A stretch of DNA of 64,000 bases from Calothrix membranacea FACHB-236 (GTDB taxonomy: Bacteria; Cyanobacteriota; Cyanobacteriia; Cyanobacteriales; Nostocaceae). The DNA lies in the NCBI RefSeq assembly GCF_014696315.1, contig NZ_JACJPX010000009.1, forward strand, positions 92,503 to 156,502, read 5' to 3'. The notes beneath the pieces were generated by a model. That model was not told the origin of the DNA and ran no database searches. It saw only the letters and a program-made list of their open reading frames with translations. Shown one piece after another: positions 1 through 64,000 of the stretch. Every line of letters begins with the position of its first letter. The first letter of the stretch is position 1. The position numbers were made by a program, and so were the translations under genes.

Positions 1-1
1 G

Positions 2-532
2 GATGAAGCAGAATTGAAAGCGGTAGACATTCATCAAGGGATTGATAGTACTTTGCTGCTGTTGCAACATCGATTGCAAGCCACAGCCCATCGCCCAAAT
101 ATTCAGCTAATTAAAGAGTATGGAGAATTACCACTAATTGAATGTGATGCTGCCTCTCTTAATCAAGTATTTATAAGTCTTTTGACTAATGCTATTGATG
201 CATTAGAAGAATCTAATCAGGGGCGTTCATTCCCAGATATTTCAGATAACCTCAATGTCATCTGGATTCAGACTCTTCAAATGGATACAAATCAAGTGAT
301 GATTATGATTTCTGACAATGGCATAGGCATTCCCCAAGAGATTTTCTCTAAAATATTTGACCCTTTTTTCACCACCAAACCTATTGGTAAAGGTACTGGT
401 TTGGGCTTATTTATGAGCTATCAAATTGTCACCCAGAAGCATGGCGGTAATCTTTGGTGTGACTCCATCCCAGGGAAAGGTACGAAGTTTGTAATTGAAA
501 TTCCTGTCAAAGCAAGTAGTAGGAATTGGTAA
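2..532 (+). CDS. Sensor histidine kinase, C-terminal part (truncated by window edge)
   Basis: The reading frame is open to the left edge (codons D-E-A-E precede the first possible start, a TTG at 14), so this is the 3' end of a longer gene. It holds the end of a dimerisation helix and a complete HATPase_c domain: N-box around SLLTNAIDAL, G1 box DNGIGIP, F-box FDPFFTTKP and G2 box GKGTGLGL. It would autophosphorylate a histidine lying upstream of the window. The last residues (SSRNW) are encoded by the start of a heptameric AATTGGT repeat, suggesting the repeat has touched the end of the gene. It converges on the CheW-REC gene; whether they work together cannot be told. Confidence 0.9.
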   Translation, partial: DEAELKAVDIHQGIDSTLLLLQHRLQATAHRPNIQLIKEYGELPLIECDAASLNQVFISLLTNAIDALEESNQGRSFPDISDNLNVIWIQTLQMDTNQVMIMISDNGIGIPQEIFSKIFDPFFTTKPIGKGTGLGLFMSYQIVTQKHGGNLWCDSIPGKGTKFVIEIPVKASSRNW

Positions 533-558
533 TTGGTAATTGGTAATTGGTAATTTAA
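519..558. repeat. AATTGGT heptamer tandem repeat
   Basis: Four to five copies of the 7-mer AATTGGT run through the stop codon of the kinase gene and into the 37-bp gap before the convergent gene. It is of the STRR type known from heterocystous cyanobacteria. Confidence 0.8.
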
Positions 559-2219
559 TTAACGCTCATCCTTAGTGCGGTTAAAAAATCTTCCTCAACA
601 TAAGGTTTCGTAAAGTAAGTAGTCGCTCCTAATTGCATAGCCAACTGACGATGCTGATTAGTGCTGCATGAACTGAGCATGATTACTGGTATTTTGGCTA
701 ATTGGGAGTCTTTGAGACGATAGCTAAGAAACTCAAAGCCATTGAGATTTGGCATTTCAATATCACAAATCACCATTTGCACATGGGGGTTTTGCTGCAA
801 CTGGGCGATCGCTTCTTGCCCATCTTCTGCTTGCAAAACTTTATAACCTTCTTTTTGCAAGGTCAAAGATACTATATGGCGCACACTATGAGAATCATCT
901 ACTACTAGAATAGTCGGTTCTTTGTGAATAATTGCTGTGTCTGCTGAATTTAATAATTTAGTAGTAGAGTAAACCTTTTGACTATGATTAATTGTCTGCT
1001 GCAACAACGCTGCTACATCAATTACTGGCAGTAAATTGTCTTTCCAAATCGTACAACCATAAACGCAACTGGAAAATTCTTGGTCTGTTGGTAAAGGATT
1101 GATTACTAACTCTGGTTCTGCAATTAGGTATTGAATTTCGGGTTCTAAAGCCAGAATTTGCTGCCCTAAATTTAGTACTAATATTGGTTCTGGCTGACGA
1201 TTTCCTAAGGATTTAGAACTACCGTAGCTTAGTAGTTCTGACAGTTGATAGCTAGGAATAATTTGTTCACGCCAGTGCAAAAACCGCTGTTGTTGAGAAT
1301 ATATAATTTGGTCAGCTTCAGCAACTAAAAGTTCTTCAACGCTGTCGGAGTTCACTGTAAAAACATTACCACCCGCTACCCAAACAAATAAGTTAGAAGT
1401 TTTTATTGTGTGTGTTAATGCTGGGTTTTGCCTGTTTTGGATTACAACTGCACTCGAATTAGATGTTCCCTGAGCCGTTTGGGGAGCATTTTTGTTCAAT
1501 ATAGATTCATAAGCTGCACGCCAACCAGCTAAAGCCACCTTGCCTATAGTTTCAGATGCTTGCGGGGTTGTTTGTAGAGTCATGAGCGCAATTTGGGCGA
1601 TCGCAATGAACTCAGAGATATTGTAGAATTCGCCAAAGCCCAAAAATAAATTTGCCTGTTTTATCAGTTGCTCTGGTAATTTATTAGCGTCCGATTCCGC
1701 CAAAATTTTTTCTAGGTTTTTTAAAGCCTGAGCAATTTCTGTCGTCGGCATCAACTGAGGTACACTTGCCTCTAGATAGGAGGTTTCTAGAGCATCAGGT
1801 ACTATTTCTAGCTTATGGCTGATTCTAGATTCTAAATAAGCAAAAATTGGTTCAGCTTTGGCTAAAATGCTAGCTACATCATCAAATTTCCCTTGAATTT
1901 GGGTTATTAGCAGCAAACGCAAGCAATCATTAGCCTGTAACAGCAAAGTTGTTAACTGAGAGTCAATTGCTGCATTTCCTAGTGAGAGAAATCGAAAAAT
2001 CTTCTCCAAACGATGAGCTAGGTTATGTATCTCAGTGAAATTAACTTGGGCTGCTGTAGTTTTAATCAACTGAGCAGCTCGCACTAGATTACGTATCTTG
2101 GGAGCGCTATAGTTATCTGAAAGCTCTAGCAATCCGTCGTTAATTAGCTGTAGAAGTCCTGATGCTTCTTGAACAAAATTTTGGACAAGGTTATTTTGTA
2201 TACCAAACTCAAGAACCAT
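555..2219 (-). CDS. CheW-REC chemotaxis-type regulator with degenerate Hpt domain
   Basis: The protein has 554 residues. Residues about 10-110 are helical and resemble an Hpt domain (RAAQLIKTTAAQVNF...LAHRLEKIF), but the phosphorylatable histidine position reads Q50. Residues about 270-425 look like a CheW coupling domain, and 437-554 form a receiver domain with DDS at its start, phosphoacceptor D486 in VICDIEMPN, and K at TKP near 538. There is no HATPase, so this is like a CheA missing its dimerisation and kinase parts. It lies about 230 bp downstream of, and in the same direction as, the PixJ-like receptor gene, so it probably couples that receptor to a kinase encoded elsewhere in a phototaxis or type IV pilus pathway. 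The domain reading of the middle region is moderately sure; the REC domain is certain. Confidence 0.8.
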   Translation of the reverse strand: MVLEFGIQNNLVQNFVQEASGLLQLINDGLLELSDNYSAPKIRNLVRAAQLIKTTAAQVNFTEIHNLAHRLEKIFRFLSLGNAAIDSQLTTLLLQANDCLRLLLITQIQGKFDDVASILAKAEPIFAYLESRISHKLEIVPDALETSYLEASVPQLMPTTEIAQALKNLEKILAESDANKLPEQLIKQANLFLGFGEFYNISEFIAIAQIALMTLQTTPQASETIGKVALAGWRAAYESILNKNAPQTAQGTSNSSAVVIQNRQNPALTHTIKTSNLFVWVAGGNVFTVNSDSVEELLVAEADQIIYSQQQRFLHWREQIIPSYQLSELLSYGSSKSLGNRQPEPILVLNLGQQILALEPEIQYLIAEPELVINPLPTDQEFSSCVYGCTIWKDNLLPVIDVAALLQQTINHSQKVYSTTKLLNSADTAIIHKEPTILVVDDSHSVRHIVSLTLQKEGYKVLQAEDGQEAIAQLQQNPHVQMVICDIEMPNLNGFEFLSYRLKDSQLAKIPVIMLSSCSTNQHRQLAMQLGATTYFTKPYVEEDFLTALRMSVN

Positions 2220-2447
2220 AGCTATAATGCTGTGTTTAAGTAAGATTTTGTAAGTAATTCATACTATTTATTACGTAGATGCACTGGTTAAAATTGGTCG
2301 GTCTGCTTTGTATATCTAGCCCTCCCTTTCTCAGTCAGGGCTAATTAAGCATGATTTCTGCGTAATTTTGGCAATTTCAGAGATTGCTAAAAGCGATCGC
2401 CATTCCTAGTGCCAAAATGTAAAACTGTATAGTTAATTACTCACCTC

Positions 2448-5429
2448 CTACATTTCCTGTGCAAATAGCGTTAGCTGGGCTAAAGAATCAGCCAAGGCTA
2501 TGGCTTGCTCAGAAGTTTGATTGGCAATACTAGCTACTTCTAAAATAGATTGATTTACAGAGGTAGAAGTTTCAATTTGGACAGCAGCAGCTTGGGAAAT
2601 TTCTGCCACCAATGTTTGCATTTCGATACTCAGTGCGATCGCCTGCTGGAATTTCTGTTGAGTGTGCGCTACCAAGTCACTGCTACTTTTTGCTTGTTCT
2701 GCGCTGGATTGCATAGCCGCGATCGCTTGATCACTTTCTGCGTGAATGTCCGCAACCAATGGTTGAACTTCTGTAATCTCTAATTCTAACTGTTGTACTA
2801 GGGAAAGTGCTTTTTGGGCGATCGCGGCAAATTTTTGACCTGCTTCTCCACTCCGCGATGCTTCTAGTGCTGTATGCATAGCTTGCAGCTTAATCTGAGA
2901 GATAACATTGCTAATGAGATTTATTTTCTCAGACAGATGTTGTGAAGGTTCCTCAAGACGGTTAAGTCTTTGGGCCGCTTGGACAACGGTTTCTTGAATA
3001 GCATAGATGCTCTCTAAAATTTGGCTCATGGACTGATTTTCGTCCTGTACCGTCTGGCTGATCTGCTGTTCTTGAAATTCTAGCTGTTGGGCAGAATTGA
3101 CCATTCTCTGAGTCAAATCACCCAACAATTGAGTTTGATTGTAGATAAATTCAATAGATTGCAATTGCGTCAGTGCCACATTTGTAGACAAAGTTTGCAC
3201 AACTGCGTTCCCATTTCTCAGCAGTTCGGAAACCTGTAGCTTGAGTTCTTCTTGTTTTTGAGACTGCTCAACAGATATCACGGTGGCAGCTTGGTATGCT
3301 TGATCTACTTGATTCAAGAGTCTGGCGTGTTCGAGCGCAAATCCGACTTGCATGGCGACTTGAGCGAACAAATCAATTTCAGTTTGTTGCCAATCACGAG
3401 GGGCTGAGCATTCATGAGCAATTAATAAGCCAAATAACTGACCATCTTTGAGAATTGGTGCAACTAAATTGGCTTTGACGGCAAAAGGTTCGAGTTGGCT
3501 AAGGTGACACTCGGTTAAACTCGCTTCATAAACATTGCTGATAGCTTGAACTCGACCAGCTAGGTACTTTTCTATATAGCCTTCTGCAAAACACGGGTCT
3601 CTGATAATCGCCCACAAGGCTTTGGGAAAGCCGGGAAGTACTGATTCGGCAATCACAGTGCCATACCAATCGGGATCAAAACCATAAACTATGACTCTAT
3701 CGGCACTGATCGCTTTACGGACTTCTTCTACAGTAGTTTTGAGAACATCCTCTTCATTAAAGGATTCTTGAATGCGGCGAGTAATATCTACTAACAACTG
3801 AGTCCTAACAGCTTCAGCATCAATTCGCTGGAGTAGCCGCGCATGGTCAAGAGCAAATCCAACTTGCATGGCAATTTGAGTGAACAAATCAATCTCAAAT
3901 TTTCGCCAATCACGGGGAGCAGAACATTGATGGGCAATTAATAAGCCAAATAGCTGGTCATCTTTGAGAATCGGTGCAACTAAATTGGCTTTGACACCAA
4001 AGGGTTCAAGTTGGCCAATATGACATTCCCGCAAACCAGCTTCATAAATATTGCTGATAGCTTGGACTCGACCAGTTCGGTACTTTTCTATATAGCCTTC
4101 TGCAAAGCAAGGGTCTTTGATTTTGGCTCGCAAGGTTTTAGCAAAACCCGGAAGTACTGATTCTGCAATCACAGTGCCATACCACTCCGGATCAAAGCCA
4201 TAAACTATGACTCTATCAGCGCTCAGTGACTTGCGGACTTCTTCAACTGTGGTTTTGAGGACATCCTCTTCATTGAGGGATTCCCGAATGCGGCGGGTAA
4301 TATCTACAAATAGCTGAGTTTGATCGGCTTTCGTTTCTACCTGTTCCAGCAGGTGAGTGTAGTTGAGCACAAACCCTAATTGTGTAGCGATCTGAGCAAA
4401 CAAATCAATTTCCGACTGCTGCCAAAAGCGGGGTTTGGTACACTCATGGGCAATTAATAAGCCAAATAGCTGATTTTTCTGAAAAATTGGTGCTACCAAA
4501 TTGGCTTTGACTGCAAATCGCTCTAGGAAGCTAAGCTGAGAATCGCTGAGATCGACTTGATAGATGTCATCAATAGCAACGATATGACCATTTTGGTATT
4601 CTTCTATGTCCTCTCCCCCTACGGAGGGGACTGAGACTGTAGTCCGCAAAGTTTTCGGCAAACCGAATCCCACTGATTCGGCAACAAAGGTTCCTTCTCT
4701 ATGGGGATTGAAGCGAAAGATAGTGACGCGATCGCTGTTTAAGGCTGTGCGTACTTCCTCGACTGTGGTTTTGAGAACATCTTCTTCGTTGAGACATTCC
4801 TGAATGCGCCGGGTAATCTTCATTAAAACTTGGACGCGTTCAGTTTCTTGTTCTTGTTTCCATAGCAAATCTGGAAGCTGTTTTTTGATTAAGCTGATGT
4901 TTTTTTCTAAAACTACCAGTTCATCTTTGGAAGCGATCGCACCCCTAATTCCAGCTTGGTCTGGCAGTAGCCTCCGCACAATATTATTAGAGAGCGCGGC
5001 AGTATTGAGGAGTGGACGCAAGGCGCGATTAGTCAACAGGACTGAGATCGCACCCACCAACAAAGTTGTTACCCCTGTTCCCATTAACAATAGCGATAAC
5101 TGGTTTTGTAGCGCCAGCTTAGTTGCTGCTAACTGTTTAATCCCTAATGGTTTCGTATAAGAAATCTGCTCGGTAATTTGTTGGTTGCCAAGGTAATAGG
5201 TTGCAGACCCAACTGCTAGCACTGGAAGCATACTAATAGCACAAGACCAAACTGTTGCCTTGGCTTTCAAACTCCAATCTTTCTGTCCCAAACGCTGAGA
5301 ACTAGGAATTTGAATTATTGTTGGCCGCTTTGCACTATCTAAATTCGATTCCGCTACATTTTGTTGATTACCATCTAACTGATGATTTTTTTTATTACCT
5401 ACTTGTTTTTTTGGAGAGAAATTAGACAT
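2448..5429 (-). CDS. PixJ-like methyl-accepting phototaxis receptor with two DXCF cyanobacteriochrome GAF domains
   Basis: The protein has 993 residues: TM1 about 58-80, a short periplasmic loop, TM2 about 112-133, HAMP-like segment 134-188, GAF1 about 200-360, GAF2 about 372-532, GAF3 about 545-703, and a C-terminal chemoreceptor signalling domain with its tip near 846-866 (MHTALEASRSGEAGQKF). GAF2 and GAF3 both carry DPCF (C441, C613) and the bilin-binding Cys-His pair (ECHIGQL at 469-470; ECHLSQL at 641-642). These are the two cysteines of DXCF-class cyanobacteriochromes such as PixJ. GAF1 has neither cysteine and is likely structural. Family knowledge says such receptors sense blue/green light and steer type IV pili; the actual light response is inferred. 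The signalling tip departs from the usual chemoreceptor consensus. GAF2 and GAF3 are close duplicates. Confidence 0.88.
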   Translation of the reverse strand: MSNFSPKKQVGNKKNHQLDGNQQNVAESNLDSAKRPTIIQIPSSQRLGQKDWSLKAKATVWSCAISMLPVLAVGSATYYLGNQQITEQISYTKPLGIKQLAATKLALQNQLSLLLMGTGVTTLLVGAISVLLTNRALRPLLNTAALSNNIVRRLLPDQAGIRGAIASKDELVVLEKNISLIKKQLPDLLWKQEQETERVQVLMKITRRIQECLNEEDVLKTTVEEVRTALNSDRVTIFRFNPHREGTFVAESVGFGLPKTLRTTVSVPSVGGEDIEEYQNGHIVAIDDIYQVDLSDSQLSFLERFAVKANLVAPIFQKNQLFGLLIAHECTKPRFWQQSEIDLFAQIATQLGFVLNYTHLLEQVETKADQTQLFVDITRRIRESLNEEDVLKTTVEEVRKSLSADRVIVYGFDPEWYGTVIAESVLPGFAKTLRAKIKDPCFAEGYIEKYRTGRVQAISNIYEAGLRECHIGQLEPFGVKANLVAPILKDDQLFGLLIAHQCSAPRDWRKFEIDLFTQIAMQVGFALDHARLLQRIDAEAVRTQLLVDITRRIQESFNEEDVLKTTVEEVRKAISADRVIVYGFDPDWYGTVIAESVLPGFPKALWAIIRDPCFAEGYIEKYLAGRVQAISNVYEASLTECHLSQLEPFAVKANLVAPILKDGQLFGLLIAHECSAPRDWQQTEIDLFAQVAMQVGFALEHARLLNQVDQAYQAATVISVEQSQKQEELKLQVSELLRNGNAVVQTLSTNVALTQLQSIEFIYNQTQLLGDLTQRMVNSAQQLEFQEQQISQTVQDENQSMSQILESIYAIQETVVQAAQRLNRLEEPSQHLSEKINLISNVISQIKLQAMHTALEASRSGEAGQKFAAIAQKALSLVQQLELEITEVQPLVADIHAESDQAIAAMQSSAEQAKSSSDLVAHTQQKFQQAIALSIEMQTLVAEISQAAAVQIETSTSVNQSILEVASIANQTSEQAIALADSLAQLTLFAQEM

Positions 5430-6407
5430 AAATACAATCAGATTGTGCCGCTAACTTTGTACAACAAAAACATCTGTAGCCAGATTCATTTGATCAACTT
5501 AGTCGGTAGGGTAATGCACTTGTTGAGATTGCCGCTTAGTCAAAGATGGGTCAAAAAAGAGCAACTTTTCCCTGATATATGTATGTCATGAGGCTTTTAT
5601 CCAGGAGTATAGCTACCATAAATAAGAGCAAATTTGAATTTCTAGTTAGATGTCAAATAGCTCTATAACTCTTAAGTGGCTTAATTTTTACTTTCTGGAA
5701 TTTCTGCCTCTTCTAGACAGTTTGATGCACCAATTTATACTTTTTAGTATTGACTATATTAGTGTTTAATTTACCAGAAGTAGATTAAAAAAAAACTTTA
5801 ATTATTTAGCATGCAGCAAGTAGCATGGCATATATATATAATCAAGATTGTTCATCTACTCAAGGATATATATTTGTCTATATCTAAATGATGATAAATA
5901 TAACGCTAATCTCAGTTTAACCTAAAATTAACTTGTTGTACTTAGTATAAAACAAGACTTAATTGTTAATATTATTCTGGTGTCTGTTAAAGCAAGAGTA
6001 CAGCACCATATTTACTGATGCATAAAGCTATTGAGCGCGCTTATAAACGCTCAATTTTTTCGATAGCACAAGATACTAAGGACAGATGTCCTATGGCGAT
6101 TTTTCTCTGTCTTAAGAACTTGCAGAAATTAAATTATTCAGTTTTCAGAGTGAAAGCGATAATCTTATGCTTCCCCCTCTCCTTAAACAGCGATATGGTA
6201 CTCATATTTGATTTTTGAAGTTCACGTAGGAGAGCCAGTGCGTTGCGGAGCCAGTCGCGTGGGCGGGTTTCCCGACTTGAGCGAACTGGCGTGAGGTTTC
6301 CTCCGTTGTAGCAACTGGCGTTGCGTTAGCGATAGCGTAACGCATCAGCTGAAATTTTTTCAGAAATCAAATCAGATTCCTATAGGATATTTTTATTTGC
6401 AAGCCTT
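5430..6407. other. Intergenic region, AT-rich, with a dispersed repeat near its right end
   Basis: This spacer contains the upstream region of the receptor gene (right of 5429) and is AT-rich. A possible 66-codon ORF at 6018-6218 has no ribosome binding site or recognisable motif. From about 6225 to 6345 the composition changes to a GC-richer dispersed repeat containing a short palindrome. I see no convincing gene. Confidence 0.6.
6225..6345. repeat. Dispersed GC-rich repeat with TGCGTTA...TAACGCA hairpin
   Basis: This is a GC-rich block of short imperfect repeats (GGAGCCAGT, GAACTGGCG, GCAACTGGCG) ending in TGCGTTA-9 nt-TAACGCA (6322-6344). The same palindrome recurs with longer arms at 45463-45497. 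It is typical of noncoding dispersed repeats in Nostocales. Confidence 0.6.
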
Positions 6408-7886
6408 TTATTGCACCAGTACAAAATTGTAACCAGTGCTAGAAGCACAAGGCTTACCTGGTTCACATGGCTCTATTTTGGCTAAAAATACTCCACCTTG
6501 GCGCTGACCTGATGCTGAAAACTGAATTTTACCTGTTGCTCCCATTGCGGAAAAATTGGGATTTGACAGTACTTTTTGTAAGCCTTGGCGAGTGCTATTT
6601 TCTTTTAAACCAGCAATAATTACTTGCAATGCATCATAAGCTGTAGCAGTTCGCGGACTGACATCTCCACCCCAAAGTTTCAAAGCTTTATCAGCAAAAG
6701 AATTACCTTGACCCATATTCCGATTAGCATCACGATGCCAAGGTATAGGTACTACCATTCCTTTGATATCTCCTTGCCCAAACTTTAAAATTCTTTCACT
6801 GTAGAGCTGTTGAGAACCAAAAAGTGTCAGCCTACCTCGATTTGCTTTTGCCACATCTACTGCTGAGTTGAGGCTACTTGTACGAGGAATTAATAGTAAA
6901 GCTTCTGCACCATCACTGATAGCTTTTGGAATTAAATCAGTAGCTCTAAAATTCGCAGCCCCTAAATCGCAATCTGTAGCAGTAACTTTCCCACCTGCTT
7001 TATTAATAAAATTAGTATATTCTTTGACAATATCCTGATTTAATCTTTCCTGATTTGTTCTTTCTTGATTAGATGTGTCCTGACTGGTTCTAAATGATGT
7101 ATCGCGGCAAATAGCTATACTCGTGCGGTTTTCTTTCTTGACAATATATTCAGCTAGAGCTTGATTAAAAATTTCTCGGTTGGGGCTGATATTGAATACA
7201 TATCGAGTATCTGCATAAGCCTGTGCCTGATTTTGCCCCATTTGATTTCTGGAACTTCCCGGAGAAACTCTCACCAAACCATTCTTTTTATAAAGGTCTT
7301 CGTTTCGACCAAAACCTACTACTGCGACAAGATTAGAGTCTTTTACTAATTCAGCATCTATCTTCTCAAGCTCGTCAAAGTTATTCAAACGGGAAATTTG
7401 CAGTTGCAATGGTACACCATTAATACCTCCACTGCTATTGATTTCATCTTGTGCTTGCGCTACACCCCGTAAAGTTTCTTTCGCCTCATTTAAGCTATTA
7501 CCAATGGGAGCAATTACAGCAACTTTCAATGCTTTTGAGTTACCAATTTTGGCATTATTCAAATAAATTAATGTCTCTGGATCGTTCCGCATAGTTTGCA
7601 GAGAGGCTTGGAATTTGATGACAGCATTGCCAAAATCTCCAGCTTTTATCGCATTGATCCCAGCTTCTTTATCATCTGTTTTATCTGCGGTTACCAAAAG
7701 TTTTTCACCCAAACTCATCCATTCTGGTGTAGGTGGGCGTGAAGTGCCAATTGGAGTTACCATTGAATTTGGTGTAGATTGGATCTCCGGTGAAAACTTG
7801 CTGACTAAGCCTAAAATAATAGCTACTAGCACTCCAGCAATTCCCAGAGATAACAGCAAACGAATATTTTCTTGTTTAGTTGTCAT
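6408..7886 (-). CDS. LivJ-type periplasmic ligand-binding protein, membrane-anchored
   Basis: The protein has 492 residues. One hydrophobic segment (about 9-30) anchors or exports the protein. A short helical stretch (about 60-112, AGDFGNAVIKFQASLQ) looks like a single TPR-type repeat. From about 118 to the end it follows the Peripla_BP_6 fold of branched-chain amino acid/amide receptors (KVAVIAPIG, INSSGGINGVPLQ, the late AYDALQVIIAGL helix). No permease or ATPase genes are adjacent. Instead it lies 73 bp downstream of a membrane Ser/Thr kinase, so it may sense a ligand for that kinase rather than feed a transporter. That role is inference. Confidence 0.82.
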   Translation of the reverse strand: MTTKQENIRLLLSLGIAGVLVAIILGLVSKFSPEIQSTPNSMVTPIGTSRPPTPEWMSLGEKLLVTADKTDDKEAGINAIKAGDFGNAVIKFQASLQTMRNDPETLIYLNNAKIGNSKALKVAVIAPIGNSLNEAKETLRGVAQAQDEINSSGGINGVPLQLQISRLNNFDELEKIDAELVKDSNLVAVVGFGRNEDLYKKNGLVRVSPGSSRNQMGQNQAQAYADTRYVFNISPNREIFNQALAEYIVKKENRTSIAICRDTSFRTSQDTSNQERTNQERLNQDIVKEYTNFINKAGGKVTATDCDLGAANFRATDLIPKAISDGAEALLLIPRTSSLNSAVDVAKANRGRLTLFGSQQLYSERILKFGQGDIKGMVVPIPWHRDANRNMGQGNSFADKALKLWGGDVSPRTATAYDALQVIIAGLKENSTRQGLQKVLSNPNFSAMGATGKIQFSASGQRQGGVFLAKIEPCEPGKPCASSTGYNFVLVQ

Positions 7887-7959
7887 AAATAATTCCTCAA
7901 TTAATTAAGTTAAATTTATCTGAAAATTGCTTTTACAATAAGCCAATATTAAAAAATAA

Positions 7960-9330
7960 TCAGAAATATTTAGACATTAATTTATTCATCAACTGTGATG
8001 TACCCAACAAAATAAATGCCAACAGTCCAGCTAAAATTATTAATAAAAGCACAATTATCAAACCATTAATGCCTGACCGTAAAGGATTAGTAATTTGCCA
8101 CCGATGGAAGATAAAAACTATAAATACATTTGTTAACAGGGCAATTAAAAATAAATAACTTTTCTCAAATAAAGAGCGAGATTGACTAAAAATCAAAAAT
8201 CCTAAAATTATCAACCATAATCCCGAACTGATCAAAGTAGTTCCTAAAAAGCTCAGTAAGACAATAGCCAAAAAAGAACTGCCTGTACCTGCAATCACAG
8301 CCCCAGGCAATAATTCTTGCAAAGATAAGTAAGACACATTTTGGCTAGTTTGTTGTGGGATTGGCGGCTGTGATTGTAATAGCTCTGATGGTGAAAATAT
8401 GGTATGGGGTACCCTGGAATTTAAACTCAACTGAGCATTTAAATCTAATAATACTGCTTTAGCTGTTTGATAACGTTGCTCATGGTGTTCTTGCATTAAT
8501 CTGTCAAGAATTAACCCTAATTCCTGACTTATGGGTTGTGACAATTGACTACGCCAATTATTAGTCCAGCTAAAACCTTGTTTCATCCACAGTTGAGATG
8601 GCGTAACATTAGTCAGCAAATGAAAACAAGTGATTCCCAAACTATATAAATCGCTAGCTGGATAAGCAGTACCTAATTGAAGTTGTTCTATTGGTGCATA
8701 ACCCAAAGAACCAATAATTGTTCCTGGTGCTGTGTTGGCTACTTCCGTTTTTTGTTTGGATACACCAAAATCAATTAACACTAACTTCCCATCATATTGA
8801 CGGCGAATAATATTTTCGGCTTTAATGTCGCGGTGAATAACTTGTTGTTCATGTATGATTTCCAGCACTGGTAACAAGTCATTAAATACTTGACGAATTT
8901 TTGTTTCATCAAATACTCCCTGCTGTTTTAACTCCTGCAAGAGATTTTGCCCCTCAATAAACTCCTGCACTACATACAGGTAGTCATTTTCTTTAAAGTA
9001 AGCAAAAAGTGTAGGAATTTGGTCATGTTTTCCCAGTTCTTGTAAGCGTTTAGCTTCTCTCTCAAACAACTCAGTTGCTTTTTTTTGAGCATCGCTACCG
9101 CCACCACCGTAAAATTGACCCCTAACTAGCTGTTTAACAACACATTGCTCGTTGAGCTTGTCTATATCTTCTGCTAGATAAGTGCGCGCAAACCCTCCTC
9201 TGCCAATTGGTTGGATAATACGGTAACGATTTCTTAATAGACGCACTAATCCTGTGCCACAACTAAGACAAAAGTGTGAACCTTCAGGATTTTGAGGATT
9301 GGGGCAATCGGGGTTTAGGCAGCAGATCAT
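7960..9330 (-). CDS. Membrane serine/threonine protein kinase with N-terminal zinc ribbon
   Basis: The protein has 456 residues. Cysteines at 3, 4, 9, 21 and 24 form a short zinc-ribbon-like head. The Hanks-type kinase domain runs from about 34 to 300, with glycine loop GRGGFA, lysine K66, catalytic HRDIK (166-170) and DFG (187-189), all intact. After a linker come about four hydrophobic segments (about 337-450), so the kinase is held in the membrane by its C-terminus. The downstream gene encodes a ligand-binding protein in the same direction. Kinases of this layout are frequent in filamentous cyanobacteria; substrate unknown. Confidence 0.92.
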   Translation of the reverse strand: MICCLNPDCPNPQNPEGSHFCLSCGTGLVRLLRNRYRIIQPIGRGGFARTYLAEDIDKLNEQCVVKQLVRGQFYGGGGSDAQKKATELFEREAKRLQELGKHDQIPTLFAYFKENDYLYVVQEFIEGQNLLQELKQQGVFDETKIRQVFNDLLPVLEIIHEQQVIHRDIKAENIIRRQYDGKLVLIDFGVSKQKTEVANTAPGTIIGSLGYAPIEQLQLGTAYPASDLYSLGITCFHLLTNVTPSQLWMKQGFSWTNNWRSQLSQPISQELGLILDRLMQEHHEQRYQTAKAVLLDLNAQLSLNSRVPHTIFSPSELLQSQPPIPQQTSQNVSYLSLQELLPGAVIAGTGSSFLAIVLLSFLGTTLISSGLWLIILGFLIFSQSRSLFEKSYLFLIALLTNVFIVFIFHRWQITNPLRSGINGLIIVLLLIILAGLLAFILLGTSQLMNKLMSKYF

Positions 9331-9711
9331 ATAGCTATCGCTGTCATTTTATTAACAACTAAAATATATCTTAAATTCTCTTGTACCCTGGGACTGACCT
9401 CTTTTTTACTAATAATTCTTATAGTTCTGCTGCTTAAGGATTTCTATAGCAATCCAATTTGATTCTTGAAATCACTGGCGTAGAGAGGGAACAGGGAAAA
9501 GAAAACAGAGAATAGAGAATAAGGCATAAAGTGTAAATAATTTTGTTCACAAATTAAATAGGAGTCTTATCTGTGATTTTGGAATACACTCAGTTGAAAA
9601 TTTGCCCACCCTACACCTAAGCTTTAAGGGTGCGTAATTTATGCAAAAAATCAACCAGATTTTTATATATACAGACAAGAATACATCTATTGTTGTTGCA
9701 ACCAATCTCTT
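9331..9711. other. Intergenic region without recognisable gene
   Basis: AT-rich spacer between the kinase start and the ROK kinase stop. It shows no ORF with a plausible start and no clear terminator or repeat family. Confidence 0.5.
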
Positions 9712-10671
9712 CTATTTAGCTAATCTTAATTCCGCCAAAGCAACAGCACCCCATAAAGGTGCATCATCACCTAACGCAGCTGAAATAATTTTAAAATCAA
9801 CTTCTGGTAGTGCTGTTTCTGTTGCTACCTGACGTAAAATTTCCCACCATTTACTCCCTGCTTTAGTTACGCTCCCACCTAAGATAAATAATTGCGGGTT
9901 CACTAAGTTTGCTAAATTACCAATACCCACACCTAAAGCCCAAGCAGATTTGCGTAAAACCTCCTGAGCTAAATCATCCCCAGCCGCCGCCGCTTGACTG
10001 ATTAATTGTCCTGTTAATAGTTCTAAATTATCCTCCACCAAACCCCGTAATATCTTTCCGTCCCAGAGTTTCGGCTGTGCTGTTAAAGCTTCCCTGGCAT
10101 TTTGCGCCATGTAGGGGCCAGAAGCCAAACGTTCCACACATCCACGTTTACCACACAAACATACCGGGCCAGCTGGGTCTACTACTATATGCCCAATTTC
10201 ACCAGCCATCCCCCCTGCACCGCGCCAAGGCTGGCCATTGAGTATCCAACCACCACCCACACCAGTGCTAACGGTGATGTAAAACAGGCTATCGTAACCT
10301 TGACCTGCGCCAAAGCGATATTCGCCTAAAGCAGCGACATTAGCATCATTATCCACTGTTGTAGGAACGCCAAATTCTTGTTCTAACAACTCTTGGAGGG
10401 GAATATTTGCCCAGCCAGGAACATGGTGAGACAGTCGCACTGTACCTGTAGTAGCGTCTACAGGCCCGCCAAAGCTAACACCAATAGCGACAGGTTGAGT
10501 ATCTTGCAGCAAAAAGTGAATGAGCGATCGCATAATCTCTAAATCAGTGTTAGCATTGGCGATCGCTGGTGATAGGCGACGTTCATAACGCAGCCATTCT
10601 CGAGAACCAATATTTACGGTGGCTGCGGCTAACTTAGTTCCGCCAAAGTCGAGAGCTAATATTGATGTCAT
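9712..10671 (-). CDS. ROK family sugar kinase (glucokinase or N-acetylhexosamine kinase type)
   Basis: The protein has 319 residues with the ROK layout: phosphate-binding LDFGGTKLA near the N-terminus, the DNDAN motif (107-111) holding the catalytic aspartate, a second glycine-rich motif (STGVGGG, 135-141), and the zinc site H161 plus C171, C173 and C178 in CLCGKRGCVE. It would phosphorylate glucose or a related hexose in the cytoplasm with ATP or polyphosphate. The start ATG at 10671 fits the family N-terminus. It stands alone, with no sugar transporter or repressor beside it; specificity cannot be read from the sequence. Confidence 0.92.
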   Translation of the reverse strand: MTSILALDFGGTKLAAATVNIGSREWLRYERRLSPAIANANTDLEIMRSLIHFLLQDTQPVAIGVSFGGPVDATTGTVRLSHHVPGWANIPLQELLEQEFGVPTTVDNDANVAALGEYRFGAGQGYDSLFYITVSTGVGGGWILNGQPWRGAGGMAGEIGHIVVDPAGPVCLCGKRGCVERLASGPYMAQNAREALTAQPKLWDGKILRGLVEDNLELLTGQLISQAAAAGDDLAQEVLRKSAWALGVGIGNLANLVNPQLFILGGSVTKAGSKWWEILRQVATETALPEVDFKIISAALGDDAPLWGAVALAELRLAK

Positions 10672-10871
10672 AAAATTTTAGATTTTGGATTTTGGATTAT
10701 TTTTTGGATTTAGCTTGTGCAAATCCATCTATCGCTATCATGTTTTAATTTGATTCCACAATCTTTAATTCTCTCTGCTGCATATAAAAATGTTGAGTTT
10801 CTTTCTTAGGAAAGATGTTGACGCTCAAGATAAATTCAACACTAGAGGAAATTATATGATTTAGCGCACTC

Positions 10872-11120
10872 ATGACTTCTGAACAGTCTCAACCACCCAT
10901 CGATTTCTCTCATGCTAAAGAACCTGCTGTATCTCCCAATCTTGAGCAGCAAAAAAATCAGCAGAAATCCCAAGAACTGAGTGGAGAAATTCAGCAGCAA
11001 CCTCTACCTGATGATTTAACTCATCCAGAACCAAATGCAGAGAATGTCGGAGAACGTCAAATAATTGTTGCTAATATTCCAGGAGGAGCAGCAGCAGATC
11101 TCAATGATGCTCATGATTGA
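10872..11120 (+). CDS. Small, disordered, acidic hypothetical protein
   Basis: The ORF codes for 82 residues rich in Gln, Glu, Pro and Ser, without hydrophobic segments or known motifs; the end reads GGAAADLNDAHD. Its last 20 bp overlap the 3' end of the convergent Mut7-C gene. A purine-rich stretch (AGAGGAAA) lies about 20 bp upstream, rather far for a ribosome binding site. Composition suggests an intrinsically disordered protein, but it may not be expressed. I do not recognise it. Confidence 0.45.
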   Translation: MTSEQSQPPIDFSHAKEPAVSPNLEQQKNQQKSQELSGEIQQQPLPDDLTHPEPNAENVGERQIIVANIPGGAAADLNDAHD

Positions 11121-11868
11121 ATTGCTCAGTTTTTTCGGAATCTAATACTCCATCAATAAACTGTTGCAACCGTTCATAATGGGTTCCTTTCCAATAAATT
11201 TGAGCGCAGTCTTGGCAGCGATGAAAGTCCTGATTTTGTAATTGCACACTTTCAGGAAGTAGATGCATGATAGTTTCCTTCGCTATCGATTCTAGTAAAC
11301 CATTGCAACGCAAACATCGTTGAAAAGGGGATACTAACTTAAACAAATCAAATCGTCGCAGTACTTCTATGATTTGCTGTTGGGGATTTGTGCTTCTGAC
11401 GTAATAGCCATGCTTTACTAGACTACGCATCAATAAACCCTTATCACGGGTCAAAAGAATCCGTTCTTGGCTGTGAGAAACCTCAGCTAATTCCTCATCA
11501 CCATAATCATTACGATATAAAGTATCAAAGCCTAACAGCCTTAAAGATGTGGCTAATTTACCTAAATGAATATCTAAAACAAAGCGAATAATACTCAGCG
11601 GTTGTGGACGTACAGAAATGCTTGGTGTATTAGTCACAGAGATAGGATAAACATTGATAATATCTCCATCCTGAACAATATAAGAAAAATCTACATAATT
11701 ATTATTTACTTCAATAGCATCAACTTCTGGATGGGGAACACCCAAAGACTCAATCATGTCTTTAATTGAGGCTCTTTCCCCAAAATTATGTATGATTTTC
11801 ACTCGCCTTTTATTGCGTGGTAAAAAATCGTTTAATTCTGCATAAAAGTTGAAATAAGAAACAGCCAT
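11101..11868 (-). CDS. Ubiquitin-like domain plus Mut7-C RNase-type protein
   Basis: The protein has 255 residues. Residues 1-80 match a ThiS/MoaD-like beta-grasp (Ub-Mut7C) ending in a typical DGDIINVYP turn. Residues about 92-240 form a Mut7-C domain, a PIN-like nuclease fold, with D99 in FVLDIHLGKLA and RD at 141-142, and a zinc ribbon from C185, C188, C218 and C221. Predicted to act on RNA, but substrate and activity are not established. Older annotations call this family PilT-like. The stop overlaps the convergent small ORF at 10872-11120. Confidence 0.88.
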   Translation of the reverse strand: MAVSYFNFYAELNDFLPRNKRRVKIIHNFGERASIKDMIESLGVPHPEVDAIEVNNNYVDFSYIVQDGDIINVYPISVTNTPSISVRPQPLSIIRFVLDIHLGKLATSLRLLGFDTLYRNDYGDEELAEVSHSQERILLTRDKGLLMRSLVKHGYYVRSTNPQQQIIEVLRRFDLFKLVSPFQRCLRCNGLLESIAKETIMHLLPESVQLQNQDFHRCQDCAQIYWKGTHYERLQQFIDGVLDSEKTEQFNHEHH

Positions 11869-12308
11869 AATGGGTAATTGGTAATTGGTAATCGGTAATT
11901 GATAATTGCTAATGGGGGATTGGTGGGATGAATTACCTTTAATTTAGGTTTCTCAGCTATACCAATTTAATATGAAGTTGCAATATATCTAGATCCCCCT
12001 AAATCCCCCTTAACAAGGGGGACTTTGATTTTAGTTCTCCCCCTTTGAAAAAAGGGGGCTAGAGGGGGGATAGAATTCTATGCAGCCTCATAAAAAATTG
12101 GTATAAAACATATCTATTGTGCATATTAAAATTTTATCAATCTCTTTTGGAGTAGGCATCTTACCCATCCTGATGATGCAATTTCAACGCTGATTAGCTG
12201 AGTTGATTTTTTCACAACACTCTGTAACCTTTGATTTCTTGGAAAAACTCTCTTCCCCTACAAGCACGAAGTTTAATTACCCATTACCCATTACCCATTA
12301 CCAATCTA
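11869..12308. other. Intergenic region with STRR heptamers and a MITE-like element
   Basis: Contains TAATTGG-type heptamers (about 11870-11905), a 148-bp inverted-repeat element (11958-12105, listed separately), and CCCATTA heptamers (about 12277-12302) just downstream of the argJ stop. No gene is visible. Confidence 0.6.
11958..12105. mobile_element. MITE-like element with TATACCAATTT termini
   Basis: The ends TATACCAATTT (11958-11968) and AAATTGGTATA (12095-12105) are exact inverted copies, and similarity continues to TATGA on each side. The interior is filled with C-run/G-run hairpins (ATCCCCCT...AAGGGGGA). It has no coding capacity. The TA at each end would fit a TA-duplicating (IS630/Tc1-like) parent, which is inference. 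Confidence 0.55.
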
Positions 12309-13550
12309 TCAAGTAGTGTATTCGGCGTTGATTTTCACATAGTCGTAACTCAAGTCACAACCCCAAGCTTTACCAGTACCATGACCATTACCAACACTCA
12401 CAGAGATTAATACTGTATCTTCTTTGAGATAAGCACCTGCTGCTGCTTGTTTCAAATAAGCACTCGCTGCTGCACGATCAAATGATAGCGGTTGACCATT
12501 TTCTAAGAGTAAGAAATCCCCTAGCTTGATTTGCAAGTTTTCTTGCTCAAAGGGTACACCAGCACGTCCAGCAGCGGCGGCGATACGTCCCCAGTTGGGA
12601 TCGCGGCCAAAAATTGCAGATTTCACTAAGGATGAACCTGCGATAGTTTTAGCTATTTGACGCGCTGAAGTTTCATCATGGGCCCCAGTAACTTGCACTT
12701 CCATGAGACAAGTTGCACCTTCTCCATCACGGGCGATCGCTTTTGCTAAATGCTGGCATACTGCTGTTAACATTGCTTCTAGTTTTTCCGCTTCTGGCCC
12801 CATTTCGATAATGGCTGGGGTGCGGGATTGTCCATTAGCTAAGGCGATTAAGCTGTCATTGGTGCTGGTATCACCATCAACGGTAATGGAATTAAAGCTT
12901 CTGTCGGCGGCGCGACTTAACATTTGTTGCCAAAGCGCTGGCGATACAACCGCATCACAGGTGACAAATGCCAGCATAGTTGCCATGTTGGGGTGAATCA
13001 TCCCCGAACCTTTGGCAATTCCACCAATTCGCACCGGGCGATCGCCTATAGTTGTCTCTAAGGCAATGGATTTAGGCACCAAATCTGTAGTGATAATTGC
13101 TCCAGCTGCCGCATCTGAGCCTGTTTCTGAAAGTGCAGCTACTAGTTGCGGAATCCCTGCTTTAAGTTTATCCATCTTGATGCGCTGTCCAATCACCCCA
13201 GTGGAGGCCAATAATACAGATTCGCTAGGGATATTCAAAACTTGGGCTACTGTCATCGCTGATTCTAAAGCATCAAACCAGCCCTGAGTACCTGTAGCTG
13301 CGTTTGCTTGTCCAGCATTACAGAGAATTGCCCGTGCATTCTGCTTGGCTTGTAAGCGTTGGCGACAATAATCTACACAGGCGGCTCTAACTTGACTGGT
13401 GGTAAACACACCTGCTGCGATCGCTTCTACATCTGACAATATCAAAGCTAAATCAGGTAATCCCGAAGGCTTTAAACCTGCGGTAATTCCTGCTGCTCGA
13501 TATCCCCTTGGTGCTGTGATACCACCTGTAATCTCCTGCCAGTCTGCCAT
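12309..13550 (-). CDS. argJ: Bifunctional ornithine acetyltransferase / N-acetylglutamate synthase ArgJ
   Basis: The protein has 413 residues, the family's normal length. ArgJ recycles the acetyl group from N-acetylornithine to glutamate and can also acetylate glutamate with acetyl-CoA in arginine synthesis. It is self-cleaved before a threonine nucleophile, here T191 in the conserved GSGMIHPNMATML. Other family signatures are the N-terminal GGITAPRGYRAAGI and the C-terminal DPNWGRIAAAAGRAG. The ATG at 13550 has GGGAGA about 6 nt upstream. The gene stands alone, as cyanobacterial arg genes usually do. Confidence 0.97.
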   Translation of the reverse strand: MADWQEITGGITAPRGYRAAGITAGLKPSGLPDLALILSDVEAIAAGVFTTSQVRAACVDYCRQRLQAKQNARAILCNAGQANAATGTQGWFDALESAMTVAQVLNIPSESVLLASTGVIGQRIKMDKLKAGIPQLVAALSETGSDAAAGAIITTDLVPKSIALETTIGDRPVRIGGIAKGSGMIHPNMATMLAFVTCDAVVSPALWQQMLSRAADRSFNSITVDGDTSTNDSLIALANGQSRTPAIIEMGPEAEKLEAMLTAVCQHLAKAIARDGEGATCLMEVQVTGAHDETSARQIAKTIAGSSLVKSAIFGRDPNWGRIAAAAGRAGVPFEQENLQIKLGDFLLLENGQPLSFDRAAASAYLKQAAAGAYLKEDTVLISVSVGNGHGTGKAWGCDLSYDYVKINAEYTT

Positions 13551-13649
13551 GATTATTCTCCCACAACTATCTAGTGGCTCGACTGGCGATTATACCAAGT
13601 CTTATGTAATTCCAAATTCAAACTTTAAAATTCCATAGGATTGAGGGTT

Positions 13650-13707
13650 GGGGACTGGGGACTGGGGATTAGGGATTAGGGATTAGGGATTAGGGACTGG
13701 GGACTGA
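13650..13707. repeat. STRR1 array (GGGGACT / AGGGATT heptamers)
   Basis: At least seven consecutive heptamers alternate between GGGGACT and AGGGATT, the complement of the CCCCRRT class known as STRR1 in heterocystous cyanobacteria. Confidence 0.85.
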
Positions 13708-13790
13708 GAGATGAGGAAGATGAAGGAAAACACCAATTACCAATTACCAATTACCAAATGACCCTTGACTCTTAACAACATCAAAAATTG

Positions 13791-13841
13791 AAAAAGGAGA
13801 GCCACTTGGGCAGCTCTCCAGATCATCAGGGTGCATCTATA
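13791..13841 (-). ncRNA. Putative small RNA, array copy A
   Basis: On the minus strand a conserved core (ATGCACCCTGATGA, then CTGGAGAGCTGCCCAAGTGG) ends in a hairpin with 7-bp arms (GGAGAGC 13796-13802 and GCTCTCC 13813-13819) followed by five T. Upstream are a TATGAT -10 box and a TTGCCC -35 box spaced 16 bp apart. A transcript of about 50 nt is predicted. Expression is inferred. Confidence 0.65.
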
Positions 13842-13847
13842 TACCAC

Positions 13848-13875
13848 ATCATAACATATTTTCGCTGAGGGGCAA
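13848..13875 (-). promoter_or_regulatory. Promoter of sRNA copy A (TTGCCC-16-TATGAT)
   Basis: On the minus strand the -35 TTGCCC is 13870-13875 and the -10 TATGAT is 13848-13853, with a 16-bp spacer. The -35 sits in a GGGGTATTGCCCC-like dyad that is also seen at copies C and D. Confidence 0.6.
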
Positions 13876-13932
13876 TACCCCTTAATCAGGTTTTTATGAA
13901 AATATGGTGAAGTTGGCTTTCAGGTTAACACA

Positions 13933-13987
13933 AAAAATAAAAAAGGCAACTACTTGGGCAAATTTTCAAATTATCAGCGTGCATTTA
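13933..13987 (-). ncRNA. Putative small RNA, array copy B (degenerate)
   Basis: Shares the core (ATGCACGCTGATAA, then TTGCCCAAGTAG) and a trailing T-run with the other copies. The 5' arm of the hairpin has decayed and no -35 box is visible, so this copy may be silent. Confidence 0.4.
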
Positions 13988-14096
13988 CTTAGCAGATAAG
14001 TAGATTTTCAACATGAGTGATACTACTTGTTATTTAATGCTTTGATCCAAAATTCTGATGAAGACTCTTCATCATCAGATACAGCCCAGTCAGTAC

Positions 14097-14116
14097 AGAC
14101 GCGATCAATCGCGTCT
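14097..14116. repeat. Dispersed palindrome AGACGCGAT-CA-ATCGCGTCT
   Basis: A 9-bp perfect inverted repeat. Sister copies occur at 40216-40235 and 45346-45367. Confidence 0.7.
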
Positions 14117-14297
14117 ACTGTTTTGCCTAGCAGAAATTCTCAAAGATAATTCTTGAGTGGTTTCTACTTTCTTGGGAGCTAAAAGACTACTAATTAAGCT
14201 CATCTCACCCCTCAAAGATTCACGGCATAAAGAAAGCTATTAATGCCCAATGCCCGATGCCCCAAGTAAGCTTTCCCGCCTACTTTTTGTAATTCAC

Positions 14298-14351
14298 AAA
14301 AAAAAGAGAGCTACTTGGGCAGCTCTCCAGGTCATCAGGGTGCATCTATAT
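14298..14351 (-). ncRNA. Putative small RNA, array copy C (best preserved)
   Basis: On the minus strand a perfect TATAAT -10 box precedes the core ATGCACCCTGATGACC and a hairpin (AGAGCT-containing 7-bp arms, 14306-14312 and 14321-14327; loop GCCCAAGT) followed by eight T. This is a textbook intrinsic terminator. The predicted transcript is about 54 nt. The core is nearly identical to copy A about 500 bp away, while the surrounding spacer is not conserved. Confidence 0.7.
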
Positions 14352-14357
14352 AACATG

Positions 14358-14385
14358 ATTATAGCATCTTTGTGGTGATGGGCAA
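14358..14385 (-). promoter_or_regulatory. Promoter of sRNA copy C (TTGCCC-16-TATAAT)
   Basis: The -35 TTGCCC is 14380-14385 and the -10 TATAAT is 14358-14363, with a 16-bp spacer exactly as in copy A. The surrounding GGGTCTTGCCC resembles the dyad upstream of copy A. Confidence 0.65.
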
Positions 14386-14450
14386 GACCCCCCAATGAAA
14401 GTTTTTTGTATAAATTTTTGGCAAATTTTTTGAGGCTGGGTTTGCTCAAT

Positions 14451-14499
14451 CACAAGCAGCGCTACTTAGATAGCTTTTGAGAGCATCAGCGTATATTGT
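14451..14499 (-). ncRNA. Putative small RNA, array copy D (diverged)
   Basis: The core aligns with the other copies (TACGCTGATGCTCTC, then AAGTAG) with a TATACT -10 box at 14506-14511. The -35 region reads ATACCC at the expected spacing. The terminator arms are weaker and no long T-run follows. Confidence 0.4.
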
Positions 14500-14703
14500 T
14501 AACAGAGTATAACATTTTGGGAGTGAGGGGTATAACCCATCTTCATAATTTCTTGTTATCACATTTTGTAAAGCAACTACCGAACACTGGCGATATCAGA
14601 GCGTACAAGCAGCATTTGGCAATAATTCGTACAAGCGTGTAGTGCGATCGCCTTAACTCTTCAATGATAATTGACAGCTGACCTAGGTTAAATTTCCCAT
14701 AAA

Positions 14704-14735
14704 AAATTCCCTCAGAATTTCTGAGGGAGGTTCGA
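14704..14735 (-). terminator. Rho-independent terminator of the site-2 protease gene
   Basis: On the minus strand, CCCTCAG-AAATT-CTGAGGG is followed by AATTTTTTA, about 25 bp past the stop codon of the protease gene. Confidence 0.85.
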
Positions 14736-14759
14736 GAAGGAGTCTATGTGATGGGAAAA

Positions 14760-15893
14760 CTATGCAGGGTTAAATTGAGATCTGCGTTGCAATAGTTGGA
14801 TAATCGCAGCTTTCTCTAAAATTCCCACTAGTACGCCATTTTCACGAATTACTGGAAGTGCAGAGATTTGTTGTTGTTCGAGTAGCTGAACTACTTCTAC
14901 TAATGGCTTGTCTGATTGGACTGTGGTAGATTCTGCAATGGGTCGCATGACTTGTTTAACTTGAGTTTCTGACCACTCAGTTGTAGGAATGGTTCGCAAA
15001 TCATGAGCTGCGATCGCACCTACTAATTGTCCTTCATCGTCAGTTACTAAGAAGCGATGCCATTGTTCTCCACTTAAGATGCGTTCATCAGCGAATTCTC
15101 TGAGAGTTAGGTTAGCAGAAACAATCGGGCTATTAGGGGTGACAACATCTGCAGCAGTTAAGCCTGTCAGTTTTTCTTGGACTCTGGCAAATTGCGCGGC
15201 GTTACCTGCATTTTGTAGCAAGAAGAAACCAATTAACAAGTTCCAGATGTTCGCAAAGCTACCGAAGAATAGTATGGGAAGTAAACCAGAAGCGATCGCT
15301 ACCCAACCAAATATCTGTCCAACTCGACTGGCAAAGGTTACGCCTTTATAAGGATTGCCTGTAATCTTCCAAACTAAGGCTTTCAGTATATTACCCCCAT
15401 CTAAGGGTAAGCCAGGAATGAGGTTAAATAGCGCTAATGCGAGGTTAACAGTAGCTAAAACGCCTAGTATTGCGGCGAGTGGCCCAGTGGCGGCTGTAGC
15501 GTAACCAATACCTGTAGTTAACCCGCAGATTAATAGACTAACTAACGGCCCTGCGATCGCTACCCAAAAAGCTTCGCCTGGGGTTTTCGATTCTTTCTCT
15601 AAGCTGGCTAAACCACCAAATATAAATAATGTGATTGATTTAACATCAATTCCTTGGCGAATAGCTACAAAGCTATGTCCTAATTCATGGGCGACGACAG
15701 AGGCAAATAACAACAGCGCTGTCATCAATCCTAGTACTAAAGCTAGTCCTCCAGATAATTGCGGGAATTGCCCCATCAGTCCGCTGCTATAAGTCCAAGT
15801 TACTAAACCCAGAACTAAAAACCACGACGGATGGATATAGAAGGGAATCCCGAAGAGATTACCAACGCGTATTGTGCCATTCATGTCGTTCAC
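14760..15893 (-). CDS. Site-2 protease family zinc metalloprotease with CBS domains (M50)
   Basis: The protein has 377 residues. About six hydrophobic segments span residues 15-235. The zinc site is HELGH (69-73) in the second membrane region, with the third ligand in LPLDGGN (near 162-168). Two CBS domains follow (about 245-375). This is the archaeal/cyanobacterial SpoIVFB-like group 3 layout, expected to cut membrane-bound proteins inside the bilayer, with CBS domains sensing adenine nucleotides or energy state. The natural substrate is unknown. The ATG at 15893 follows a weak ribosome site (AAAGGTG). A terminator follows the gene. Confidence 0.93.
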   Translation of the reverse strand: MNDMNGTIRVGNLFGIPFYIHPSWFLVLGLVTWTYSSGLMGQFPQLSGGLALVLGLMTALLLFASVVAHELGHSFVAIRQGIDVKSITLFIFGGLASLEKESKTPGEAFWVAIAGPLVSLLICGLTTGIGYATAATGPLAAILGVLATVNLALALFNLIPGLPLDGGNILKALVWKITGNPYKGVTFASRVGQIFGWVAIASGLLPILFFGSFANIWNLLIGFFLLQNAGNAAQFARVQEKLTGLTAADVVTPNSPIVSANLTLREFADERILSGEQWHRFLVTDDEGQLVGAIAAHDLRTIPTTEWSETQVKQVMRPIAESTTVQSDKPLVEVVQLLEQQQISALPVIRENGVLVGILEKAAIIQLLQRRSQFNPA

Positions 15894-16009
15894 CTTTGAT
15901 TTTTGTTTCTAGAGGTTTGCTTTCATTCCTCTTGATGTTTCCAGTGTAACGAAATGTAAACGAATATTAATCTTTCTGTTGGTAGGGGTGTCCGTCTTTA
16001 TAGGTGCGG

Positions 16010-16930
16010 TTATTTCGATTTAGCTGTATTTACAGATGTCGGCAAAGCATAAAAACCTAAATGATTGCCAACCGGGCGTTCCCGCATAGGTAGTCTGGTA
16101 TGAACGGGAGCATTTAATACCTTTGCGCCATCAGCCTTTCCCATAACTAAGGTGACGGAACCACCGCCATCCATATTAACTGCAGCATCAGCGCCTAAAT
16201 CTATAGCAGTCTTGGTTAATTCAGTGAGAGTCAGTCCTTCACTATAGAAAGGTTGTTTGCCATCTACAGCAATTAGCCAGAGTTTATTACCTTCCTGGTT
16301 GATTGCTGCTGCTAAACGTGGGTAAGGTTTATTTTCTTGCAGATGAGAAATTACAGGCTTACCATCTGCAACTAAAATTTCTTGCCCTGCAATGGCTTGA
16401 AATGTATCTTTTGGACATTTACCACTAGCGAAGATTTGCGCCAGATTATTTTTGGCAAAGCACAGCACAGCCTTATTTTCTTCTGGTTTGGAATAACGAT
16501 GCCCATTAGAGATTAGCTCTCCTAAAGGATAGGAAGGATCGCCGCTATGGGGATAATAATCCCAAGGTGTTTTTTCATAAAAATGGTGGAAGTAGCTACC
16601 ATTTACCGCCAATTGCAGCTTAAATTCGCCTAGAAATTCTGAGGTAGTTCGGGCGTTAGTTTTTTTACCTTTCTCAGGTAAGCCCGGAGTTACCAAAGCT
16701 TTAACTCCCGGTGCTGTCAAATCAATAGTGACGATATGGATCATTACCGGACGCGTCTGGGAAACAGCGCGACGTTGATACACAATCCCCTGAAACAATA
16801 CTTGCTGCTGATCGCTTCGAGATGGACGTAAAATACACAACCATCCATAGAACAGTGCGGGTGCTAAAAGCAAACTGGAAACAGCTGCGAGCAAAAATCT
16901 TCTGATGTAAACTTTGTAGCGATGATGCAT
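16010..16930 (-). CDS. Phosphodiester glycosidase (NAGPA) family protein, secreted or membrane-anchored
   Basis: The protein has 306 residues: a basic N-terminus, one hydrophobic segment (about 11-32), then an NAGPA-type domain. Family marks are HIVTIDLTAPGVKALVT, AVNGSYFH and the C-terminal DGKQPFYSEGLTLTEL and NMDGGGSVTLV. Such proteins hydrolyse sugar-phosphodiester bonds or act on envelope glycans; the substrate here is not known. A second possible start (16927) gives one residue less. Upstream lies a divergent 331-bp spacer. Confidence 0.88.
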   Translation of the reverse strand: MHHRYKVYIRRFLLAAVSSLLLAPALFYGWLCILRPSRSDQQQVLFQGIVYQRRAVSQTRPVMIHIVTIDLTAPGVKALVTPGLPEKGKKTNARTTSEFLGEFKLQLAVNGSYFHHFYEKTPWDYYPHSGDPSYPLGELISNGHRYSKPEENKAVLCFAKNNLAQIFASGKCPKDTFQAIAGQEILVADGKPVISHLQENKPYPRLAAAINQEGNKLWLIAVDGKQPFYSEGLTLTELTKTAIDLGADAAVNMDGGGSVTLVMGKADGAKVLNAPVHTRLPMRERPVGNHLGFYALPTSVNTAKSK

Positions 16931-17261
16931 AGCTCAATTAAGTAACAGCAGTTAATCTTGTGTTTATGCACCCCCAATATCAACATTGCAGTCTATGTAA
17001 TTCTGACGAAGAAATTTACTAACTAAAGTTATAGTGTTAGCCTAACGTACTGTCTGATATGTTGTGGTGCGTCAGAAAACTCTCTGCTTTCGTTCCCAGG
17101 ATAAAACCGCACCGAGAGATTTTTTAGAAATTCTTACCTACGAGACTATCTAGATTTGTTAGTTTAGACATAATGAAATTAGTGCGAATGGTGCTGACGT
17201 AGTTGGGCGGCTTCTGTCACGCGGTAAATCGTTATTAAAATTAATACTCAGAGAAAGAATT
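16931..17261. other. Divergent intergenic region with a terminator-like hairpin
   Basis: On the plus strand, CTCTCTGC (about 17079-17086) can pair with GCACCGAGAG ahead of TTTTTT near 17120-17126, and a TATAGT box lies near 17030. This could be a short RNA or an attenuator before the 2TM gene. Nothing else is recognisable. Confidence 0.35.
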
Positions 17262-17765
17262 ATGACGGCATTTGAACCAAAAAGCATCCGTTCTTATAGC
17301 CAAGAAGAGGTACAGCAAATTCTTCAGTTGGCGATCGCAAGTCATGCTGAAAATATAGATAGAGAATTTTCTTATCAGGAGTTGATAGAAATTGCGGCTG
17401 AGTTAGAAATTTCTCCAGATACTTTACAACTAGCAGAACGAGACTGGCAAGTGCAACAGAGCGAAGTGCAACGTCGGCAAGTTTTTAACCTGTACCGCCG
17501 AGGAAGGTTTAAAAAACGTTTGGGCAATTATGCGATCGTCAATGCTTTTTTTATCCTAGTTGATTTAATTAGTGGTGGCGGTGTCTCTTGGGCGCTGTAT
17601 ATTTTGCTATTCTGTAGTTTCTTGGTGGGGCTTGATATCTGGAATACCTTCCAAACTCAAGGTGAAGACTACGAAAAAGCCTTCCAGCGCTGGAATCGCA
17701 AACACCAGATTAAACAAACTATCAATTCAGTTTTGAACAGGTGCTTTAAAGCATTGCAGACTTAA
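17262..17765 (+). CDS. 2TM domain-containing protein
   Basis: The protein has 167 residues. The N-terminal part (1-75) is a helical segment with a SHOCT-like/DUF1707-like feel (YSQEEVQQILQLAI, LEISPDTLQLAERDW). A 2TM domain follows (about 80-135: FKKRLGNYAIVNAFFILVD and two hydrophobic stretches), then a basic tail. Such proteins are common in cyanobacteria, membrane-bound and of unknown function. The ATG at 17262 follows AGAGAAAG at good distance. Confidence 0.85.
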   Translation: MTAFEPKSIRSYSQEEVQQILQLAIASHAENIDREFSYQELIEIAAELEISPDTLQLAERDWQVQQSEVQRRQVFNLYRRGRFKKRLGNYAIVNAFFILVDLISGGGVSWALYILLFCSFLVGLDIWNTFQTQGEDYEKAFQRWNRKHQIKQTINSVLNRCFKALQT

Positions 17766-18070
17766 ATAGCATGGCGAAATTAAAGATAACTGCTAAGGGC
17801 TGTCATTTGTCCTTAGTTATTTGTCATTTGTCAGGGTTTCTGATTGTCAATGACTGACTTGGATAAGCTGTTCCACATTTAACTTGCACATTGACAGGAG
17901 GCGGAGCGTCTCCGGCTCCGCTTGATTAGGCTGTTGAGCGTTGACAGTCAACAGTTAACAGTCAACAATCACCATGAGTAGTTATGCAATTTAAAGGTGT
18001 ATTAGCTTATCATTCAATACTTGTGGGTGAAGAACATAAGGATAAAAGGCAAAACAAGAACCTTTAACCC
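17766..18070. other. Intergenic region with GC-rich hairpin and STRR3 heptamers
   Basis: A hairpin with arms GCGGAGC/GCTCCGC lies at about 17900-17921, followed by CAACAGT-type (STRR3) heptamers at about 17938-17970. No gene is seen. Confidence 0.6.
17938..17970. repeat. STRR3 array (CAACAGT heptamers)
   Basis: Four near-perfect heptamers of the CAACAGT/TAACAGT class described for heterocystous cyanobacteria. Confidence 0.75.
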
Positions 18071-18418
18071 TTACCCCTTAACCTTTTCCCCCAAGCATTG
18101 TTGATACTCTGCTGACTCCACTAACTCATAAGTATCTCCCAAGGCTGCGGCAAACTTTTGTTCAATAGCCGCCAATTCTTCTGGCGATATAGCTTGCCAT
18201 TGCTCTTTTGTTGCCCAACGAATCACAAATATAATTTCTGTAGGGTCTTGGGGATTCAGCCAAACTTCTTTACCTAAAAACCCAGGATATTGAGCTAGGG
18301 CAGTTGTCCATATTTCCGCATCCTTCTGGATATAGATTTCCCATGTCTGGGAAGCAATTTTAAACTTGAGGAATTCTATAACCACGCCCTGCATTCCTTG
18401 TATTTGCCAATTTGCCAA
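18071..18418 (-). CDS. TIGR03792 family protein (ferredoxin-like fold)
   Basis: The protein has 115 residues. The layout FLKFKIASQTWEIYIQKDAE, a middle YPGFLGKEVW and a C-terminal TYELVESAEYQQCLG matches the cyanobacterial TIGR03792 family, distantly related to antibiotic-biosynthesis monooxygenase-like alpha/beta barrels. No catalytic role is known. The start could be 18418 or the in-frame ATG nine codons in (18394). Confidence 0.82.
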   Translation of the reverse strand: MANWQIQGMQGVVIEFLKFKIASQTWEIYIQKDAEIWTTALAQYPGFLGKEVWLNPQDPTEIIFVIRWATKEQWQAISPEELAAIEQKFAAALGDTYELVESAEYQQCLGEKVKG

Positions 18419-18595
18419 AATAGAGTTGTAGGCTAGAGTAACTACGCTTTTAGCATAGCTGAATTGCGTAGAAGTCAGAACAAGGGCTGGCTGTCTTAAA
18501 ATTAGGGGCTAGGGACTAGAGAAGAGTGATTATCATGTTTGGTTGTGGGATTTTCCCGCGATTAGCTAGTTTTAAATAATTAAGAGGAAGGGAGT

Positions 18596-18919
18596 ATGGA
18601 TAACAACAATTGGATGCAGCAGTTAGTAATGCTTGGTATTGGCACAACATCTTTAGTAGCTGACAAACTGCGACAAGTCAGTGACGAATTAGTCAAAGAT
18701 GGCAAGCTCAATCCTGAGCAGGCAAAAGCTGTAATGGATGATATTGTACAGCAGTTGCGATCGGAGCAAGGCACTTGGGAAACTCAGATGCAACGGCAAA
18801 TGCGTAATATGATGCAAGATTTAGGAGTAGCGCGTCAGTCAGAGGTAGACGAACTGCGGGGTAGAATTGACCGTTTAGAACGTCAAGTGCGGGATTTAGA
18901 AAATAAGCTTTGGCGTTAG
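18596..18919 (+). CDS. Phasin-like coiled-coil protein
   Basis: The protein has 107 residues, almost wholly helical: WMQQLVMLGIGTTSLVADKLRQVSDELVKDGKLNPEQAK, then a C-terminal coiled coil with heptads (VDELRGRIDRLERQVRDLENKL). This matches cyanobacterial phasin-like proteins related to polyhydroxyalkanoate granule-associated proteins. Whether it binds granules here is unknown; no pha genes are near. Ribosome site AGAGGAAGGGAG lies just before the ATG. It precedes the FKBP gene by 78 bp. Confidence 0.82.
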   Translation: MDNNNWMQQLVMLGIGTTSLVADKLRQVSDELVKDGKLNPEQAKAVMDDIVQQLRSEQGTWETQMQRQMRNMMQDLGVARQSEVDELRGRIDRLERQVRDLENKLWR

Positions 18920-18997
18920 GACATCACTTTGTGCTTTAAACTAATTTGTGTCCTATTGGTCATTTTTTCCAAACTACCTAAGTAGGGAGGGTTAATT

Positions 18998-19519
18998 TTG
19001 AAAGCAATTATACTCAGCGTTGGGTTGATGCTGGCGTGTGTTGTAGTTTTAGTATTAGCGCAAATTGGCAGCAAACAAGACTCTGCCATTGCTGCTAATC
19101 TCAGCCAACCAACACCAGCAGCCATAGCTGTCCCTGAAAACAATACCTTGATTGCGAGCAATACTATGTCTGATGCCAATGTTGTCACTACCCCTTCTGG
19201 ATTGAAGTACATTGAAGAAAAAGAGGGGACAGGGGCGACTCCTCAAACCGGACAAAAGGTTGTAGTTCACTACACCGGCACTCTAGAAGATGGTACAAAG
19301 TTTGATAGTTCACGCGATCGCAATCGTCCTTTCGATTTTAATATCGGACGCGGACAAGTGATCAAAGGCTGGGACGAAGGACTCAGTACAATGAAAGTCG
19401 GCGGTCGTCGTAAGTTAATTATCCCACCAGAATTAGGCTATGGCGCTCGTGGTGCTGGTGGCGTAATTCCACCCAACGCCACCCTAATTTTTGACGTGGA
19501 ATTACTAGATGTTAAATAG
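18998..19519 (+). CDS. FKBP-type peptidyl-prolyl cis-trans isomerase, exported
   Basis: The protein has 173 residues. The start is TTG at 18998, supported by AGGGAGG seven nt upstream. An N-terminal hydrophobic signal (about 2-22) is followed by a linker and one FKBP domain (about 65-173) with [17 protein letters not shown], the [17 protein letters not shown] loop and [17 protein letters not shown]. It should speed prolyl isomerisation of proteins in the periplasm or thylakoid lumen, possibly anchored to the membrane. Confidence 0.94.
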
Positions 19520-19521
19520 GC

Positions 19522-19567
19522 GCTAGGGATTAGGGACTGGGGACTGGGGACTAGGGACTGGGGATTG
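19522..19567. repeat. STRR1 array downstream of the FKBP gene
   Basis: Six heptamers of GGGGACT/AGGGACT/AGGGATT type begin two bases after the stop codon. Confidence 0.85.
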
Positions 19568-19611
19568 AATTCTGTTCTAGCCCCAGTAATCAATCATTTA
19601 ATAATTACTGA

Positions 19612-22600
19612 TTAATAATTATTTGGTCTTGCGAGGTTTTTAAACTTTGTAAACTGCGGATCGAATAAAAGTTTAACTGTACCAGTTGGGCCGTTGCGGT
19701 GTTTCGCTACTATCACTTCTGCAATACCGCGATCGGGACTATCATTATTGTAGTAATCGTCCCTATATAACATAATTACTAAATCCGCATCCTGTTCAAT
19801 AGAATTATGAACTATGATGTTGTTTGCAATAAAATTATGTAGATTAGGAACTGTTAAATCATAAACTTCTTCGTCTCCATCAGGCTGAATTGCAACGATT
19901 TCATCCCAATAAATATCGCTATTCGCCAAAAGATTTATTTCTGCTGATTTGACAACTGTAGCCAGTCTTGAAGCTCTTTCTCGACTCACATTTTGCTTAT
20001 AAAGTGTTGCTCCACAATGAGTAGCATCAGCTAAAGATTGTATTGATAAAGCTAGACGATCTCCTATTTCTAAACTGTCCAGTCTCTTCCAGCCATTAAT
20101 AGTTAAAAATTTGTGATTACCTGTGGCTCGAATTTTACGACCTAGACGAGTTTTTAATAAAAATACAGGCTTGACTCCTGTTGAAAAGGCATTACTAACT
20201 ATTGCCTTTTCTAACTGCATTGTCGCTTCATTTAATGCCAAAACTGAAAAGCCAGATTTGCCTACTAAATTACGAATTGGTACTTGTAAGCCAGTATCTG
20301 CTAAGGTTACTAAACTATCGCCAGTTAAGCATCCGGATTCTCTTAAATCTGACAACATTGGGCGCTTATTAGTACGTGCTTCCACCCCTCGACTTAGCTG
20401 AGATAAAGCAATAACTGGAACCGATAATTCCCGCGCTAAACCTTTTAAAGAACGCGTAATTTTAGATAATTCTTGTACACGATTATCACCTGCTCCTTCC
20501 ATTAATTGCAAGTAATCTATTACAATTAAACCCAATTCCATGCCTTGTTCTGCTTGCAATCGTCGCGCCTGACTCCGCATTTGGGTTACTGTAAGATTTG
20601 GCGTATCATCAATAAAAATTGGCATCTCTGAAAGCATACCAATAGCCCGGCTTAAAGGTTCCCATTGTGCTTGACTAAGCCTGCCGCTTCTTAAATAACC
20701 ACTTTCAATTCCCGCTTCACTAGCTAATAGACGCTGTACAAGTTGTTCTTTAGACATTTCTAAACTGAAAACAGCGACTGGCATTCTATGAGACGCAGCA
20801 ATATTATAAGCAAGGTTAAGGCAGAAAGCAGTATTGTGAACACATATATCATTAGCGACAAAATTATGTGTTTCTGGAATAGTTAAGTCGTAAACTTGCT
20901 TATAACCTACCGACTCAATAGAAACTATTTCATCCCAATAGACATCACTTGTTGCTAATTGCTGAAGTGGCAAATTTTCTAAAGCAGTGGCTAACATCCA
21001 CAGTCTTTGTCGGCTTACAGCACGTTTACCAACGTGCATATTTGTATAACCTTGAATACCAGCGCGTAGAGCTAAACTAGTCCAACTTTCATTACCTTTT
21101 GCTGTGGCTATTTGTTGCCAAATTTCTACAGGTATTAAGTCACGATTAGTTTGATATTTTCTTTGCAATATTGCATTTGCAACTTTGGCTAATGCTGCTT
21201 CTTTACCAAATATACCTATTTCTGAGATAAAAGTTTTAATAGACAAGGCATCAGTAATATCTAATTGCCAAGCTTGTCTACGACTGTTATTGTACTTAAC
21301 TGAACGTTTTTTCAAAGAGGCAATAATGCCAAACCTTAATAAAAGATGTTGGATTTGTCTTGCTAGTTTTTCACTAACTGTTCCATATCCTAACTGAGAT
21401 TGACCACTAGCCAGGACTGTAGCCCATCCATCTGTAGCGAAAAGACGGTTTAGGAATAAAGATAATTGCGATCGCTCTAATTTAAAAATAATGGGTGGGA
21501 TAGTTTTAGCATGAGCATCTTTACCCCATAAACCTAATTCCTCTAACCAAACTGTCAAAGCATTTTTACTAGACTTGCTAATGCTAGAAAATCCATGAGG
21601 TGCAAATTCTGCTGGCTCTAATTGCAGAATTGTACATAATCTGGCAAAAGTTTTAAAATTTGGAGCACACTCACCTTGTTTCCATATACAAAGTAAAGAT
21701 GGAGTTACCCCCAATTCCTTACTCAACTTTTTAGCTGATACACCTTGAGACTGCATAACAGTATGTAAGCGTTGAGCGAAAAGCTGCCTTTGAATAGTAA
21801 TAAACTCTAAATCTCCTCGCACGCAGAAAGATGGTGTACGTTGTCCTTGAGAAGTTTCACAACGCACTTTCAAACCACCAAAATCTGTAACTGCTTGTGA
21901 GAAATCGGCTTGTATTAATGGATTACTATTGGTAAATCGGGCACTGCTATTAGTTAATCCGCCATCACCAATTAAATAAGCCAATAACTTGACTTCGCAC
22001 TCACGGATATTTTCTGTGCCGAACACATCTATTTTTCGAGGTACGGCAATTTTATCACCCACTTTTAAATTCGCTAATTGCTGCCAACCTTGAATCGTCA
22101 AATATGGATGGGTGAGAGTTGTCTCAATCGTTCTGCCTAAGCGAGTAGTCAGCCGAAAAACTGGTTTAATACCATCATCTACAAAAGCAGATGGTTGGGT
22201 AAAAGTAAATTTCCAATCATTATTCAACGTCAATAAAGAGCCACGACGTTGGTTATATAATTCTTCAATTGTGGCAATTTGCCCATTTTCTAAAACAATT
22301 TCTGAATCAAAGCTGAGGCATTTTCCCATTGCAGGCCTTGCAGCCACAATAATCAAATCAGAACGCTGAAAGCCACTAGTAAGCGCATCTAAATCGTAAA
22401 AACTACAAGTAATCCCAGGTAAAGCAATGCCTTGATTTCGCTCTTCAATATCCTGAAAATTACTAATTAATGTATCAGAAATATGAACCAATCCTGATTG
22501 GGCACGTTCTTGAGTAATGCCAAATACTTTTTGTTCTGCTTGATCTAAAACAATTGGTAAATCTTTCTCGGTTTCATAACCAAGATGGACAATTTCATTA

Positions 22601-22983
22601 CCAGCTTTTATTAACTGTCGTCGCTGGTATTTATCCATGACTAAGCTAGCTAAAGCGTCAATATTAACGGCTGACACTGTGCGATCTACAAGAGTAGCTA
22701 ATTTATTTCTCCCACCAATGCGATTCAGCAAATCGTGATCCGCTAGCCAACTTGTCACCGCCAGCAAGTCTGTAGGTTTACCCTGTGCGTGCAGTCGCAG
22801 TGCGGCTTGGTAAATATCTTTATGGGCGCTAATGTAAAAAGCTTCGGCAACTAAGCGATCGCTAACTCTTCCAATCGCTTCTGGATCTAGCAAAATCCCC
22901 CCCAAAATCGCTTCTTCTGCCTCAATATTTTGGGGTGGAAGGCGATCGCTACCATTGCCTTGAAAACTTAGTTCTTCAGCCAT
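19612..22983 (-). CDS. dnaB: Replicative DNA helicase DnaB interrupted by two inteins
   Basis: The precursor has 1123 residues and would splice to about 451, the normal DnaB size. Extein parts: 1-221 (N-terminal domain and start of the RecA-like ATPase, up to PAMGK of Walker A), 718-884 (Walker B LGLIVIDYLQLM, SQLSRGVEAR) and 1061-1123 (SIEQDADLVIMLYRDD and the C-terminus). Intein 1 splits the Walker A motif between K221 and T718, so without splicing there is no ATPase. Intein 2 sits at the RESG/SIEQ site used by the Synechocystis DnaB intein. DnaB unwinds DNA ahead of the replisome. It follows rplI in the same direction, the usual bacterial pairing. Confidence 0.97.
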   Translation of the reverse strand: MAEELSFQGNGSDRLPPQNIEAEEAILGGILLDPEAIGRVSDRLVAEAFYISAHKDIYQAALRLHAQGKPTDLLAVTSWLADHDLLNRIGGRNKLATLVDRTVSAVNIDALASLVMDKYQRRQLIKAGNEIVHLGYETEKDLPIVLDQAEQKVFGITQERAQSGLVHISDTLISNFQDIEERNQGIALPGITCSFYDLDALTSGFQRSDLIIVAARPAMGKCLSFDSEIVLENGQIATIEELYNQRRGSLLTLNNDWKFTFTQPSAFVDDGIKPVFRLTTRLGRTIETTLTHPYLTIQGWQQLANLKVGDKIAVPRKIDVFGTENIRECEVKLLAYLIGDGGLTNSSARFTNSNPLIQADFSQAVTDFGGLKVRCETSQGQRTPSFCVRGDLEFITIQRQLFAQRLHTVMQSQGVSAKKLSKELGVTPSLLCIWKQGECAPNFKTFARLCTILQLEPAEFAPHGFSSISKSSKNALTVWLEELGLWGKDAHAKTIPPIIFKLERSQLSLFLNRLFATDGWATVLASGQSQLGYGTVSEKLARQIQHLLLRFGIIASLKKRSVKYNNSRRQAWQLDITDALSIKTFISEIGIFGKEAALAKVANAILQRKYQTNRDLIPVEIWQQIATAKGNESWTSLALRAGIQGYTNMHVGKRAVSRQRLWMLATALENLPLQQLATSDVYWDEIVSIESVGYKQVYDLTIPETHNFVANDICVHNTAFCLNLAYNIAASHRMPVAVFSLEMSKEQLVQRLLASEAGIESGYLRSGRLSQAQWEPLSRAIGMLSEMPIFIDDTPNLTVTQMRSQARRLQAEQGMELGLIVIDYLQLMEGAGDNRVQELSKITRSLKGLARELSVPVIALSQLSRGVEARTNKRPMLSDLRESGCLTGDSLVTLADTGLQVPIRNLVGKSGFSVLALNEATMQLEKAIVSNAFSTGVKPVFLLKTRLGRKIRATGNHKFLTINGWKRLDSLEIGDRLALSIQSLADATHCGATLYKQNVSRERASRLATVVKSAEINLLANSDIYWDEIVAIQPDGDEEVYDLTVPNLHNFIANNIIVHNSIEQDADLVIMLYRDDYYNNDSPDRGIAEVIVAKHRNGPTGTVKLLFDPQFTKFKNLARPNNY
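19804..20331 (-). other. DnaB intein 2, natural mini-intein
   Basis: Residues 885-1060 (176 aa). Starts C885 (CLTGDSLVTL), block B GNHKFLTINGW, block F YWDEIVAI...VYDLTVPNLHNF, ends IIVHN before S1061. No LAGLIDADG motif. Its linker (VSRERASRLATVV) resembles the one before block F in intein 1, so it looks like the remnant left after loss of the endonuclease. Confidence 0.95.
20833..22320 (-). other. DnaB intein 1, full-length, with LAGLIDADG endonuclease and inserted HTH
   Basis: Residues 222-717 (496 aa). Starts C222 (CLSFDSEIV), block B near 287-303 (TTLTHPYLTIQGW), ends in VHN before T718. LAGLIDADG motifs: LLAYLIGDGGL (333-343) and LFLNRLFATDGWA (509-521), both with the acidic residue. 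Between them, residues about 403-462 look like an XRE-type helix-turn-helix (KKLSKELGVTPSLLCIWKQG). Confidence 0.95.
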
Positions 22984-23040
22984 AAGGGATGTTAAATTGG
23001 CGATCCAGATTGCTCTAATACTCTGCTCATGCGAAACCTG

Positions 23041-23082
23041 CTGTTAATTCGTAATTTTTAATTCGTAATTCGTAATTAGTCC
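23041..23082. repeat. AATTCGTA heptamer-type repeats between rplI and dnaB
   Basis: Several TTAATTCGTAA units in the gap; a related inverted stretch (GAATTACGAATTAGG...ACGAATTA) lies at about 23168-23195, just after the rplI stop. Confidence 0.55.
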
Positions 23083-23201
23083 GCAGATAAATTTGGTAAC
23101 TAGAAACAAGCAAAATATTTGTTTTGTTACCTCAACGAATCTAGTTACTCTGCGTCCTAAATAAATTCAGAATTACGAATTAGGCATTACGAATTATTCA
23201 G

Positions 23202-23660
23202 TTAGCTAGCAACAACTTCAATGGTTACTTGTGCGGTTACTTCTGAATGTAGCTTAATTTCAGCTTTGTAAGTGCCCAGGTGGTTAATATCGGGGAGGGT
23301 AATACCGCGACGATCAATTTCTTGATTGGTAGCTGCTTGAATTGCATCTGCAACATCTTGAGCGGTAACAGTACCGAAAATAGCTTCGTTTTCACCAACC
23401 TGCTTGGCAATCTTCAAGTTGCCAATTTTTTCTAAAGCTGCTTGTTGTTCTAAAGCTTGTTGTCTCAGCTCTAATTGCCGTTGACGTTCTTGTTCTCGAC
23501 GGCGTTCTACTTGCTTGAGAATACCAGGAGTAGCATGAGTTGCCAATTTCTGCGGAATTAGATAATTACGAGCATAGCCAGGAGCTACATCTACTAAATC
23601 GCCTAATTTTCCTAGCTTACTCACATCTTGAGTTAAAACTAACTGTACGCGTTTCGCCAT
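23202..23660 (-). CDS. rplI: 50S ribosomal protein bL9
   Basis: The protein has 152 residues. The N-terminal domain carries the signature [18 protein letters not shown] (about 23-40), followed by the long connecting helix ([19 protein letters not shown]) and the C-terminal RNA-binding domain. Binds 23S rRNA at the base of the L1 stalk. Upstream of dnaB in the same direction, with a 218-bp gap holding ATTCGTA heptamers. Confidence 0.98.
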
Positions 23661-23825
23661 TGTTTTTCGTTTTCCTGTAGAATCTCATTAACTTGGGTTG
23701 CAGCCGGATAGCTTACAGATGTGTAGCTGTATCCCAAGCGGCTTGGTCAATACCCTAAAGCTTACAGATCCTAGCGAATCGCAGGGTGCGATCGCAACTA
23801 TTAGGGTGCAAAAAAATTGTATCGC

Positions 23826-24905
23826 TTATAGCGCCGCGATCGCGCGATCTACCAAATCCAGTCCTTGAGAGACTACCGCATTCCGCCAACCCCGATCCGC
23901 AGGCACAAAAACTTCCATTAACCGCTGACTTGTCGATTCTTTAGAAGGGTGATTGGCTGGCGAAAAGAAATGAGCGCGGTTTTCTGCTCGTAATGCCTCC
24001 ACTACTTGAATTACTGAATAAGTACCAAATTCTGCGGTAAGATACCTGTAATTACATTGGGGAGCTTTTGCCTGACACCAATTTCCCAATCCTCCACGAA
24101 ACTTGTAAGCAACTTTTCTCCTTTGATAAGGTTCCACATAGTCTGCACCAAACTTCGCAATTAGCCATTGGGTAGACTCAGACTCCGGCGGATAATCAAT
24201 GAAAAGTTTATAGGTTGCCTTCTTACCTAACCCTGTATGTAAATCAAGATGTACGACATCTGTGGCATTCCTCACCCACCGAGCAAAATGAGCATCAAGA
24301 ATTTGGTAAGTCTTTGAGGGTTGATGTCCGCCAAAAAATAACCCTTGGGGAAAATCATATTGTCCTACTGGTAGCGTGCTGGTTAAAGAATTAATGCCAT
24401 AGCGGAGAATAATCGCGATCGCTTTTAACAAAAATGGCTCAAATTTAGATGGTGGCGAAGCGGGGTTGAAAAAAGCATTTAACTCCCCATACTTTGCCGG
24501 ACTCCCACTGTAGGCTTCGCCAGGAAGCAGAAAATTACGGTTGAGGTCGATATTCTCCTCATTCCACCTTCTGCGCCAAGCAAAGCCGTAAGGATTCAAG
24601 GCGTGTAAAAGTAATAAAGCAATCCCCTGGCTTTGGTTCCAATTGACAAGATGCTTCTCTAGGAAAGCACATTGTACAGCAGAACCAAAAAATCCCTCCA
24701 CGCCATGCAATCCACTGGAGACAACTACAATCTTTTGAGAATTGGGGTTTCCCAGGAAAGCTACATCAATAGTCAAGTCTTCCCCATCTGGCCCAGTTTG
24801 CTCTATGGAGTATGCTTCTAAGGTACATCCCAAAGCCAACGCCGCATCCCGAAACCGCTTCCGCGCTGCGTTGTAATTAGGACAAAAACCAGCATCATCA
24901 GACAT
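23826..24905 (-). CDS. DUF2817 / M14-like metallopeptidase family protein
   Basis: The protein has 359 residues and matches the DUF2817 family: SSGLHGVEGFFGSAVQCAFL near 83-102 with the zinc-type H-x-x-E, then ALNPYGFAWRRRWNEENIDLNRNF with the typical NR pair, a later HLDLHTGLGKKA with the third histidine, and a C-terminal AEFGTYSVIQV with the catalytic-type glutamate. These resemble zinc carboxypeptidases, so it is a likely soluble amidohydrolase or peptidase. No signal peptide. Substrate unknown. Confidence 0.88.
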   Translation of the reverse strand: MSDDAGFCPNYNAARKRFRDAALALGCTLEAYSIEQTGPDGEDLTIDVAFLGNPNSQKIVVVSSGLHGVEGFFGSAVQCAFLEKHLVNWNQSQGIALLLLHALNPYGFAWRRRWNEENIDLNRNFLLPGEAYSGSPAKYGELNAFFNPASPPSKFEPFLLKAIAIILRYGINSLTSTLPVGQYDFPQGLFFGGHQPSKTYQILDAHFARWVRNATDVVHLDLHTGLGKKATYKLFIDYPPESESTQWLIAKFGADYVEPYQRRKVAYKFRGGLGNWCQAKAPQCNYRYLTAEFGTYSVIQVVEALRAENRAHFFSPANHPSKESTSQRLMEVFVPADRGWRNAVVSQGLDLVDRAIAAL

Positions 24906-24912
24906 ACAAACA

Positions 24913-24960
24913 ACTCATCACAAATACCAAATGACCAATGACCAATGACTAATGACAAAT
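24913..24960. repeat. CCAATGA heptamer repeats
   Basis: Tandem CCAATGA, CTAATGA and CAAATGA-type units fill the gap between gloB and the DUF2817 gene. Confidence 0.7.
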
Positions 24961-24962
24961 AA

Positions 24963-25736
24963 CTAAAATCTATCTTTCATACCCCTAATCCGTGCAAAAG
25001 TCTGCACCGGATCGTCACTCTTAGCGGCCGATTGTAGTGTTGGTTGCTCCCAGCGTAAAAAAGGATTGGTAAGTTTCTCCACCCCTATTGTTGAAGGAAT
25101 GGTAGCTTTTCCCTGATTACGGTAAGCTTTCACTTCATCAAAGCGTTTTTGTAAGTCAGCGTTTTCACCATCAACAGTCAGGGCAAATTGTAAATTTTTT
25201 AACGTATACTCATGGGCGCACCAGACCTGTGTATTATCAGGTAGAGAGCGCAGTTTATTTAACGAGTTCACCATTTGTGCAGGAGTCCCTTCAAATATAC
25301 GACCGCAACCCCCTGCAAATAGGGTATCACCACAGAATAAGTCCCCTGCTTCTGTGGCTACTTCTGGGGGAAAATAGTAAGCAATGTGCGCGCGGGTATG
25401 TCCGGGAACGAAGATGACTTCAGCCACGCGATCGCCAAATGGTACATGATCGCCATCTTCGAGAAACACTGTTTGTCCTGGGATTCTTCCTTGATCTTCA
25501 GTTCCAGCATAGACTATCGCCTCTGGAAACTTTTGTATTAGCTGCTGATTACCACCCACATGATCGTGATGATGGTGGGTATTAAAAATCGCTACTAACT
25601 TAGCGTTAAGTTCTGTCAGTTTCCTGAATACAGGTTCAGCCTCTGCGGGATCGACAGCAGCGGCGATATTTTGCGTGCGATCGTACAGCAAGAATATATA
25701 GTTATCCGAGAGTGCTTCCAGACGAATGACCTGCAT
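24963..25736 (-). CDS. gloB: Hydroxyacylglutathione hydrolase (glyoxalase II)
   Basis: With the start at the ATG at 25736 ([19 protein letters not shown] lies 8 nt upstream) the protein has 257 residues, the family size. A frame nine codons longer exists but lacks this site. The metallo-beta-lactamase metal motif THHHHDH is at 53-59, with later ligands in FVPGHTRAH and [13 protein letters not shown], and CAHEYT near the end. It hydrolyses S-lactoylglutathione to lactate and glutathione in methylglyoxal detoxification. Confidence 0.96.
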
Positions 25737-26109
25737 AAACTCAATTTCCTCAGAGCAGAACATCAGAGCTATTTTTACTAACTATACGAATTATTTATAT
25801 TTTGTTCATTGTAGCGGGAAAAATTATGAAACTTCCGAATAGACAACCGTATTTTCTCGGTGATACATATGACAATAATTATTAAGCCATGAGATTAATC
25901 AGTAAAATTTCTCTGGAAAGAAGCATAAATGCGACGCTAGATTAATGTTGTTCTTTTTTGTCATCAGGACAATAAGAATTTCGGTCATCAGGCATCAACA
26001 ATATTTGTTTTATTCATGAAAATTTAATATTTTATAAATTTTCTTGCCAACTTTTTTCTAAGAAAGTCTAGCAAATATTGTCATGCTCACCTGCATCTAT
26101 AGGAGATTT
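25737..26109. other. Intergenic region without recognisable gene
   Basis: AT-rich spacer between divergent genes. A direct repeat GTCATCAGG occurs at about 25960 and 25983. An AGGAG ribosome site at 26101-26105 belongs to the next gene. Confidence 0.5.
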
Positions 26110-26337
26110 ATGAATTCACCAGCATTGCTTTATCCAAGCATCAGTACCCCAGCAGAAATTGCTGTCAAGAAAATTGTCGATCAAATTCTTTCATCAGGCA
26201 AAATGAGCCGTCAAGACCATAATTTACTGACATCCACTATTTTAGCTAATGGTGATATTACTGAGGGAGAACGCCGTTTAATTAATCGTGTTTTCGATCA
26301 TATACAAACAGGACAGCTGAAATTGTTAGATTGGTAA
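26110..26337 (+). CDS. Small conserved cyanobacterial helical protein of unknown function
   Basis: The ATG at 26110 follows AGGAG with five bases between, better than an upstream in-frame ATG at 26083. It gives 75 residues. The pattern (VKKIVDQILSSGKMSRQDHNLL, then ITEGERRLINRVFDHIQTGQLKLLDW) is fully helical and resembles short cyanobacterial proteins with a basic-residue-then-NRVFD ending. No known function. It precedes the glycosyltransferase cluster by 128 bp, separated by a strong hairpin. Confidence 0.7.
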   Translation: MNSPALLYPSISTPAEIAVKKIVDQILSSGKMSRQDHNLLTSTILANGDITEGERRLINRVFDHIQTGQLKLLDW

Positions 26338-26402
26338 TAAAGGATAAGTAATTCATTATTTTCTATGAAAGTAATGATATCAAAAAACACTGTTTAATAT
26401 TT

Positions 26403-26438
26403 AGCTAATGCTTGTTGTTTAGGCAGCAAGCATTAGCT
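26403..26438. promoter_or_regulatory. Strong 12-bp hairpin between small gene and glycosyltransferase
   Basis: Perfect arms AGCTAATGCTTG (26403-26414) and CAAGCATTAGCT (26427-26438) with a 12-nt loop. No T-run follows on either strand, so it is not a standard intrinsic terminator. It may be a protein-binding dyad or an RNA stability element. Confidence 0.55.
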
Positions 26439-26465
26439 GTTGAATAATAAAATATTATAAAAATT

Positions 26466-27305
26466 ATGAACTCCGAACAAGGATTTATTACTATTTTAAC
26501 TGGAATGTACTCTTTTCAAGACTGCATTCATTTTTTGGCATCTGTGAGAAAATTTCATCAAGAACCAATCATTATTTTAATCGACCGTGTTCCGCCAATC
26601 TTTTATCCTTTCCTAAAAGCATTCAAAAATGTCATTTTAAAACCTGCACCAGCAAATGAAAATACTGTTTTAGCATCACGAGAAGCAAAATTAGCTTTGT
26701 ATGCAACTTCGGAATTTCAAAAAACCATCTACTTAGATTCAGATATTTGCTTACTATCACCAATTAATGATGTATTTGAAGCTTTAGAAATAGAAGATTT
26801 ATTATTAACCGAGGATGTACAGCCAAGTATTATTAAAGCCACAAATCTATTAAGAGGTAAACAGCAAGATATATTAGCAGATGTTTTACCAACTTTACAA
26901 GCGGTAGGTTTACCTCTGCAGGAAGATAGTATTCAATACAATGGTGGCTTTATTGCTTTTCGTAAAACAGAAATAACTGCTAAATTCTTTGATGAGTTCA
27001 AGCGTTATTTTGAAATTATCAAGAATAATCAAGATAAATTGCTGTTAAAAGACCAAGGTGCTTTTGCGGCTGCGATCGCAACCGTTAAACCAAAGATAAA
27101 AGTCTTACCTCCTACCTATAATTACCTCAGCAAATGGAAGGAAGCGTATAACATTCATGAGGGTATCAAAGTGCTGCACTGTACTTACCCTTATCGACCT
27201 CAATATGCTAAAGATGTTACTCGCTCTGTTTACACGAGAATATTTGATAAATTAGCACCACTATTTCTGCCAAATCAAATTACTAACCCTTGGCGTACTA
27301 AATAA
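26466..27305 (+). CDS. GT8-like glycosyltransferase
   Basis: The protein has 279 residues with an alpha/beta GT-A look: the N-terminal GFITILTGMYSFQDCIHFLASV, and the metal-binding DXD as YLDSDIC (about 92-98). The later IQYNGGFIAFRK and LLKDQGAFAAAI correspond to acceptor and donor regions in GT8-like enzymes, and HCTYPYRPQ sits near the C-terminus. It would transfer a hexose to a glycan at the cytoplasmic face. First gene of the cluster; the next gene follows after 18 bp. Confidence 0.82.
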   Translation: MNSEQGFITILTGMYSFQDCIHFLASVRKFHQEPIIILIDRVPPIFYPFLKAFKNVILKPAPANENTVLASREAKLALYATSEFQKTIYLDSDICLLSPINDVFEALEIEDLLLTEDVQPSIIKATNLLRGKQQDILADVLPTLQAVGLPLQEDSIQYNGGFIAFRKTEITAKFFDEFKRYFEIIKNNQDKLLLKDQGAFAAAIATVKPKIKVLPPTYNYLSKWKEAYNIHEGIKVLHCTYPYRPQYAKDVTRSVYTRIFDKLAPLFLPNQITNPWRTK

Positions 27306-27323
27306 TTTTAATTAATAAATCAA

Positions 27324-28487
27324 GTGAAAAACATTTCCCTAATATCAATAATAGTCCCTGATTTATCAAGCGCTGCTATTATGCGTGCCTACTTGTTAGG
27401 TAAAGCTATAAAAACTTTAGATATTGATGTAGAAATTATTGGTTTTTTATTTGGTAATAAATTATATAGCGATTTACCAGCAGAATTTAAAGTCTACCAT
27501 TTACCTGGTAGTAATTTTCCGGTCTTTGCTCAAGAAATTCGCAAAATTATTCCCCAAATTAAAGGAGATGTAGTTTATGCTATTAAGCCAAAATTAGCAA
27601 GCTTTGGAGTAGCTTTATTAAAAAAAATATCTAGTAAAAAACCAATAATCTTAGATATAGATGACTGGGAACTCAGTTGGCATGGTGGTGATGAATGGCG
27701 ATATCAACCCACAGTTAAACAATTAGCCAGGGACTTATTTAAGCCAGATGGGGCACTGAAAAATCCTAATCATCCATTATATGTAAAATGGATGGAAAAT
27801 TTGAGAAATTATGCCGATGCTGTGACAGTACATACTAAATTTCTCCAGCAGCGTTTTGGCGGTACCTTAATTCCCAATGGCAAAGATACATCTTTATTTG
27901 ATCCGGCTAAATATGAGCCTGAAGCCAGCAGAATTCGCTATGGTTTATCTGCATATAAAATTTTAATGTTTCCTGGCGCTCCTCGACCTTATAAAGGCTT
28001 AGAAGATGTTCTCATAGCACTAGATCAAATTAATCAGCCTGACTTTAGGTTAGTAATTGTTGGTGGTAGTCCTTATGATGATTACGATCAGCAACTTCAA
28101 CAAAAGTGGGGACATTGGATTATTAAATTACCCAATTATCCCGCTGAAATCATGCCTGATGTAGTGGCTGCTGCTCACATGATTGTTGTTCCCCAAAGAG
28201 ATACACTCGAAACTCGCGCGCAATTTCCCTTGAAACTTACAGATGGAATGTCAATGGCTAAACCTGTATTATCAACGCTAGTCGGTGATATTCCCGAAAT
28301 TTTAGGTGAAACCGGTTATTTAGTGGAACCTGCTAACCCTGAGCAAATTGCGGCACAAATTAAATTAATATTTGATGATTTAGAGTTAGCAAATGCAAGA
28401 GGTAGCAAGTCAAGGGAGCGATGTGTCGAAAAATATAGTGTAGAAGCTATGGCCTTTCAGCTAAAATCCGTAATTTTTCGGATTTGA
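27324..28487 (+). CDS. Glycosyltransferase family 4
   Basis: The protein has 387 residues, starting with GTG at 27324. GT-B fold: the N-terminal Rossmann half, then the C-terminal half with FPGAPRPYKGLEDVLIAL, a VPQRDTLETRAQFPLKLTDGMS donor-binding stretch with the expected E-to-E spacing relaxed, and GDIPEILGETGYLVEPANPEQIA. An inverting/retaining assignment is not possible from sequence alone; GT4 enzymes are retaining. Probably adds a sugar in surface polysaccharide assembly. A 169-bp gap follows before the ABC exporter. Confidence 0.9.
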   Translation: MKNISLISIIVPDLSSAAIMRAYLLGKAIKTLDIDVEIIGFLFGNKLYSDLPAEFKVYHLPGSNFPVFAQEIRKIIPQIKGDVVYAIKPKLASFGVALLKKISSKKPIILDIDDWELSWHGGDEWRYQPTVKQLARDLFKPDGALKNPNHPLYVKWMENLRNYADAVTVHTKFLQQRFGGTLIPNGKDTSLFDPAKYEPEASRIRYGLSAYKILMFPGAPRPYKGLEDVLIALDQINQPDFRLVIVGGSPYDDYDQQLQQKWGHWIIKLPNYPAEIMPDVVAAAHMIVVPQRDTLETRAQFPLKLTDGMSMAKPVLSTLVGDIPEILGETGYLVEPANPEQIAAQIKLIFDDLELANARGSKSRERCVEKYSVEAMAFQLKSVIFRI

Positions 28488-28656
28488 ATAATTTTATAAA
28501 TAAATTTTAAAGAAGCTGCGATATTTTAAAAAATTTTCTATTCAAGAAAATACGTATTTTCCCTGATTGAATTGATGATAAATATGAAAATTAGCCAATG
28601 TAGTGACATCGGTAATATTCGTGTTAATAATAAATAAATTATGATACGCAGAACTG

Positions 28657-30987
28657 ATGTCTACCAAAAAATTGCTACTCAGATTTGCCAAACCTTATCC
28701 TGGTTTGATTATTTTGACAATAATTCTAGGCTTTTCCGGAGCATTATTTAATGGTATAAGTACAACTTTAATTGTGCCAGTAATTTTAAGAATTGTCGGG
28801 CAAGAAGTAGATTTAAGCAATGCCCCCCAACTTTTAACAGCTATTATGTCTCCTTTCGATAAAGTTCCAGAAAATTACCGCGTTGGGGTGATGGCTGGAG
28901 CAATTATCTTCACAATATTTTTAAAAAATTTAGCAAATTATACCAGCACTTTAGCATCAAGTTCTTTAACAAGAATGCTGACATCTGATATGCGAGAAGC
29001 TGGATTGAAATTATTACTAGACGTTGATATAGATTATTTTGCTAAAACAAAAGTTGGCGATTTAATTAATAAATTGGGTGGAGAGATTGGACGTGCTGCA
29101 AGTACTTTAGGAAGTACAATCAGGTTAACTATTCTTGCAATTACAATTATCGTTTTTATTGGTTTATTGTTATCAATATCTTGGCAATTAACGATTATTT
29201 CCACATTATTGCTGTCGTTGGTCACTTTAATCAATCAGTCTGCTATTGCTCGTTCTCGAAACTTTGGCAAGCAGCTAAGTGAAATGTCTAGTGCATATTC
29301 AATTTCTCTATTAGAAGTCCTTAATGGTATTCGCTTAGTTAAGTCAACAGGCAACGGGTCAAGAGAATTTCAACATATTAAAAAGCTAATTCGGGCACGG
29401 GAAAAAGCAGATTTCCAATCTCAAGTAAACTCGGAAGCGATTGGGCCTCTGAGCGAGATTATGGGAGTTACAGCTTTAATGCTGATTGTCTTATTAAGTA
29501 AAATTTTCTTTGCCGATCAGATAGTATCTCTTTCTGCCGTACTTTTAACCTATTTATTAGTTTTATTGCGGGTACTGCCATTAATTTCGCAACTCAATTC
29601 CATTCGTAGTAGTTTTGCTAGCACATCTACCAGTGTGGACATGGTAAGTGAATTTTTGAACTTCACTAACAAGCCATTCATGGGCAACGGTCAGCTGACA
29701 TATACAAAATTAGAAAAAGGAGTAAGTTTTAATTCATTATCTTTTAACTACCCTGGACATGAAAAATTGGTGCTTAAAGATGTGACATTAGATTTACCTC
29801 GTGGTAAAACTCTGGCATTAGTAGGCGGTTCTGGCGCAGGAAAATCAACTTTAGCAGACCTGTTACCCAGATTTTATGACCCAGTAGCTGGTTCCATTAC
29901 TATCGACGGTAAAGACTTGCGGGAATTTGATGTTATATCCCTAAGAAAACGGATGGGGATTGTTAGTCAAGATACCTTTCTGTTTAATGACTCAGTACGA
30001 AATAACATTTCCTATGGTAGACCGGAAGCTAGCGAAGAGGAAATTACCTCGGCTGCCAAACAAGCGAACGCATACGAGTTTATTATTAAATTGCCTCAAG
30101 GATTTGATACCTTAATTGGCGATCGCGGTGTCATGTTATCTGGAGGACAAAGGCAAAGATTAGCGATCGCCCGCGCCTTAGTACAAAATCCAGAAATTCT
30201 CATTCTCGACGAAGCCACCAGCGCCTTAGATACCGTTTCCGAACGCTTAGTCCAAAGTGCGCTAGATGATCTCAGCCGCGATCGCACAACTTTAGTAATA
30301 GCTCACCGTCTTTCTACAGTCCAAAAAGCTGATCAAATAGCAGTCTTAGATCATGGAAAGGTAGTAGAGACAGGTACCCATGAAGAACTGTTAGAAAAAG
30401 GTGGTTTTTACTCGCGCCTCTACTCCATGCAATTTACCGATCGTAATGATAAGAACTCGGCAAGGTTAAAAATCCTCAGTGCAATGCGTAAATACTCAGC
30501 ACAGGTTGCCTATCCTGAGGTTGTTACTCAACACAATCAAAGCTTAGTCCGCATTTCTCACGAAATTCGGACACAACTTAACTCAATGATTGGGTTTCTC
30601 AACTTATTACTTGAGGATCTGATAGATGATGTCGAAGAGCGCCATGAAATTATTGAAGAAAGCTACAAATCAGCCTGGAGAATTCTGAACATTATTGATA
30701 TTTTTGACGATATTGTTGACTTAAAAACGAATAAAAATTTACTTCAAGTTGTTGACCAAAATCAGGCTAGCTTACTTCTACAACCACCAAGCCTGATTCA
30801 AATATCTTACGATTTTCGGACTTCGCTGAATCTTATTCGCAGTTCTCTCCGCTCGGTTGCAGATAATACCTCAACTACTTATGAAGAGCAAAATCAATTA
30901 ATATCAGAATCTTATCAATCTTCCATGTATTTATTAGATAAATTAGAAAAACTTGAAGATATTATTAGTAACTATAATTATGAATAA
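28657..30987 (+). CDS. MsbA-type ABC exporter fused to tandem HisKA-like domains
   Basis: The protein has 776 residues. Residues about 15-320 form the six-helix exporter membrane domain; about 350-595 is the ATPase with Walker A GGSGAGKST (390-398), Q-loop Q438, signature LSGGQ (494-498), Walker B ILILDEA and H-loop H550. All are intact, so it is an active half-transporter that must dimerise, probably flipping a lipid-linked glycan. Unusually, residues about 612-690 form a HisKA hairpin with H635 in ISHEIRTQLN (consensus SHEIRTPLN). A second, degenerate copy is at about 705-770 (ISYDFRTSLN, Y718 for H). No HATPase follows. The stop overlaps the next start by 8 nt. Confidence 0.9.
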   Translation: MSTKKLLLRFAKPYPGLIILTIILGFSGALFNGISTTLIVPVILRIVGQEVDLSNAPQLLTAIMSPFDKVPENYRVGVMAGAIIFTIFLKNLANYTSTLASSSLTRMLTSDMREAGLKLLLDVDIDYFAKTKVGDLINKLGGEIGRAASTLGSTIRLTILAITIIVFIGLLLSISWQLTIISTLLLSLVTLINQSAIARSRNFGKQLSEMSSAYSISLLEVLNGIRLVKSTGNGSREFQHIKKLIRAREKADFQSQVNSEAIGPLSEIMGVTALMLIVLLSKIFFADQIVSLSAVLLTYLLVLLRVLPLISQLNSIRSSFASTSTSVDMVSEFLNFTNKPFMGNGQLTYTKLEKGVSFNSLSFNYPGHEKLVLKDVTLDLPRGKTLALVGGSGAGKSTLADLLPRFYDPVAGSITIDGKDLREFDVISLRKRMGIVSQDTFLFNDSVRNNISYGRPEASEEEITSAAKQANAYEFIIKLPQGFDTLIGDRGVMLSGGQRQRLAIARALVQNPEILILDEATSALDTVSERLVQSALDDLSRDRTTLVIAHRLSTVQKADQIAVLDHGKVVETGTHEELLEKGGFYSRLYSMQFTDRNDKNSARLKILSAMRKYSAQVAYPEVVTQHNQSLVRISHEIRTQLNSMIGFLNLLLEDLIDDVEERHEIIEESYKSAWRILNIIDIFDDIVDLKTNKNLLQVVDQNQASLLLQPPSLIQISYDFRTSLNLIRSSLRSVADNTSTTYEEQNQLISESYQSSMYLLDKLEKLEDIISNYNYE

Positions 30988-32188
30988 AACTGCTTTGAAA
31001 AAGCACTATATATTTTTTGTTGGCGAAACCCTACCAAAGCCTGAAGCTCATTTAGTGCAGTCTACAAATGCAGCCAACGGAGCAGCGAATCTCGGTTACT
31101 CAACTGTTTTAGTTTATCCAGAAACACAACTTAAGACTCTAACCCCAATTAATTTACTGCTGCCGTTTCGACCTCGGCCAACACCCATAGAACTAATTAA
31201 ATATTACAACTTGCACGACAAGTTAAAGGTCGCTCCATTACCCATGCCTTGGCCCATTGACAAATTACACTATAAATTTACTAATTCCAACACTATTGCT
31301 TGTAAATATTATTTTCCGTTTCATATCCTGCCAACTACCAAACTTGTCCATAGTCGCAACTGGAATTTTGTCAAAGCTGCCATTAAAAATGGTGTCCCGG
31401 CCATTTATGAACATCACCATCATGAAGATAAGCAATTTGAGCCGGAAATTATCAATCATCCACTGTTTCAAATTGCAGTTACTGTTGCAGATACCATTCG
31501 CGAATCAATGATTCAGCATGGTATGCCGGCGGAAAAAGTGATTAAGTTACACAATGGCTTTAATCGCTTATTTATGCAGAGACAACCAGAAAAGGCAGCA
31601 GAATGGCGCAATAAATTATTACAACAACATTCACATTTAGTAGTCTATGCCGGAGGTTTACGACAATTTAAAGGTATTGATGTCTTAATTGAAGTGGCCA
31701 GTGAAATGCCAAATGTACAATTTGTTTGTGCAGGTGGTAATACAACTGAAGTTGAACATTATCAAAAATTAGCCCAGGAAAAACAAGTTCACAACATTAA
31801 ATTCTTGGGCTATATTTTGCACCATCAGTTAGCATCTTTACTCCAAGCTGCAGATATTTTAGCTCATCCCCATTGTTTAGGAGCAGCTGCAACTTTCACA
31901 TCTCCATTAAAATTATTTGATTATTTTGCTTCAGGAACTCCAATTATCGCTACAGAAATTCCTTCATTAATGGAATTTAAACATACTCAAGCTATTACTG
32001 CTTGGTGTGAGCCTGATAATCCCAGAAAATTTGCTGAATCTCTCCGGCATATTTTAAGAACTCATCCCAGAAAAGTAGAGGGTTATGCCGATAGTATAAA
32101 TTTCGTTCAGCAGTTTTCTTGGGAAAATCGAGCCGCCAAAATTTTGAGTTACGTTGATAAATCTTTACATCCTTCCCTGATTGCCTAA
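30980..32188 (+). CDS. Glycosyltransferase family 4
   Basis: The start at ATG 30980 gives 402 residues and overlaps the ABC exporter gene by 8 nt, indicating translational coupling; an upstream TTG at 30953 is less likely. GT-B fold with the C-terminal half containing YAGGLRQFKGIDVLIEVA, HPHCLGAAATFTSPLKLFDYFASG (donor-binding E/K stretch) and a late WENRAAKIL. EHHHHED around residue 140 is a conspicuous acidic-histidine cluster of unknown meaning. Confidence 0.9.
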   Translation: MNKTALKKHYIFFVGETLPKPEAHLVQSTNAANGAANLGYSTVLVYPETQLKTLTPINLLLPFRPRPTPIELIKYYNLHDKLKVAPLPMPWPIDKLHYKFTNSNTIACKYYFPFHILPTTKLVHSRNWNFVKAAIKNGVPAIYEHHHHEDKQFEPEIINHPLFQIAVTVADTIRESMIQHGMPAEKVIKLHNGFNRLFMQRQPEKAAEWRNKLLQQHSHLVVYAGGLRQFKGIDVLIEVASEMPNVQFVCAGGNTTEVEHYQKLAQEKQVHNIKFLGYILHHQLASLLQAADILAHPHCLGAAATFTSPLKLFDYFASGTPIIATEIPSLMEFKHTQAITAWCEPDNPRKFAESLRHILRTHPRKVEGYADSINFVQQFSWENRAAKILSYVDKSLHPSLIA

Positions 32189-32209
32189 GTTACTTTTAAC
32201 TAATTAATT

Positions 32210-33172
32210 ATGAATATTAAAACTATCGGGATGATTAGCAGCTATCGAGGTCTAGAAAATAGAGCCGATTGGCTGTGGCAGCAAAGTCCCAAGCCGTTTG
32301 GAATCTGGGGAAATATCCAAATGCGCGCGCCAGCAGCTAAACCAGATTTTCTGCTGATGTATCAGTTTGATTTTATCCAACCATCTCCCCAAAAATCTTG
32401 GTTAGATAAGTTCCGTAAACCTCAACCAGAGTCAACAATAGTAGATATTAATTCTTCACTTCGTGGTGTGAGTAAAGAAAGAATTATCTATTTATTGAGG
32501 GAGCCACCATTAGAAGAAATTGTTGAGATTACTAATCGTAATTATCAGCAAGCTCAAAATTATTGTGGCTATGTTTCTGGCCCCGATGACTTTGCTCCAA
32601 CTCCCGATTATATGCCTGCGATTTGGTACCATTCTAACTCCTTTCAGGAATTAGATGAAATGCCATGCCCTCCGAAAGTTTCTACTTGTAGTTGGATAAC
32701 TTCAGGAATTAGTCGCACAGCCAATCATCGCCAACGGTTAGAATTTTTACGTTCTTTACAATCAAATGAATTGAAGTTTGATTTGTACGGGCGAAATTTA
32801 CCTGGATGGGCAAACATTGCTGGAGAACTAAGTAATAAATGGTATGGAATGGCACCATATTTTTACAACTTAGCTATTGAAAACTATGCTGACAATAATT
32901 GGTATGTCAGTGAGAAACTTTGGGATAGTTTACTGGCTTGGTGCTTACCAATTTACTATGGTGGCCCGGCTGCTGATAAATTATTACCACCAGGCAGTTT
33001 TTTAAGATTACCTAGCTTAGATAAAAAAGGTCTCGCGTACATTCAAGAAGTAACTGCTACTCCCGATGCTTGGTATGCAGCTAAAGATGCGATCGCAGAA
33101 GCACGTCAAATCATTTTACATAAACTAAATCTGCTGAATTGGTTATCAAATTTTGTATCTCAACACTCATAA
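32210..33172 (+). CDS. GT10 (alpha-1,3-fucosyltransferase-like) glycosyltransferase
   Basis: The protein has 320 residues. The C-terminal half shows the GT10 donor-binding signature: YNLAIENYADNNWYVSEKLW, then SLLAWCLPIYYGGP (about 225-255). RTANHRQRLEFLRSL and FDLYGR fit the approach to it. Family members move fucose (or a similar GDP-sugar residue) to glycans. No GDP-fucose synthesis genes are in the window. Four base pairs separate it from the next gene. Confidence 0.85.
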   Translation: MNIKTIGMISSYRGLENRADWLWQQSPKPFGIWGNIQMRAPAAKPDFLLMYQFDFIQPSPQKSWLDKFRKPQPESTIVDINSSLRGVSKERIIYLLREPPLEEIVEITNRNYQQAQNYCGYVSGPDDFAPTPDYMPAIWYHSNSFQELDEMPCPPKVSTCSWITSGISRTANHRQRLEFLRSLQSNELKFDLYGRNLPGWANIAGELSNKWYGMAPYFYNLAIENYADNNWYVSEKLWDSLLAWCLPIYYGGPAADKLLPPGSFLRLPSLDKKGLAYIQEVTATPDAWYAAKDAIAEARQIILHKLNLLNWLSNFVSQHS

Positions 33173-33175
33173 AAT

Positions 33176-34153
33176 ATGAATGGTATTTGTACTCTGGCAA
33201 ATGATTATGTTTTTGACCAATTAGTAGCTTTACTCAACAGTATTGATGCAATATTAGGTTCTCAAATTCCTGTCTGTATTTATCCTTTTGATGACCAGAC
33301 ACAACGAATTGCTGATGAAATTACAAAGCGCCCTAATGTATTTATTTACAATAACCAAGCATCTATAAATTACTGGGATCAATTTATGGTGTCAGCCGCA
33401 CCAGAAAGATTGAATCGCAGTCAATCCCGACTTTATGGCGCTCATCGTCGGTTTTGCGCCTTTGATGGCCCCTTTGATAAATTTATATATTTAGATGCTG
33501 ATACGTTAGTGATGAACTCACTAGCAACAGTATTTCAGAAACTAGATAGTTATGACTTTATTGTCTATGACTTTCAATTTAAAGATGTTAGTAAAGTATA
33601 TAATGTTGATTCTCCAAAATTATTAAAAGTTTTTGCCCAAGACCGGATAGATTCAGAGATATTTTGTTCTGGGTTTTATGCTTCTAAAAAAGGTGTTTTT
33701 TCAGATGAGCAGATAAAATCTCTAATACTGTCTCTGCAGAATGGTGAAAGAGATATCTTATATCAAGGTGCTGGTGAACAGCCTCTAATTAACTACATGG
33801 TGATGAAATCTCACCTTGCTATTTATAATTTTGCTCAACAATTACCATCTCATGAAGTAACAGGATGTTCTGTAAGCTCTAAGCACTTTGAGGAAAGAGA
33901 GCATATTCTTTATGACAAAGGTAATCGACTAACTTATCTTCATTATATTGGTGTACCTCCTAATATCCATCAAGCCGTATGTACTGGTGAGAATATTGAT
34001 TTTCCTTATAGAGATTTATTTCTCTACTATCGCTACTTACATGAGCCAGAAAAGCGTCCAGTATTTCACGATAACCCTAGACCTTATGACGCTCCAGCAG
34101 CAAATTTCTTCACTAGAGCTTTGAGAAAATTCAAATTAATAAACCAAGGATAA
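33176..34153 (+). CDS. Npun_R2821/R2823-type glycosyltransferase, paralog 1
   Basis: The protein has 325 residues: the N-terminal ICTLANDYVFDQLVALLNSI, DXD motif in FIYLDADTLVM (about 101-111), mid-region IFCSGFYASKKG, and the C-terminal LTYLHYIG followed by PYRDLFLYYRYLHEPEKRP. It resembles GT8-like nucleotide-sugar enzymes. Paralogous to the next two genes. Product not known; probably sequential sugar additions in the same glycan. Confidence 0.82.
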   Translation: MNGICTLANDYVFDQLVALLNSIDAILGSQIPVCIYPFDDQTQRIADEITKRPNVFIYNNQASINYWDQFMVSAAPERLNRSQSRLYGAHRRFCAFDGPFDKFIYLDADTLVMNSLATVFQKLDSYDFIVYDFQFKDVSKVYNVDSPKLLKVFAQDRIDSEIFCSGFYASKKGVFSDEQIKSLILSLQNGERDILYQGAGEQPLINYMVMKSHLAIYNFAQQLPSHEVTGCSVSSKHFEEREHILYDKGNRLTYLHYIGVPPNIHQAVCTGENIDFPYRDLFLYYRYLHEPEKRPVFHDNPRPYDAPAANFFTRALRKFKLINQG

Positions 34154-34156
34154 TTT

Positions 34157-35047
34157 ATGAGTAGGGGAATTTATATCGTTGCTAACGACCGAGTAATGGA
34201 GAATGCGATCGCTTTACTCAATAGTATTCGCTTTTATGACCCGGAAGTTCCAGTTTATCTCATACCTTTTAATGAAAGTTATCACAAAGTTGCAGATAAA
34301 CTTAGCACTTTACATAATGTCCAACTGTTCCCAAACCTAGAATTGATTGAACAATTCACCAACCGCATAGGTGAAATCTTTGATCGAGATTTCCTCGCTT
34401 TACCAAACAAAATGCGTAAGCTGGTAGTATGGTTTGGCCCTTTAGACGAATTTATTTATATTGATACAGATATTGTCGTTTTTGAAAAAATTGCTGACAA
34501 TTTAAATAAACTTGCAGAAGTCGATTTCTTCTGCTGCGATTATCATCATGCTAATGACAAGCTACGCAACATTTTTTCGCCATTAGTAAAAGAACAGCAA
34601 ATTTTTTCAGATACGCAATTAGAAGATGTTTTCAATAGTGGCTTTTGGGCTTCGCGCAAGGGAGCGATTACTGAGCAACAGATGGATGAAGCTTTGCGTG
34701 AATGTGCGGCTCACCGGGAATATTTTGATTTTTCTGAAGGAGTTACAGACCAACCAATTTTAAATTACTTGGTTCTCAAACTCATTGCCAAACGCGGCAA
34801 TCTTGTGAAAATTCCTGGTGGGGGGCCTGGTAGTTGGGCGGGTTCCCGCAGTTTTCAACAGCAAGGATATGCTTTATATGACAGAGGACAACGACTGAAA
34901 TATCTGCATTGGGCTGGAACTAAGATAAAAACTAATAGCCCTTATTGGGAATTGTGGGAACATTATCGCTACCTTCATGAGGGGAAATTTGCTTTTCTCC
35001 CAAAATTAACTCGCCGTTTATTTCCCTTTGTTGCTGCTCGCAATTAA
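34157..35047 (+). CDS. Npun_R2821/R2823-type glycosyltransferase, paralog 2
   Basis: The protein has 296 residues: IYIVANDRVMENAIALLNSI, DXD motif in YIDTDIVVF (about 95-103), FNSGFWASRKG, KYLHWAG and WEHYRYLHEG. The most diverged of the three tandem copies. Starts four bases after the stop of paralog 1. Confidence 0.82.
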   Translation: MSRGIYIVANDRVMENAIALLNSIRFYDPEVPVYLIPFNESYHKVADKLSTLHNVQLFPNLELIEQFTNRIGEIFDRDFLALPNKMRKLVVWFGPLDEFIYIDTDIVVFEKIADNLNKLAEVDFFCCDYHHANDKLRNIFSPLVKEQQIFSDTQLEDVFNSGFWASRKGAITEQQMDEALRECAAHREYFDFSEGVTDQPILNYLVLKLIAKRGNLVKIPGGGPGSWAGSRSFQQQGYALYDRGQRLKYLHWAGTKIKTNSPYWELWEHYRYLHEGKFAFLPKLTRRLFPFVAARN

Positions 35048-35063
35048 TATTAGGAGTATTTTC

Positions 35064-36092
35064 ATGGTTGATGGTATTTACACCTTCGCTAATGATGTGG
35101 TTTATGACCAATTAGTTGCTTTACTCAATAGCATTGAAGCTAATGCAGGCAGAACAATTCCGGTTTGTGTAATTCCATATAACGAGCAGTTAGATAAAGT
35201 CAAAGCAGAGATTGCAACTAGAGATAATGTCACTTTATTTGAAGACTATGATTCCATAGCTCGTTGGGAAGAATTTGGCTCTCGAATTTGGAAATCTCAT
35301 GCAAGAGCATTAAAGCTATGGCAAGAATATGGATTACCAGAAAATTATCGTATAGAACGGCATCGCAAACTTTGTTGTCTAGATGGGCCCTTTGACAAGT
35401 TTATCTTCTTTGATGGAGATACACTGTTGATGAAACCATTAGATGATGTATATCGGCAGTTAGATGATTATGATTGGGTAGCAAATGACTATCAATATAA
35501 ATCTGATTTGAGTTATATTTTTGACTGGTCAGAAGATAAACTAGAGCAGATTTTTAATATCAAAAACTTTAAAAATAATATTTTTTGCTCTGGTTGGTTT
35601 GCGTCTAAAAAACATATTTTTGATGATGTTACTTTAGCAAAGCTACTAGAAAACCTAGAAGCAGGCGAGTCTGATGCACTAGCATGGGCAGATTCCGATC
35701 AAACAGTAATCAACTATTTAGTATTACGCAGTGGGATTTCTTACTACAACTACGCTTATCATGGTGGTGCTACTGGTTGTCATTGGGCTTCTAAATTTGA
35801 TGTTGTCAATAATATCCTTTATGACCAAGGGCAACCACTGACATATATTCACTATATGAGTATATCTGCTTCAGATTTTACGCGACTTTGTAGGGGAGAA
35901 GATGTTGATATTCCTTATAGGGATGTATTTTTATATTATCGCTACTTAAAATCACCAGAAGCTCGTCCTCAAAGTTTTATACGTCCAAACTTACTGATGC
36001 GGTTGCAAAAGGTTACTAGTAGTTTTATTCAGCAAAAAATTATTAATATCAAGCTAAATTATCGTAATTTGAGAAATAGAGTCACTCCATAA
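35064..36092 (+). CDS. Npun_R2821/R2823-type glycosyltransferase, paralog 3
   Basis: The start at 35064 (MVDGIYTFANDVVYDQL) is supported by AGGAG nine bases upstream; the frame also extends 12 codons further up. It gives 342 residues with DXD-like FFDGDTLLM, CSGWFASKK, DSDQTVINYLVL and PYRDVFLYYRYL. Closest to paralog 1. Last gene of the cluster; a terminator follows at about 36129-36172. Confidence 0.82.
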   Translation: MVDGIYTFANDVVYDQLVALLNSIEANAGRTIPVCVIPYNEQLDKVKAEIATRDNVTLFEDYDSIARWEEFGSRIWKSHARALKLWQEYGLPENYRIERHRKLCCLDGPFDKFIFFDGDTLLMKPLDDVYRQLDDYDWVANDYQYKSDLSYIFDWSEDKLEQIFNIKNFKNNIFCSGWFASKKHIFDDVTLAKLLENLEAGESDALAWADSDQTVINYLVLRSGISYYNYAYHGGATGCHWASKFDVVNNILYDQGQPLTYIHYMSISASDFTRLCRGEDVDIPYRDVFLYYRYLKSPEARPQSFIRPNLLMRLQKVTSSFIQQKIINIKLNYRNLRNRVTP

Positions 36093-36128
36093 AAGTTTGG
36101 CGTAGATTTTAGGTGAGGCAGTTGTTGA

Positions 36129-36172
36129 ACAAAAAAAATGAACACCAATAATTAGGGGGTGTTCATCTTAGT
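36129..36172. terminator. Bidirectional terminator hairpin
   Basis: TGAACACC and GGTGTTCA arms with a run of A before (T on the minus strand) and a weaker T-rich flank after. It serves the minus-strand membrane gene at 36196 and probably also ends the glycosyltransferase cluster. Confidence 0.75.
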
Positions 36173-36195
36173 TTTGAATTTAAATATTTTTGTCT

Positions 36196-36570
36196 CTAAG
36201 ATAAAGAATCTAAATCTAGAGATCGCATACCTCGGCGTTCTACAAATTCCAACATACTTCCTAATTGCCACCAAACTAACAAACAAGTTAACAAACTCAT
36301 TGGCAAGCCAATACCTAAAGCTAGAATTGGGGGAAAGCCAAATATCTCGAAACCGGAACAAAGAAACAGGCAAACACCACCTGTGATGCCCAAAAATGGC
36401 ACAATCAGTTGTTTCCAGGCGGAAGGTGGTTTAATATTTTCTGCACCCTTGTTTGGCCATTTCTGCACAATTACTTTTAAAGTACCAGATAAGGCAATGC
36501 CAGAAGTTACTGCTATTAATAAACCAACAACTAGTAGGAAATACGGTGGATGCAGAGGGTAATAGTACAT
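36196..36570 (-). CDS. Small hypothetical membrane protein
   Basis: The protein has 124 residues with three hydrophobic segments (about 10-32, 53-75, 78-100) and a short polar C-terminus. No motif is recognised. Lies 50 bp downstream of the UbiB-like gene in the same direction, so it may be co-transcribed with it. Confidence 0.65.
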   Translation of the reverse strand: MYYYPLHPPYFLLVVGLLIAVTSGIALSGTLKVIVQKWPNKGAENIKPPSAWKQLIVPFLGITGGVCLFLCSGFEIFGFPPILALGIGLPMSLLTCLLVWWQLGSMLEFVERRGMRSLDLDSLS

Positions 36571-36620
36571 GAAAACTCCTAATTGGTAGAGAAATTTAAA
36601 AGTAATTGTGGTTCGAGTTG

Positions 36621-38345
36621 TTAGTTTTGGCTTGGTGCTGAATTACCACCAAAAGTCATAAATGATGTAGCTCTAGGTATAATTGCTGCTGCACCTTCTC
36701 TAGATAACTCTGTTAAAAAGCCGATCGCAACATTAAATAAGCGATTTGGCTGTAAGTCATCTTTGACTAGGTTCCACAGCCGTTGAACTTCTTCTGTATG
36801 CAGACGGTCATCTTCAGTGATTGCTAGCACCAATTGCTGACGCAGAAATTTACCTTCTTCAGACAGCAGAAATTGCAGTCCCATTTGAGCTGTAGGTAGC
36901 ACATCAAAGCTGCCATCGGTACGTGCGATCGCAATTAGGTTTTCTAAGCGCTGCCACTGGAATTTACCATCTTTAAACAGCACATTCAGTAACCGTCGGC
37001 GTAGTTCAGGAGATTCGCCTGTTAGTAAGCGGCGGGCAATATAGGGATAGCCAACCTCCACAATTTTGAAATTGGGATTGAGACTGAGAGCAATACCTTC
37101 TTGGGTAACTAGAGAACGAATAATTAAAGCAAACTTTGCTGGTACTCGGAAGGGATATTCATACATCAATTCCGAAAATTCATCGGTAATGGTTTTGAAG
37201 TTAAAATCTCCAACATTTTTACCGATGGCGTTACCTAAGACTGATTCTAATGCTGGGATAATCGGGCAAATATTTGTGTTTGGTGTGAGAAAACCTAACT
37301 TTACGAAATCTGCTGCTAAGTCAGAGTAGTCTTTATTCACCAAATGCACTAATGCATCGACTAGAGTTTCTTTGGTGGTTTCCTCTAGCTGATCCATCAT
37401 CCCAAAATCTATGTAAGCCATCCGACCATCAGGCATTGCAAATAAATTGCCTGGATGAGGGTCTGCATGGAAAAAACCATGTTCTAATAGCTGTTGCAAA
37501 CCGGAGGTCACACCAATTTTGATGATGTCTTCTGGATCTAAACCTGCGGCGCGAATGCTTTGAGTATCTGTTAGCTTGAAGCCGTTAATCCATTCCAGGG
37601 TTAAAACACGGCTATTAGTATAACGCCAATAAATACTGGGGACTTTGACGCTGGGGTCATCGCGGAAATTATGAGCGAATTTTTCCGCGTTGCGACCTTC
37701 ATTGATGTAATCGATTTCCTCAAATAACTTGGTGCCAAACTCGTCCACAATTAAGGTGAGGTCGTGACCGAGATTGAGGGGTAACCAAGGCGCTAGCCAA
37801 GCAGCCGCCCAGCGCATAAGATACAAGTCTTTGGTCAAAATTGGCCGTAAGTTAGGGCGTTGCACCTTCACTGCTACTTCTTCGCCACTTGCCAAACGTC
37901 CACGATAAACTTGACCCAAGCTAGCTGCTGCTACAGGTTGAGGTGACAGTTCACTAAATGCTTCTTTAACTGGGCGATTTAGTTCCGCCTCGATAATCCG
38001 GTAGGCTAAATCATTATCAAACGGCGGCAGCTGGTCTTGCAGCTTGACTAATTCTTCTAAGAAATCCTTACGTATTAGGTCAGGCCTAGTCGATAGGGCT
38101 TGACCAACTTTAATGAAAGTGGGGCCAAGGCGAGTGAGCAGTTCTCGTAATTGAGTGGCGCGTTTACTCTTGTTCTGCTCTTCTAGATTTTGCCATTCAT
38201 CCCACTTCAAACTAATAATAAATCCAGCAAAAGACCAGATAATTGTCAGTATTCGCCCCCAGGCTAGCCAGGGACGGTAACGATAATAACTAGCGATCGC
38301 GTCTGGATTGTAGCGCCTTAGCTGAGCAGATTGATACTGACCCAC
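36621..38345 (-). CDS. ABC1/AarF/UbiB family atypical kinase
   Basis: The protein has 574 residues. It has the KxGQ motif (K79 in IKVGQALSTRPDLI) and the alanine-rich AAASLGQVYRG loop (139-150) that mark the ABC1 family. VAVKVQRP follows with the ATP lysine; then FHADPHPGNLF (catalytic) and YIDFGMM (metal). Cyanobacterial members act in chloroplast-like prenylquinone metabolism or membrane stability; the substrate here is not known. The C-terminal 200 residues are helical and typical of the family. Confidence 0.94.
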   Translation of the reverse strand: MGQYQSAQLRRYNPDAIASYYRYRPWLAWGRILTIIWSFAGFIISLKWDEWQNLEEQNKSKRATQLRELLTRLGPTFIKVGQALSTRPDLIRKDFLEELVKLQDQLPPFDNDLAYRIIEAELNRPVKEAFSELSPQPVAAASLGQVYRGRLASGEEVAVKVQRPNLRPILTKDLYLMRWAAAWLAPWLPLNLGHDLTLIVDEFGTKLFEEIDYINEGRNAEKFAHNFRDDPSVKVPSIYWRYTNSRVLTLEWINGFKLTDTQSIRAAGLDPEDIIKIGVTSGLQQLLEHGFFHADPHPGNLFAMPDGRMAYIDFGMMDQLEETTKETLVDALVHLVNKDYSDLAADFVKLGFLTPNTNICPIIPALESVLGNAIGKNVGDFNFKTITDEFSELMYEYPFRVPAKFALIIRSLVTQEGIALSLNPNFKIVEVGYPYIARRLLTGESPELRRRLLNVLFKDGKFQWQRLENLIAIARTDGSFDVLPTAQMGLQFLLSEEGKFLRQQLVLAITEDDRLHTEEVQRLWNLVKDDLQPNRLFNVAIGFLTELSREGAAAIIPRATSFMTFGGNSAPSQN

Positions 38346-38729
38346 GCTTTTATTTGCCTCTTCAACTGGGAAATTTACACTTTTTCTTGGTTTCCAAAAC
38401 TACATGCTAAATGCAGGTATAGGATACCGATATTTTTAATAATGCACAATAAAGGCTTACCCATTTCTGAGTAGTTTTTCCGGCTATATTTTGCCTACTT
38501 TACTGCTGCGGTTTTGTTATCTTTTTCTTAATTATACTTTAGAAAACTACAAATATTCCTGCTGTATAAGGATTTTGGGTACTTGTGTGATTTAAACTAC
38601 AATTTTATCTGTAGGAGTACTTGGGCATTGGGCATGGTGCATGGGGCATTGGGCATTGGGCATTGGTAATTGTTATTTTCTCCTTGTCTTCTTGTCTCCC
38701 CCCTGCTTCCTCTGCTTCCCCTGCTCAAC
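38346..38729. other. Intergenic region with GGGCATT heptamers
   Basis: Carries a GGGCATT repeat at about 38620-38668 and a C/T-rich stretch after it. No gene seen. Confidence 0.6.
38620..38668. repeat. GGGCATT heptamer array
   Basis: Six tandem heptamers of GGGCATT/GGGCATG type. Confidence 0.8.
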
Positions 38730-39185
38730 TTACAGCCACTCTCCGCCTCGGAAACGCCAACGAGGGAAAATGATCCGCATGAGGCTTTGGGAGGAAATAA
38801 ACACTGCTAGCCATACGATACTGTAATGCAGGAAAAAAAATTGTGGTGGAAGTTCTTCTTTGGGTATGGGGATTGGTAAAAAGCCAAACAGTTTTACGCC
38901 ACAGTAGACAAAGATAAATTCCCAGATTCCAGCAAAAATTTGATAAACGGCGGGCCAGTCTCTATCCCAACGGAATTTTTGCAGATAGTTATAAAGTACA
39001 TCCCAACCTAAGCCGAAGATGGCAACATAGGTAAGTATCAAGAAATAAACTGAGCTAGGCCCAGGCCCAATTAAACCCATTGCAAAGGGTAATGATACTA
39101 ATACGCCTACAGTTGCTAATAGTAATAATCGAGTTTGCCATCGACCAAATAATGTGGGAGTCACGTCGCTTCGCTCCGAAGTCAA
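38730..39185 (-). CDS. Hypothetical integral membrane protein, cyanobacterial
   Basis: The ORF has 151 residues with four hydrophobic segments (about 19-41, 45-65, 82-104, 122-142). No motif is recognised. The first seven residues (MTSERSD) are encoded within a repeat of the CGAAGTC/GTCAAAA type, and a GTG at 39164 with GGAG upstream is an equally good start. The mature protein would then be 144 residues. Confidence 0.68.
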   Translation of the reverse strand: MTSERSDVTPTLFGRWQTRLLLLATVGVLVSLPFAMGLIGPGPSSVYFLILTYVAIFGLGWDVLYNYLQKFRWDRDWPAVYQIFAGIWEFIFVYCGVKLFGFLPIPIPKEELPPQFFFLHYSIVWLAVFISSQSLMRIIFPRWRFRGGEWL

Positions 39186-39209
39186 AAGTCAAAAGTCAAA
39201 AGTCAAAAT
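39179..39209. repeat. GTCAAAA heptamer array
   Basis: Four tandem GTCAAAA units abutting the start of the membrane-protein gene. Confidence 0.85.
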
Positions 39210-39254
39210 TAACAATACATAAAAAGTACTGTCAGCACTTGAATCATACCCATA

Positions 39255-39288
39255 TTAAAAAACTCCACAGGATTGTGGAGCTTTTCGT
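39255..39288 (-). terminator. Rho-independent terminator of the GDSL gene
   Basis: CTCCACA-loop-TGTGGAG, with a T-run (TTTTTT) on the minus-strand side, about 25 bp past the GDSL stop codon. Confidence 0.8.
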
Positions 39289-39310
39289 AAAAATAAGTGG
39301 GAAATATTGT

Positions 39311-40021
39311 TTAAACGGCTACTGGCGAATGATAGGTGCTGAGTGCTTCCCAAGTGATGACATCGTCTAACAAAGCTTGATAACCCAAGGTATTGGGATG
39401 GAGTCCATCGTCACTGATGCGTTTGCGCCACCAAGTTTCACCACGTTCTATCCATTGGTCAAATATATCAAGATAAGGAATTTGGCGTTGATCACAAGCT
39501 ATTTTCGTAGCTTCTTTGTAGCGATACTGATCGGCGTGGTTGTAGTAGAAGCAATCGAGAAATGGCATTTTGGTTTCATCAACTGGAACCATACCTACAA
39601 ATACTACAGGACAGAGTTGTTGTGCTTGTTCTATGAGTTCGGCGATTTGTGATTCAAATAAAGCAAAATCTGTATAATTACGTCCATTAGGGCGAGATAA
39701 CCGCGCTGAATCATTTACCCCGACAGACAAAATAATTAAATCAGGGACACGATTTCGCAGTTCACCTCGATGGCGAAATTCAACTTCTAACCTTTGGGCG
39801 ACTTGTTGAGTGCGATCGCCTCTGACTCCCAGGTTATAAAGAACATGGCCAGAACTATTGGGTAACATCCAGTATCGCCTTAATTGTTCTACCCAGCCTC
39901 CTCTTTCCGGATCGCCAAAGCCATAAACTATGCTATCCCCTAGTGCGATAATCTTCAAAGGCTGACAATGGGTTGGTGCTATGGACAGCTGCATTGAGGA
40001 AGGTCGCTCGAATGTTTGCAT
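39311..40021 (-). CDS. GDSL/SGNH-type esterase
   Basis: The protein has 236 residues. Block I is IIALGDSIVYGFG (nucleophile serine), block II glycine in LGVRGD, block III VGVNDSARL, and block V SDDGLHPNTLGYQAL with the Asp-His pair: all four SGNH blocks are present. Probably a soluble esterase or acyl-thioesterase; substrate unknown. A terminator follows. Confidence 0.92.
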   Translation of the reverse strand: MQTFERPSSMQLSIAPTHCQPLKIIALGDSIVYGFGDPERGGWVEQLRRYWMLPNSSGHVLYNLGVRGDRTQQVAQRLEVEFRHRGELRNRVPDLIILSVGVNDSARLSRPNGRNYTDFALFESQIAELIEQAQQLCPVVFVGMVPVDETKMPFLDCFYYNHADQYRYKEATKIACDQRQIPYLDIFDQWIERGETWWRKRISDDGLHPNTLGYQALLDDVITWEALSTYHSPVAV

Positions 40022-40139
40022 CTTAAAAAGACTTTATTTTATATCTTTACAAGATTCTATACATTTCTACACCATTACAAAGTATATTTCTACTCACTAC
40101 TGTGGGAAGAGTTGATGAAGTCGGGGACTTCCAACTAAA

Positions 40140-40240
40140 AAAATATGCCATCCCTGCGGGACGCTACGCGAACACTGTGTAAGCAGCGAAGGGGAATAAC
40201 TCTTGAATCTTGTACAGACGCGATGAATCGCGTCTCTTCA
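40140..40240. repeat. Dispersed repeats including AGACGCGAT palindrome
   Basis: CTGCGGGACGCTACGCGAAC (about 40148-40167) reappears in reverse at about 57833-57852. AGACGCGAT-GA-ATCGCGTCT lies at 40216-40235. Confidence 0.6.
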
Positions 40241-40248
40241 ACCCAGCA

Positions 40249-42213
40249 CTAAATTGGCGACTGATTCAATACCCATTTCAACCACTGGCTAAAAGAACTG
40301 AAGGCGTTTAGATGGTTGACTCCTGGCGCACGGGAATTAGCGAGTGCTTCCACAGCGACTAAGGCGGCGTACTGCAAGCCCAAAAAACTATCAACTGCTG
40401 CATAGGGGCCACCAAGGGTAATTGCCCCAGCCGCATACATTTGACCTTTGGTGTTACGCATTTCGGGTAACTCAAAATTGTTGGCAACAACTAATCGCCC
40501 TAGGTGATTGAGTGGTAAGTTGTAATGCTTTACTAAGTCATCTAATAGGGGATTTGTTTGGACTTTGGCATCTAAACCTGTTGCATCAACAATAAAATCA
40601 GCCTCCAATGTCATTTCTCCTAAGCCTTTTTCGCGGATGTGGGTAATAGTTCGGTTTTGGCTTCCCCGTTCTACATCCAACACATCCCCAAAGGTAATTT
40701 GATACCAACCTTCCCTTAAACCCTGTTCGGTAATCTGCTGCCAATCGTGGCGGTCGGCGGTAGTAGTCCCACCCCAGTCAGCGAGTAGGCTTTTGCGTTC
40801 GTCGGGAGTGGCTTTTTCTAGCATTACCCGTAGTTCGCCACTCCAACAGGCTTTGGGCCAGTTAAAGGGTTGGAATTCGTAGTGATTTTTGACTAAACGT
40901 TGGGCTTTTTGGAACTTGTTGCCTTGGGGTTTAGGCGATCGCATTAAATGCAAAACTGTAATATTGCGATTTTTCTTGCGTGCCTCATAAATTCGCTGCA
41001 CAATCCGCGAAGCCACAATTCCCCGCCCGCGCAATAACACGATTCCACCCTGTTGTTCTAGCTGTTGATAAACATGATCATGTTCCTCATAAGCATTCAC
41101 AACAGCTTTAAAGTCTTGATATTTTTCTCTGTAAGCTTGTAAGTCTGGTAAAAACTGAATTGCGGGATAACCTGTTGCCAAGTGTAAATAACGCGATACA
41201 AAAAAAGCATAATCTCTCGTCCCGCGAGAATAGGCTACGCAATATCTACCATCCGCAGTTTTACGAATTGCCCTAACTCGCCCATAACGATAAATTTGTT
41301 GCCAACCAATGCGTCGGCATTCCCTATCTATAGAATCAAAAACATTACCAGCTCGTGGGGTATAAGTTTCTATAAATGTTGGTTCTGCAAATACTTGCCA
41401 TAAATACTTGAATGCGGAATTGGGTTTGCCCTGAGTAATATCATGCCAAGCTTCTCTTAAAGCATAACTAGGCCAGCCCCAAATATTATCAGGACAAGAA
41501 TCAGAATTAGACCTTAATCTTTCATATAAAGGAATTTGCGAATTTAAGCAGAGGCGCTTGTAACGTGCATAAGGTTCTGCTTCTAATCCCAAAGCAACAA
41601 TTTTGTCAGCACGGACACCGCTAATTCGCAGTAAATCAGTCCAAATAAAACTGCCCAACCCCGCACCAACTGCTAGATAATCACATTCATCCACAGGTAA
41701 ACCTGTAGCATGAAGTGCTTGTACCTCAACTTGTTGTGCCTGAAATGCTGGAGGTGGAAAATTGCTCCCTAGAGGTGTTACAGGGCGCACAGGAGGCAAA
41801 CTAGGGTCTGGGATATTGGTATTGGGATTAAAGTGAATAGTTGAAGGTGGGCTAGTAACTGGTGCTGGTGCTGGTGCATTGATACTAAAGGTCACGGTAA
41901 TCATGTATGGCCCAATTTGTACCGTGTCACCGTTATTTAAAACAGCACGTGTTTGTCGTTGACCGTTGACAGATAAACCATTGACACTACCTTGATCAAC
42001 CACCACCAGTTGATTTTGTTCCCAATCAATCAAGGCATGATAGCGCGAAACTTCATTACTATTCAGCAGCATTCGCGAGACACGCTCTCCCCTCAATTCG
42101 GCTGGTAACCTAGCAAATTCTCGCCCAAAAGCGATTGGTACACTCAACCTGGGTTCTCGCCTTTCTCCCGTAGCTGGATCATCCCAACTTAATAGAATTT
42201 GTAAATTTGGCAT
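40249..42213 (-). CDS. FHA domain fused to an FAD/NAD(P)-binding oxidoreductase
   Basis: The protein has 654 residues. Residues about 24-108 form an FHA domain with GREF (30-33), S56/R57/H59 in NEVSRYHALI, and QGSVNGLSVNG (74-84). A proline-rich linker (about 112-160) leads to a flavoprotein part with FAD-site VGAGLGS (182-188), a second Rossmann motif LLRGRGIVASRIVQ (about 397-410), and ATGLDAK near 562. The layout resembles lysine/ornithine N-monooxygenase-like enzymes. An FHA domain would tie it to Ser/Thr-phosphorylated partners. Lies 101 bp downstream of another FHA gene. Confidence 0.87.
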   Translation of the reverse strand: MPNLQILLSWDDPATGERREPRLSVPIAFGREFARLPAELRGERVSRMLLNSNEVSRYHALIDWEQNQLVVVDQGSVNGLSVNGQRQTRAVLNNGDTVQIGPYMITVTFSINAPAPAPVTSPPSTIHFNPNTNIPDPSLPPVRPVTPLGSNFPPPAFQAQQVEVQALHATGLPVDECDYLAVGAGLGSFIWTDLLRISGVRADKIVALGLEAEPYARYKRLCLNSQIPLYERLRSNSDSCPDNIWGWPSYALREAWHDITQGKPNSAFKYLWQVFAEPTFIETYTPRAGNVFDSIDRECRRIGWQQIYRYGRVRAIRKTADGRYCVAYSRGTRDYAFFVSRYLHLATGYPAIQFLPDLQAYREKYQDFKAVVNAYEEHDHVYQQLEQQGGIVLLRGRGIVASRIVQRIYEARKKNRNITVLHLMRSPKPQGNKFQKAQRLVKNHYEFQPFNWPKACWSGELRVMLEKATPDERKSLLADWGGTTTADRHDWQQITEQGLREGWYQITFGDVLDVERGSQNRTITHIREKGLGEMTLEADFIVDATGLDAKVQTNPLLDDLVKHYNLPLNHLGRLVVANNFELPEMRNTKGQMYAAGAITLGGPYAAVDSFLGLQYAALVAVEALANSRAPGVNHLNAFSSFSQWLKWVLNQSPI

Positions 42214-42314
42214 TTGGCGTTTGGCGTTTAGTATCTGTCATTGGGGCATTGGGCATTGGGAACTGAAGAATTTTTTCTCCCCTGCTCCCTGCCCCCTTGC
42301 CTCTTCCCCTCACC

Positions 42315-42914
42315 CTAATGATTTGGTACAACCAGCACACTAACTGCTGCTGCTAAGGATGTTCCACACCAGGGACAGCCTACTTGCAGGTTTTCAGGGG
42401 GGGAAATTTTGTGACATTTGGGACATTCTAAGCCATAAATTCCTGGTGGTGGTGCAGGAGTTATGGGTGGGTGCTGGTGATATCTGGGTTGCGCCTGTGG
42501 CTGCTGGTTGATTGGTGGCCATGTAGGCTGGTTACTGACTACTGGCGGGGTTGGTGGTGTCAAAATTGTGGGCGGAATACTGTTAATTAAAATATTAGTG
42601 ACTCTAAGTTCCATTTGTCCCAATTGGATCATGCTGCCTTCTCTTAAAGGCACTTCACCTTGGGTTAGTTGCTGTCTATCTACTAGGGGCGGATTTTGCG
42701 ATCGCAAGTTTCTAATGTAAAACTTTTGTTGTTGGCTATTAAAAAATATTTCTACGTGTAAACCCGATACGGTAGGGTTACTGACAACAATGTCGCACCG
42801 GAGTGGATCTCGACCGATGCGGACAGTGCCAGGATTCTTGCTAGGCTGTTGTTCGTAAATATTCTGGGTTTTATCTTGACCTGCATCATGCCACTGTAAA
42901 GTTAGTGCATTCAT
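42315..42914 (-). CDS. FHA domain protein with C-terminal zinc ribbon
   Basis: The protein has 199 residues. FHA domain about 25-105 (RIGRDPLRCDIVVSNPTVS, GLHVEIFF). A proline/glutamine-rich linker (about 112-158) and a two-CxxC zinc ribbon (CPKCHKIS...CPWCG, about 163-183) follow. Reads phosphothreonine; partner unknown. Probably in one transcript with the FHA-oxidoreductase gene downstream. Confidence 0.88.
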   Translation of the reverse strand: MNALTLQWHDAGQDKTQNIYEQQPSKNPGTVRIGRDPLRCDIVVSNPTVSGLHVEIFFNSQQQKFYIRNLRSQNPPLVDRQQLTQGEVPLREGSMIQLGQMELRVTNILINSIPPTILTPPTPPVVSNQPTWPPINQQPQAQPRYHQHPPITPAPPPGIYGLECPKCHKISPPENLQVGCPWCGTSLAAAVSVLVVPNH

Positions 42915-43046
42915 CGTTATAACTAGTAACTTTTATTTAGTTACTTCAACTCCTTTCTGTGCGATTCCTAACACGATTAGGCACAAGCAAGCAAGTGTTT
43001 AGAAAAAACTTCAAACCAGATTTTTGTTTTGTTAGAACGCCGAGCG

Positions 43047-43415
43047 TCAAAATTTCTGCATATTTCTACTTAAGGGGTCAAAATTTCTAGAAAAGCGGGT
43101 AGTTTCGTCATAATAAGCACCTGTTAAATCTGCGCCATACAACTTGGTGAAGTTGAGTTTAGCTCCGCGCAAATTTGCTTCATTTAGCTTCACACCACAC
43201 AAATTAGCTCTAGTCAAATTAGCGTTGGCTAAGTTGGCTCTACTCAAGTCCGCTCCCCAAAGTTTAGCTCTAGCTAGGTTAGCACCACTCAAGTCTGCTC
43301 CCCATAAATTTATCCCAGGTAAAGAAGCTCCAATCAGTTTAGCTTTAATTAGGTTGGCAGCAGGAAAATATCTCTCACCAGCTGCATAAAGCTGTTTAAT
43401 CTTCTCAGCATCCAT
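43047..43415 (-). CDS. Pentapeptide repeat protein
   Basis: The ATG at 43415 (MDAEKIKQLYAAGERYF) is a better start than the GTG at 43436 and gives 122 residues. From about residue 24 it is built of A(D/N)LXX pentapeptides (about 12 in a row), folding into a right-handed four-sided beta-helix. No function assigned. Located 39 bp downstream of nfi. Confidence 0.9.
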   Translation of the reverse strand: MDAEKIKQLYAAGERYFPAANLIKAKLIGASLPGINLWGADLSGANLARAKLWGADLSRANLANANLTRANLCGVKLNEANLRGAKLNFTKLYGADLTGAYYDETTRFSRNFDPLSRNMQKF

Positions 43416-43453
43416 GAATTGTATTGACCTTTTCACAAGTGGTTGTCATCGCT

Positions 43454-44119
43454 TTATCTTGAAGATGCTAACTTGTCAGCAATACGTGTAGTTTCTGGCA
43501 GTCGATATTTAGTGGTGCAGCGTAGTACATAGTCGATTGCTGTAGGCAAGCTAATTCGATGACCACTAGAAATATATAAAGGTTTTACGCCTGTGCGCGT
43601 GCGTAAAACTGCGCCAATTGTTTCATCTTTGTGTATTAAAAGTTGCCAGCTGCCTTTGGTTTCTGGGACTTCGTCATATTTGCCAATCAATAAGGATTTC
43701 GCCACGCCGATTGTTGGCATATCTATTAACAATCCTAAATGACTAGCTATACCCATTCTGCGGGGATGAGCGATTCCCTGACCGTCACACAGAATTATAT
43801 CTGGTAAAATTTTTACCTTTTCTAAGGCATCCAGTACAGCCGGGATTTCGCGGAATGAGAGAAAACCGGGAATATAAGGAAAGGAAGTAGGACGGCGCGC
43901 TACGGCTGTCTCGACTATTTGCAAATCGGGGAAACTCAGCACTGCTACTGCGGCATGGCTAATTGTACCGTCAGCTTCAAAGCCCATGTCTACCCCTGCA
44001 ACATATTTGATAGATTCTGGCAGTTTATCTTCTATTATTGTTTGGTTTCGCAATTTTTCTTGGATTGCGATCGCTTCTTCTAAAGTTTGGGGCCAGTCAT
44101 GTTGTTGATAAATCTTCAT
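43454..44119 (-). CDS. nfi: Endonuclease V (deoxyinosine 3'-endonuclease)
   Basis: The start at ATG 44119 (MKIYQQHDWPQTL) gives 221 residues, the family length; the TTG at 44140 would add seven. Catalytic acidic residues are D44 in AGVDMGF and D near 110 in ILCDGQGIAHPRRMGIASHLG. It nicks DNA one base 3' of deoxyinosine during repair of deaminated adenine. Confidence 0.95.
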   Translation of the reverse strand: MKIYQQHDWPQTLEEAIAIQEKLRNQTIIEDKLPESIKYVAGVDMGFEADGTISHAAVAVLSFPDLQIVETAVARRPTSFPYIPGFLSFREIPAVLDALEKVKILPDIILCDGQGIAHPRRMGIASHLGLLIDMPTIGVAKSLLIGKYDEVPETKGSWQLLIHKDETIGAVLRTRTGVKPLYISSGHRISLPTAIDYVLRCTTKYRLPETTRIADKLASSR

Positions 44120-44487
44120 ACTAAAAATTTTTCTTAACAAAAATTAAAGGCTGTTTTGCCCGAAATCTCCCTTAGCAACAGTGTAGCTACTGTTATCATG
44201 AATTTAAAAATTTTGTATCCTTTGGCTAAAGTTAAACTGTCAGCATTATTGATGTTGCTCACTTTGAAAATTTGAAAAATATTAACTAGTACAGCACGGC
44301 GTAAATAAACAGACCATACCCTACGGGAAGCCGCTTTGCATCTACAAAATCAACAAAAAGCTTATTCTGTCTTAATTTTGAATTTTGAATTTTGAATTTT
44401 GAATTCCGCCTTGCGGTACTAGTTTAATGTGGGCAATCTTCAGTGTTCAGGTTGGTAATTAATTAAAATTACTATCAAAAAATAGCC
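44120..44487. other. Intergenic region with TTTTGAA heptamers
   Basis: Contains four TTTTGAA units at about 44373-44405. It is the upstream region of both the endonuclease V gene and the prohibitin gene. No promoter assigned. Confidence 0.55.
44373..44405. repeat. TTTTGAA heptamer array
   Basis: Four tandem TTTTGAA units. Confidence 0.8.
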
Positions 44488-45327
44488 ATGCGTAACCACA
44501 TCCCAAATCCGGCAAATGCTTTTCAGTTCAGTTCTTATATTGTCGGTGGCATATTTTTATTCATTTTGGCATTTATTTTCCGTCCTTTCACGATTGTAAA
44601 TGCTGGGGAACGGGGCGTTGTCATGAAGTTTGGTAAAGTTCAAGAGCAGGTTTTAGATGAGGGACTGCATCCCATGATACCGATGGTGACCTCAATCAAA
44701 AAGCTAAGTGTGCGTGTACAGCAAAATACTTTTGAATCAGATGCAGCTTCTAAAGACTTACAAAAAATTACTACTGAACTAGCTGTTAATTGGCACGTTG
44801 ATCCAGCAAAAGTCAATAGAGTTTTTCAACAAGTTGGAGACCAACAACAAATTATTACTGGAATTATTACACCTGCTGTATCTGAAGTTTTAAAAGCAGC
44901 GACAGCAAAAAAAACTGCGGAAGAAATCATTACTAAAAGAACGGAACTCAAAGAAGAGATTGATAACAATCTCAAAAATAGACTATCAGCTTATGGTTTA
45001 ATTGTTGATGATGTTTCTCTAGTCAACTTTTCCTTTTCGCCAGAGTTTAGCAAAGCTATTGAATCAAAACAAATAGCCGAACAAGAGGCTAAACAGGCAG
45101 AATTTATTGCTAAAAAAGCAACTCAAGAAGCACAAGCCGAAATTAACCGCGCTAAAGGTCAAGCCGAGGCGCAAAGATTACAGCGACAAACTTTAACTGC
45201 AGAATTGTTGCAGAAGCAAGCAATTGAAAAATGGGATGGACGTTTTCCTACGGTGATGGGTGGTAATGGTTCAGTGCCATTAATTAATATTAATCCTAGT
45301 AATCTTTCTAGCACGCCAAATAGATAG
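44488..45327 (+). CDS. Prohibitin family protein (SPFH/Band 7)
   Basis: The protein has 279 residues: one N-terminal membrane segment (about 14-36), a Band 7 domain (about 38-190) with ERGVVMKFGKVQ and LHPMIPMV, then a charged coiled coil (about 195-250, QIAEQEAKQAEFIAKKATQ). Forms ring-like membrane scaffolds; in cyanobacteria a role in thylakoid or plasma membrane stability is suspected. ATG at 44488; no clear ribosome site. Confidence 0.93.
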   Translation: MRNHIPNPANAFQFSSYIVGGIFLFILAFIFRPFTIVNAGERGVVMKFGKVQEQVLDEGLHPMIPMVTSIKKLSVRVQQNTFESDAASKDLQKITTELAVNWHVDPAKVNRVFQQVGDQQQIITGIITPAVSEVLKAATAKKTAEEIITKRTELKEEIDNNLKNRLSAYGLIVDDVSLVNFSFSPEFSKAIESKQIAEQEAKQAEFIAKKATQEAQAEINRAKGQAEAQRLQRQTLTAELLQKQAIEKWDGRFPTVMGGNGSVPLININPSNLSSTPNR

Positions 45328-45345
45328 TTTTGTTCACGAATTGTA

Positions 45346-45367
45346 GAGACGCGATTAATCGCGTCTC
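45346..45367. repeat. Perfect 22-bp dispersed palindrome
   Basis: Fully self-complementary; sister copies at 14097-14116 and 40216-40235. Confidence 0.8.
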
Positions 45368-45462
45368 AAAAGTCAAAATACCAGGGTGAACACTAGTTTG
45401 CATCAATGTCCCAGTGAAGTATCGGATAGTGCTCACCCTACAAAAATTGTTTCTTTTTGATG

Positions 45463-45497
45463 GTAGGATGCGTTAGCGATAGCGTAACGCATCCTAC
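45463..45497. repeat. 13-bp-armed hairpin repeat (GTAGGATGCGTTA)
   Basis: Arms GTAGGATGCGTTA (45463-45475) and TAACGCATCCTAC (45485-45497). Related to 6322-6344 and to a half-copy near 61784-61799. Confidence 0.7.
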
Positions 45498-45681
45498 GTT
45501 TATTTCTGAAGATAAATATTTAACCAAAAAAATATTCTTTCTTACTATCTATTTTCTGTTTCATTTCTCAGCAAACAAGTTCGGGAATCCAATCAAATTC
45601 ATTAGATTTTGTAGAGGATGTAATAAACAATAGTGATTCATATTATTAATTACATCCATTACACCATCCATTAACATACTG

Positions 45682-46749
45682 TCATTTTACTGCCATATAA
45701 TTAGGCAACAAAGAATCTAGTACATTCTCAATACTACAATCAGATAAATCTGAAATCGAGAGAAATCTGTGAGCTTTGCTAAAATAACTCTTTGTTGAGT
45801 GGTTATAAATGGGGTCGTAATAGGAATGCAATATATCTTGCACTAAAGATTCCCAATTACCAGCATCAATTAATTGATACCATTGACTTAATTTCTCCCA
45901 ACCGCAGCGATTTTTAAGTTTCTCTAGCTTGCGTTTTAACACATCGGGGTGAGTTATTAAGTGAGGATATTCTTGTAAAAGGAATTTGACTCTAGCAGCT
46001 ATCGGTAGTTGAATTTCTACACAACTAGCTTGTCTCATTTTCTGCCACAGTGATTGAGGTAAATAGATTTGCCCAATTTTGATACTTTCCGATTCGATCC
46101 AAACTGGCTGATGCGGATTAAACTGTTGCAGATGATGTACAAGCAGAGTTTCAAAGTATTTTTGTGAGGGTTGGAATATGGGCTTACCTGGCCATTGTCC
46201 ACCCAAAAGAGAACCGCGATGATTAGCTAAACTTTCTAAGTCTAAAACTTGTGCGCCACGCTGACTTATCTTCTCTAAAATATGAGTTTTACCAGTACCA
46301 GTTAAACCACATAACATCTGATAGGTAAATTTTTCTGGTAAATGTTCTATTTGCTGGCGTATATAATTACGATAAGTCTTATATCCGCCATCAAGTAAAG
46401 TAACTTTCCAACCAATTTGTGTCAGTACTGAGGCCATACTACTAGAACGCTGTCCTCCCCGCCCACAGTAAACTAAGGGATGGTAGTCTGGATCTTTAGC
46501 AGCAAAGTGCTGACTGAGATGGTGGTAAATATTTCTTGATACTAAAGCAGCACCAATTTTCCGCGCTGTAAAAGAGCAAACTTGTTTATAAATTGTTCCA
46601 ACTTCAGCGCGTTCAGCATCATTCAATACTGGTAGATTAATCGCACCAGGAATGTGGTCTTCTAGAAATTCACTAGGCGAACGAACATCAATAATTTCAC
46701 TGTAAGTTTCAGCCCAAGGCAGACGCGTATATATAACTGAAGATGACAT
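45682..46749 (-). CDS. mnmH: tRNA 2-selenouridine synthase MnmH (SelU)
   Basis: The protein has 355 residues: an N-terminal rhodanese domain with IIDVRSPSEFLEDHIPGA and catalytic C95 in VYCGRGGQRS, then a P-loop part with GLTGTGKT (148-155). The family replaces sulfur by selenium at the wobble uridine of some tRNAs, going through a geranylated intermediate. No selenophosphate synthase gene (selD) is in the window. Confidence 0.94.
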   Translation of the reverse strand: MSSSVIYTRLPWAETYSEIIDVRSPSEFLEDHIPGAINLPVLNDAERAEVGTIYKQVCSFTARKIGAALVSRNIYHHLSQHFAAKDPDYHPLVYCGRGGQRSSSMASVLTQIGWKVTLLDGGYKTYRNYIRQQIEHLPEKFTYQMLCGLTGTGKTHILEKISQRGAQVLDLESLANHRGSLLGGQWPGKPIFQPSQKYFETLLVHHLQQFNPHQPVWIESESIKIGQIYLPQSLWQKMRQASCVEIQLPIAARVKFLLQEYPHLITHPDVLKRKLEKLKNRCGWEKLSQWYQLIDAGNWESLVQDILHSYYDPIYNHSTKSYFSKAHRFLSISDLSDCSIENVLDSLLPNYMAVK

Positions 46750-47313
46750 AGCTTTTAAATTCTCGCTCCCTCAATTGTGGCACTACCATAACTTTAATGG
46801 TGGCATTTTGTAGTTAGGTAAATTTAAATGAATCTATGTAAAGTCTCAAAAAAACTTGGAAGACTTAACAATCTTGCTTGCAACTACCAAGGAGAAATTT
46901 TGAGCAGAAAAAATAATTTTTGAGGTTTTTAAGTTTTTGCTGAAAGCACAATTGCATCTTTTTAGAACTCACTATATAGCCTCTGTCATCAACTATTTAT
47001 GGTCAGCAAAAGATACCACTGCTAAAGTCATTCACATCACAAATAGTTAATTAAGCGATCGCACTTCTGACTTTGTGGAAATAGTCGGTCAAAATAATAC
47101 AAAAGACAGAAGCAGAGATAGATTATTTAAATTTTATTACTTAAGGTTAACTAGCGATCGCAATTTGAAGTTTAGCAGCCGCAGTGAAATAGTCCCAGGA
47201 TAAAAAACAACTAAAGTCATTGTATCGGTAGTCAGCGATCGCGGTATTAGGGGTCAGACCAATTCTCTCAAAAAAGAAAAAGCTACAATTCAACAGTCAG
47301 ATTGTATAAAATT
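46750..47313. other. Intergenic region with several HIP1 sites
   Basis: GCGATCGC octamers occur near 47056, 47153 and 47235. No gene or clear repeat family. Confidence 0.5.
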
Positions 47314-48615
47314 CTACTTTTCGTGCGCCCATTCTTCTAAAGGTTTACCCACCTTGGTATAGAGGAGTGCTTCTAAAATGATGCCGTTAGTATTGACAGT
47401 TAGCGATCGGTTGGGTAGTTGAGTTTGCTCATAAAAACCCGCAAATACCCCACGTCCAGGATCTCTTAGCCAGCGCATACCTTTATACAGTTTCTCTGTA
47501 TAGCTTGTGCGGAAAAGCATATGCCAGCCAATGGCTGCTTTATTACTGCTACCCCGCAAAGCGGTAGCATCTTTACCAGATGAGTCGAGTGATTTCCACG
47601 CTTCGCCATTGACATAAATACAGTTATACAAAAACCAAGGAGCTTTATCTATATTGTCTTCAGACCAAGCAGTTAGTTGGTTTGTGGCGTAGTAGCGACG
47701 TTGTTGAGCTTGTAACAACTTGGCTGCATATTCAGCGGGTAAACCTTTAAAACCAGTTTCTAAACCATCGAGGATATAAGGTTCGCTGGTGACATAGTTG
47801 TGATAAGTGGTGCGCTTATCTGCAGGTAAATCTACACCCATCACATTGGCAAACACAGTCTCAGCTTTGGTATCAAGTGCTTTGGGAGCTGATATACCTA
47901 ATTTTTTTAATGCATAGGCTGCATATTGTTCGTAACCTAAGCGTCCCTCTTGGTTCCAAGTTTCTTTTCCGTTTTTTAATTCCGTCCCCATCAATTGACC
48001 GTTCTGTACTAAACGATCTAATTTCCAACGTGCTGTTACGGCCTTAGTAGCAGCAGCATGTTGCGGATATTTCGCTGCAATAATATCTAGCCATTGCACC
48101 AGTCTGGCGACATCAATTGCCGAAAAGCCAATTTGTTCAAATTTTTTCAGTTGTCCGTAGTTAACAGGGAATAAGCCTTTAGCGTTATATGCTTTGTTGG
48201 GCAACTCATTGCGATAAAGATGCAATTTGGTTAAGGAAGTCAAGGCTTCTTGCATCCATTTGTCAAACTCTTCTGGAGACAGAAAACCGAGTTCTCGCGC
48301 TGCTACCATACCAGCAAATTGACTACCTACATCCCACATAGTTGTGGCGGGGAAGTCAGCACCAGAAGAGACTAAACCTGTATAGAGGCGATTTTTTAGA
48401 AAATAGCGCCAAGCTGTACGACCTAACTGTAAATCTTCTGGAGTTAAACGATAACGATGCTCAGCTGCAACAGGAGTAGCTAGGGTATTAGTTTCACGCC
48501 AATGTAAAGCTAGATTAATTCCCACACCAACGAGAGCGATCGCAGCGCCAATAATCGCTTGTTTTAGCAGGCTAGGTTGCTCAGGAGCAGGTTCAAGGTT
48601 AATAAATTTGATCAT
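47314..48615 (-). CDS. DUF3131 domain-containing protein
   Basis: The protein has 433 residues: an N-terminal membrane segment (about 19-38), then a DUF3131 domain (LTPEDLQLGRTAWRYFLKNR, TTMWDVGSQFAGMVAA). The fold resembles (alpha/alpha)6 glycosidase-like proteins, so it may act on periplasmic glycans. Starts two bases after the OpgC gene ends. Confidence 0.9.
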   Translation of the reverse strand: MIKFINLEPAPEQPSLLKQAIIGAAIALVGVGINLALHWRETNTLATPVAAEHRYRLTPEDLQLGRTAWRYFLKNRLYTGLVSSGADFPATTMWDVGSQFAGMVAARELGFLSPEEFDKWMQEALTSLTKLHLYRNELPNKAYNAKGLFPVNYGQLKKFEQIGFSAIDVARLVQWLDIIAAKYPQHAAATKAVTARWKLDRLVQNGQLMGTELKNGKETWNQEGRLGYEQYAAYALKKLGISAPKALDTKAETVFANVMGVDLPADKRTTYHNYVTSEPYILDGLETGFKGLPAEYAAKLLQAQQRRYYATNQLTAWSEDNIDKAPWFLYNCIYVNGEAWKSLDSSGKDATALRGSSNKAAIGWHMLFRTSYTEKLYKGMRWLRDPGRGVFAGFYEQTQLPNRSLTVNTNGIILEALLYTKVGKPLEEWAHEK

Positions 48616-48617
48616 GG

Positions 48618-49805
48618 TTAGCGTGGGACAATATTAAACAACACTTCTTTTTTCACCAAAAACCAGAAAACGGCAATAGCAACTGCTTGAACTAAAGTTG
48701 CGACTAAGGGATTACCATTAACTAAACCGGGAATCATAAACCAAATTACTGTCATGGGAACATGCATCACATATACATACAAAGAGTTTTGTCCCAAAGT
48801 AATTAACAGTTTCCCCAGGGTTTTATAAAGTGGTTGCCAAAAAGTATCAACAATGATGTAAAGCAAGGGAAACAGACCAATTAAATTAATAAAGCGCATA
48901 AATCCATTACGGCTACGGTCTGTCCATGCTAGCCACGCAATTCTATCAGAGACTTTTGTGGGCCAAATACCCAGCTGCATATCATAATGAGCAGCAAACA
49001 TCGACGCAATCACAATTACTGCTAAAGTTGCCACTAAAGGAATTTTGGGAATTCTTGCCCAAATTTGTTGCAGTCGCGTGCGGTAATAACCTGCCAATAC
49101 ACCATGCACATACAAAATTTGCCAGCTAGCAAATGTAAAATAAGGATGCTCTCGGTCTAGGGGATGGAAGCTTAAAGCATAAGGATGTAATTGCTGGAAA
49201 CTCCAAAGTGACCAGGAAATTACTAAAATTGGTAGCCACAAACCTTTGCGTAGCATCCAAAATATGACAGGTGACAGCAGCAACAACAATACATATAGTT
49301 GCAAAATATCAATTACTGGGGGAGCTAGGTGAAATGTCGCCGCCGCTAACAAGATTTGCCACCAAGCACCAGGAGCCTCATCGAAAGCCGGACGAGTCCA
49401 ACCAGGAGCAACTATACTTAATAAACCCAGCACGGACATGAGCGTAAAACTGGTTAAATATAGCTTCCAAGAACGTTCCAGTAGCTTCTTCATCGATTCT
49501 GCAAAGCCTACCTTGTCTATCCGTCCCAAGGTCACCATTCCTAAGACTAAACCAGAAATAAACAGGAATCCTTCGGCGGCACTGGCATAAATATGACCTC
49601 TGTTGATAGCGCTGAAATAGGATGGACTTTCTAAATGATTAAATACCATCGAAACAATAGCGATACCTCGAAGAAAGTCAATTCTTAAATCCCGTTTTCC
49701 CTGGACGCTAGGGTCATAACGCCAGTGGAGAATAGGATAATTTGTTGCGATTTTACTGATGTCCATAGGCACTAAACTTAAATTAATTTCTGCTATTTCA
49801 TGCAT
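48618..49805 (-). CDS. OpgC-type membrane acyltransferase
   Basis: The protein has 395 residues with about ten hydrophobic segments. RDLRIDFLRGIAIVSMVFNHLE (about 39-60) and AAEGFLFISGLVLGMV match OpgC, which adds succinyl groups to periplasmic glucans. No other opg genes are nearby; the adjoining DUF3131 gene may be functionally paired. The start could be 49805 or the ATG at 49766. Confidence 0.9.
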   Translation of the reverse strand: MHEIAEINLSLVPMDISKIATNYPILHWRYDPSVQGKRDLRIDFLRGIAIVSMVFNHLESPSYFSAINRGHIYASAAEGFLFISGLVLGMVTLGRIDKVGFAESMKKLLERSWKLYLTSFTLMSVLGLLSIVAPGWTRPAFDEAPGAWWQILLAAATFHLAPPVIDILQLYVLLLLLSPVIFWMLRKGLWLPILVISWSLWSFQQLHPYALSFHPLDREHPYFTFASWQILYVHGVLAGYYRTRLQQIWARIPKIPLVATLAVIVIASMFAAHYDMQLGIWPTKVSDRIAWLAWTDRSRNGFMRFINLIGLFPLLYIIVDTFWQPLYKTLGKLLITLGQNSLYVYVMHVPMTVIWFMIPGLVNGNPLVATLVQAVAIAVFWFLVKKEVLFNIVPR

Positions 49806-50419
49806 TTGCCTTGATATTGTGCAATAGTCTTAAAACTCATAATTGCACAATAGATAAACTCTAACTAAATAGCCGAGTCGTAAATTTATTTACAGCCAAT
49901 GCGAATCTACTAGACGTAGATAACTGTAATATTGTATACGGCAAAAAATATAATGCCTAGAGCCAATATCACGCTAAACATAGTATCACAGCAAATAAGT
50001 GTGTTTTTTGAGAGATATATTTATTGCTAAGAGATGTGGTTAATACTGAAGCCGCAATAGAAAAATTAGGTTATATTTGATTGTATTTATTTTTTCTAAA
50101 TTGTCAGATAATTAAGCCATAAATAAACTTTGAAACTAATATTTAACTAGTACAGATTCGGATTAGTAATTATTTAACTGCAACAAATCTCAAAGAAGCT
50201 GAAACCCGCTTCATATCTTCAACAGACTTTATATTACTAAAGAGTAATCAACAACCTTATTTCATAAAAAATCAATAGCACTCATAAAAACTTAAAATTA
50301 GCAAATATTGTTTCTGTTTTTGTCAGTATTTTCTTTTTTATTGAATATTCCGCATATTAGCTATTACCGATACAGAATTTATTCCTTAAAGTAGATACAC
50401 AACTTAAGGAAATAATGTT
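49806..50419. other. AT-rich upstream region of the RTX gene
   Basis: Divergent spacer between OpgC and the RTX gene; very AT-rich, no ORF. Ends in the leader hairpin (50382-50411). Confidence 0.6.
50382..50411 (+). promoter_or_regulatory. Leader hairpin covering the RTX ribosome binding site
   Basis: Perfect 8-bp arms TTCCTTAA (50382-50389) and TTAAGGAA (50404-50411), 14-nt loop. The right arm contains the AAGGA that would bind 16S rRNA, nine bases before ATG 50420. Confidence 0.6.
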
Positions 50420-53400
50420 ATGGCTGATACTCCAATCTTTGGCACCTCTGGTAACGACGCTATCTATGGCACTTCTGGCAATGATGTGATCGTTGCCTTA
50501 GAAGGCAAAGATATGGTTATTGGTGGTGCGGGGAATGATGTGATTAGTGGCGGTGGTGGTAATGACTACTGGCTAGATGGCGGCAATGGTAACGATACTA
50601 TGGCAGGTGAAAGTGGCAATGACACACTTTCTGGTAGTAACGGCAACGATTTGATGTATGGCGATAGTGCCGATCGCCTTTGGACAGTTGATGGAAATGG
50701 CAACTATAAATATACAGGGTTAATTGATGAAACTGGAGCAGGCTTTGCCAATCCATCAATTATTGATACTAATACCAATAATGATTTCGTCACAGGTGGC
50801 GAAGGTAATGACGTTCTGTTGGGGCAGTTAGGCAAAGATATTCTTGAGGGTGGTGGTGGTAATGATATCCTCAACGGCGGTGCTGGCGACGATATCATCC
50901 AAGGCGACTATTGGCCAGGTAAGGATGGTAATCCTGTTCCTGGTAAAGATGGTTATGGTAACGACACCCTGAATGGAGATGATGGCAACGACAACCTATA
51001 TGGCAATGCTGGCAATGATGTACTCAATGGCGGTACTGGTAACGATCAGCTAGTAGGTGGTGTTGGTCTTGATACTCTCCGTGGTGGTTCCGGTAATGAC
51101 TACCTAGATGGCGGCGACGACAATGACCTTGTAGATGGTGGGACTGGTGACGACTACCTCAAAGGTGGCAAAGGTGATGATAAGTTACTGGGTGGTTACG
51201 GTAACGATGTTCTAGAAGGCGAAGACGGAAATGACCTACTCATCGGTGGATTTGGTGATGATTCCTGGATCAGTGGCGGTAGCGGCAACGATACTCTGGC
51301 TGGGGAAAGTGGTAATGATATCCTCGATGGTGGCGTTGGTGATGACCTCCTCTACGGTGGCGACGACAACGACACCTTATTAGGTAATGTCGGTAATGAT
51401 ACCCTCATGGGTGGAGCCGGAGCCGATATCCTGGATGGGGGTGTCGGAAATGATGTTTTAGCAGGTGGTCTTGGTAATGACACCCTCAAAGGTAGTGATG
51501 GCAACGATACCCTCTCTGGATATAGCGGCAATGATATCCTCGATGGCGGTGCTGGTAATGACATGTTGGCTGGTGGCGATGATGATGACATCCTCAAAGG
51601 CAGCGATGGTAGCGATCGCCTCGATGGTGGTTTAGGTAATGATACTCTCGATGGTGGCACCGGCAGCGACCTAATTACAGGTGGTGAAGGCAACGATAAT
51701 ATCCACGGTGGTGCAGACAACGATGTCATTTGGGGTGAAGCCGGTGCAGATGCCTTATTTGGTGATGCCGGTAATGACACCATGAGTGGTGGTACTGGTA
51801 ATGATTATCTTGATGGTGGCGAAGGTAATGATGTCCTCTATGGCAACGGCGATGTCGATGTTATCGATGGCGGTCTGGGCAACGACTTAATCTATGGTGG
51901 TGACGGCGACGATAAATTCTTATTTGGTAACGAAGGTACAGATACCATCTACGGCGAAGCTGGAAATGACACCATAGATGGTGGTACTGGCGATGATCTC
52001 TTAAATGGCGGTGAAGGTAATGACATCATCAAAGGCAGCGATGGCAACGATAACCTTTACGGTGCTGCTGGCAATGACATCCTAGATGGTGGAGTCGGTA
52101 ATGACATTCTAGATGGTGGCATCGGTGATGACATTCTTAAAGGTAGTGAAGGAAGCGATCGCCTTTATGGTGGGCTAGGTAATGATACTCTGGATGGTGG
52201 CGCTGATAATGACACCCTTGCTGGTGGTGAAGGCAACGATAACATCTATGGCGGTACTGGCAATGACCTAATTTGGGGTGAAGCTGGCCAAGATGCATTA
52301 TATGGTGATGCTGGTAATGACTTCATCGAAGGTGGCGACGGCAATGATTACCTCAATGGTGGCGCAGGTAATGATACTCTTTATGGCAATGCCGATGTTG
52401 ATGTCATCGATGGCGGTGCTGATAACGACTTAATTTATGGTGGCGACGGCGATGATAAATTCTTATTTGGTGGCGATGGTTTAGACACCATTTATGGTGA
52501 AGCTGGAAATGACACCATTGATGGCGGTGCTGATAATGACTTATTAGATGGTGGCGACGGCAACGACATCCTCAAAGGTAGTGAAGGCAACGATACCCTT
52601 TATGGTGCTGCTGGTAATGATATCCTCGATGGCGGTACTGGTGATGATAGCCTACTCGGTGGTCTTGGCGATGACATCCTCAAAGGCAGTGAAGGCAACG
52701 ATGTCCTTTACGGTGAAGTCGGAAATGACATCCTTGATGGCGGTACTGGTGATGACATCTTAGACGGTGGTCTTGGCAACGATATCCTCAAAGGTAGTGA
52801 TGGCAGCGATACTCTTTATGGTGACAGTGGCAATGATACCTTAGATGGTGGTGCTAATACTGACAGCCTATTCGGTGGCGAAGGTAACGATAACATCTAT
52901 GGTGGTGCTGACGATGACCTAATTTGGGGTGAAGCTGGTGCAGATGCCTTGTTTGGTGATGCTGGTAACGACGTAATCGAAGGTGGTCTAGGTAATGATT
53001 ATCTCGATGGCGGTGAAGGCAATGACAGCCTGTATGGTAACGCCGATGCAGATATCATCGATGGTGGTCTAGGCAACGACTTGATTTATGGTGGTGAAGG
53101 CGACGATAAATCCTTGTCTGGTGGCGAAGGTTTAGACACCATTTATGGCGAAGCCGGCAATGACACCATCGATGGCGGTGCTGGCGATGATCTCTTAGAT
53201 GGTGGCATTGGCGATGACATCCTCAAAGGCAGCGATGGTAATGACACTCTTTACGGCGACCTTGGTAATGATATCCTCGATGGTGGTGTTGGCAACGACT
53301 TAATTTATGGTGGCCATGGTGACGATAAAGCCTTATCCGGTGGCGATGGCAATGACACCATTTATGGCGAAGCTGGCAATGACACCCTCATTGGCGGCGC

Positions 53401-56400
53401 TGGTGATGACATCTTAGATGGTGGTGCTGGTACCGATTATCTTGATGGTGGTCTAGGTAATGATACCCTTTACGGCTATGGTGAAGCCGATGTCATGGAT
53501 GGCGGTGCTGGCAACGACCTGATTTATGGCAGCGACGGCAACGATAAATCCTTATTCGGTGGCGAAGGCAACGACGTAATTTATGGTGAACTAGGCAATG
53601 ACACCCTTGATGGCGGCGCTGATAATGACATCTTAGATGGTGGTTATGGTGATGACTTCCTCAAAGGCGGTGATGGCAACGATACCCTTTACGGTGACTT
53701 CGGCAATGATACCTTAGATGGCGGCATTGGTAATGACAGCCTCTTCGGTGGTGAAGGCAACGATAACATCCGCGGTGGCGCTGACAATGACCTAATTTGG
53801 GGTGAAGCTGGTGCAGATGCCTTGTTTGGTGATGCTGGCAATGACGTAATCGAAGGTGGTCTAGGTAATGATTATCTCGATGGCGGCGAAGGTAATGACA
53901 ACCTGTATGGTAATGCTGATGCGGATATCATCGATGGCGGTCTGGGCAACGACTTGATTTATGGTGGTGAAGGCGACGATAAATCCTTGTCTGGTGGCGA
54001 TGGCAATGACACCATTTATGGCGAAGCTGGCAATGACACCATTGATGGTGGTGCTGGTGACGATCTATTAGATGGTGGCATTGGCGATGACATCCTCAAA
54101 GGCAGCGATGGCAACGATATCCTAGTGGGTGGACTTGGCAGTGATATCCTAGATGGTGGCGCTGGTAATGACTTGATTTACGGTGGTGCTGGCGACGATA
54201 AAGCCTTATCCGGTGGCGATGGCAATGACACCATTTATGGCGAAGCTGGCAATGACACCCTCATTGGCGGCGCTGGCGATGACATCTTAGATGGTGGTGC
54301 TGGTACCGATTATCTTGATGGCGGTTTAGGTAATGATACCCTTTACGGCTATGGTGAAGCCGATGTCATGGATGGTGGTGCCGGTAACGACCTGATTTAT
54401 GGTAGCGACGGTAACGACAAAGCCTTATCTGGTGGCGAAGGTTTAGACACCATTTATGGTGAACTAGGCAATGACACCCTTGATGGCGGCGCTGATAATG
54501 ACATCTTAGATGGTGGTTTTGGTGACGATCTCCTCAAAGGCAGTGATGGCAACGATATCCTTTATGGTGATCTGGGCAATGACACCTTAGATGGCGGTGC
54601 TAATACTGATAGCCTATTTGGTGGCGAAGGCAACGATAACATCCGCGGTGGTGCTGACAATGACCAAATTTGGGGTGAAACTGGTACAGATGCCTTATTT
54701 GGTGATGCTGGCAATGACTTGATTTATGGTGGCGCTGGTAATGACTATATCGATGGCGGTGAAGGTAATGACAGCCTGTATGGTAACGCTGATGCGGATA
54801 TCATCGATGGCGGTCTGGGCAACGACTTGATTTATGGTGGTGAAGGCGATGATAAATCCTTGTCTGGTGGCGAAGGTTTAGACACCATTTATGGCGAAGC
54901 TGGAAATGACACCATAGATGGTGGCGCTGGTGATGACATCTTAGATGGTGGTTATGGTGATGACATCCTCAAAGGTAGCGATGGCAATGACACCCTTTAC
55001 GGCGACATTGGCAATGACATCCTAGATGGTGGCGCTGGCAATGATTTGATTTATGGTGGCGATGGCGACGATAAATCCTTATTCGGTGGTGATGGTGCTG
55101 ACAAAATCTATGGTGAAGCTGGTAATGACACCCTTGATGGTGGTACAGGCGATGACATCTTAGATGGTGGCATTGGTGATGACCTTCTCAAAGGCAGTGA
55201 TGGCAACGATATCCTTTATGGTGTTCTGGGCAATGACAGCTTAGATGGCGGCATTGGTAATGACAGCCTCTTCGGTGGTGAAGGCAACGATAACATCCGT
55301 GGTGGCGCTGACAATGACCTAATTTGGGGTGAAGCTGGTGCAGATGCCTTGTTTGGTGATGCTGGCAATGACGTAATTGAAGGTGGCGCTGGTAATGACT
55401 ATATCGATGGCGGCGAAGGTAATGATACCCTGTATGGTAACGCTAATGTTGATATCATCGATGGCGGTGCTGGCAACGACCTGATTTATGGTGGCGACGG
55501 CGACGATAAATCCTTATCTGGTGGCGATGGAAATGACATTATTTATGGAGAAGCTGGAAATGACACCATAGATGGTGGTACTGGCAATGACATCCTTGAT
55601 GGCGGTATTGAGAATGATCTCCTTAAGGGTAGTGATGGCAACGATAGCCTTTATGGTGATCTTGGCAATGACATTCTTGATGGCGGTGCTGATGATGACA
55701 GGCTCGATGGTGGCAGTGGTAATGACACCTTACTAGGGGGTCTAGGTAATGACTACTTAGATGGTGGTCTTGGAGATGACAACCTCTCAGGCGGATCTGG
55801 CAACGATACCTTATTCGGTGGTGCTGGTATCGGGATTCTTGACGGTGGCGATGGCAATGACTACTTAGAAACTAGCGACAGCAATGATACCCTCAAGGGC
55901 GGTACTGGTAACGATACTCTCGATAGTGGTAGTGGTAATGACTACTTAGAAGGTGGCACTGGCGATGATCTCATGTACGGTGTCGCAGGTAATGACACCT
56001 TATATGGCGGTGACGGCAATGACGCAATATATGGTGGTGACGGCAGCGACACACTCTATGGTGAAGCTGGTAATGATACTTTATTTGGTGGCAATGGCAG
56101 CGACAAACTTGATGGTGGTGAAGGTAATGACACCATATACGCCGAAGCGGGTGATGACACGTTATTTGGTGGCAATGGTAATGACGAACTAGTTGGTGGC
56201 ATTGGCAATAACCAATTGTTCGGCGGTTATGGCAATGACATCCTCAAAGGTGGCGACGGCAATGACACACTATATGGTGAAGCGGGTGATGACACGTTAT
56301 TTGGTGGCAATGGCAACGATAAGTTATATGGTGCTGACGGCAACAACACACTATACGGTGAAGCTGGCGATGATACCTTAGTCGGTGGTGCTTTTAATGA

Positions 56401-57505
56401 CAGCCTATATGGTGGTCTGGGTAATGACAGCTTAGATGGCGGTCTGGGTGATGACTACTTAGATGGTGGTGTTGGTAACGATACCCTATTAGGTGGTGCT
56501 GGTAACGATACTATCTTTGGTGGCGTTGGCATCAGTATTTTTGACGGTGGTGATGGCAATGACTACTTAGAAAGTAGCGACAGCAATGATACCCTCAAAG
56601 GTGGCGCTGGCAACGATATACTCAATAGCGGTAGCGGTAACGACTACCTAGAAGGTGGTCTTGGCGACGATCTCATGTATGGTGGTGCTGGTGATGACAC
56701 CTTAACTGCTGGGGAAGGCTACGATAAGCTATACGGTGGTGACGGCAACGACATACTATATGGGGAAGCTGGTGATGACACCTTATTTGGTGGCAATGGC
56801 AACGACAAACTATATGGTGGTGACGGTAACGACACAGTATATGCGGAAGTTGGTGACGATACCTTGTTTGGTGGCAATGGCGATGACGCACTAATGGGTA
56901 GCGATGGCAGTAACCAAATGTTCGGCGGTAATGGCAACGACTCCCTGTACGGTGGTGCAGGTAATGACATCTTATACGCGGAAGCTGGTGATGACAGCCT
57001 ATTTGGCGATATTGGTAATGACTTGCTGTATGGTAGTGCAGGAAATGACACAATATTCGGGGAAGTCGGTGATGACAACCTCTATGGTGGGATTGGCAAT
57101 GACAAACTCGATGGTGGCGCAGGTAATGATTACTTACTGGGTGCCGATAACGTAACTGAGTTTGGTGTAGGTACTATTGATATCCTCACAGGCGGTCTGG
57201 GCAAAGATAAATTTGTTTTAGGTGAAAAACAAGCCTTCTACAATGATGGTGATAGCAACTCTGCTGGATTGCAAGATTATGCCTTGATCACAGATTTTAA
57301 TAGTGCAGAAGACATCATTCAGTTAAGCGGTAATGCCAGTTCTTATGTGCTAGGTACCACTGTTGATAAAATGCCCGGTGTTGGCATCTACTTAGATACC
57401 AATAGCGATAAACTGTTTAACTCTAGTGATGACTTGATTGCAGTTGTTCAGGGAACTACTACCAACATGAGTCTCACAAGCTCTTCGTTTGTTTACGTGT
57501 CATAA
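50420..57505 (+). CDS. Giant RTX (hemolysin-type calcium-binding repeat) protein
   Basis: The protein has 2361 residues, almost wholly GGXGXDXUX nonapeptides (well over 200), which bind calcium and fold into parallel beta-rolls after secretion. Two short non-repeat inserts occur near 90-125 (LWTVDGNGNYKYTG) and 170-185 (WPGKDGNPVPGKDG). The last about 130 residues (TDILTGGLGKDKFVLGEK, YALITDFNSAEDIIQLSG) are a typical C-terminal type I secretion region; there is no N-terminal signal. No enzyme domain is seen, so an outer-surface or matrix protein is likely. No type I secretion genes lie in the window. Internal repeats: 873-bp and 702-bp units. Confidence 0.95.
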   Translation: MADTPIFGTSGNDAIYGTSGNDVIVALEGKDMVIGGAGNDVISGGGGNDYWLDGGNGNDTMAGESGNDTLSGSNGNDLMYGDSADRLWTVDGNGNYKYTGLIDETGAGFANPSIIDTNTNNDFVTGGEGNDVLLGQLGKDILEGGGGNDILNGGAGDDIIQGDYWPGKDGNPVPGKDGYGNDTLNGDDGNDNLYGNAGNDVLNGGTGNDQLVGGVGLDTLRGGSGNDYLDGGDDNDLVDGGTGDDYLKGGKGDDKLLGGYGNDVLEGEDGNDLLIGGFGDDSWISGGSGNDTLAGESGNDILDGGVGDDLLYGGDDNDTLLGNVGNDTLMGGAGADILDGGVGNDVLAGGLGNDTLKGSDGNDTLSGYSGNDILDGGAGNDMLAGGDDDDILKGSDGSDRLDGGLGNDTLDGGTGSDLITGGEGNDNIHGGADNDVIWGEAGADALFGDAGNDTMSGGTGNDYLDGGEGNDVLYGNGDVDVIDGGLGNDLIYGGDGDDKFLFGNEGTDTIYGEAGNDTIDGGTGDDLLNGGEGNDIIKGSDGNDNLYGAAGNDILDGGVGNDILDGGIGDDILKGSEGSDRLYGGLGNDTLDGGADNDTLAGGEGNDNIYGGTGNDLIWGEAGQDALYGDAGNDFIEGGDGNDYLNGGAGNDTLYGNADVDVIDGGADNDLIYGGDGDDKFLFGGDGLDTIYGEAGNDTIDGGADNDLLDGGDGNDILKGSEGNDTLYGAAGNDILDGGTGDDSLLGGLGDDILKGSEGNDVLYGEVGNDILDGGTGDDILDGGLGNDILKGSDGSDTLYGDSGNDTLDGGANTDSLFGGEGNDNIYGGADDDLIWGEAGADALFGDAGNDVIEGGLGNDYLDGGEGNDSLYGNADADIIDGGLGNDLIYGGEGDDKSLSGGEGLDTIYGEAGNDTIDGGAGDDLLDGGIGDDILKGSDGNDTLYGDLGNDILDGGVGNDLIYGGHGDDKALSGGDGNDTIYGEAGNDTLIGGAGDDILDGGAGTDYLDGGLGNDTLYGYGEADVMDGGAGNDLIYGSDGNDKSLFGGEGNDVIYGELGNDTLDGGADNDILDGGYGDDFLKGGDGNDTLYGDFGNDTLDGGIGNDSLFGGEGNDNIRGGADNDLIWGEAGADALFGDAGNDVIEGGLGNDYLDGGEGNDNLYGNADADIIDGGLGNDLIYGGEGDDKSLSGGDGNDTIYGEAGNDTIDGGAGDDLLDGGIGDDILKGSDGNDILVGGLGSDILDGGAGNDLIYGGAGDDKALSGGDGNDTIYGEAGNDTLIGGAGDDILDGGAGTDYLDGGLGNDTLYGYGEADVMDGGAGNDLIYGSDGNDKALSGGEGLDTIYGELGNDTLDGGADNDILDGGFGDDLLKGSDGNDILYGDLGNDTLDGGANTDSLFGGEGNDNIRGGADNDQIWGETGTDALFGDAGNDLIYGGAGNDYIDGGEGNDSLYGNADADIIDGGLGNDLIYGGEGDDKSLSGGEGLDTIYGEAGNDTIDGGAGDDILDGGYGDDILKGSDGNDTLYGDIGNDILDGGAGNDLIYGGDGDDKSLFGGDGADKIYGEAGNDTLDGGTGDDILDGGIGDDLLKGSDGNDILYGVLGNDSLDGGIGNDSLFGGEGNDNIRGGADNDLIWGEAGADALFGDAGNDVIEGGAGNDYIDGGEGNDTLYGNANVDIIDGGAGNDLIYGGDGDDKSLSGGDGNDIIYGEAGNDTIDGGTGNDILDGGIENDLLKGSDGNDSLYGDLGNDILDGGADDDRLDGGSGNDTLLGGLGNDYLDGGLGDDNLSGGSGNDTLFGGAGIGILDGGDGNDYLETSDSNDTLKGGTGNDTLDSGSGNDYLEGGTGDDLMYGVAGNDTLYGGDGNDAIYGGDGSDTLYGEAGNDTLFGGNGSDKLDGGEGNDTIYAEAGDDTLFGGNGNDELVGGIGNNQLFGGYGNDILKGGDGNDTLYGEAGDDTLFGGNGNDKLYGADGNNTLYGEAGDDTLVGGAFNDSLYGGLGNDSLDGGLGDDYLDGGVGNDTLLGGAGNDTIFGGVGISIFDGGDGNDYLESSDSNDTLKGGAGNDILNSGSGNDYLEGGLGDDLMYGGAGDDTLTAGEGYDKLYGGDGNDILYGEAGDDTLFGGNGNDKLYGGDGNDTVYAEVGDDTLFGGNGDDALMGSDGSNQMFGGNGNDSLYGGAGNDILYAEAGDDSLFGDIGNDLLYGSAGNDTIFGEVGDDNLYGGIGNDKLDGGAGNDYLLGADNVTEFGVGTIDILTGGLGKDKFVLGEKQAFYNDGDSNSAGLQDYALITDFNSAEDIIQLSGNASSYVLGTTVDKMPGVGIYLDTNSDKLFNSSDDLIAVVQGTTTNMSLTSSSFVYVS
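52925..55324 (+). repeat. Segmental duplications within the RTX gene (873-bp units)
   Basis: The marker IWGEAG/IWGETG recurs with TGGGG at 51731, 52274, 52925, 53798, 54671 and 55325. Spacings are 543, 651, 873, 873 and 654 bp, all in frame. The two 873-bp units are near identical; the 654-bp unit lacks 219 bp. Confidence 0.85.
55841..57030 (+). repeat. Second RTX segmental duplication (702-bp spacing)
   Basis: The motif GDGNDYLE(T/S)SDSNDTLKGG recurs with GACGGTGG at 55841 and 56543, 702 bp (26 nonapeptides) apart, with similar neighbouring repeats after each. Confidence 0.75.
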
Positions 57506-58023
57506 ATTATCTCAGGGGTAATTTAAATTCTCACTCATTACCCCTGTTTTAGAGCATTAATTAGGGATTTGATGTCAGGGTACAACTAACAACGTTGTGC
57601 CCTGTTATTTTGTTATATTAATCCGATTTAATTCCAAACAATCTAAGCATGATGTAGCCTATATCAGATGTTAACCGTAACGCGCTAAACAAAAATTTTT
57701 CTTGGGGTAAGCTGACACCAAAGCACTCTATTAAGTGAATTTATTACGTGAATTTCAAAAATCGAATACGAGTGTTATGGCATCTTCCATCTTTGTAATG
57801 TATGGCAATAAAAAATAAACCGCTGTTCGCGTAGCGTTCCGCAGGAATGGGAGAAGATAAACACAGATACACGCCGATACTTTTGTATTTTGCTATACTA
57901 GTAAATGCTATATTTATTGTTAAATATTATAAGTTTAAAGCAAATAAACAATCATGTATTAATTTTATTTTTTAAGTATTTTGAATTAATTAGTTAAATT
58001 TTATAATTTGCTATTGAAAATAA
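57506..58023. other. Intergenic region between RTX and convergent barrel gene
   Basis: Terminator at the left; GTTCGCGTAGCGTTCCGCAG at about 57833-57852 is a dispersed repeat (reverse of one at 40148). The rest is AT-rich; no gene. Confidence 0.6.
57510..57555 (+). terminator. Rho-independent terminator of the RTX gene
   Basis: CAGGGGTAAT and ATTACCCCTG arms (10 bp) followed by TTTTAG, within 10 bases of the stop codon. Confidence 0.9.
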
Positions 58024-59454
58024 TTAAAATTTCATCCTAAATTGTCCGTTAAGGTTGCGATTGTTATAAGGGCTGTCTCCAGTATCTAAATTACGCACAT
58101 TACTAAAACCATAACCAAAATCAAAATCTATATTTGGTGAGAGTTTAACTGTACATCGCGTTTGATAGCTATTACCCCCTGTCATCGAGCCATTAAGGAT
58201 TTGTCGTCCTAAAGTTGTACTGGCTCGACAACGCAAAAACGAAAAAATATCTCCTTCCCAACCAACTTCAAGGTTCATAACTAGAAAACTACCTGGGGAA
58301 AAATAGCCACTAGCTTCTTGTTGATCGCTAGTAAATGCCCAGCCAAATAAGTTGGCAGCAGTCCAAAATTGACCAAATTTATGTTCTAATCTACTAAAAA
58401 CTTGCTGTTCAAAGTTACCATCGTTAAACAATCCAAAGCGATACAGTGTAAAAAAGCTGGTATTGGGGTCAATTTGCCAGTAGGCATTGAGTCCAGAACG
58501 CCAGGATGAAATTCCACTTTCTAATGTTGCTGCACTTGTCTTATAAGGGCCATGTTCTAGTACAAACGATAGAAATAAAGCTGATTTTAATTTATAATCA
58601 TCAGTTAATTTAACAAAAATTGGTCGATCTATTTGACCCGCAAAATTGAAAGCCATAGGTAAACGATTAAATATATCTATACCTGCAGCAGCTTTTATAT
58701 TATATTGACCTGTTTTACCTTGCCATCCAAATTGCAGGGGAATATTAGTAACTGTATCTACCTTTGGTTGCTCAAAGGTATTAAATCCAGTTTTAAAAGT
58801 AATTTTTTCACCATTAGGCATTTTAAATGTAAATACAGGTTCAAAAATACGGTTATGCTGATAAAATTTGCTGTAATCATCACGAAAATCTGGTTGTATA
58901 CGTTCTAGCACTAATGCAGGTTCACCTGGCTCTTCTGTAGATGTTACTGGTGGTGGCGGCGGCGGTGGTGGCGGTGGTGGTGGGGGTAATTGGAGAAGAG
59001 GATTAAAGTTTTCTGGCGCAGCAATCAAGATAGGTTTTGGCTCGAATCTATAAGGAAGACCACTTACAAAAGTTTCGATGTTGCTGTTAATAACTGTGCC
59101 GCTATTGTTGAAGTTAGCAAAAGCGATCGCCTGTTTAGTCAGTTGTAAGCTTGAGTATGAGTTATTATCAATTGTAACAGCAATAAATGGCTGCGTTTCT
59201 GCTATTTCTTGTGGTTTTTGGCGGAGGTTTGCCAAATTGGGGAATGAGGTCACTTGTTGATGCAATTCTGAGTTAGAATTGCCGTTTTCATCTGTTTGAG
59301 CAACTTCAGATTTAGCAGCGGATACATTCCAAATTATCAAGCTCCAGATTACACTTATTGGGAGTAAAAACCATCGCCAAATTAACTTAGATTGTATGCC
59401 TTGCGATGAAACAAATAGAGAATTTTTATGAGAATTGTTATAAGTGTTTGCCAT
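58024..59454 (-). CDS. Putative outer-membrane beta-barrel protein with polyproline linker
   Basis: The protein has 476 residues: a long N-terminus with a hydrophobic export segment (about 28-46), a run of about 14 prolines near 158-171, then a C-terminal region of alternating polar/hydrophobic strands (FTFKMPNGEKITFKTGF, NIKAAAGIDIFNRL, SFFTLYRFGLFND) ending in phenylalanine (RMKF), as outer-membrane barrels do. No name recognised. Convergent with the RTX gene; a role in its display is only a guess. Confidence 0.75.
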   Translation of the reverse strand: MANTYNNSHKNSLFVSSQGIQSKLIWRWFLLPISVIWSLIIWNVSAAKSEVAQTDENGNSNSELHQQVTSFPNLANLRQKPQEIAETQPFIAVTIDNNSYSSLQLTKQAIAFANFNNSGTVINSNIETFVSGLPYRFEPKPILIAAPENFNPLLQLPPPPPPPPPPPPPVTSTEEPGEPALVLERIQPDFRDDYSKFYQHNRIFEPVFTFKMPNGEKITFKTGFNTFEQPKVDTVTNIPLQFGWQGKTGQYNIKAAAGIDIFNRLPMAFNFAGQIDRPIFVKLTDDYKLKSALFLSFVLEHGPYKTSAATLESGISSWRSGLNAYWQIDPNTSFFTLYRFGLFNDGNFEQQVFSRLEHKFGQFWTAANLFGWAFTSDQQEASGYFSPGSFLVMNLEVGWEGDIFSFLRCRASTTLGRQILNGSMTGGNSYQTRCTVKLSPNIDFDFGYGFSNVRNLDTGDSPYNNRNLNGQFRMKF

Positions 59455-59733
59455 CAGTCAATATTTGCTCACTGCTGTTAATGATGTAGAGACTGATTAT
59501 TATATTGGCGGCAATTAATATATGTCTTAAGTAGAGCGGTGCAATTAAAGATAGCTGGTGAAGGCTGTCATTAGTATTTGTCATTTGTCAGGGTTTTAAG
59601 CCTATTTACGTTTCGTAATATAGTTTGGTGCAATTACCGATTTACTTATGTCTGTTTGATTGCGATCGCCTCATTCTCATTCATATGTAATACCAAATTA
59701 AATAATGTTTGCGACACATCAATATATTCTAGA

Positions 59734-60166
59734 GGGCACGGCGTGCCCATACGTGTCAACTTAACGCGAAACCCGCTTTGTATCAAGGTTTTTGCCCTCA
59801 CCCCCAACCCCTCTCCCACCAGGCTACGGTGTACACACAAGTCCTAAAATCCTTGCCGCATAAGATGCAAGCCTTAGTAGGTAAGGTTTTGAGATTATCA
59901 ATTAGATTGTCAATAGTCCTAACTTATTGATAAGCATTTAACGGAAAATCAAGGATTTAAAAAATAAATTTCCGTTCTTGTGCGTCAATTTGATTCCCAA
60001 ACCAAGATGTGTGTACACCGTAGCCCACCAGGAGAGGGGAGCAAGAGATTTAATTCCCCTTCTCCTGCGGGAGAAGGGGTTAGGGGATGAGGGCGAGGGT
60101 ATTTGTACAACGCCCGCCCTATATAGCTTTAAGCTTAAGTTGACACAACTGCGGCGTGCCGTGCCC
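59734..60166. repeat. Older inverted-repeat element interrupted by the MITE
   Basis: GTGTCAACTTAA (59753-59764) and TTAAGTTGACAC (60135-60146) are exact inverted copies, flanked outward by GGGCACGGC-type palindromes. Confidence 0.6.
59824..60023. mobile_element. 200-bp MITE with 16-bp TIRs and 9-bp target duplication
   Basis: Left end CTACGGTGTACACACA (59824-59839), right end TGTGTGTACACCGTAG (60008-60023), perfect inverted copies. CCCACCAGG flanks on both sides (59815-59823 and 60024-60032) as a direct repeat. Removing element plus one copy restores a typical CCTCTCCCACCAGGAGAGGGG hairpin. No ORF of note inside. Confidence 0.85.
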
Positions 60167-60373
60167 CTACAATCTGTATGCTGTAAGATATTTTACTCAG
60201 TAATAAATATCTACTCTAGCTGGAAATTGCTAGCTAGCATATCAAATATTCTTGGGGGTAGGTAAAAAATATACCGATAGGGGGATGCGTTGCTGCAAAA
60301 ATGATTATCAACTGTATCAAGAGTAGGTGAGATGTTGCGATCGCCAAACTCAGATAATAGATTTCCAGCTTTA

Positions 60374-60400
60374 TAGACCAAAAAACCCCTGGTAAGCAGG
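60374..60400 (-). terminator. Rho-independent terminator, minus strand
   Basis: CCCCTG-CTTAC-CAGGGG followed by TTTTTT on the minus strand, about 200 bp past the methyltransferase stop. Confidence 0.75.
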
Positions 60401-60481
60401 GGAGAAATCAACTCTAGGAGGTCTTTACTTATTTACCCATCAGCCCATATTGGCAAGTTTATGCAAAATTGGAAAAAATTT

Positions 60482-60526
60482 TGGGGATTGGGGACTGGGG
60501 ATTGGGTAATGGGTAATGGGTAATTT
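60482..60526. repeat. STRR heptamer array (GGGGATT / GGGTAAT)
   Basis: Six heptamers, shifting from GGGGACT/GGGGATT to GGGTAAT. Confidence 0.8.
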
Positions 60527-60596
60527 CTCCTTGTCACCTTTCCCCTTATCCCCCTGCTTACACAGTGATGGTATATTTATTTTTTGTTGCAACTCC

Positions 60597-61547
60597 CTAA
60601 GCGGGTTTTTTGGCGACGATGGTGCGATGGCGAGGATCGCTGGCTACGGTAATTGGTTGAGCAAAGCCGACTGACTGCAATGTGGCTTCAATATTAAAGG
60701 TGTAGTAGTCATCGCTCCAGGGTTCGGTGCTTTTCATTAATGTAAATAGCACTGGTGGCAAGTTTTGGATGACGCTGGATTTTGGGTTATTATCTACAAT
60801 TGCGATCGCACCACCAGGTCGCAGTAGTCGCAAAGCTTCTGCGAAAATTGCTTGACTAGCATAGCCAGGAAGTTCATGAGTCACAAACTGGAGTGTGACT
60901 AAATCAAAAGAGTTATCTGGTAGCCCTGTATTTTCAGCTTGGGCGTGTATCCACTCGGATATTTCATGATTGACATCGCGTTTGCGGGCGACGGTGAGCA
61001 TATAAGGTGATAAATCCAGCCCCACTGTCCGCACTGGATGACTCTGCTTTTGTTGGTAGTAGCGGTGTAAGGCTTGAGTGGAAATACCCACTGAGCAACC
61101 GATATCGAGGATATCTCGTACTTCTTGCGGCCCATATTTGGCGAGAACTTCGTGAAAACTACCTCTGAGCCTTGCATGAGCTACTTCCCATGTGAGGTTT
61201 TCTTTCGGCCAAACCCGCAACGCCATTGCGTAGGTAGCTGGTTCTGTCTCAAAAGCAGCATCCCAGCAAAGGTTGCCCTCATTGTAGGCGTGGAAAGGGA
61301 CTTTATAGTAGTCAGGATAAACAACATTGGGGTTAGTCACAGCCGCCATTTGCTGTTTTACTCCCGATGATTTGAGCGCCTCGTAGTTTTTGCGCCAGGG
61401 AACACCATTTTTCTCAGCAGTTTTGATGAGTACTTTCCTGGCTTGCTGCTTCATCAATTTATAGATGGGTTTTGTTTGGATCAAGAGATTGACAAACTTG
61501 GAGAGGGTATCTTCTCCCGCCCAGTCTGGTTTTAGCTTGTTGTTCAT
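60597..61547 (-). CDS. Class I SAM-dependent methyltransferase
   Basis: The protein has 316 residues. The SAM site is ILDIGCSVGIST (about 146-157), with GLDLSPYMLTVARKR (motif II), HAQAENTGLPDNSFDLVTLQF (about 210-230) and RLLRPGGAIAIVD: the UbiE-like order. The 110-residue N-terminal region is helical. Substrate unknown. Confidence 0.9.
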   Translation of the reverse strand: MNNKLKPDWAGEDTLSKFVNLLIQTKPIYKLMKQQARKVLIKTAEKNGVPWRKNYEALKSSGVKQQMAAVTNPNVVYPDYYKVPFHAYNEGNLCWDAAFETEPATYAMALRVWPKENLTWEVAHARLRGSFHEVLAKYGPQEVRDILDIGCSVGISTQALHRYYQQKQSHPVRTVGLDLSPYMLTVARKRDVNHEISEWIHAQAENTGLPDNSFDLVTLQFVTHELPGYASQAIFAEALRLLRPGGAIAIVDNNPKSSVIQNLPPVLFTLMKSTEPWSDDYYTFNIEATLQSVGFAQPITVASDPRHRTIVAKKPA

Positions 61548-61868
61548 CGGCTTGCAAAAATAGAGGCAAGATAACTAAGTAGACAGGTGGAAACCAAGAT
61601 AATTATCAGGTTTATCAGTTGTCTATGGTCATTAAATAAAACTGAGCAACCTGAAAACTGCGATCGCCTGAGTTTATATTGGTTTATCGCTATATGCTTA
61701 TGTATTTTATTTTTTGGCAGTACCAAATTTCGTGAATATTAGTAACGCACAAAAAGCTTGGGCGCTGATGCCGTACTCTCGCTGCTAACGCATCCTACGT
61801 GAACTGATACGGTGATTAGTGGGTGAAACGGTAAAATATAGTTAAGAAATTGTGCTTAAGTTGTTAAT
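61548..61868. other. Intergenic region with a partial dispersed repeat
   Basis: GCTAACGCATCCTACG at about 61784-61799 is half of the hairpin at 45463-45497. No gene. Confidence 0.5.
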
Positions 61869-62144
61869 ATGCAACAATTTTCGATTACAGAAATCCAAGA
61901 TATCCATAGTGAAGTATTAAATCAAGCTGCTGTTGAGCCTGTTTTACTCACAGAAGAATCACAACCTAGCTATGTAATTATGTCGGTGGAAAACTACGAG
62001 CAATTAATGAACCGACTTACTCAATTAGAAGATTTAATTTTAGGTCAACAAGCTCAAACTGCACTCGCAAATTCCCAGATGGTTGGGACGGAAACTTTTA
62101 CAGCACAACTCAAGCGTCTAGCTGCGCTTGATGAGCTTAGCTGA
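61869..62144 (+). CDS. Phd/YefM-type antitoxin
   Basis: The protein has 91 residues. MQQFSITEIQDIHSEVLNQ, then PVLLTEESQPSYVIMSVENYEQLMNRL is the Phd/YefM DNA-binding half; the rest is a flexible toxin-binding tail. Overlaps the toxin gene by 14 bases, usual for such pairs. Would bind its own promoter region upstream. Confidence 0.85.
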   Translation: MQQFSITEIQDIHSEVLNQAAVEPVLLTEESQPSYVIMSVENYEQLMNRLTQLEDLILGQQAQTALANSQMVGTETFTAQLKRLAALDELS

Positions 62145-62430
62145 TAATATGCCAAAACTCGATGGTTTGGAAACAGTTCTTGATTTCCTCAAAGGATTAC
62201 AGCCTAAAATCGCTGCTCAAATCGCTAAAAAAGTGATGTCGCTGAATATTGATCCTTTACCAACAGATTGTAAAGAATTAAGTGGTTATGCAGGATATTA
62301 TCGTGTAGATTCTGGAGAATATCGCATTGTTTATCGCTTCGATACTGAAGCAGATTTGGTTGAAGTGATTTTAGTAGGTAAGCGTAATGACGATGAAGTT
62401 TATAAGCAACTTAAGCGTTTATTAGGCTGA
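62131..62430 (+). CDS. RelE/ParE-type toxin
   Basis: With ATG at 62131 the protein has 99 residues. LKGLQPKIAAQIAKKVMSL, LSGYAGYYRVDSGEYRIVYRFD and a C-terminal VILVGKRNDDEVYKQLKRLL give the RelE-like fold (ribosome-dependent mRNA cleavage, inferred). A longer frame from TTG 62128 is possible. Confidence 0.86.
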   Translation: MSLADNMPKLDGLETVLDFLKGLQPKIAAQIAKKVMSLNIDPLPTDCKELSGYAGYYRVDSGEYRIVYRFDTEADLVEVILVGKRNDDEVYKQLKRLLG

Positions 62431-62597
62431 TGCCAATCAATGCGATCCTTTGACTCTTCAGGTTCCACATTACTACTACACAATTGCTGTGCGATCGCAC
62501 TTCTCCCCAGAAACCAAACCAGCTTTGTGAAGTTTCATAACAAGGAGCGATGAGAATTTAGCGCAAAATAGAGATGTAATTTGTTCTCAATCTCACC

Positions 62598-63971
62598 TTG
62601 ACTGAAGCCAATCCAGTGCGTAATTTGCAAGAAACTCATTTAAACCGTGCGCGTGCTAGTCTCCGACAAGCGTTGTCTTGGTATGGATATCTTCGCAAGT
62701 CAGGACAGCTTGCATCTAATCCAGAATTGGCGGGTTTGGTAAAGCCAGAATTGGATGCTTTGAGTACCACACTCAACAAACTAGACTCGAATGTGATTAA
62801 AATTGCGGCTTTTGGTTTGGTGAGTCGGGGGAAGTCGGCGGTGTTAAATGCCTTATTAGGGGAAAAAATTCTGCAAACTGGCCCTTTAAATGGTGTGACT
62901 CAATGGCCCCGTTCTGTGCGCTGGCAACCTGGAGGCAAGGTACAGGTAGAATTAATTGATACACCTGGATTAGATGAAATTGAAGGTGAATCACGGGCAA
63001 AAATGGCAACAGAAGTAGCGCGCCAAGCTGATTTAATTTTGTTTGTGGTCTCTGGTGATATTACGCGCACAGAGTATGAAGCGCTACTAGATTTACGCCA
63101 AGCCCAAAAGCCCCTAATTTTAGTATTTAACAAAATCGACCTGTACCCAGATACAGATAGAGCCAAGATTTACCAGAATTTGCAACAGTTGGGTGCAGGA
63201 CATCCCGAAGCCGAACCTTTGTTACCAGATGAAATTGTCATGGTAGCGGCGGAACCAGCACCAATGGAAGTGCGGGTTGAGTGGCCTGATGGAAATGTAA
63301 CTTATGAATGGGAGACACCACCCACCCAAGTAGACGAACTCAAACAGACAATATTAAATATTCTCAACCGTGAAGGGCGATCGCTGTTAGCGTTAAATGC
63401 ACTCATCCAAGCAAGGGAAGCAGAAGCCGCGATCGCCCAAAAAACTATTGATTTACGCCAACAAGAAGCCGAAGAAATCATTTGGCAGTTTACCAAATAT
63501 AAAGCCTTGGTAGTCGGACTCAACCCCATCGCCGTGTTAGATATTTTAGGCGGTGCTATTGCCGATTTACTATTAATTCGTTCCCTAGCGCGGTTGTATG
63601 GCTTACCCATCACCAACTATGAAGCCGGGAAAATCCTCAAAACGATTTTATTAAGTTCTGGAGGCTTATTGCTGAGTGAATTAGGCAGTAGCTTTTTATT
63701 TGGTTTAGGCAAAAGTACTGCAGCCCTAGCTAGCGGTGACAATCCCATCAATATTACCGCCTCCGCCGGCAGTGCGATCGCTCAAGCCGGAATCGCCGGT
63801 TATGGAGCCTATGCTGTAGGAAAAGCAGCACAAGTATACCTAGAAAACGGCTGTACCTGGGGACAATTAGGCGCTAACACCGTCATTCAAGAAATTCTCT
63901 CTCAAGTCGAGCCGAACACGATTGTCTATCGGTTACGCCAAGAGTTAGGGGGAATGGGGACTGGGGATTAG
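62598..63971 (+). CDS. Dynamin-like/Era-type GTPase with DUF697-like membrane region
   Basis: The protein has 457 residues, starting with TTG at 62598 (no in-frame ATG nearer). G1 GLVSRGKS (73-80), G3 DTPG (121-124) and G4 NKID (178-181). C-terminal region (about 300-430) has hydrophobic segments like DUF697 proteins. Membrane-associated GTPase; role unknown. The last residues (GGMGTGD) come from an STRR1 array, so the original stop may have been overwritten. Confidence 0.87.
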   Translation: MTEANPVRNLQETHLNRARASLRQALSWYGYLRKSGQLASNPELAGLVKPELDALSTTLNKLDSNVIKIAAFGLVSRGKSAVLNALLGEKILQTGPLNGVTQWPRSVRWQPGGKVQVELIDTPGLDEIEGESRAKMATEVARQADLILFVVSGDITRTEYEALLDLRQAQKPLILVFNKIDLYPDTDRAKIYQNLQQLGAGHPEAEPLLPDEIVMVAAEPAPMEVRVEWPDGNVTYEWETPPTQVDELKQTILNILNREGRSLLALNALIQAREAEAAIAQKTIDLRQQEAEEIIWQFTKYKALVVGLNPIAVLDILGGAIADLLLIRSLARLYGLPITNYEAGKILKTILLSSGGLLLSELGSSFLFGLGKSTAALASGDNPINITASAGSAIAQAGIAGYGAYAVGKAAQVYLENGCTWGQLGANTVIQEILSQVEPNTIVYRLRQELGGMGTGD

Positions 63972-64000
63972 GGACTGGGGATTGGGGATTGGGGATTGGG
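63950..64000. repeat. STRR1 array at window end
   Basis: GGGGACT/GGGGATT heptamers run from the 3' end of the GTPase gene past the window edge. Confidence 0.85.

Follow-up and report, generated by a model that had tools for sequence, protein, structure and literature searches.

Among the small RNAs described in cyanobacteria, the closest to the one considered here is NsiR1, a heterocyst sRNA of Nostoc 7120, which in the available text of PMC9045159 is about 60 nt long, is present in 12 tandem copies with DIF1 promoters, depends on HetR and acts on hetF and alr3234. According to the accessible sections of PMC7377430, DIF1 promoters rely more directly on HetZ, which in turn is governed from a HetR site, and therefore promoters carrying a HetR-type dyad and DIF1 promoters would both be expected to answer to HetR, either directly or via HetZ. 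The HetR site is given as the 17-bp sequence GAGGGGTCTAACCCCTC, with GGGnnnnnCCC as requirement, in a paper whose available portion also reports binding of HetR to promoters devoid of this repeat (PMC4192349). DNA of the same site is present in a HetR crystal (PMC4649674) and has been named high-affinity (PMC7476756), according to the accessible parts of both papers. Outside Nostocales, deletions of hetR and of patX have been published for the HetR-bearing Leptolyngbya BL0902 (PMC11298460). A further short RNA of Nostoc 7120, 4547237r, has homologs in 12 of 27 heterocystous genomes, as stated in the available part of PMC4734099.

The window analyzed here, a stretch of 64,000 nucleotides of Calothrix membranacea FACHB-236, probably contains two intact (A and C) and two decayed (B and D) copies of a gene for a predicted sRNA of about 50 nt, which has 15 nt near its 5' end in common with NsiR1, and the intact copies are likely to be under the control of HetR through a HetR-type sequence at -35. 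This reading is based on a conserved 5' stretch, a covarying hairpin, a fixed spacing between dyad, -10 box and core, the gatB/argJ locus and the co-occurrence with HetR.

Organization of the array

A preliminary description of this DNA proposed a tandem array of four promoter-core-terminator copies, and four related units are in fact present (Table 1), of which A and C are complete, with the core GATGCACCCTGATGA, while B and D are decayed, so that the array cannot be regarded as four functional copies. Likewise, the core thought to be common to all four is found in its exact form in A and C only. The -10 box ahead of each of these two copies and the GC-rich hairpin with T-run behind were confirmed, and GCCCAAGT, which had been placed in a hairpin loop, does lie at a hairpin but is not all loop, given a 10-bp stem and the loop CCAA. 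The core G is at 14346 in copy A and at 13837 in copy C (minus strand), and the predicted folds reach -18.0 and -17.9 kcal/mol, respectively. The statement that the spacers are unrelated and the cores kept also held, with A and C identical at 42 of 45 positions in the core and at 27/100 and 18/100 in the outer flanks (ungapped); from promoter to terminator their identity is 85% when gaps are allowed. In the whole 8.8-Mb genome the 14-mer core has two exact occurrences, and both lie in this array. In copy B the core at 13985 reads ATGCACGCTGATAA and the predicted fold amounts to -3.1 kcal/mol, and in copy D, with its core at about 14495, some core letters and the terminator are gone and the predicted fold is -8.3 kcal/mol. 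As initially noted, no hetF is adjacent, the neighbors being argJ and an M50 protease gene. Heptamer tandem repeats, TGGGGAC and ACCAATT, are located at window positions 13649-13757, between copy C and argJ.

Table 1. Features of the array and of its flanking genes, with window positions, in the direction of the minus strand.
Feature	Position	Strand	Remarks
M50 protease with CBS domains, upstream neighbor in place of the usual gatB	14760..15893	-	
Copy D, decayed remnant	14448..14538	-	dyad 14538-14528 and -10 14511-14506 kept
Copy A, HetR-type site GGGTCTTGCCC in -35 region	14380..14390	-	matches published GGGnnnnnCCC requirement (PMC4192349, available text)
Copy A, -10 box TATAAT, TGC ahead (extended -10)	14358..14363	-	
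Copy A, predicted RNA of ~50 nt (GAUGCACCCUGAUGA in 5' part, then terminator hairpin)	14298..14350	-	start estimated from -10 box
Copy A, terminator hairpin, 10 bp, loop CCAA, T-run	14305..14328	-	
Copy B, decayed remnant	13937..13990	-	NsiR1-model match 19.5 bits; no dyad, -10 match or stable hairpin
Copy C, HetR-type site GGGTATTGCCC within AGGGGTATTGCCCCTCA	13870..13880	-	
Copy C, -10 box TATGAT	13848..13853	-	
Copy C, predicted RNA of ~50 nt	13791..13841	-	start estimated from -10 box
Copy C, terminator hairpin, 10-bp GC-rich, T-run	13796..13819	-	
argJ, frequent downstream neighbor of the array	12309..13550	-	PF01960 E 2.5e-150; synteny

Conservation of the unit and of its locus

Conservation of the core in related genomes, on which the preliminary description had made its proposal depend, was observed in the genus and in the family. 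With copy A as BLAST query the unit was found in all eight genomes of the genus, at 98-100% identity over 95-96 nt in five of them (own genome included) and at 88-89% in the other three, and 206 of 217 family genomes were matched at E up to 0.01. A covariance model built from 68 copies (alignment A1) detected the unit in 212 of the 217, and in 204 of the 206 with a completeness of 90% or more and no more than 5% contamination. A regular expression had removed 15 rows from A1 (degenerate copies, repeats among them), and rows below 55 bits or duplicated were left out, and consequently A1 overstates the conservation of the first letters. Positive family genomes have 1-9 model matches each, except for two, G093 and G094, with the unusually high numbers of 11 and 21, the latter genome being marked as 38% contaminated.

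A scan of named genomes returned at least 80 loci, nearly all in genera which, from the titles of the loci listed, we take to be Nostocales, plus Coleofasciculus sp. LEGE 07092 (Coleofasciculales per NCBI), in which the unit carries AGGGGGTGACACCCCTCA and which is not known to form heterocysts. A restriction to Nostocales was not supported: relatives of the putative sRNA were detected in further families and orders of cyanobacteria, in most cases in genomes that also have HetR. Across the phylum, 98 of 386 genomes were matched by the covariance model at E up to 0.01, the weakest of these matches probably being due to chance; those at E 0.0008-0.009 outside the class were taken as such, and none of the genomes concerned has the 16-mer TAGATGCACCCTGATG. 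This 16-mer was found exactly in 81 of the 386 genomes, none of them outside the class or in family f25, and its reversed control in 0/386.

Among the 80 named loci listed, argJ or gatB is present in 72, argJ in 57 and both in 38, and where both genes were read the order is in most cases gatB, array, argJ on one strand. Of 35 outgroup loci, 22 have gatB (20) and/or argJ (7) beside the unit, with both in five. The neighborhood is thus also found outside the family, which argues that the putative sRNA occupies an old locus.

The outgroup sample comprised 40 stretches, mostly best model matches (a choice that favors hairpins, not dyads), 20 further stretches chosen by the 16-mer alone, and some others. 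In the 42 outgroup matches reaching the 5' end, which come from loci chosen mostly by the covariance model, AGATGCACCCTGATG is exact in 38 and the 12-mer ATGCACCCTGAT is present in 41; in alignment A2 the letters of this 12-mer are constant by choice, because the outgroup rows were picked by their exact ATGCACCCTGAT. In this alignment, with 26 rows from several families, both positions are altered in 7 of 11 stem pairs, and the 27 cells obtained, compared with a shuffled mean of 7.6, were reached in 0/500 shuffles; sliding the partner by 1-3 columns left 3-9 cells, and one of five covariation measures (further pair types) was not above shuffles (158/500). The letters of the 5' part and the shape of the 3' hairpin are hence both kept, as expected of an RNA. 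A terminator follows 98/98 outgroup units, compared with 69/2000 random positions, and of 426 distinct sites of a 13-mer across the sampled loci, 414 have a terminator-like hairpin behind; the remaining 12 are unsorted, and antisense HU sites are among such places. The earlier proposal of separate small RNAs is in accordance with this conservation, with the covarying hairpins and terminators and with the 5' sequence common to NsiR1, and each intact copy would give rise to its own transcript.

Promoters and the link to HetR

The dyad described as recurring at the -35 position was found at copies A, C and D in the form GGGnnnnnCCC and is absent at B, and for the common regulator then postulated HetR is now the candidate. 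The spacing of the promoter elements is fixed: 119 of 151 dyad-type units have TATAnT at -16 from the core G and 125 have the dyad at -44 or -45, 83 of 89 DIF units have TCCGGA at -39 or -40, and a further 173 units fall under 'other' by the strict promoter test, many of them with near-dyads. In the outgroup, GGGn5CCC stands at -37 to -48 in 52/98 units (random positions, 122/20000) and strict TCCGGA in 16/98 (random, 49/20000), with only 68/98 having either a strict dyad or a strict DIF1. The dyad is perfect in 122 of 231 argJ-type units of Nostocaceae, has one mismatch in 103 and two in 6, and random matches amount to 97/20000 without mismatch and 600/20000 with one; some of these loci came from BLAST with a dyad-containing query and others from the RNA part alone. 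An extended -10 is present in 207 of the 231, and the Anabaena/Trichormus-like loci inspected have a dyad with one mismatch, the right half being CTCC. With a looser dyad pattern G299 and G440 were flagged as well, at a different position, which is not the case with the positioned test.

HetR is encoded in the host genome, G000 (PF03574, E 2.7e-78). The motif-positive set of 36 consisted of the own genome, 34 of the 44 extra-family genomes with the 16-mer, and G366 (by the model only), and the Pfam domain of HetR was detected in 32 of them. In the motif-negative set of 50 genomes of the class, made up of the 28 remaining members of the order, all 13 from outside both the order and f25, and 9 from f25, it was detected in 1. 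The Fisher value of 4.5e-18 is uncorrected for kinship, and the effective sample is small because the co-occurrence follows lineages. Each of the 31 HetR-positive extra-family genomes contains one or more units bearing a dyad or DIF1, and in 29 of them a dyad is present.

The link between the putative sRNA and HetR appears strong by sequence and co-occurrence. We hypothesize that HetR dimers bind to the dyad, and we lean slightly towards repression rather than activation, given that the site coincides in part with the -35 box of a promoter of the extended -10 type. It seems unlikely that, the sRNA being real, its dyad serves a different regulator or is a mere promoter element, with HetR co-occurring by lineage only. 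The dyad has the same half-site letters and the same spacing as the HetR site in the crystal, and it recurs ahead of hetP, about 1 kb upstream of a hetP-family match in 7/8 genus genomes (not in G001). Moreover, the HetR-less G221, G297 and G494 keep the RNA, as one unit each, without dyad or DIF1; in G221 gatB, the RNA and argJ are still in place and the dyad is missing, and of five further congeners of G297 and G494, outside the HetR count, the three that were read are also without it. Nevertheless, HetR and the motif both follow lineage, and five of the seven units of G420, in which no HetR match was found, still have the dyad, which counts against control by HetR. In the same direction, no argJ peak is named in the HetR ChIP-seq table of Nostoc 7120 at 6 h, where the ortholog of the unit is unplaced (PMC4192349).

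That the units are cis elements of argJ, such as a leader, an attenuator or insulating terminators, and not free RNAs, is very improbable. Where the order was read, argJ lies downstream on the same strand, and it is found in 57 of the 80 named loci listed, but every intact unit is closed by a terminator of its own, 8 of these 80 loci (some cut by contig ends) have neither argJ nor gatB, 15 of the 22 syntenic outgroup loci have gatB but no argJ in the 2 kb of flank examined, and DIF-type units lie elsewhere. The syntenic locus outside the family (22/35 loci), the near-constant 5' stretch and the fixed promoter spacing likewise make it hard to believe in a mobile or REP-type repeat multiplying without function, for which the 1-9 matches per positive family genome, and the 11 and 21 in two, might otherwise speak. 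The chance that the unit is a leaderless micro-peptide gene starting MHPDD is close to negligible: ATG CAC CCT GAT is kept in 41/42 outgroup matches, whereas the frames of A and C, inspected by eye, have no stop codon ahead of the terminator, one copy (L053) carries a 1-nt insertion after GATG, and the hairpin varies in length by single nucleotides among copies and covaries as RNA.

Relation to NsiR1 and other described systems

The likeness to NsiR1 which had been suggested holds for the 15-nt sequence TAGATGCACCCTGAT near the 5' end, common to copies A and C and NsiR1, and the NsiR1 5' sequence UAGAUGCACCCUGAU is found in both copies, but the array itself is not NsiR1. With the Rfam NsiR1 model (RF02399; cut-off 39 bits) copies A, B and C score 21.2, 19.5 and 19.4 bits and no match is listed for copy D; these scores below the cut-off are explained by the common 5' stretch (TAGATGCACCCTGAT in A and C), the hairpin that follows being different. 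In this genome the true NsiR1 array resides on a different contig (G000:C68), where 12 units are spaced at 117-244 bp, score up to 77 bits and have TCCGGA ahead of each, next to an 830-aa ORF that is presumably hetF. At -35, TCCGGA was found ahead of none of the window copies and of 0/231 argJ-type units in the Nostocaceae loci. Elsewhere in the window, TCCGGA hexamers are present at 4186, 20332, 28735 and 39906. A lone NsiR1-like unit with TCCGGA upstream (51.9 bits) was also noticed away from the hetF array, at G000:C1:213824-213875 (L347), and single matches of similar score recur in other genomes of the genus.

In all of 18 outgroup loci bearing DIF1 or DIF1-like units, one or more units exceed the NsiR1 cut-off, a few single units remaining below it at 34.9-38.1 bits, and therefore RNAs of the NsiR1 type are not confined to Nostocaceae; in two outgroup dyad-type loci scored alongside, no unit exceeded the cut-off. 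In G251, from outside the family, nine NsiR1-type units lie in tandem, 129-220 bp apart, on the minus strand of L335 at about 1460-2700. By these comparisons the RNA of the window is to be seen as a putative sibling, and not a member, of NsiR1, and the reading that fits best is an old family of HetR-linked sRNAs whose heterocyst branch is NsiR1. NsiR1 would have taken a DIF1 promoter and a different hairpin, and hence the same 5' sequence would be delivered under two HetR-linked promoter types. On balance, we slightly favor an RNA output of HetR that predates heterocysts, namely, in cyanobacteria that have HetR, a family of sRNAs with a fixed 5' seed which is kept beside gatB/argJ under a HetR site and was subsequently duplicated under DIF1 promoters, NsiR1 being the branch recruited to heterocyst commitment. 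If true, this would explain the origin of NsiR1 and predict common targets for two differently controlled RNAs, and a conserved RNA which travels with HetR and bears a HetR-type site offers a concrete, measurable HetR output to test.

With its 5' stretch the RNA may base-pair to mRNAs close to the start site, in the manner reported for NsiR1 and alr3234 in Nostoc 7120. The 5'UTR of the HU gene (hup) is perfectly complementary to the 5' end of the sRNA over 15 nt in 7/8 genus genomes (a weaker site in G001), the complement being formed by the loop and 3' arm of a hairpin, AGATGC...GCATCT, at L346:1279-1340 (G000:C110, minus strand). Of 70 family HU upstream regions, drawn from 205 family genomes with an HU match, 37 had z < -2 (mononucleotide shuffles, with the family-consensus 5' end as query). 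HU was nevertheless rejected as a target and is only a weak lead, because the hairpin arms change together, breaking the pairing with the sRNA (e.g., in G010, G089 and G091). For hetP-like genes, inspection of the HetP start regions by eye, without shuffled control, gave no convincing pairing with the argJ-type RNA.

Searches by title or abstract, in which subscription journals are thinly covered, returned no paper on this sRNA locus, and a literature mention of 4547237r and 2462444f was found in PMC4734099 only. According to the accessible part of that paper, 4547237r resembles the RNA of the window in its length of about 50 nt and its occurrence in heterocystous genomes, and is verified by northern blot in Nostoc 7120; compared by description, its homologs number 12/27 by the criteria of that paper and those of the present unit 212/217, and identity of the two RNAs is rather unlikely. 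Yfr1, Yfr2 and other cyanobacterial sRNAs of Rfam are also short and widely kept, with a constant unpaired stretch in Yfr1 (PMC4734099, available part), whereas in the window no Rfam family reached its cut-off in a covariance scan. The dyad AGGGGTNNNNRCCCCT is shared with promoters carrying a HetR recognition site, such as that of hetP, with the difference that here it occupies the -35 position of a predicted sRNA promoter. The resemblance to NsiR1 of Nostoc 7120 extends to a 5' stretch followed by a terminator, a length of about 50-60 nt and tandem copies with their own promoters; in contrast, the array described here has a different terminator hairpin, an Rfam score below the cut-off, a HetR-type dyad at -35 and argJ/gatB beside it, where NsiR1 has the DIF1 motif TCCGGA and hetF.
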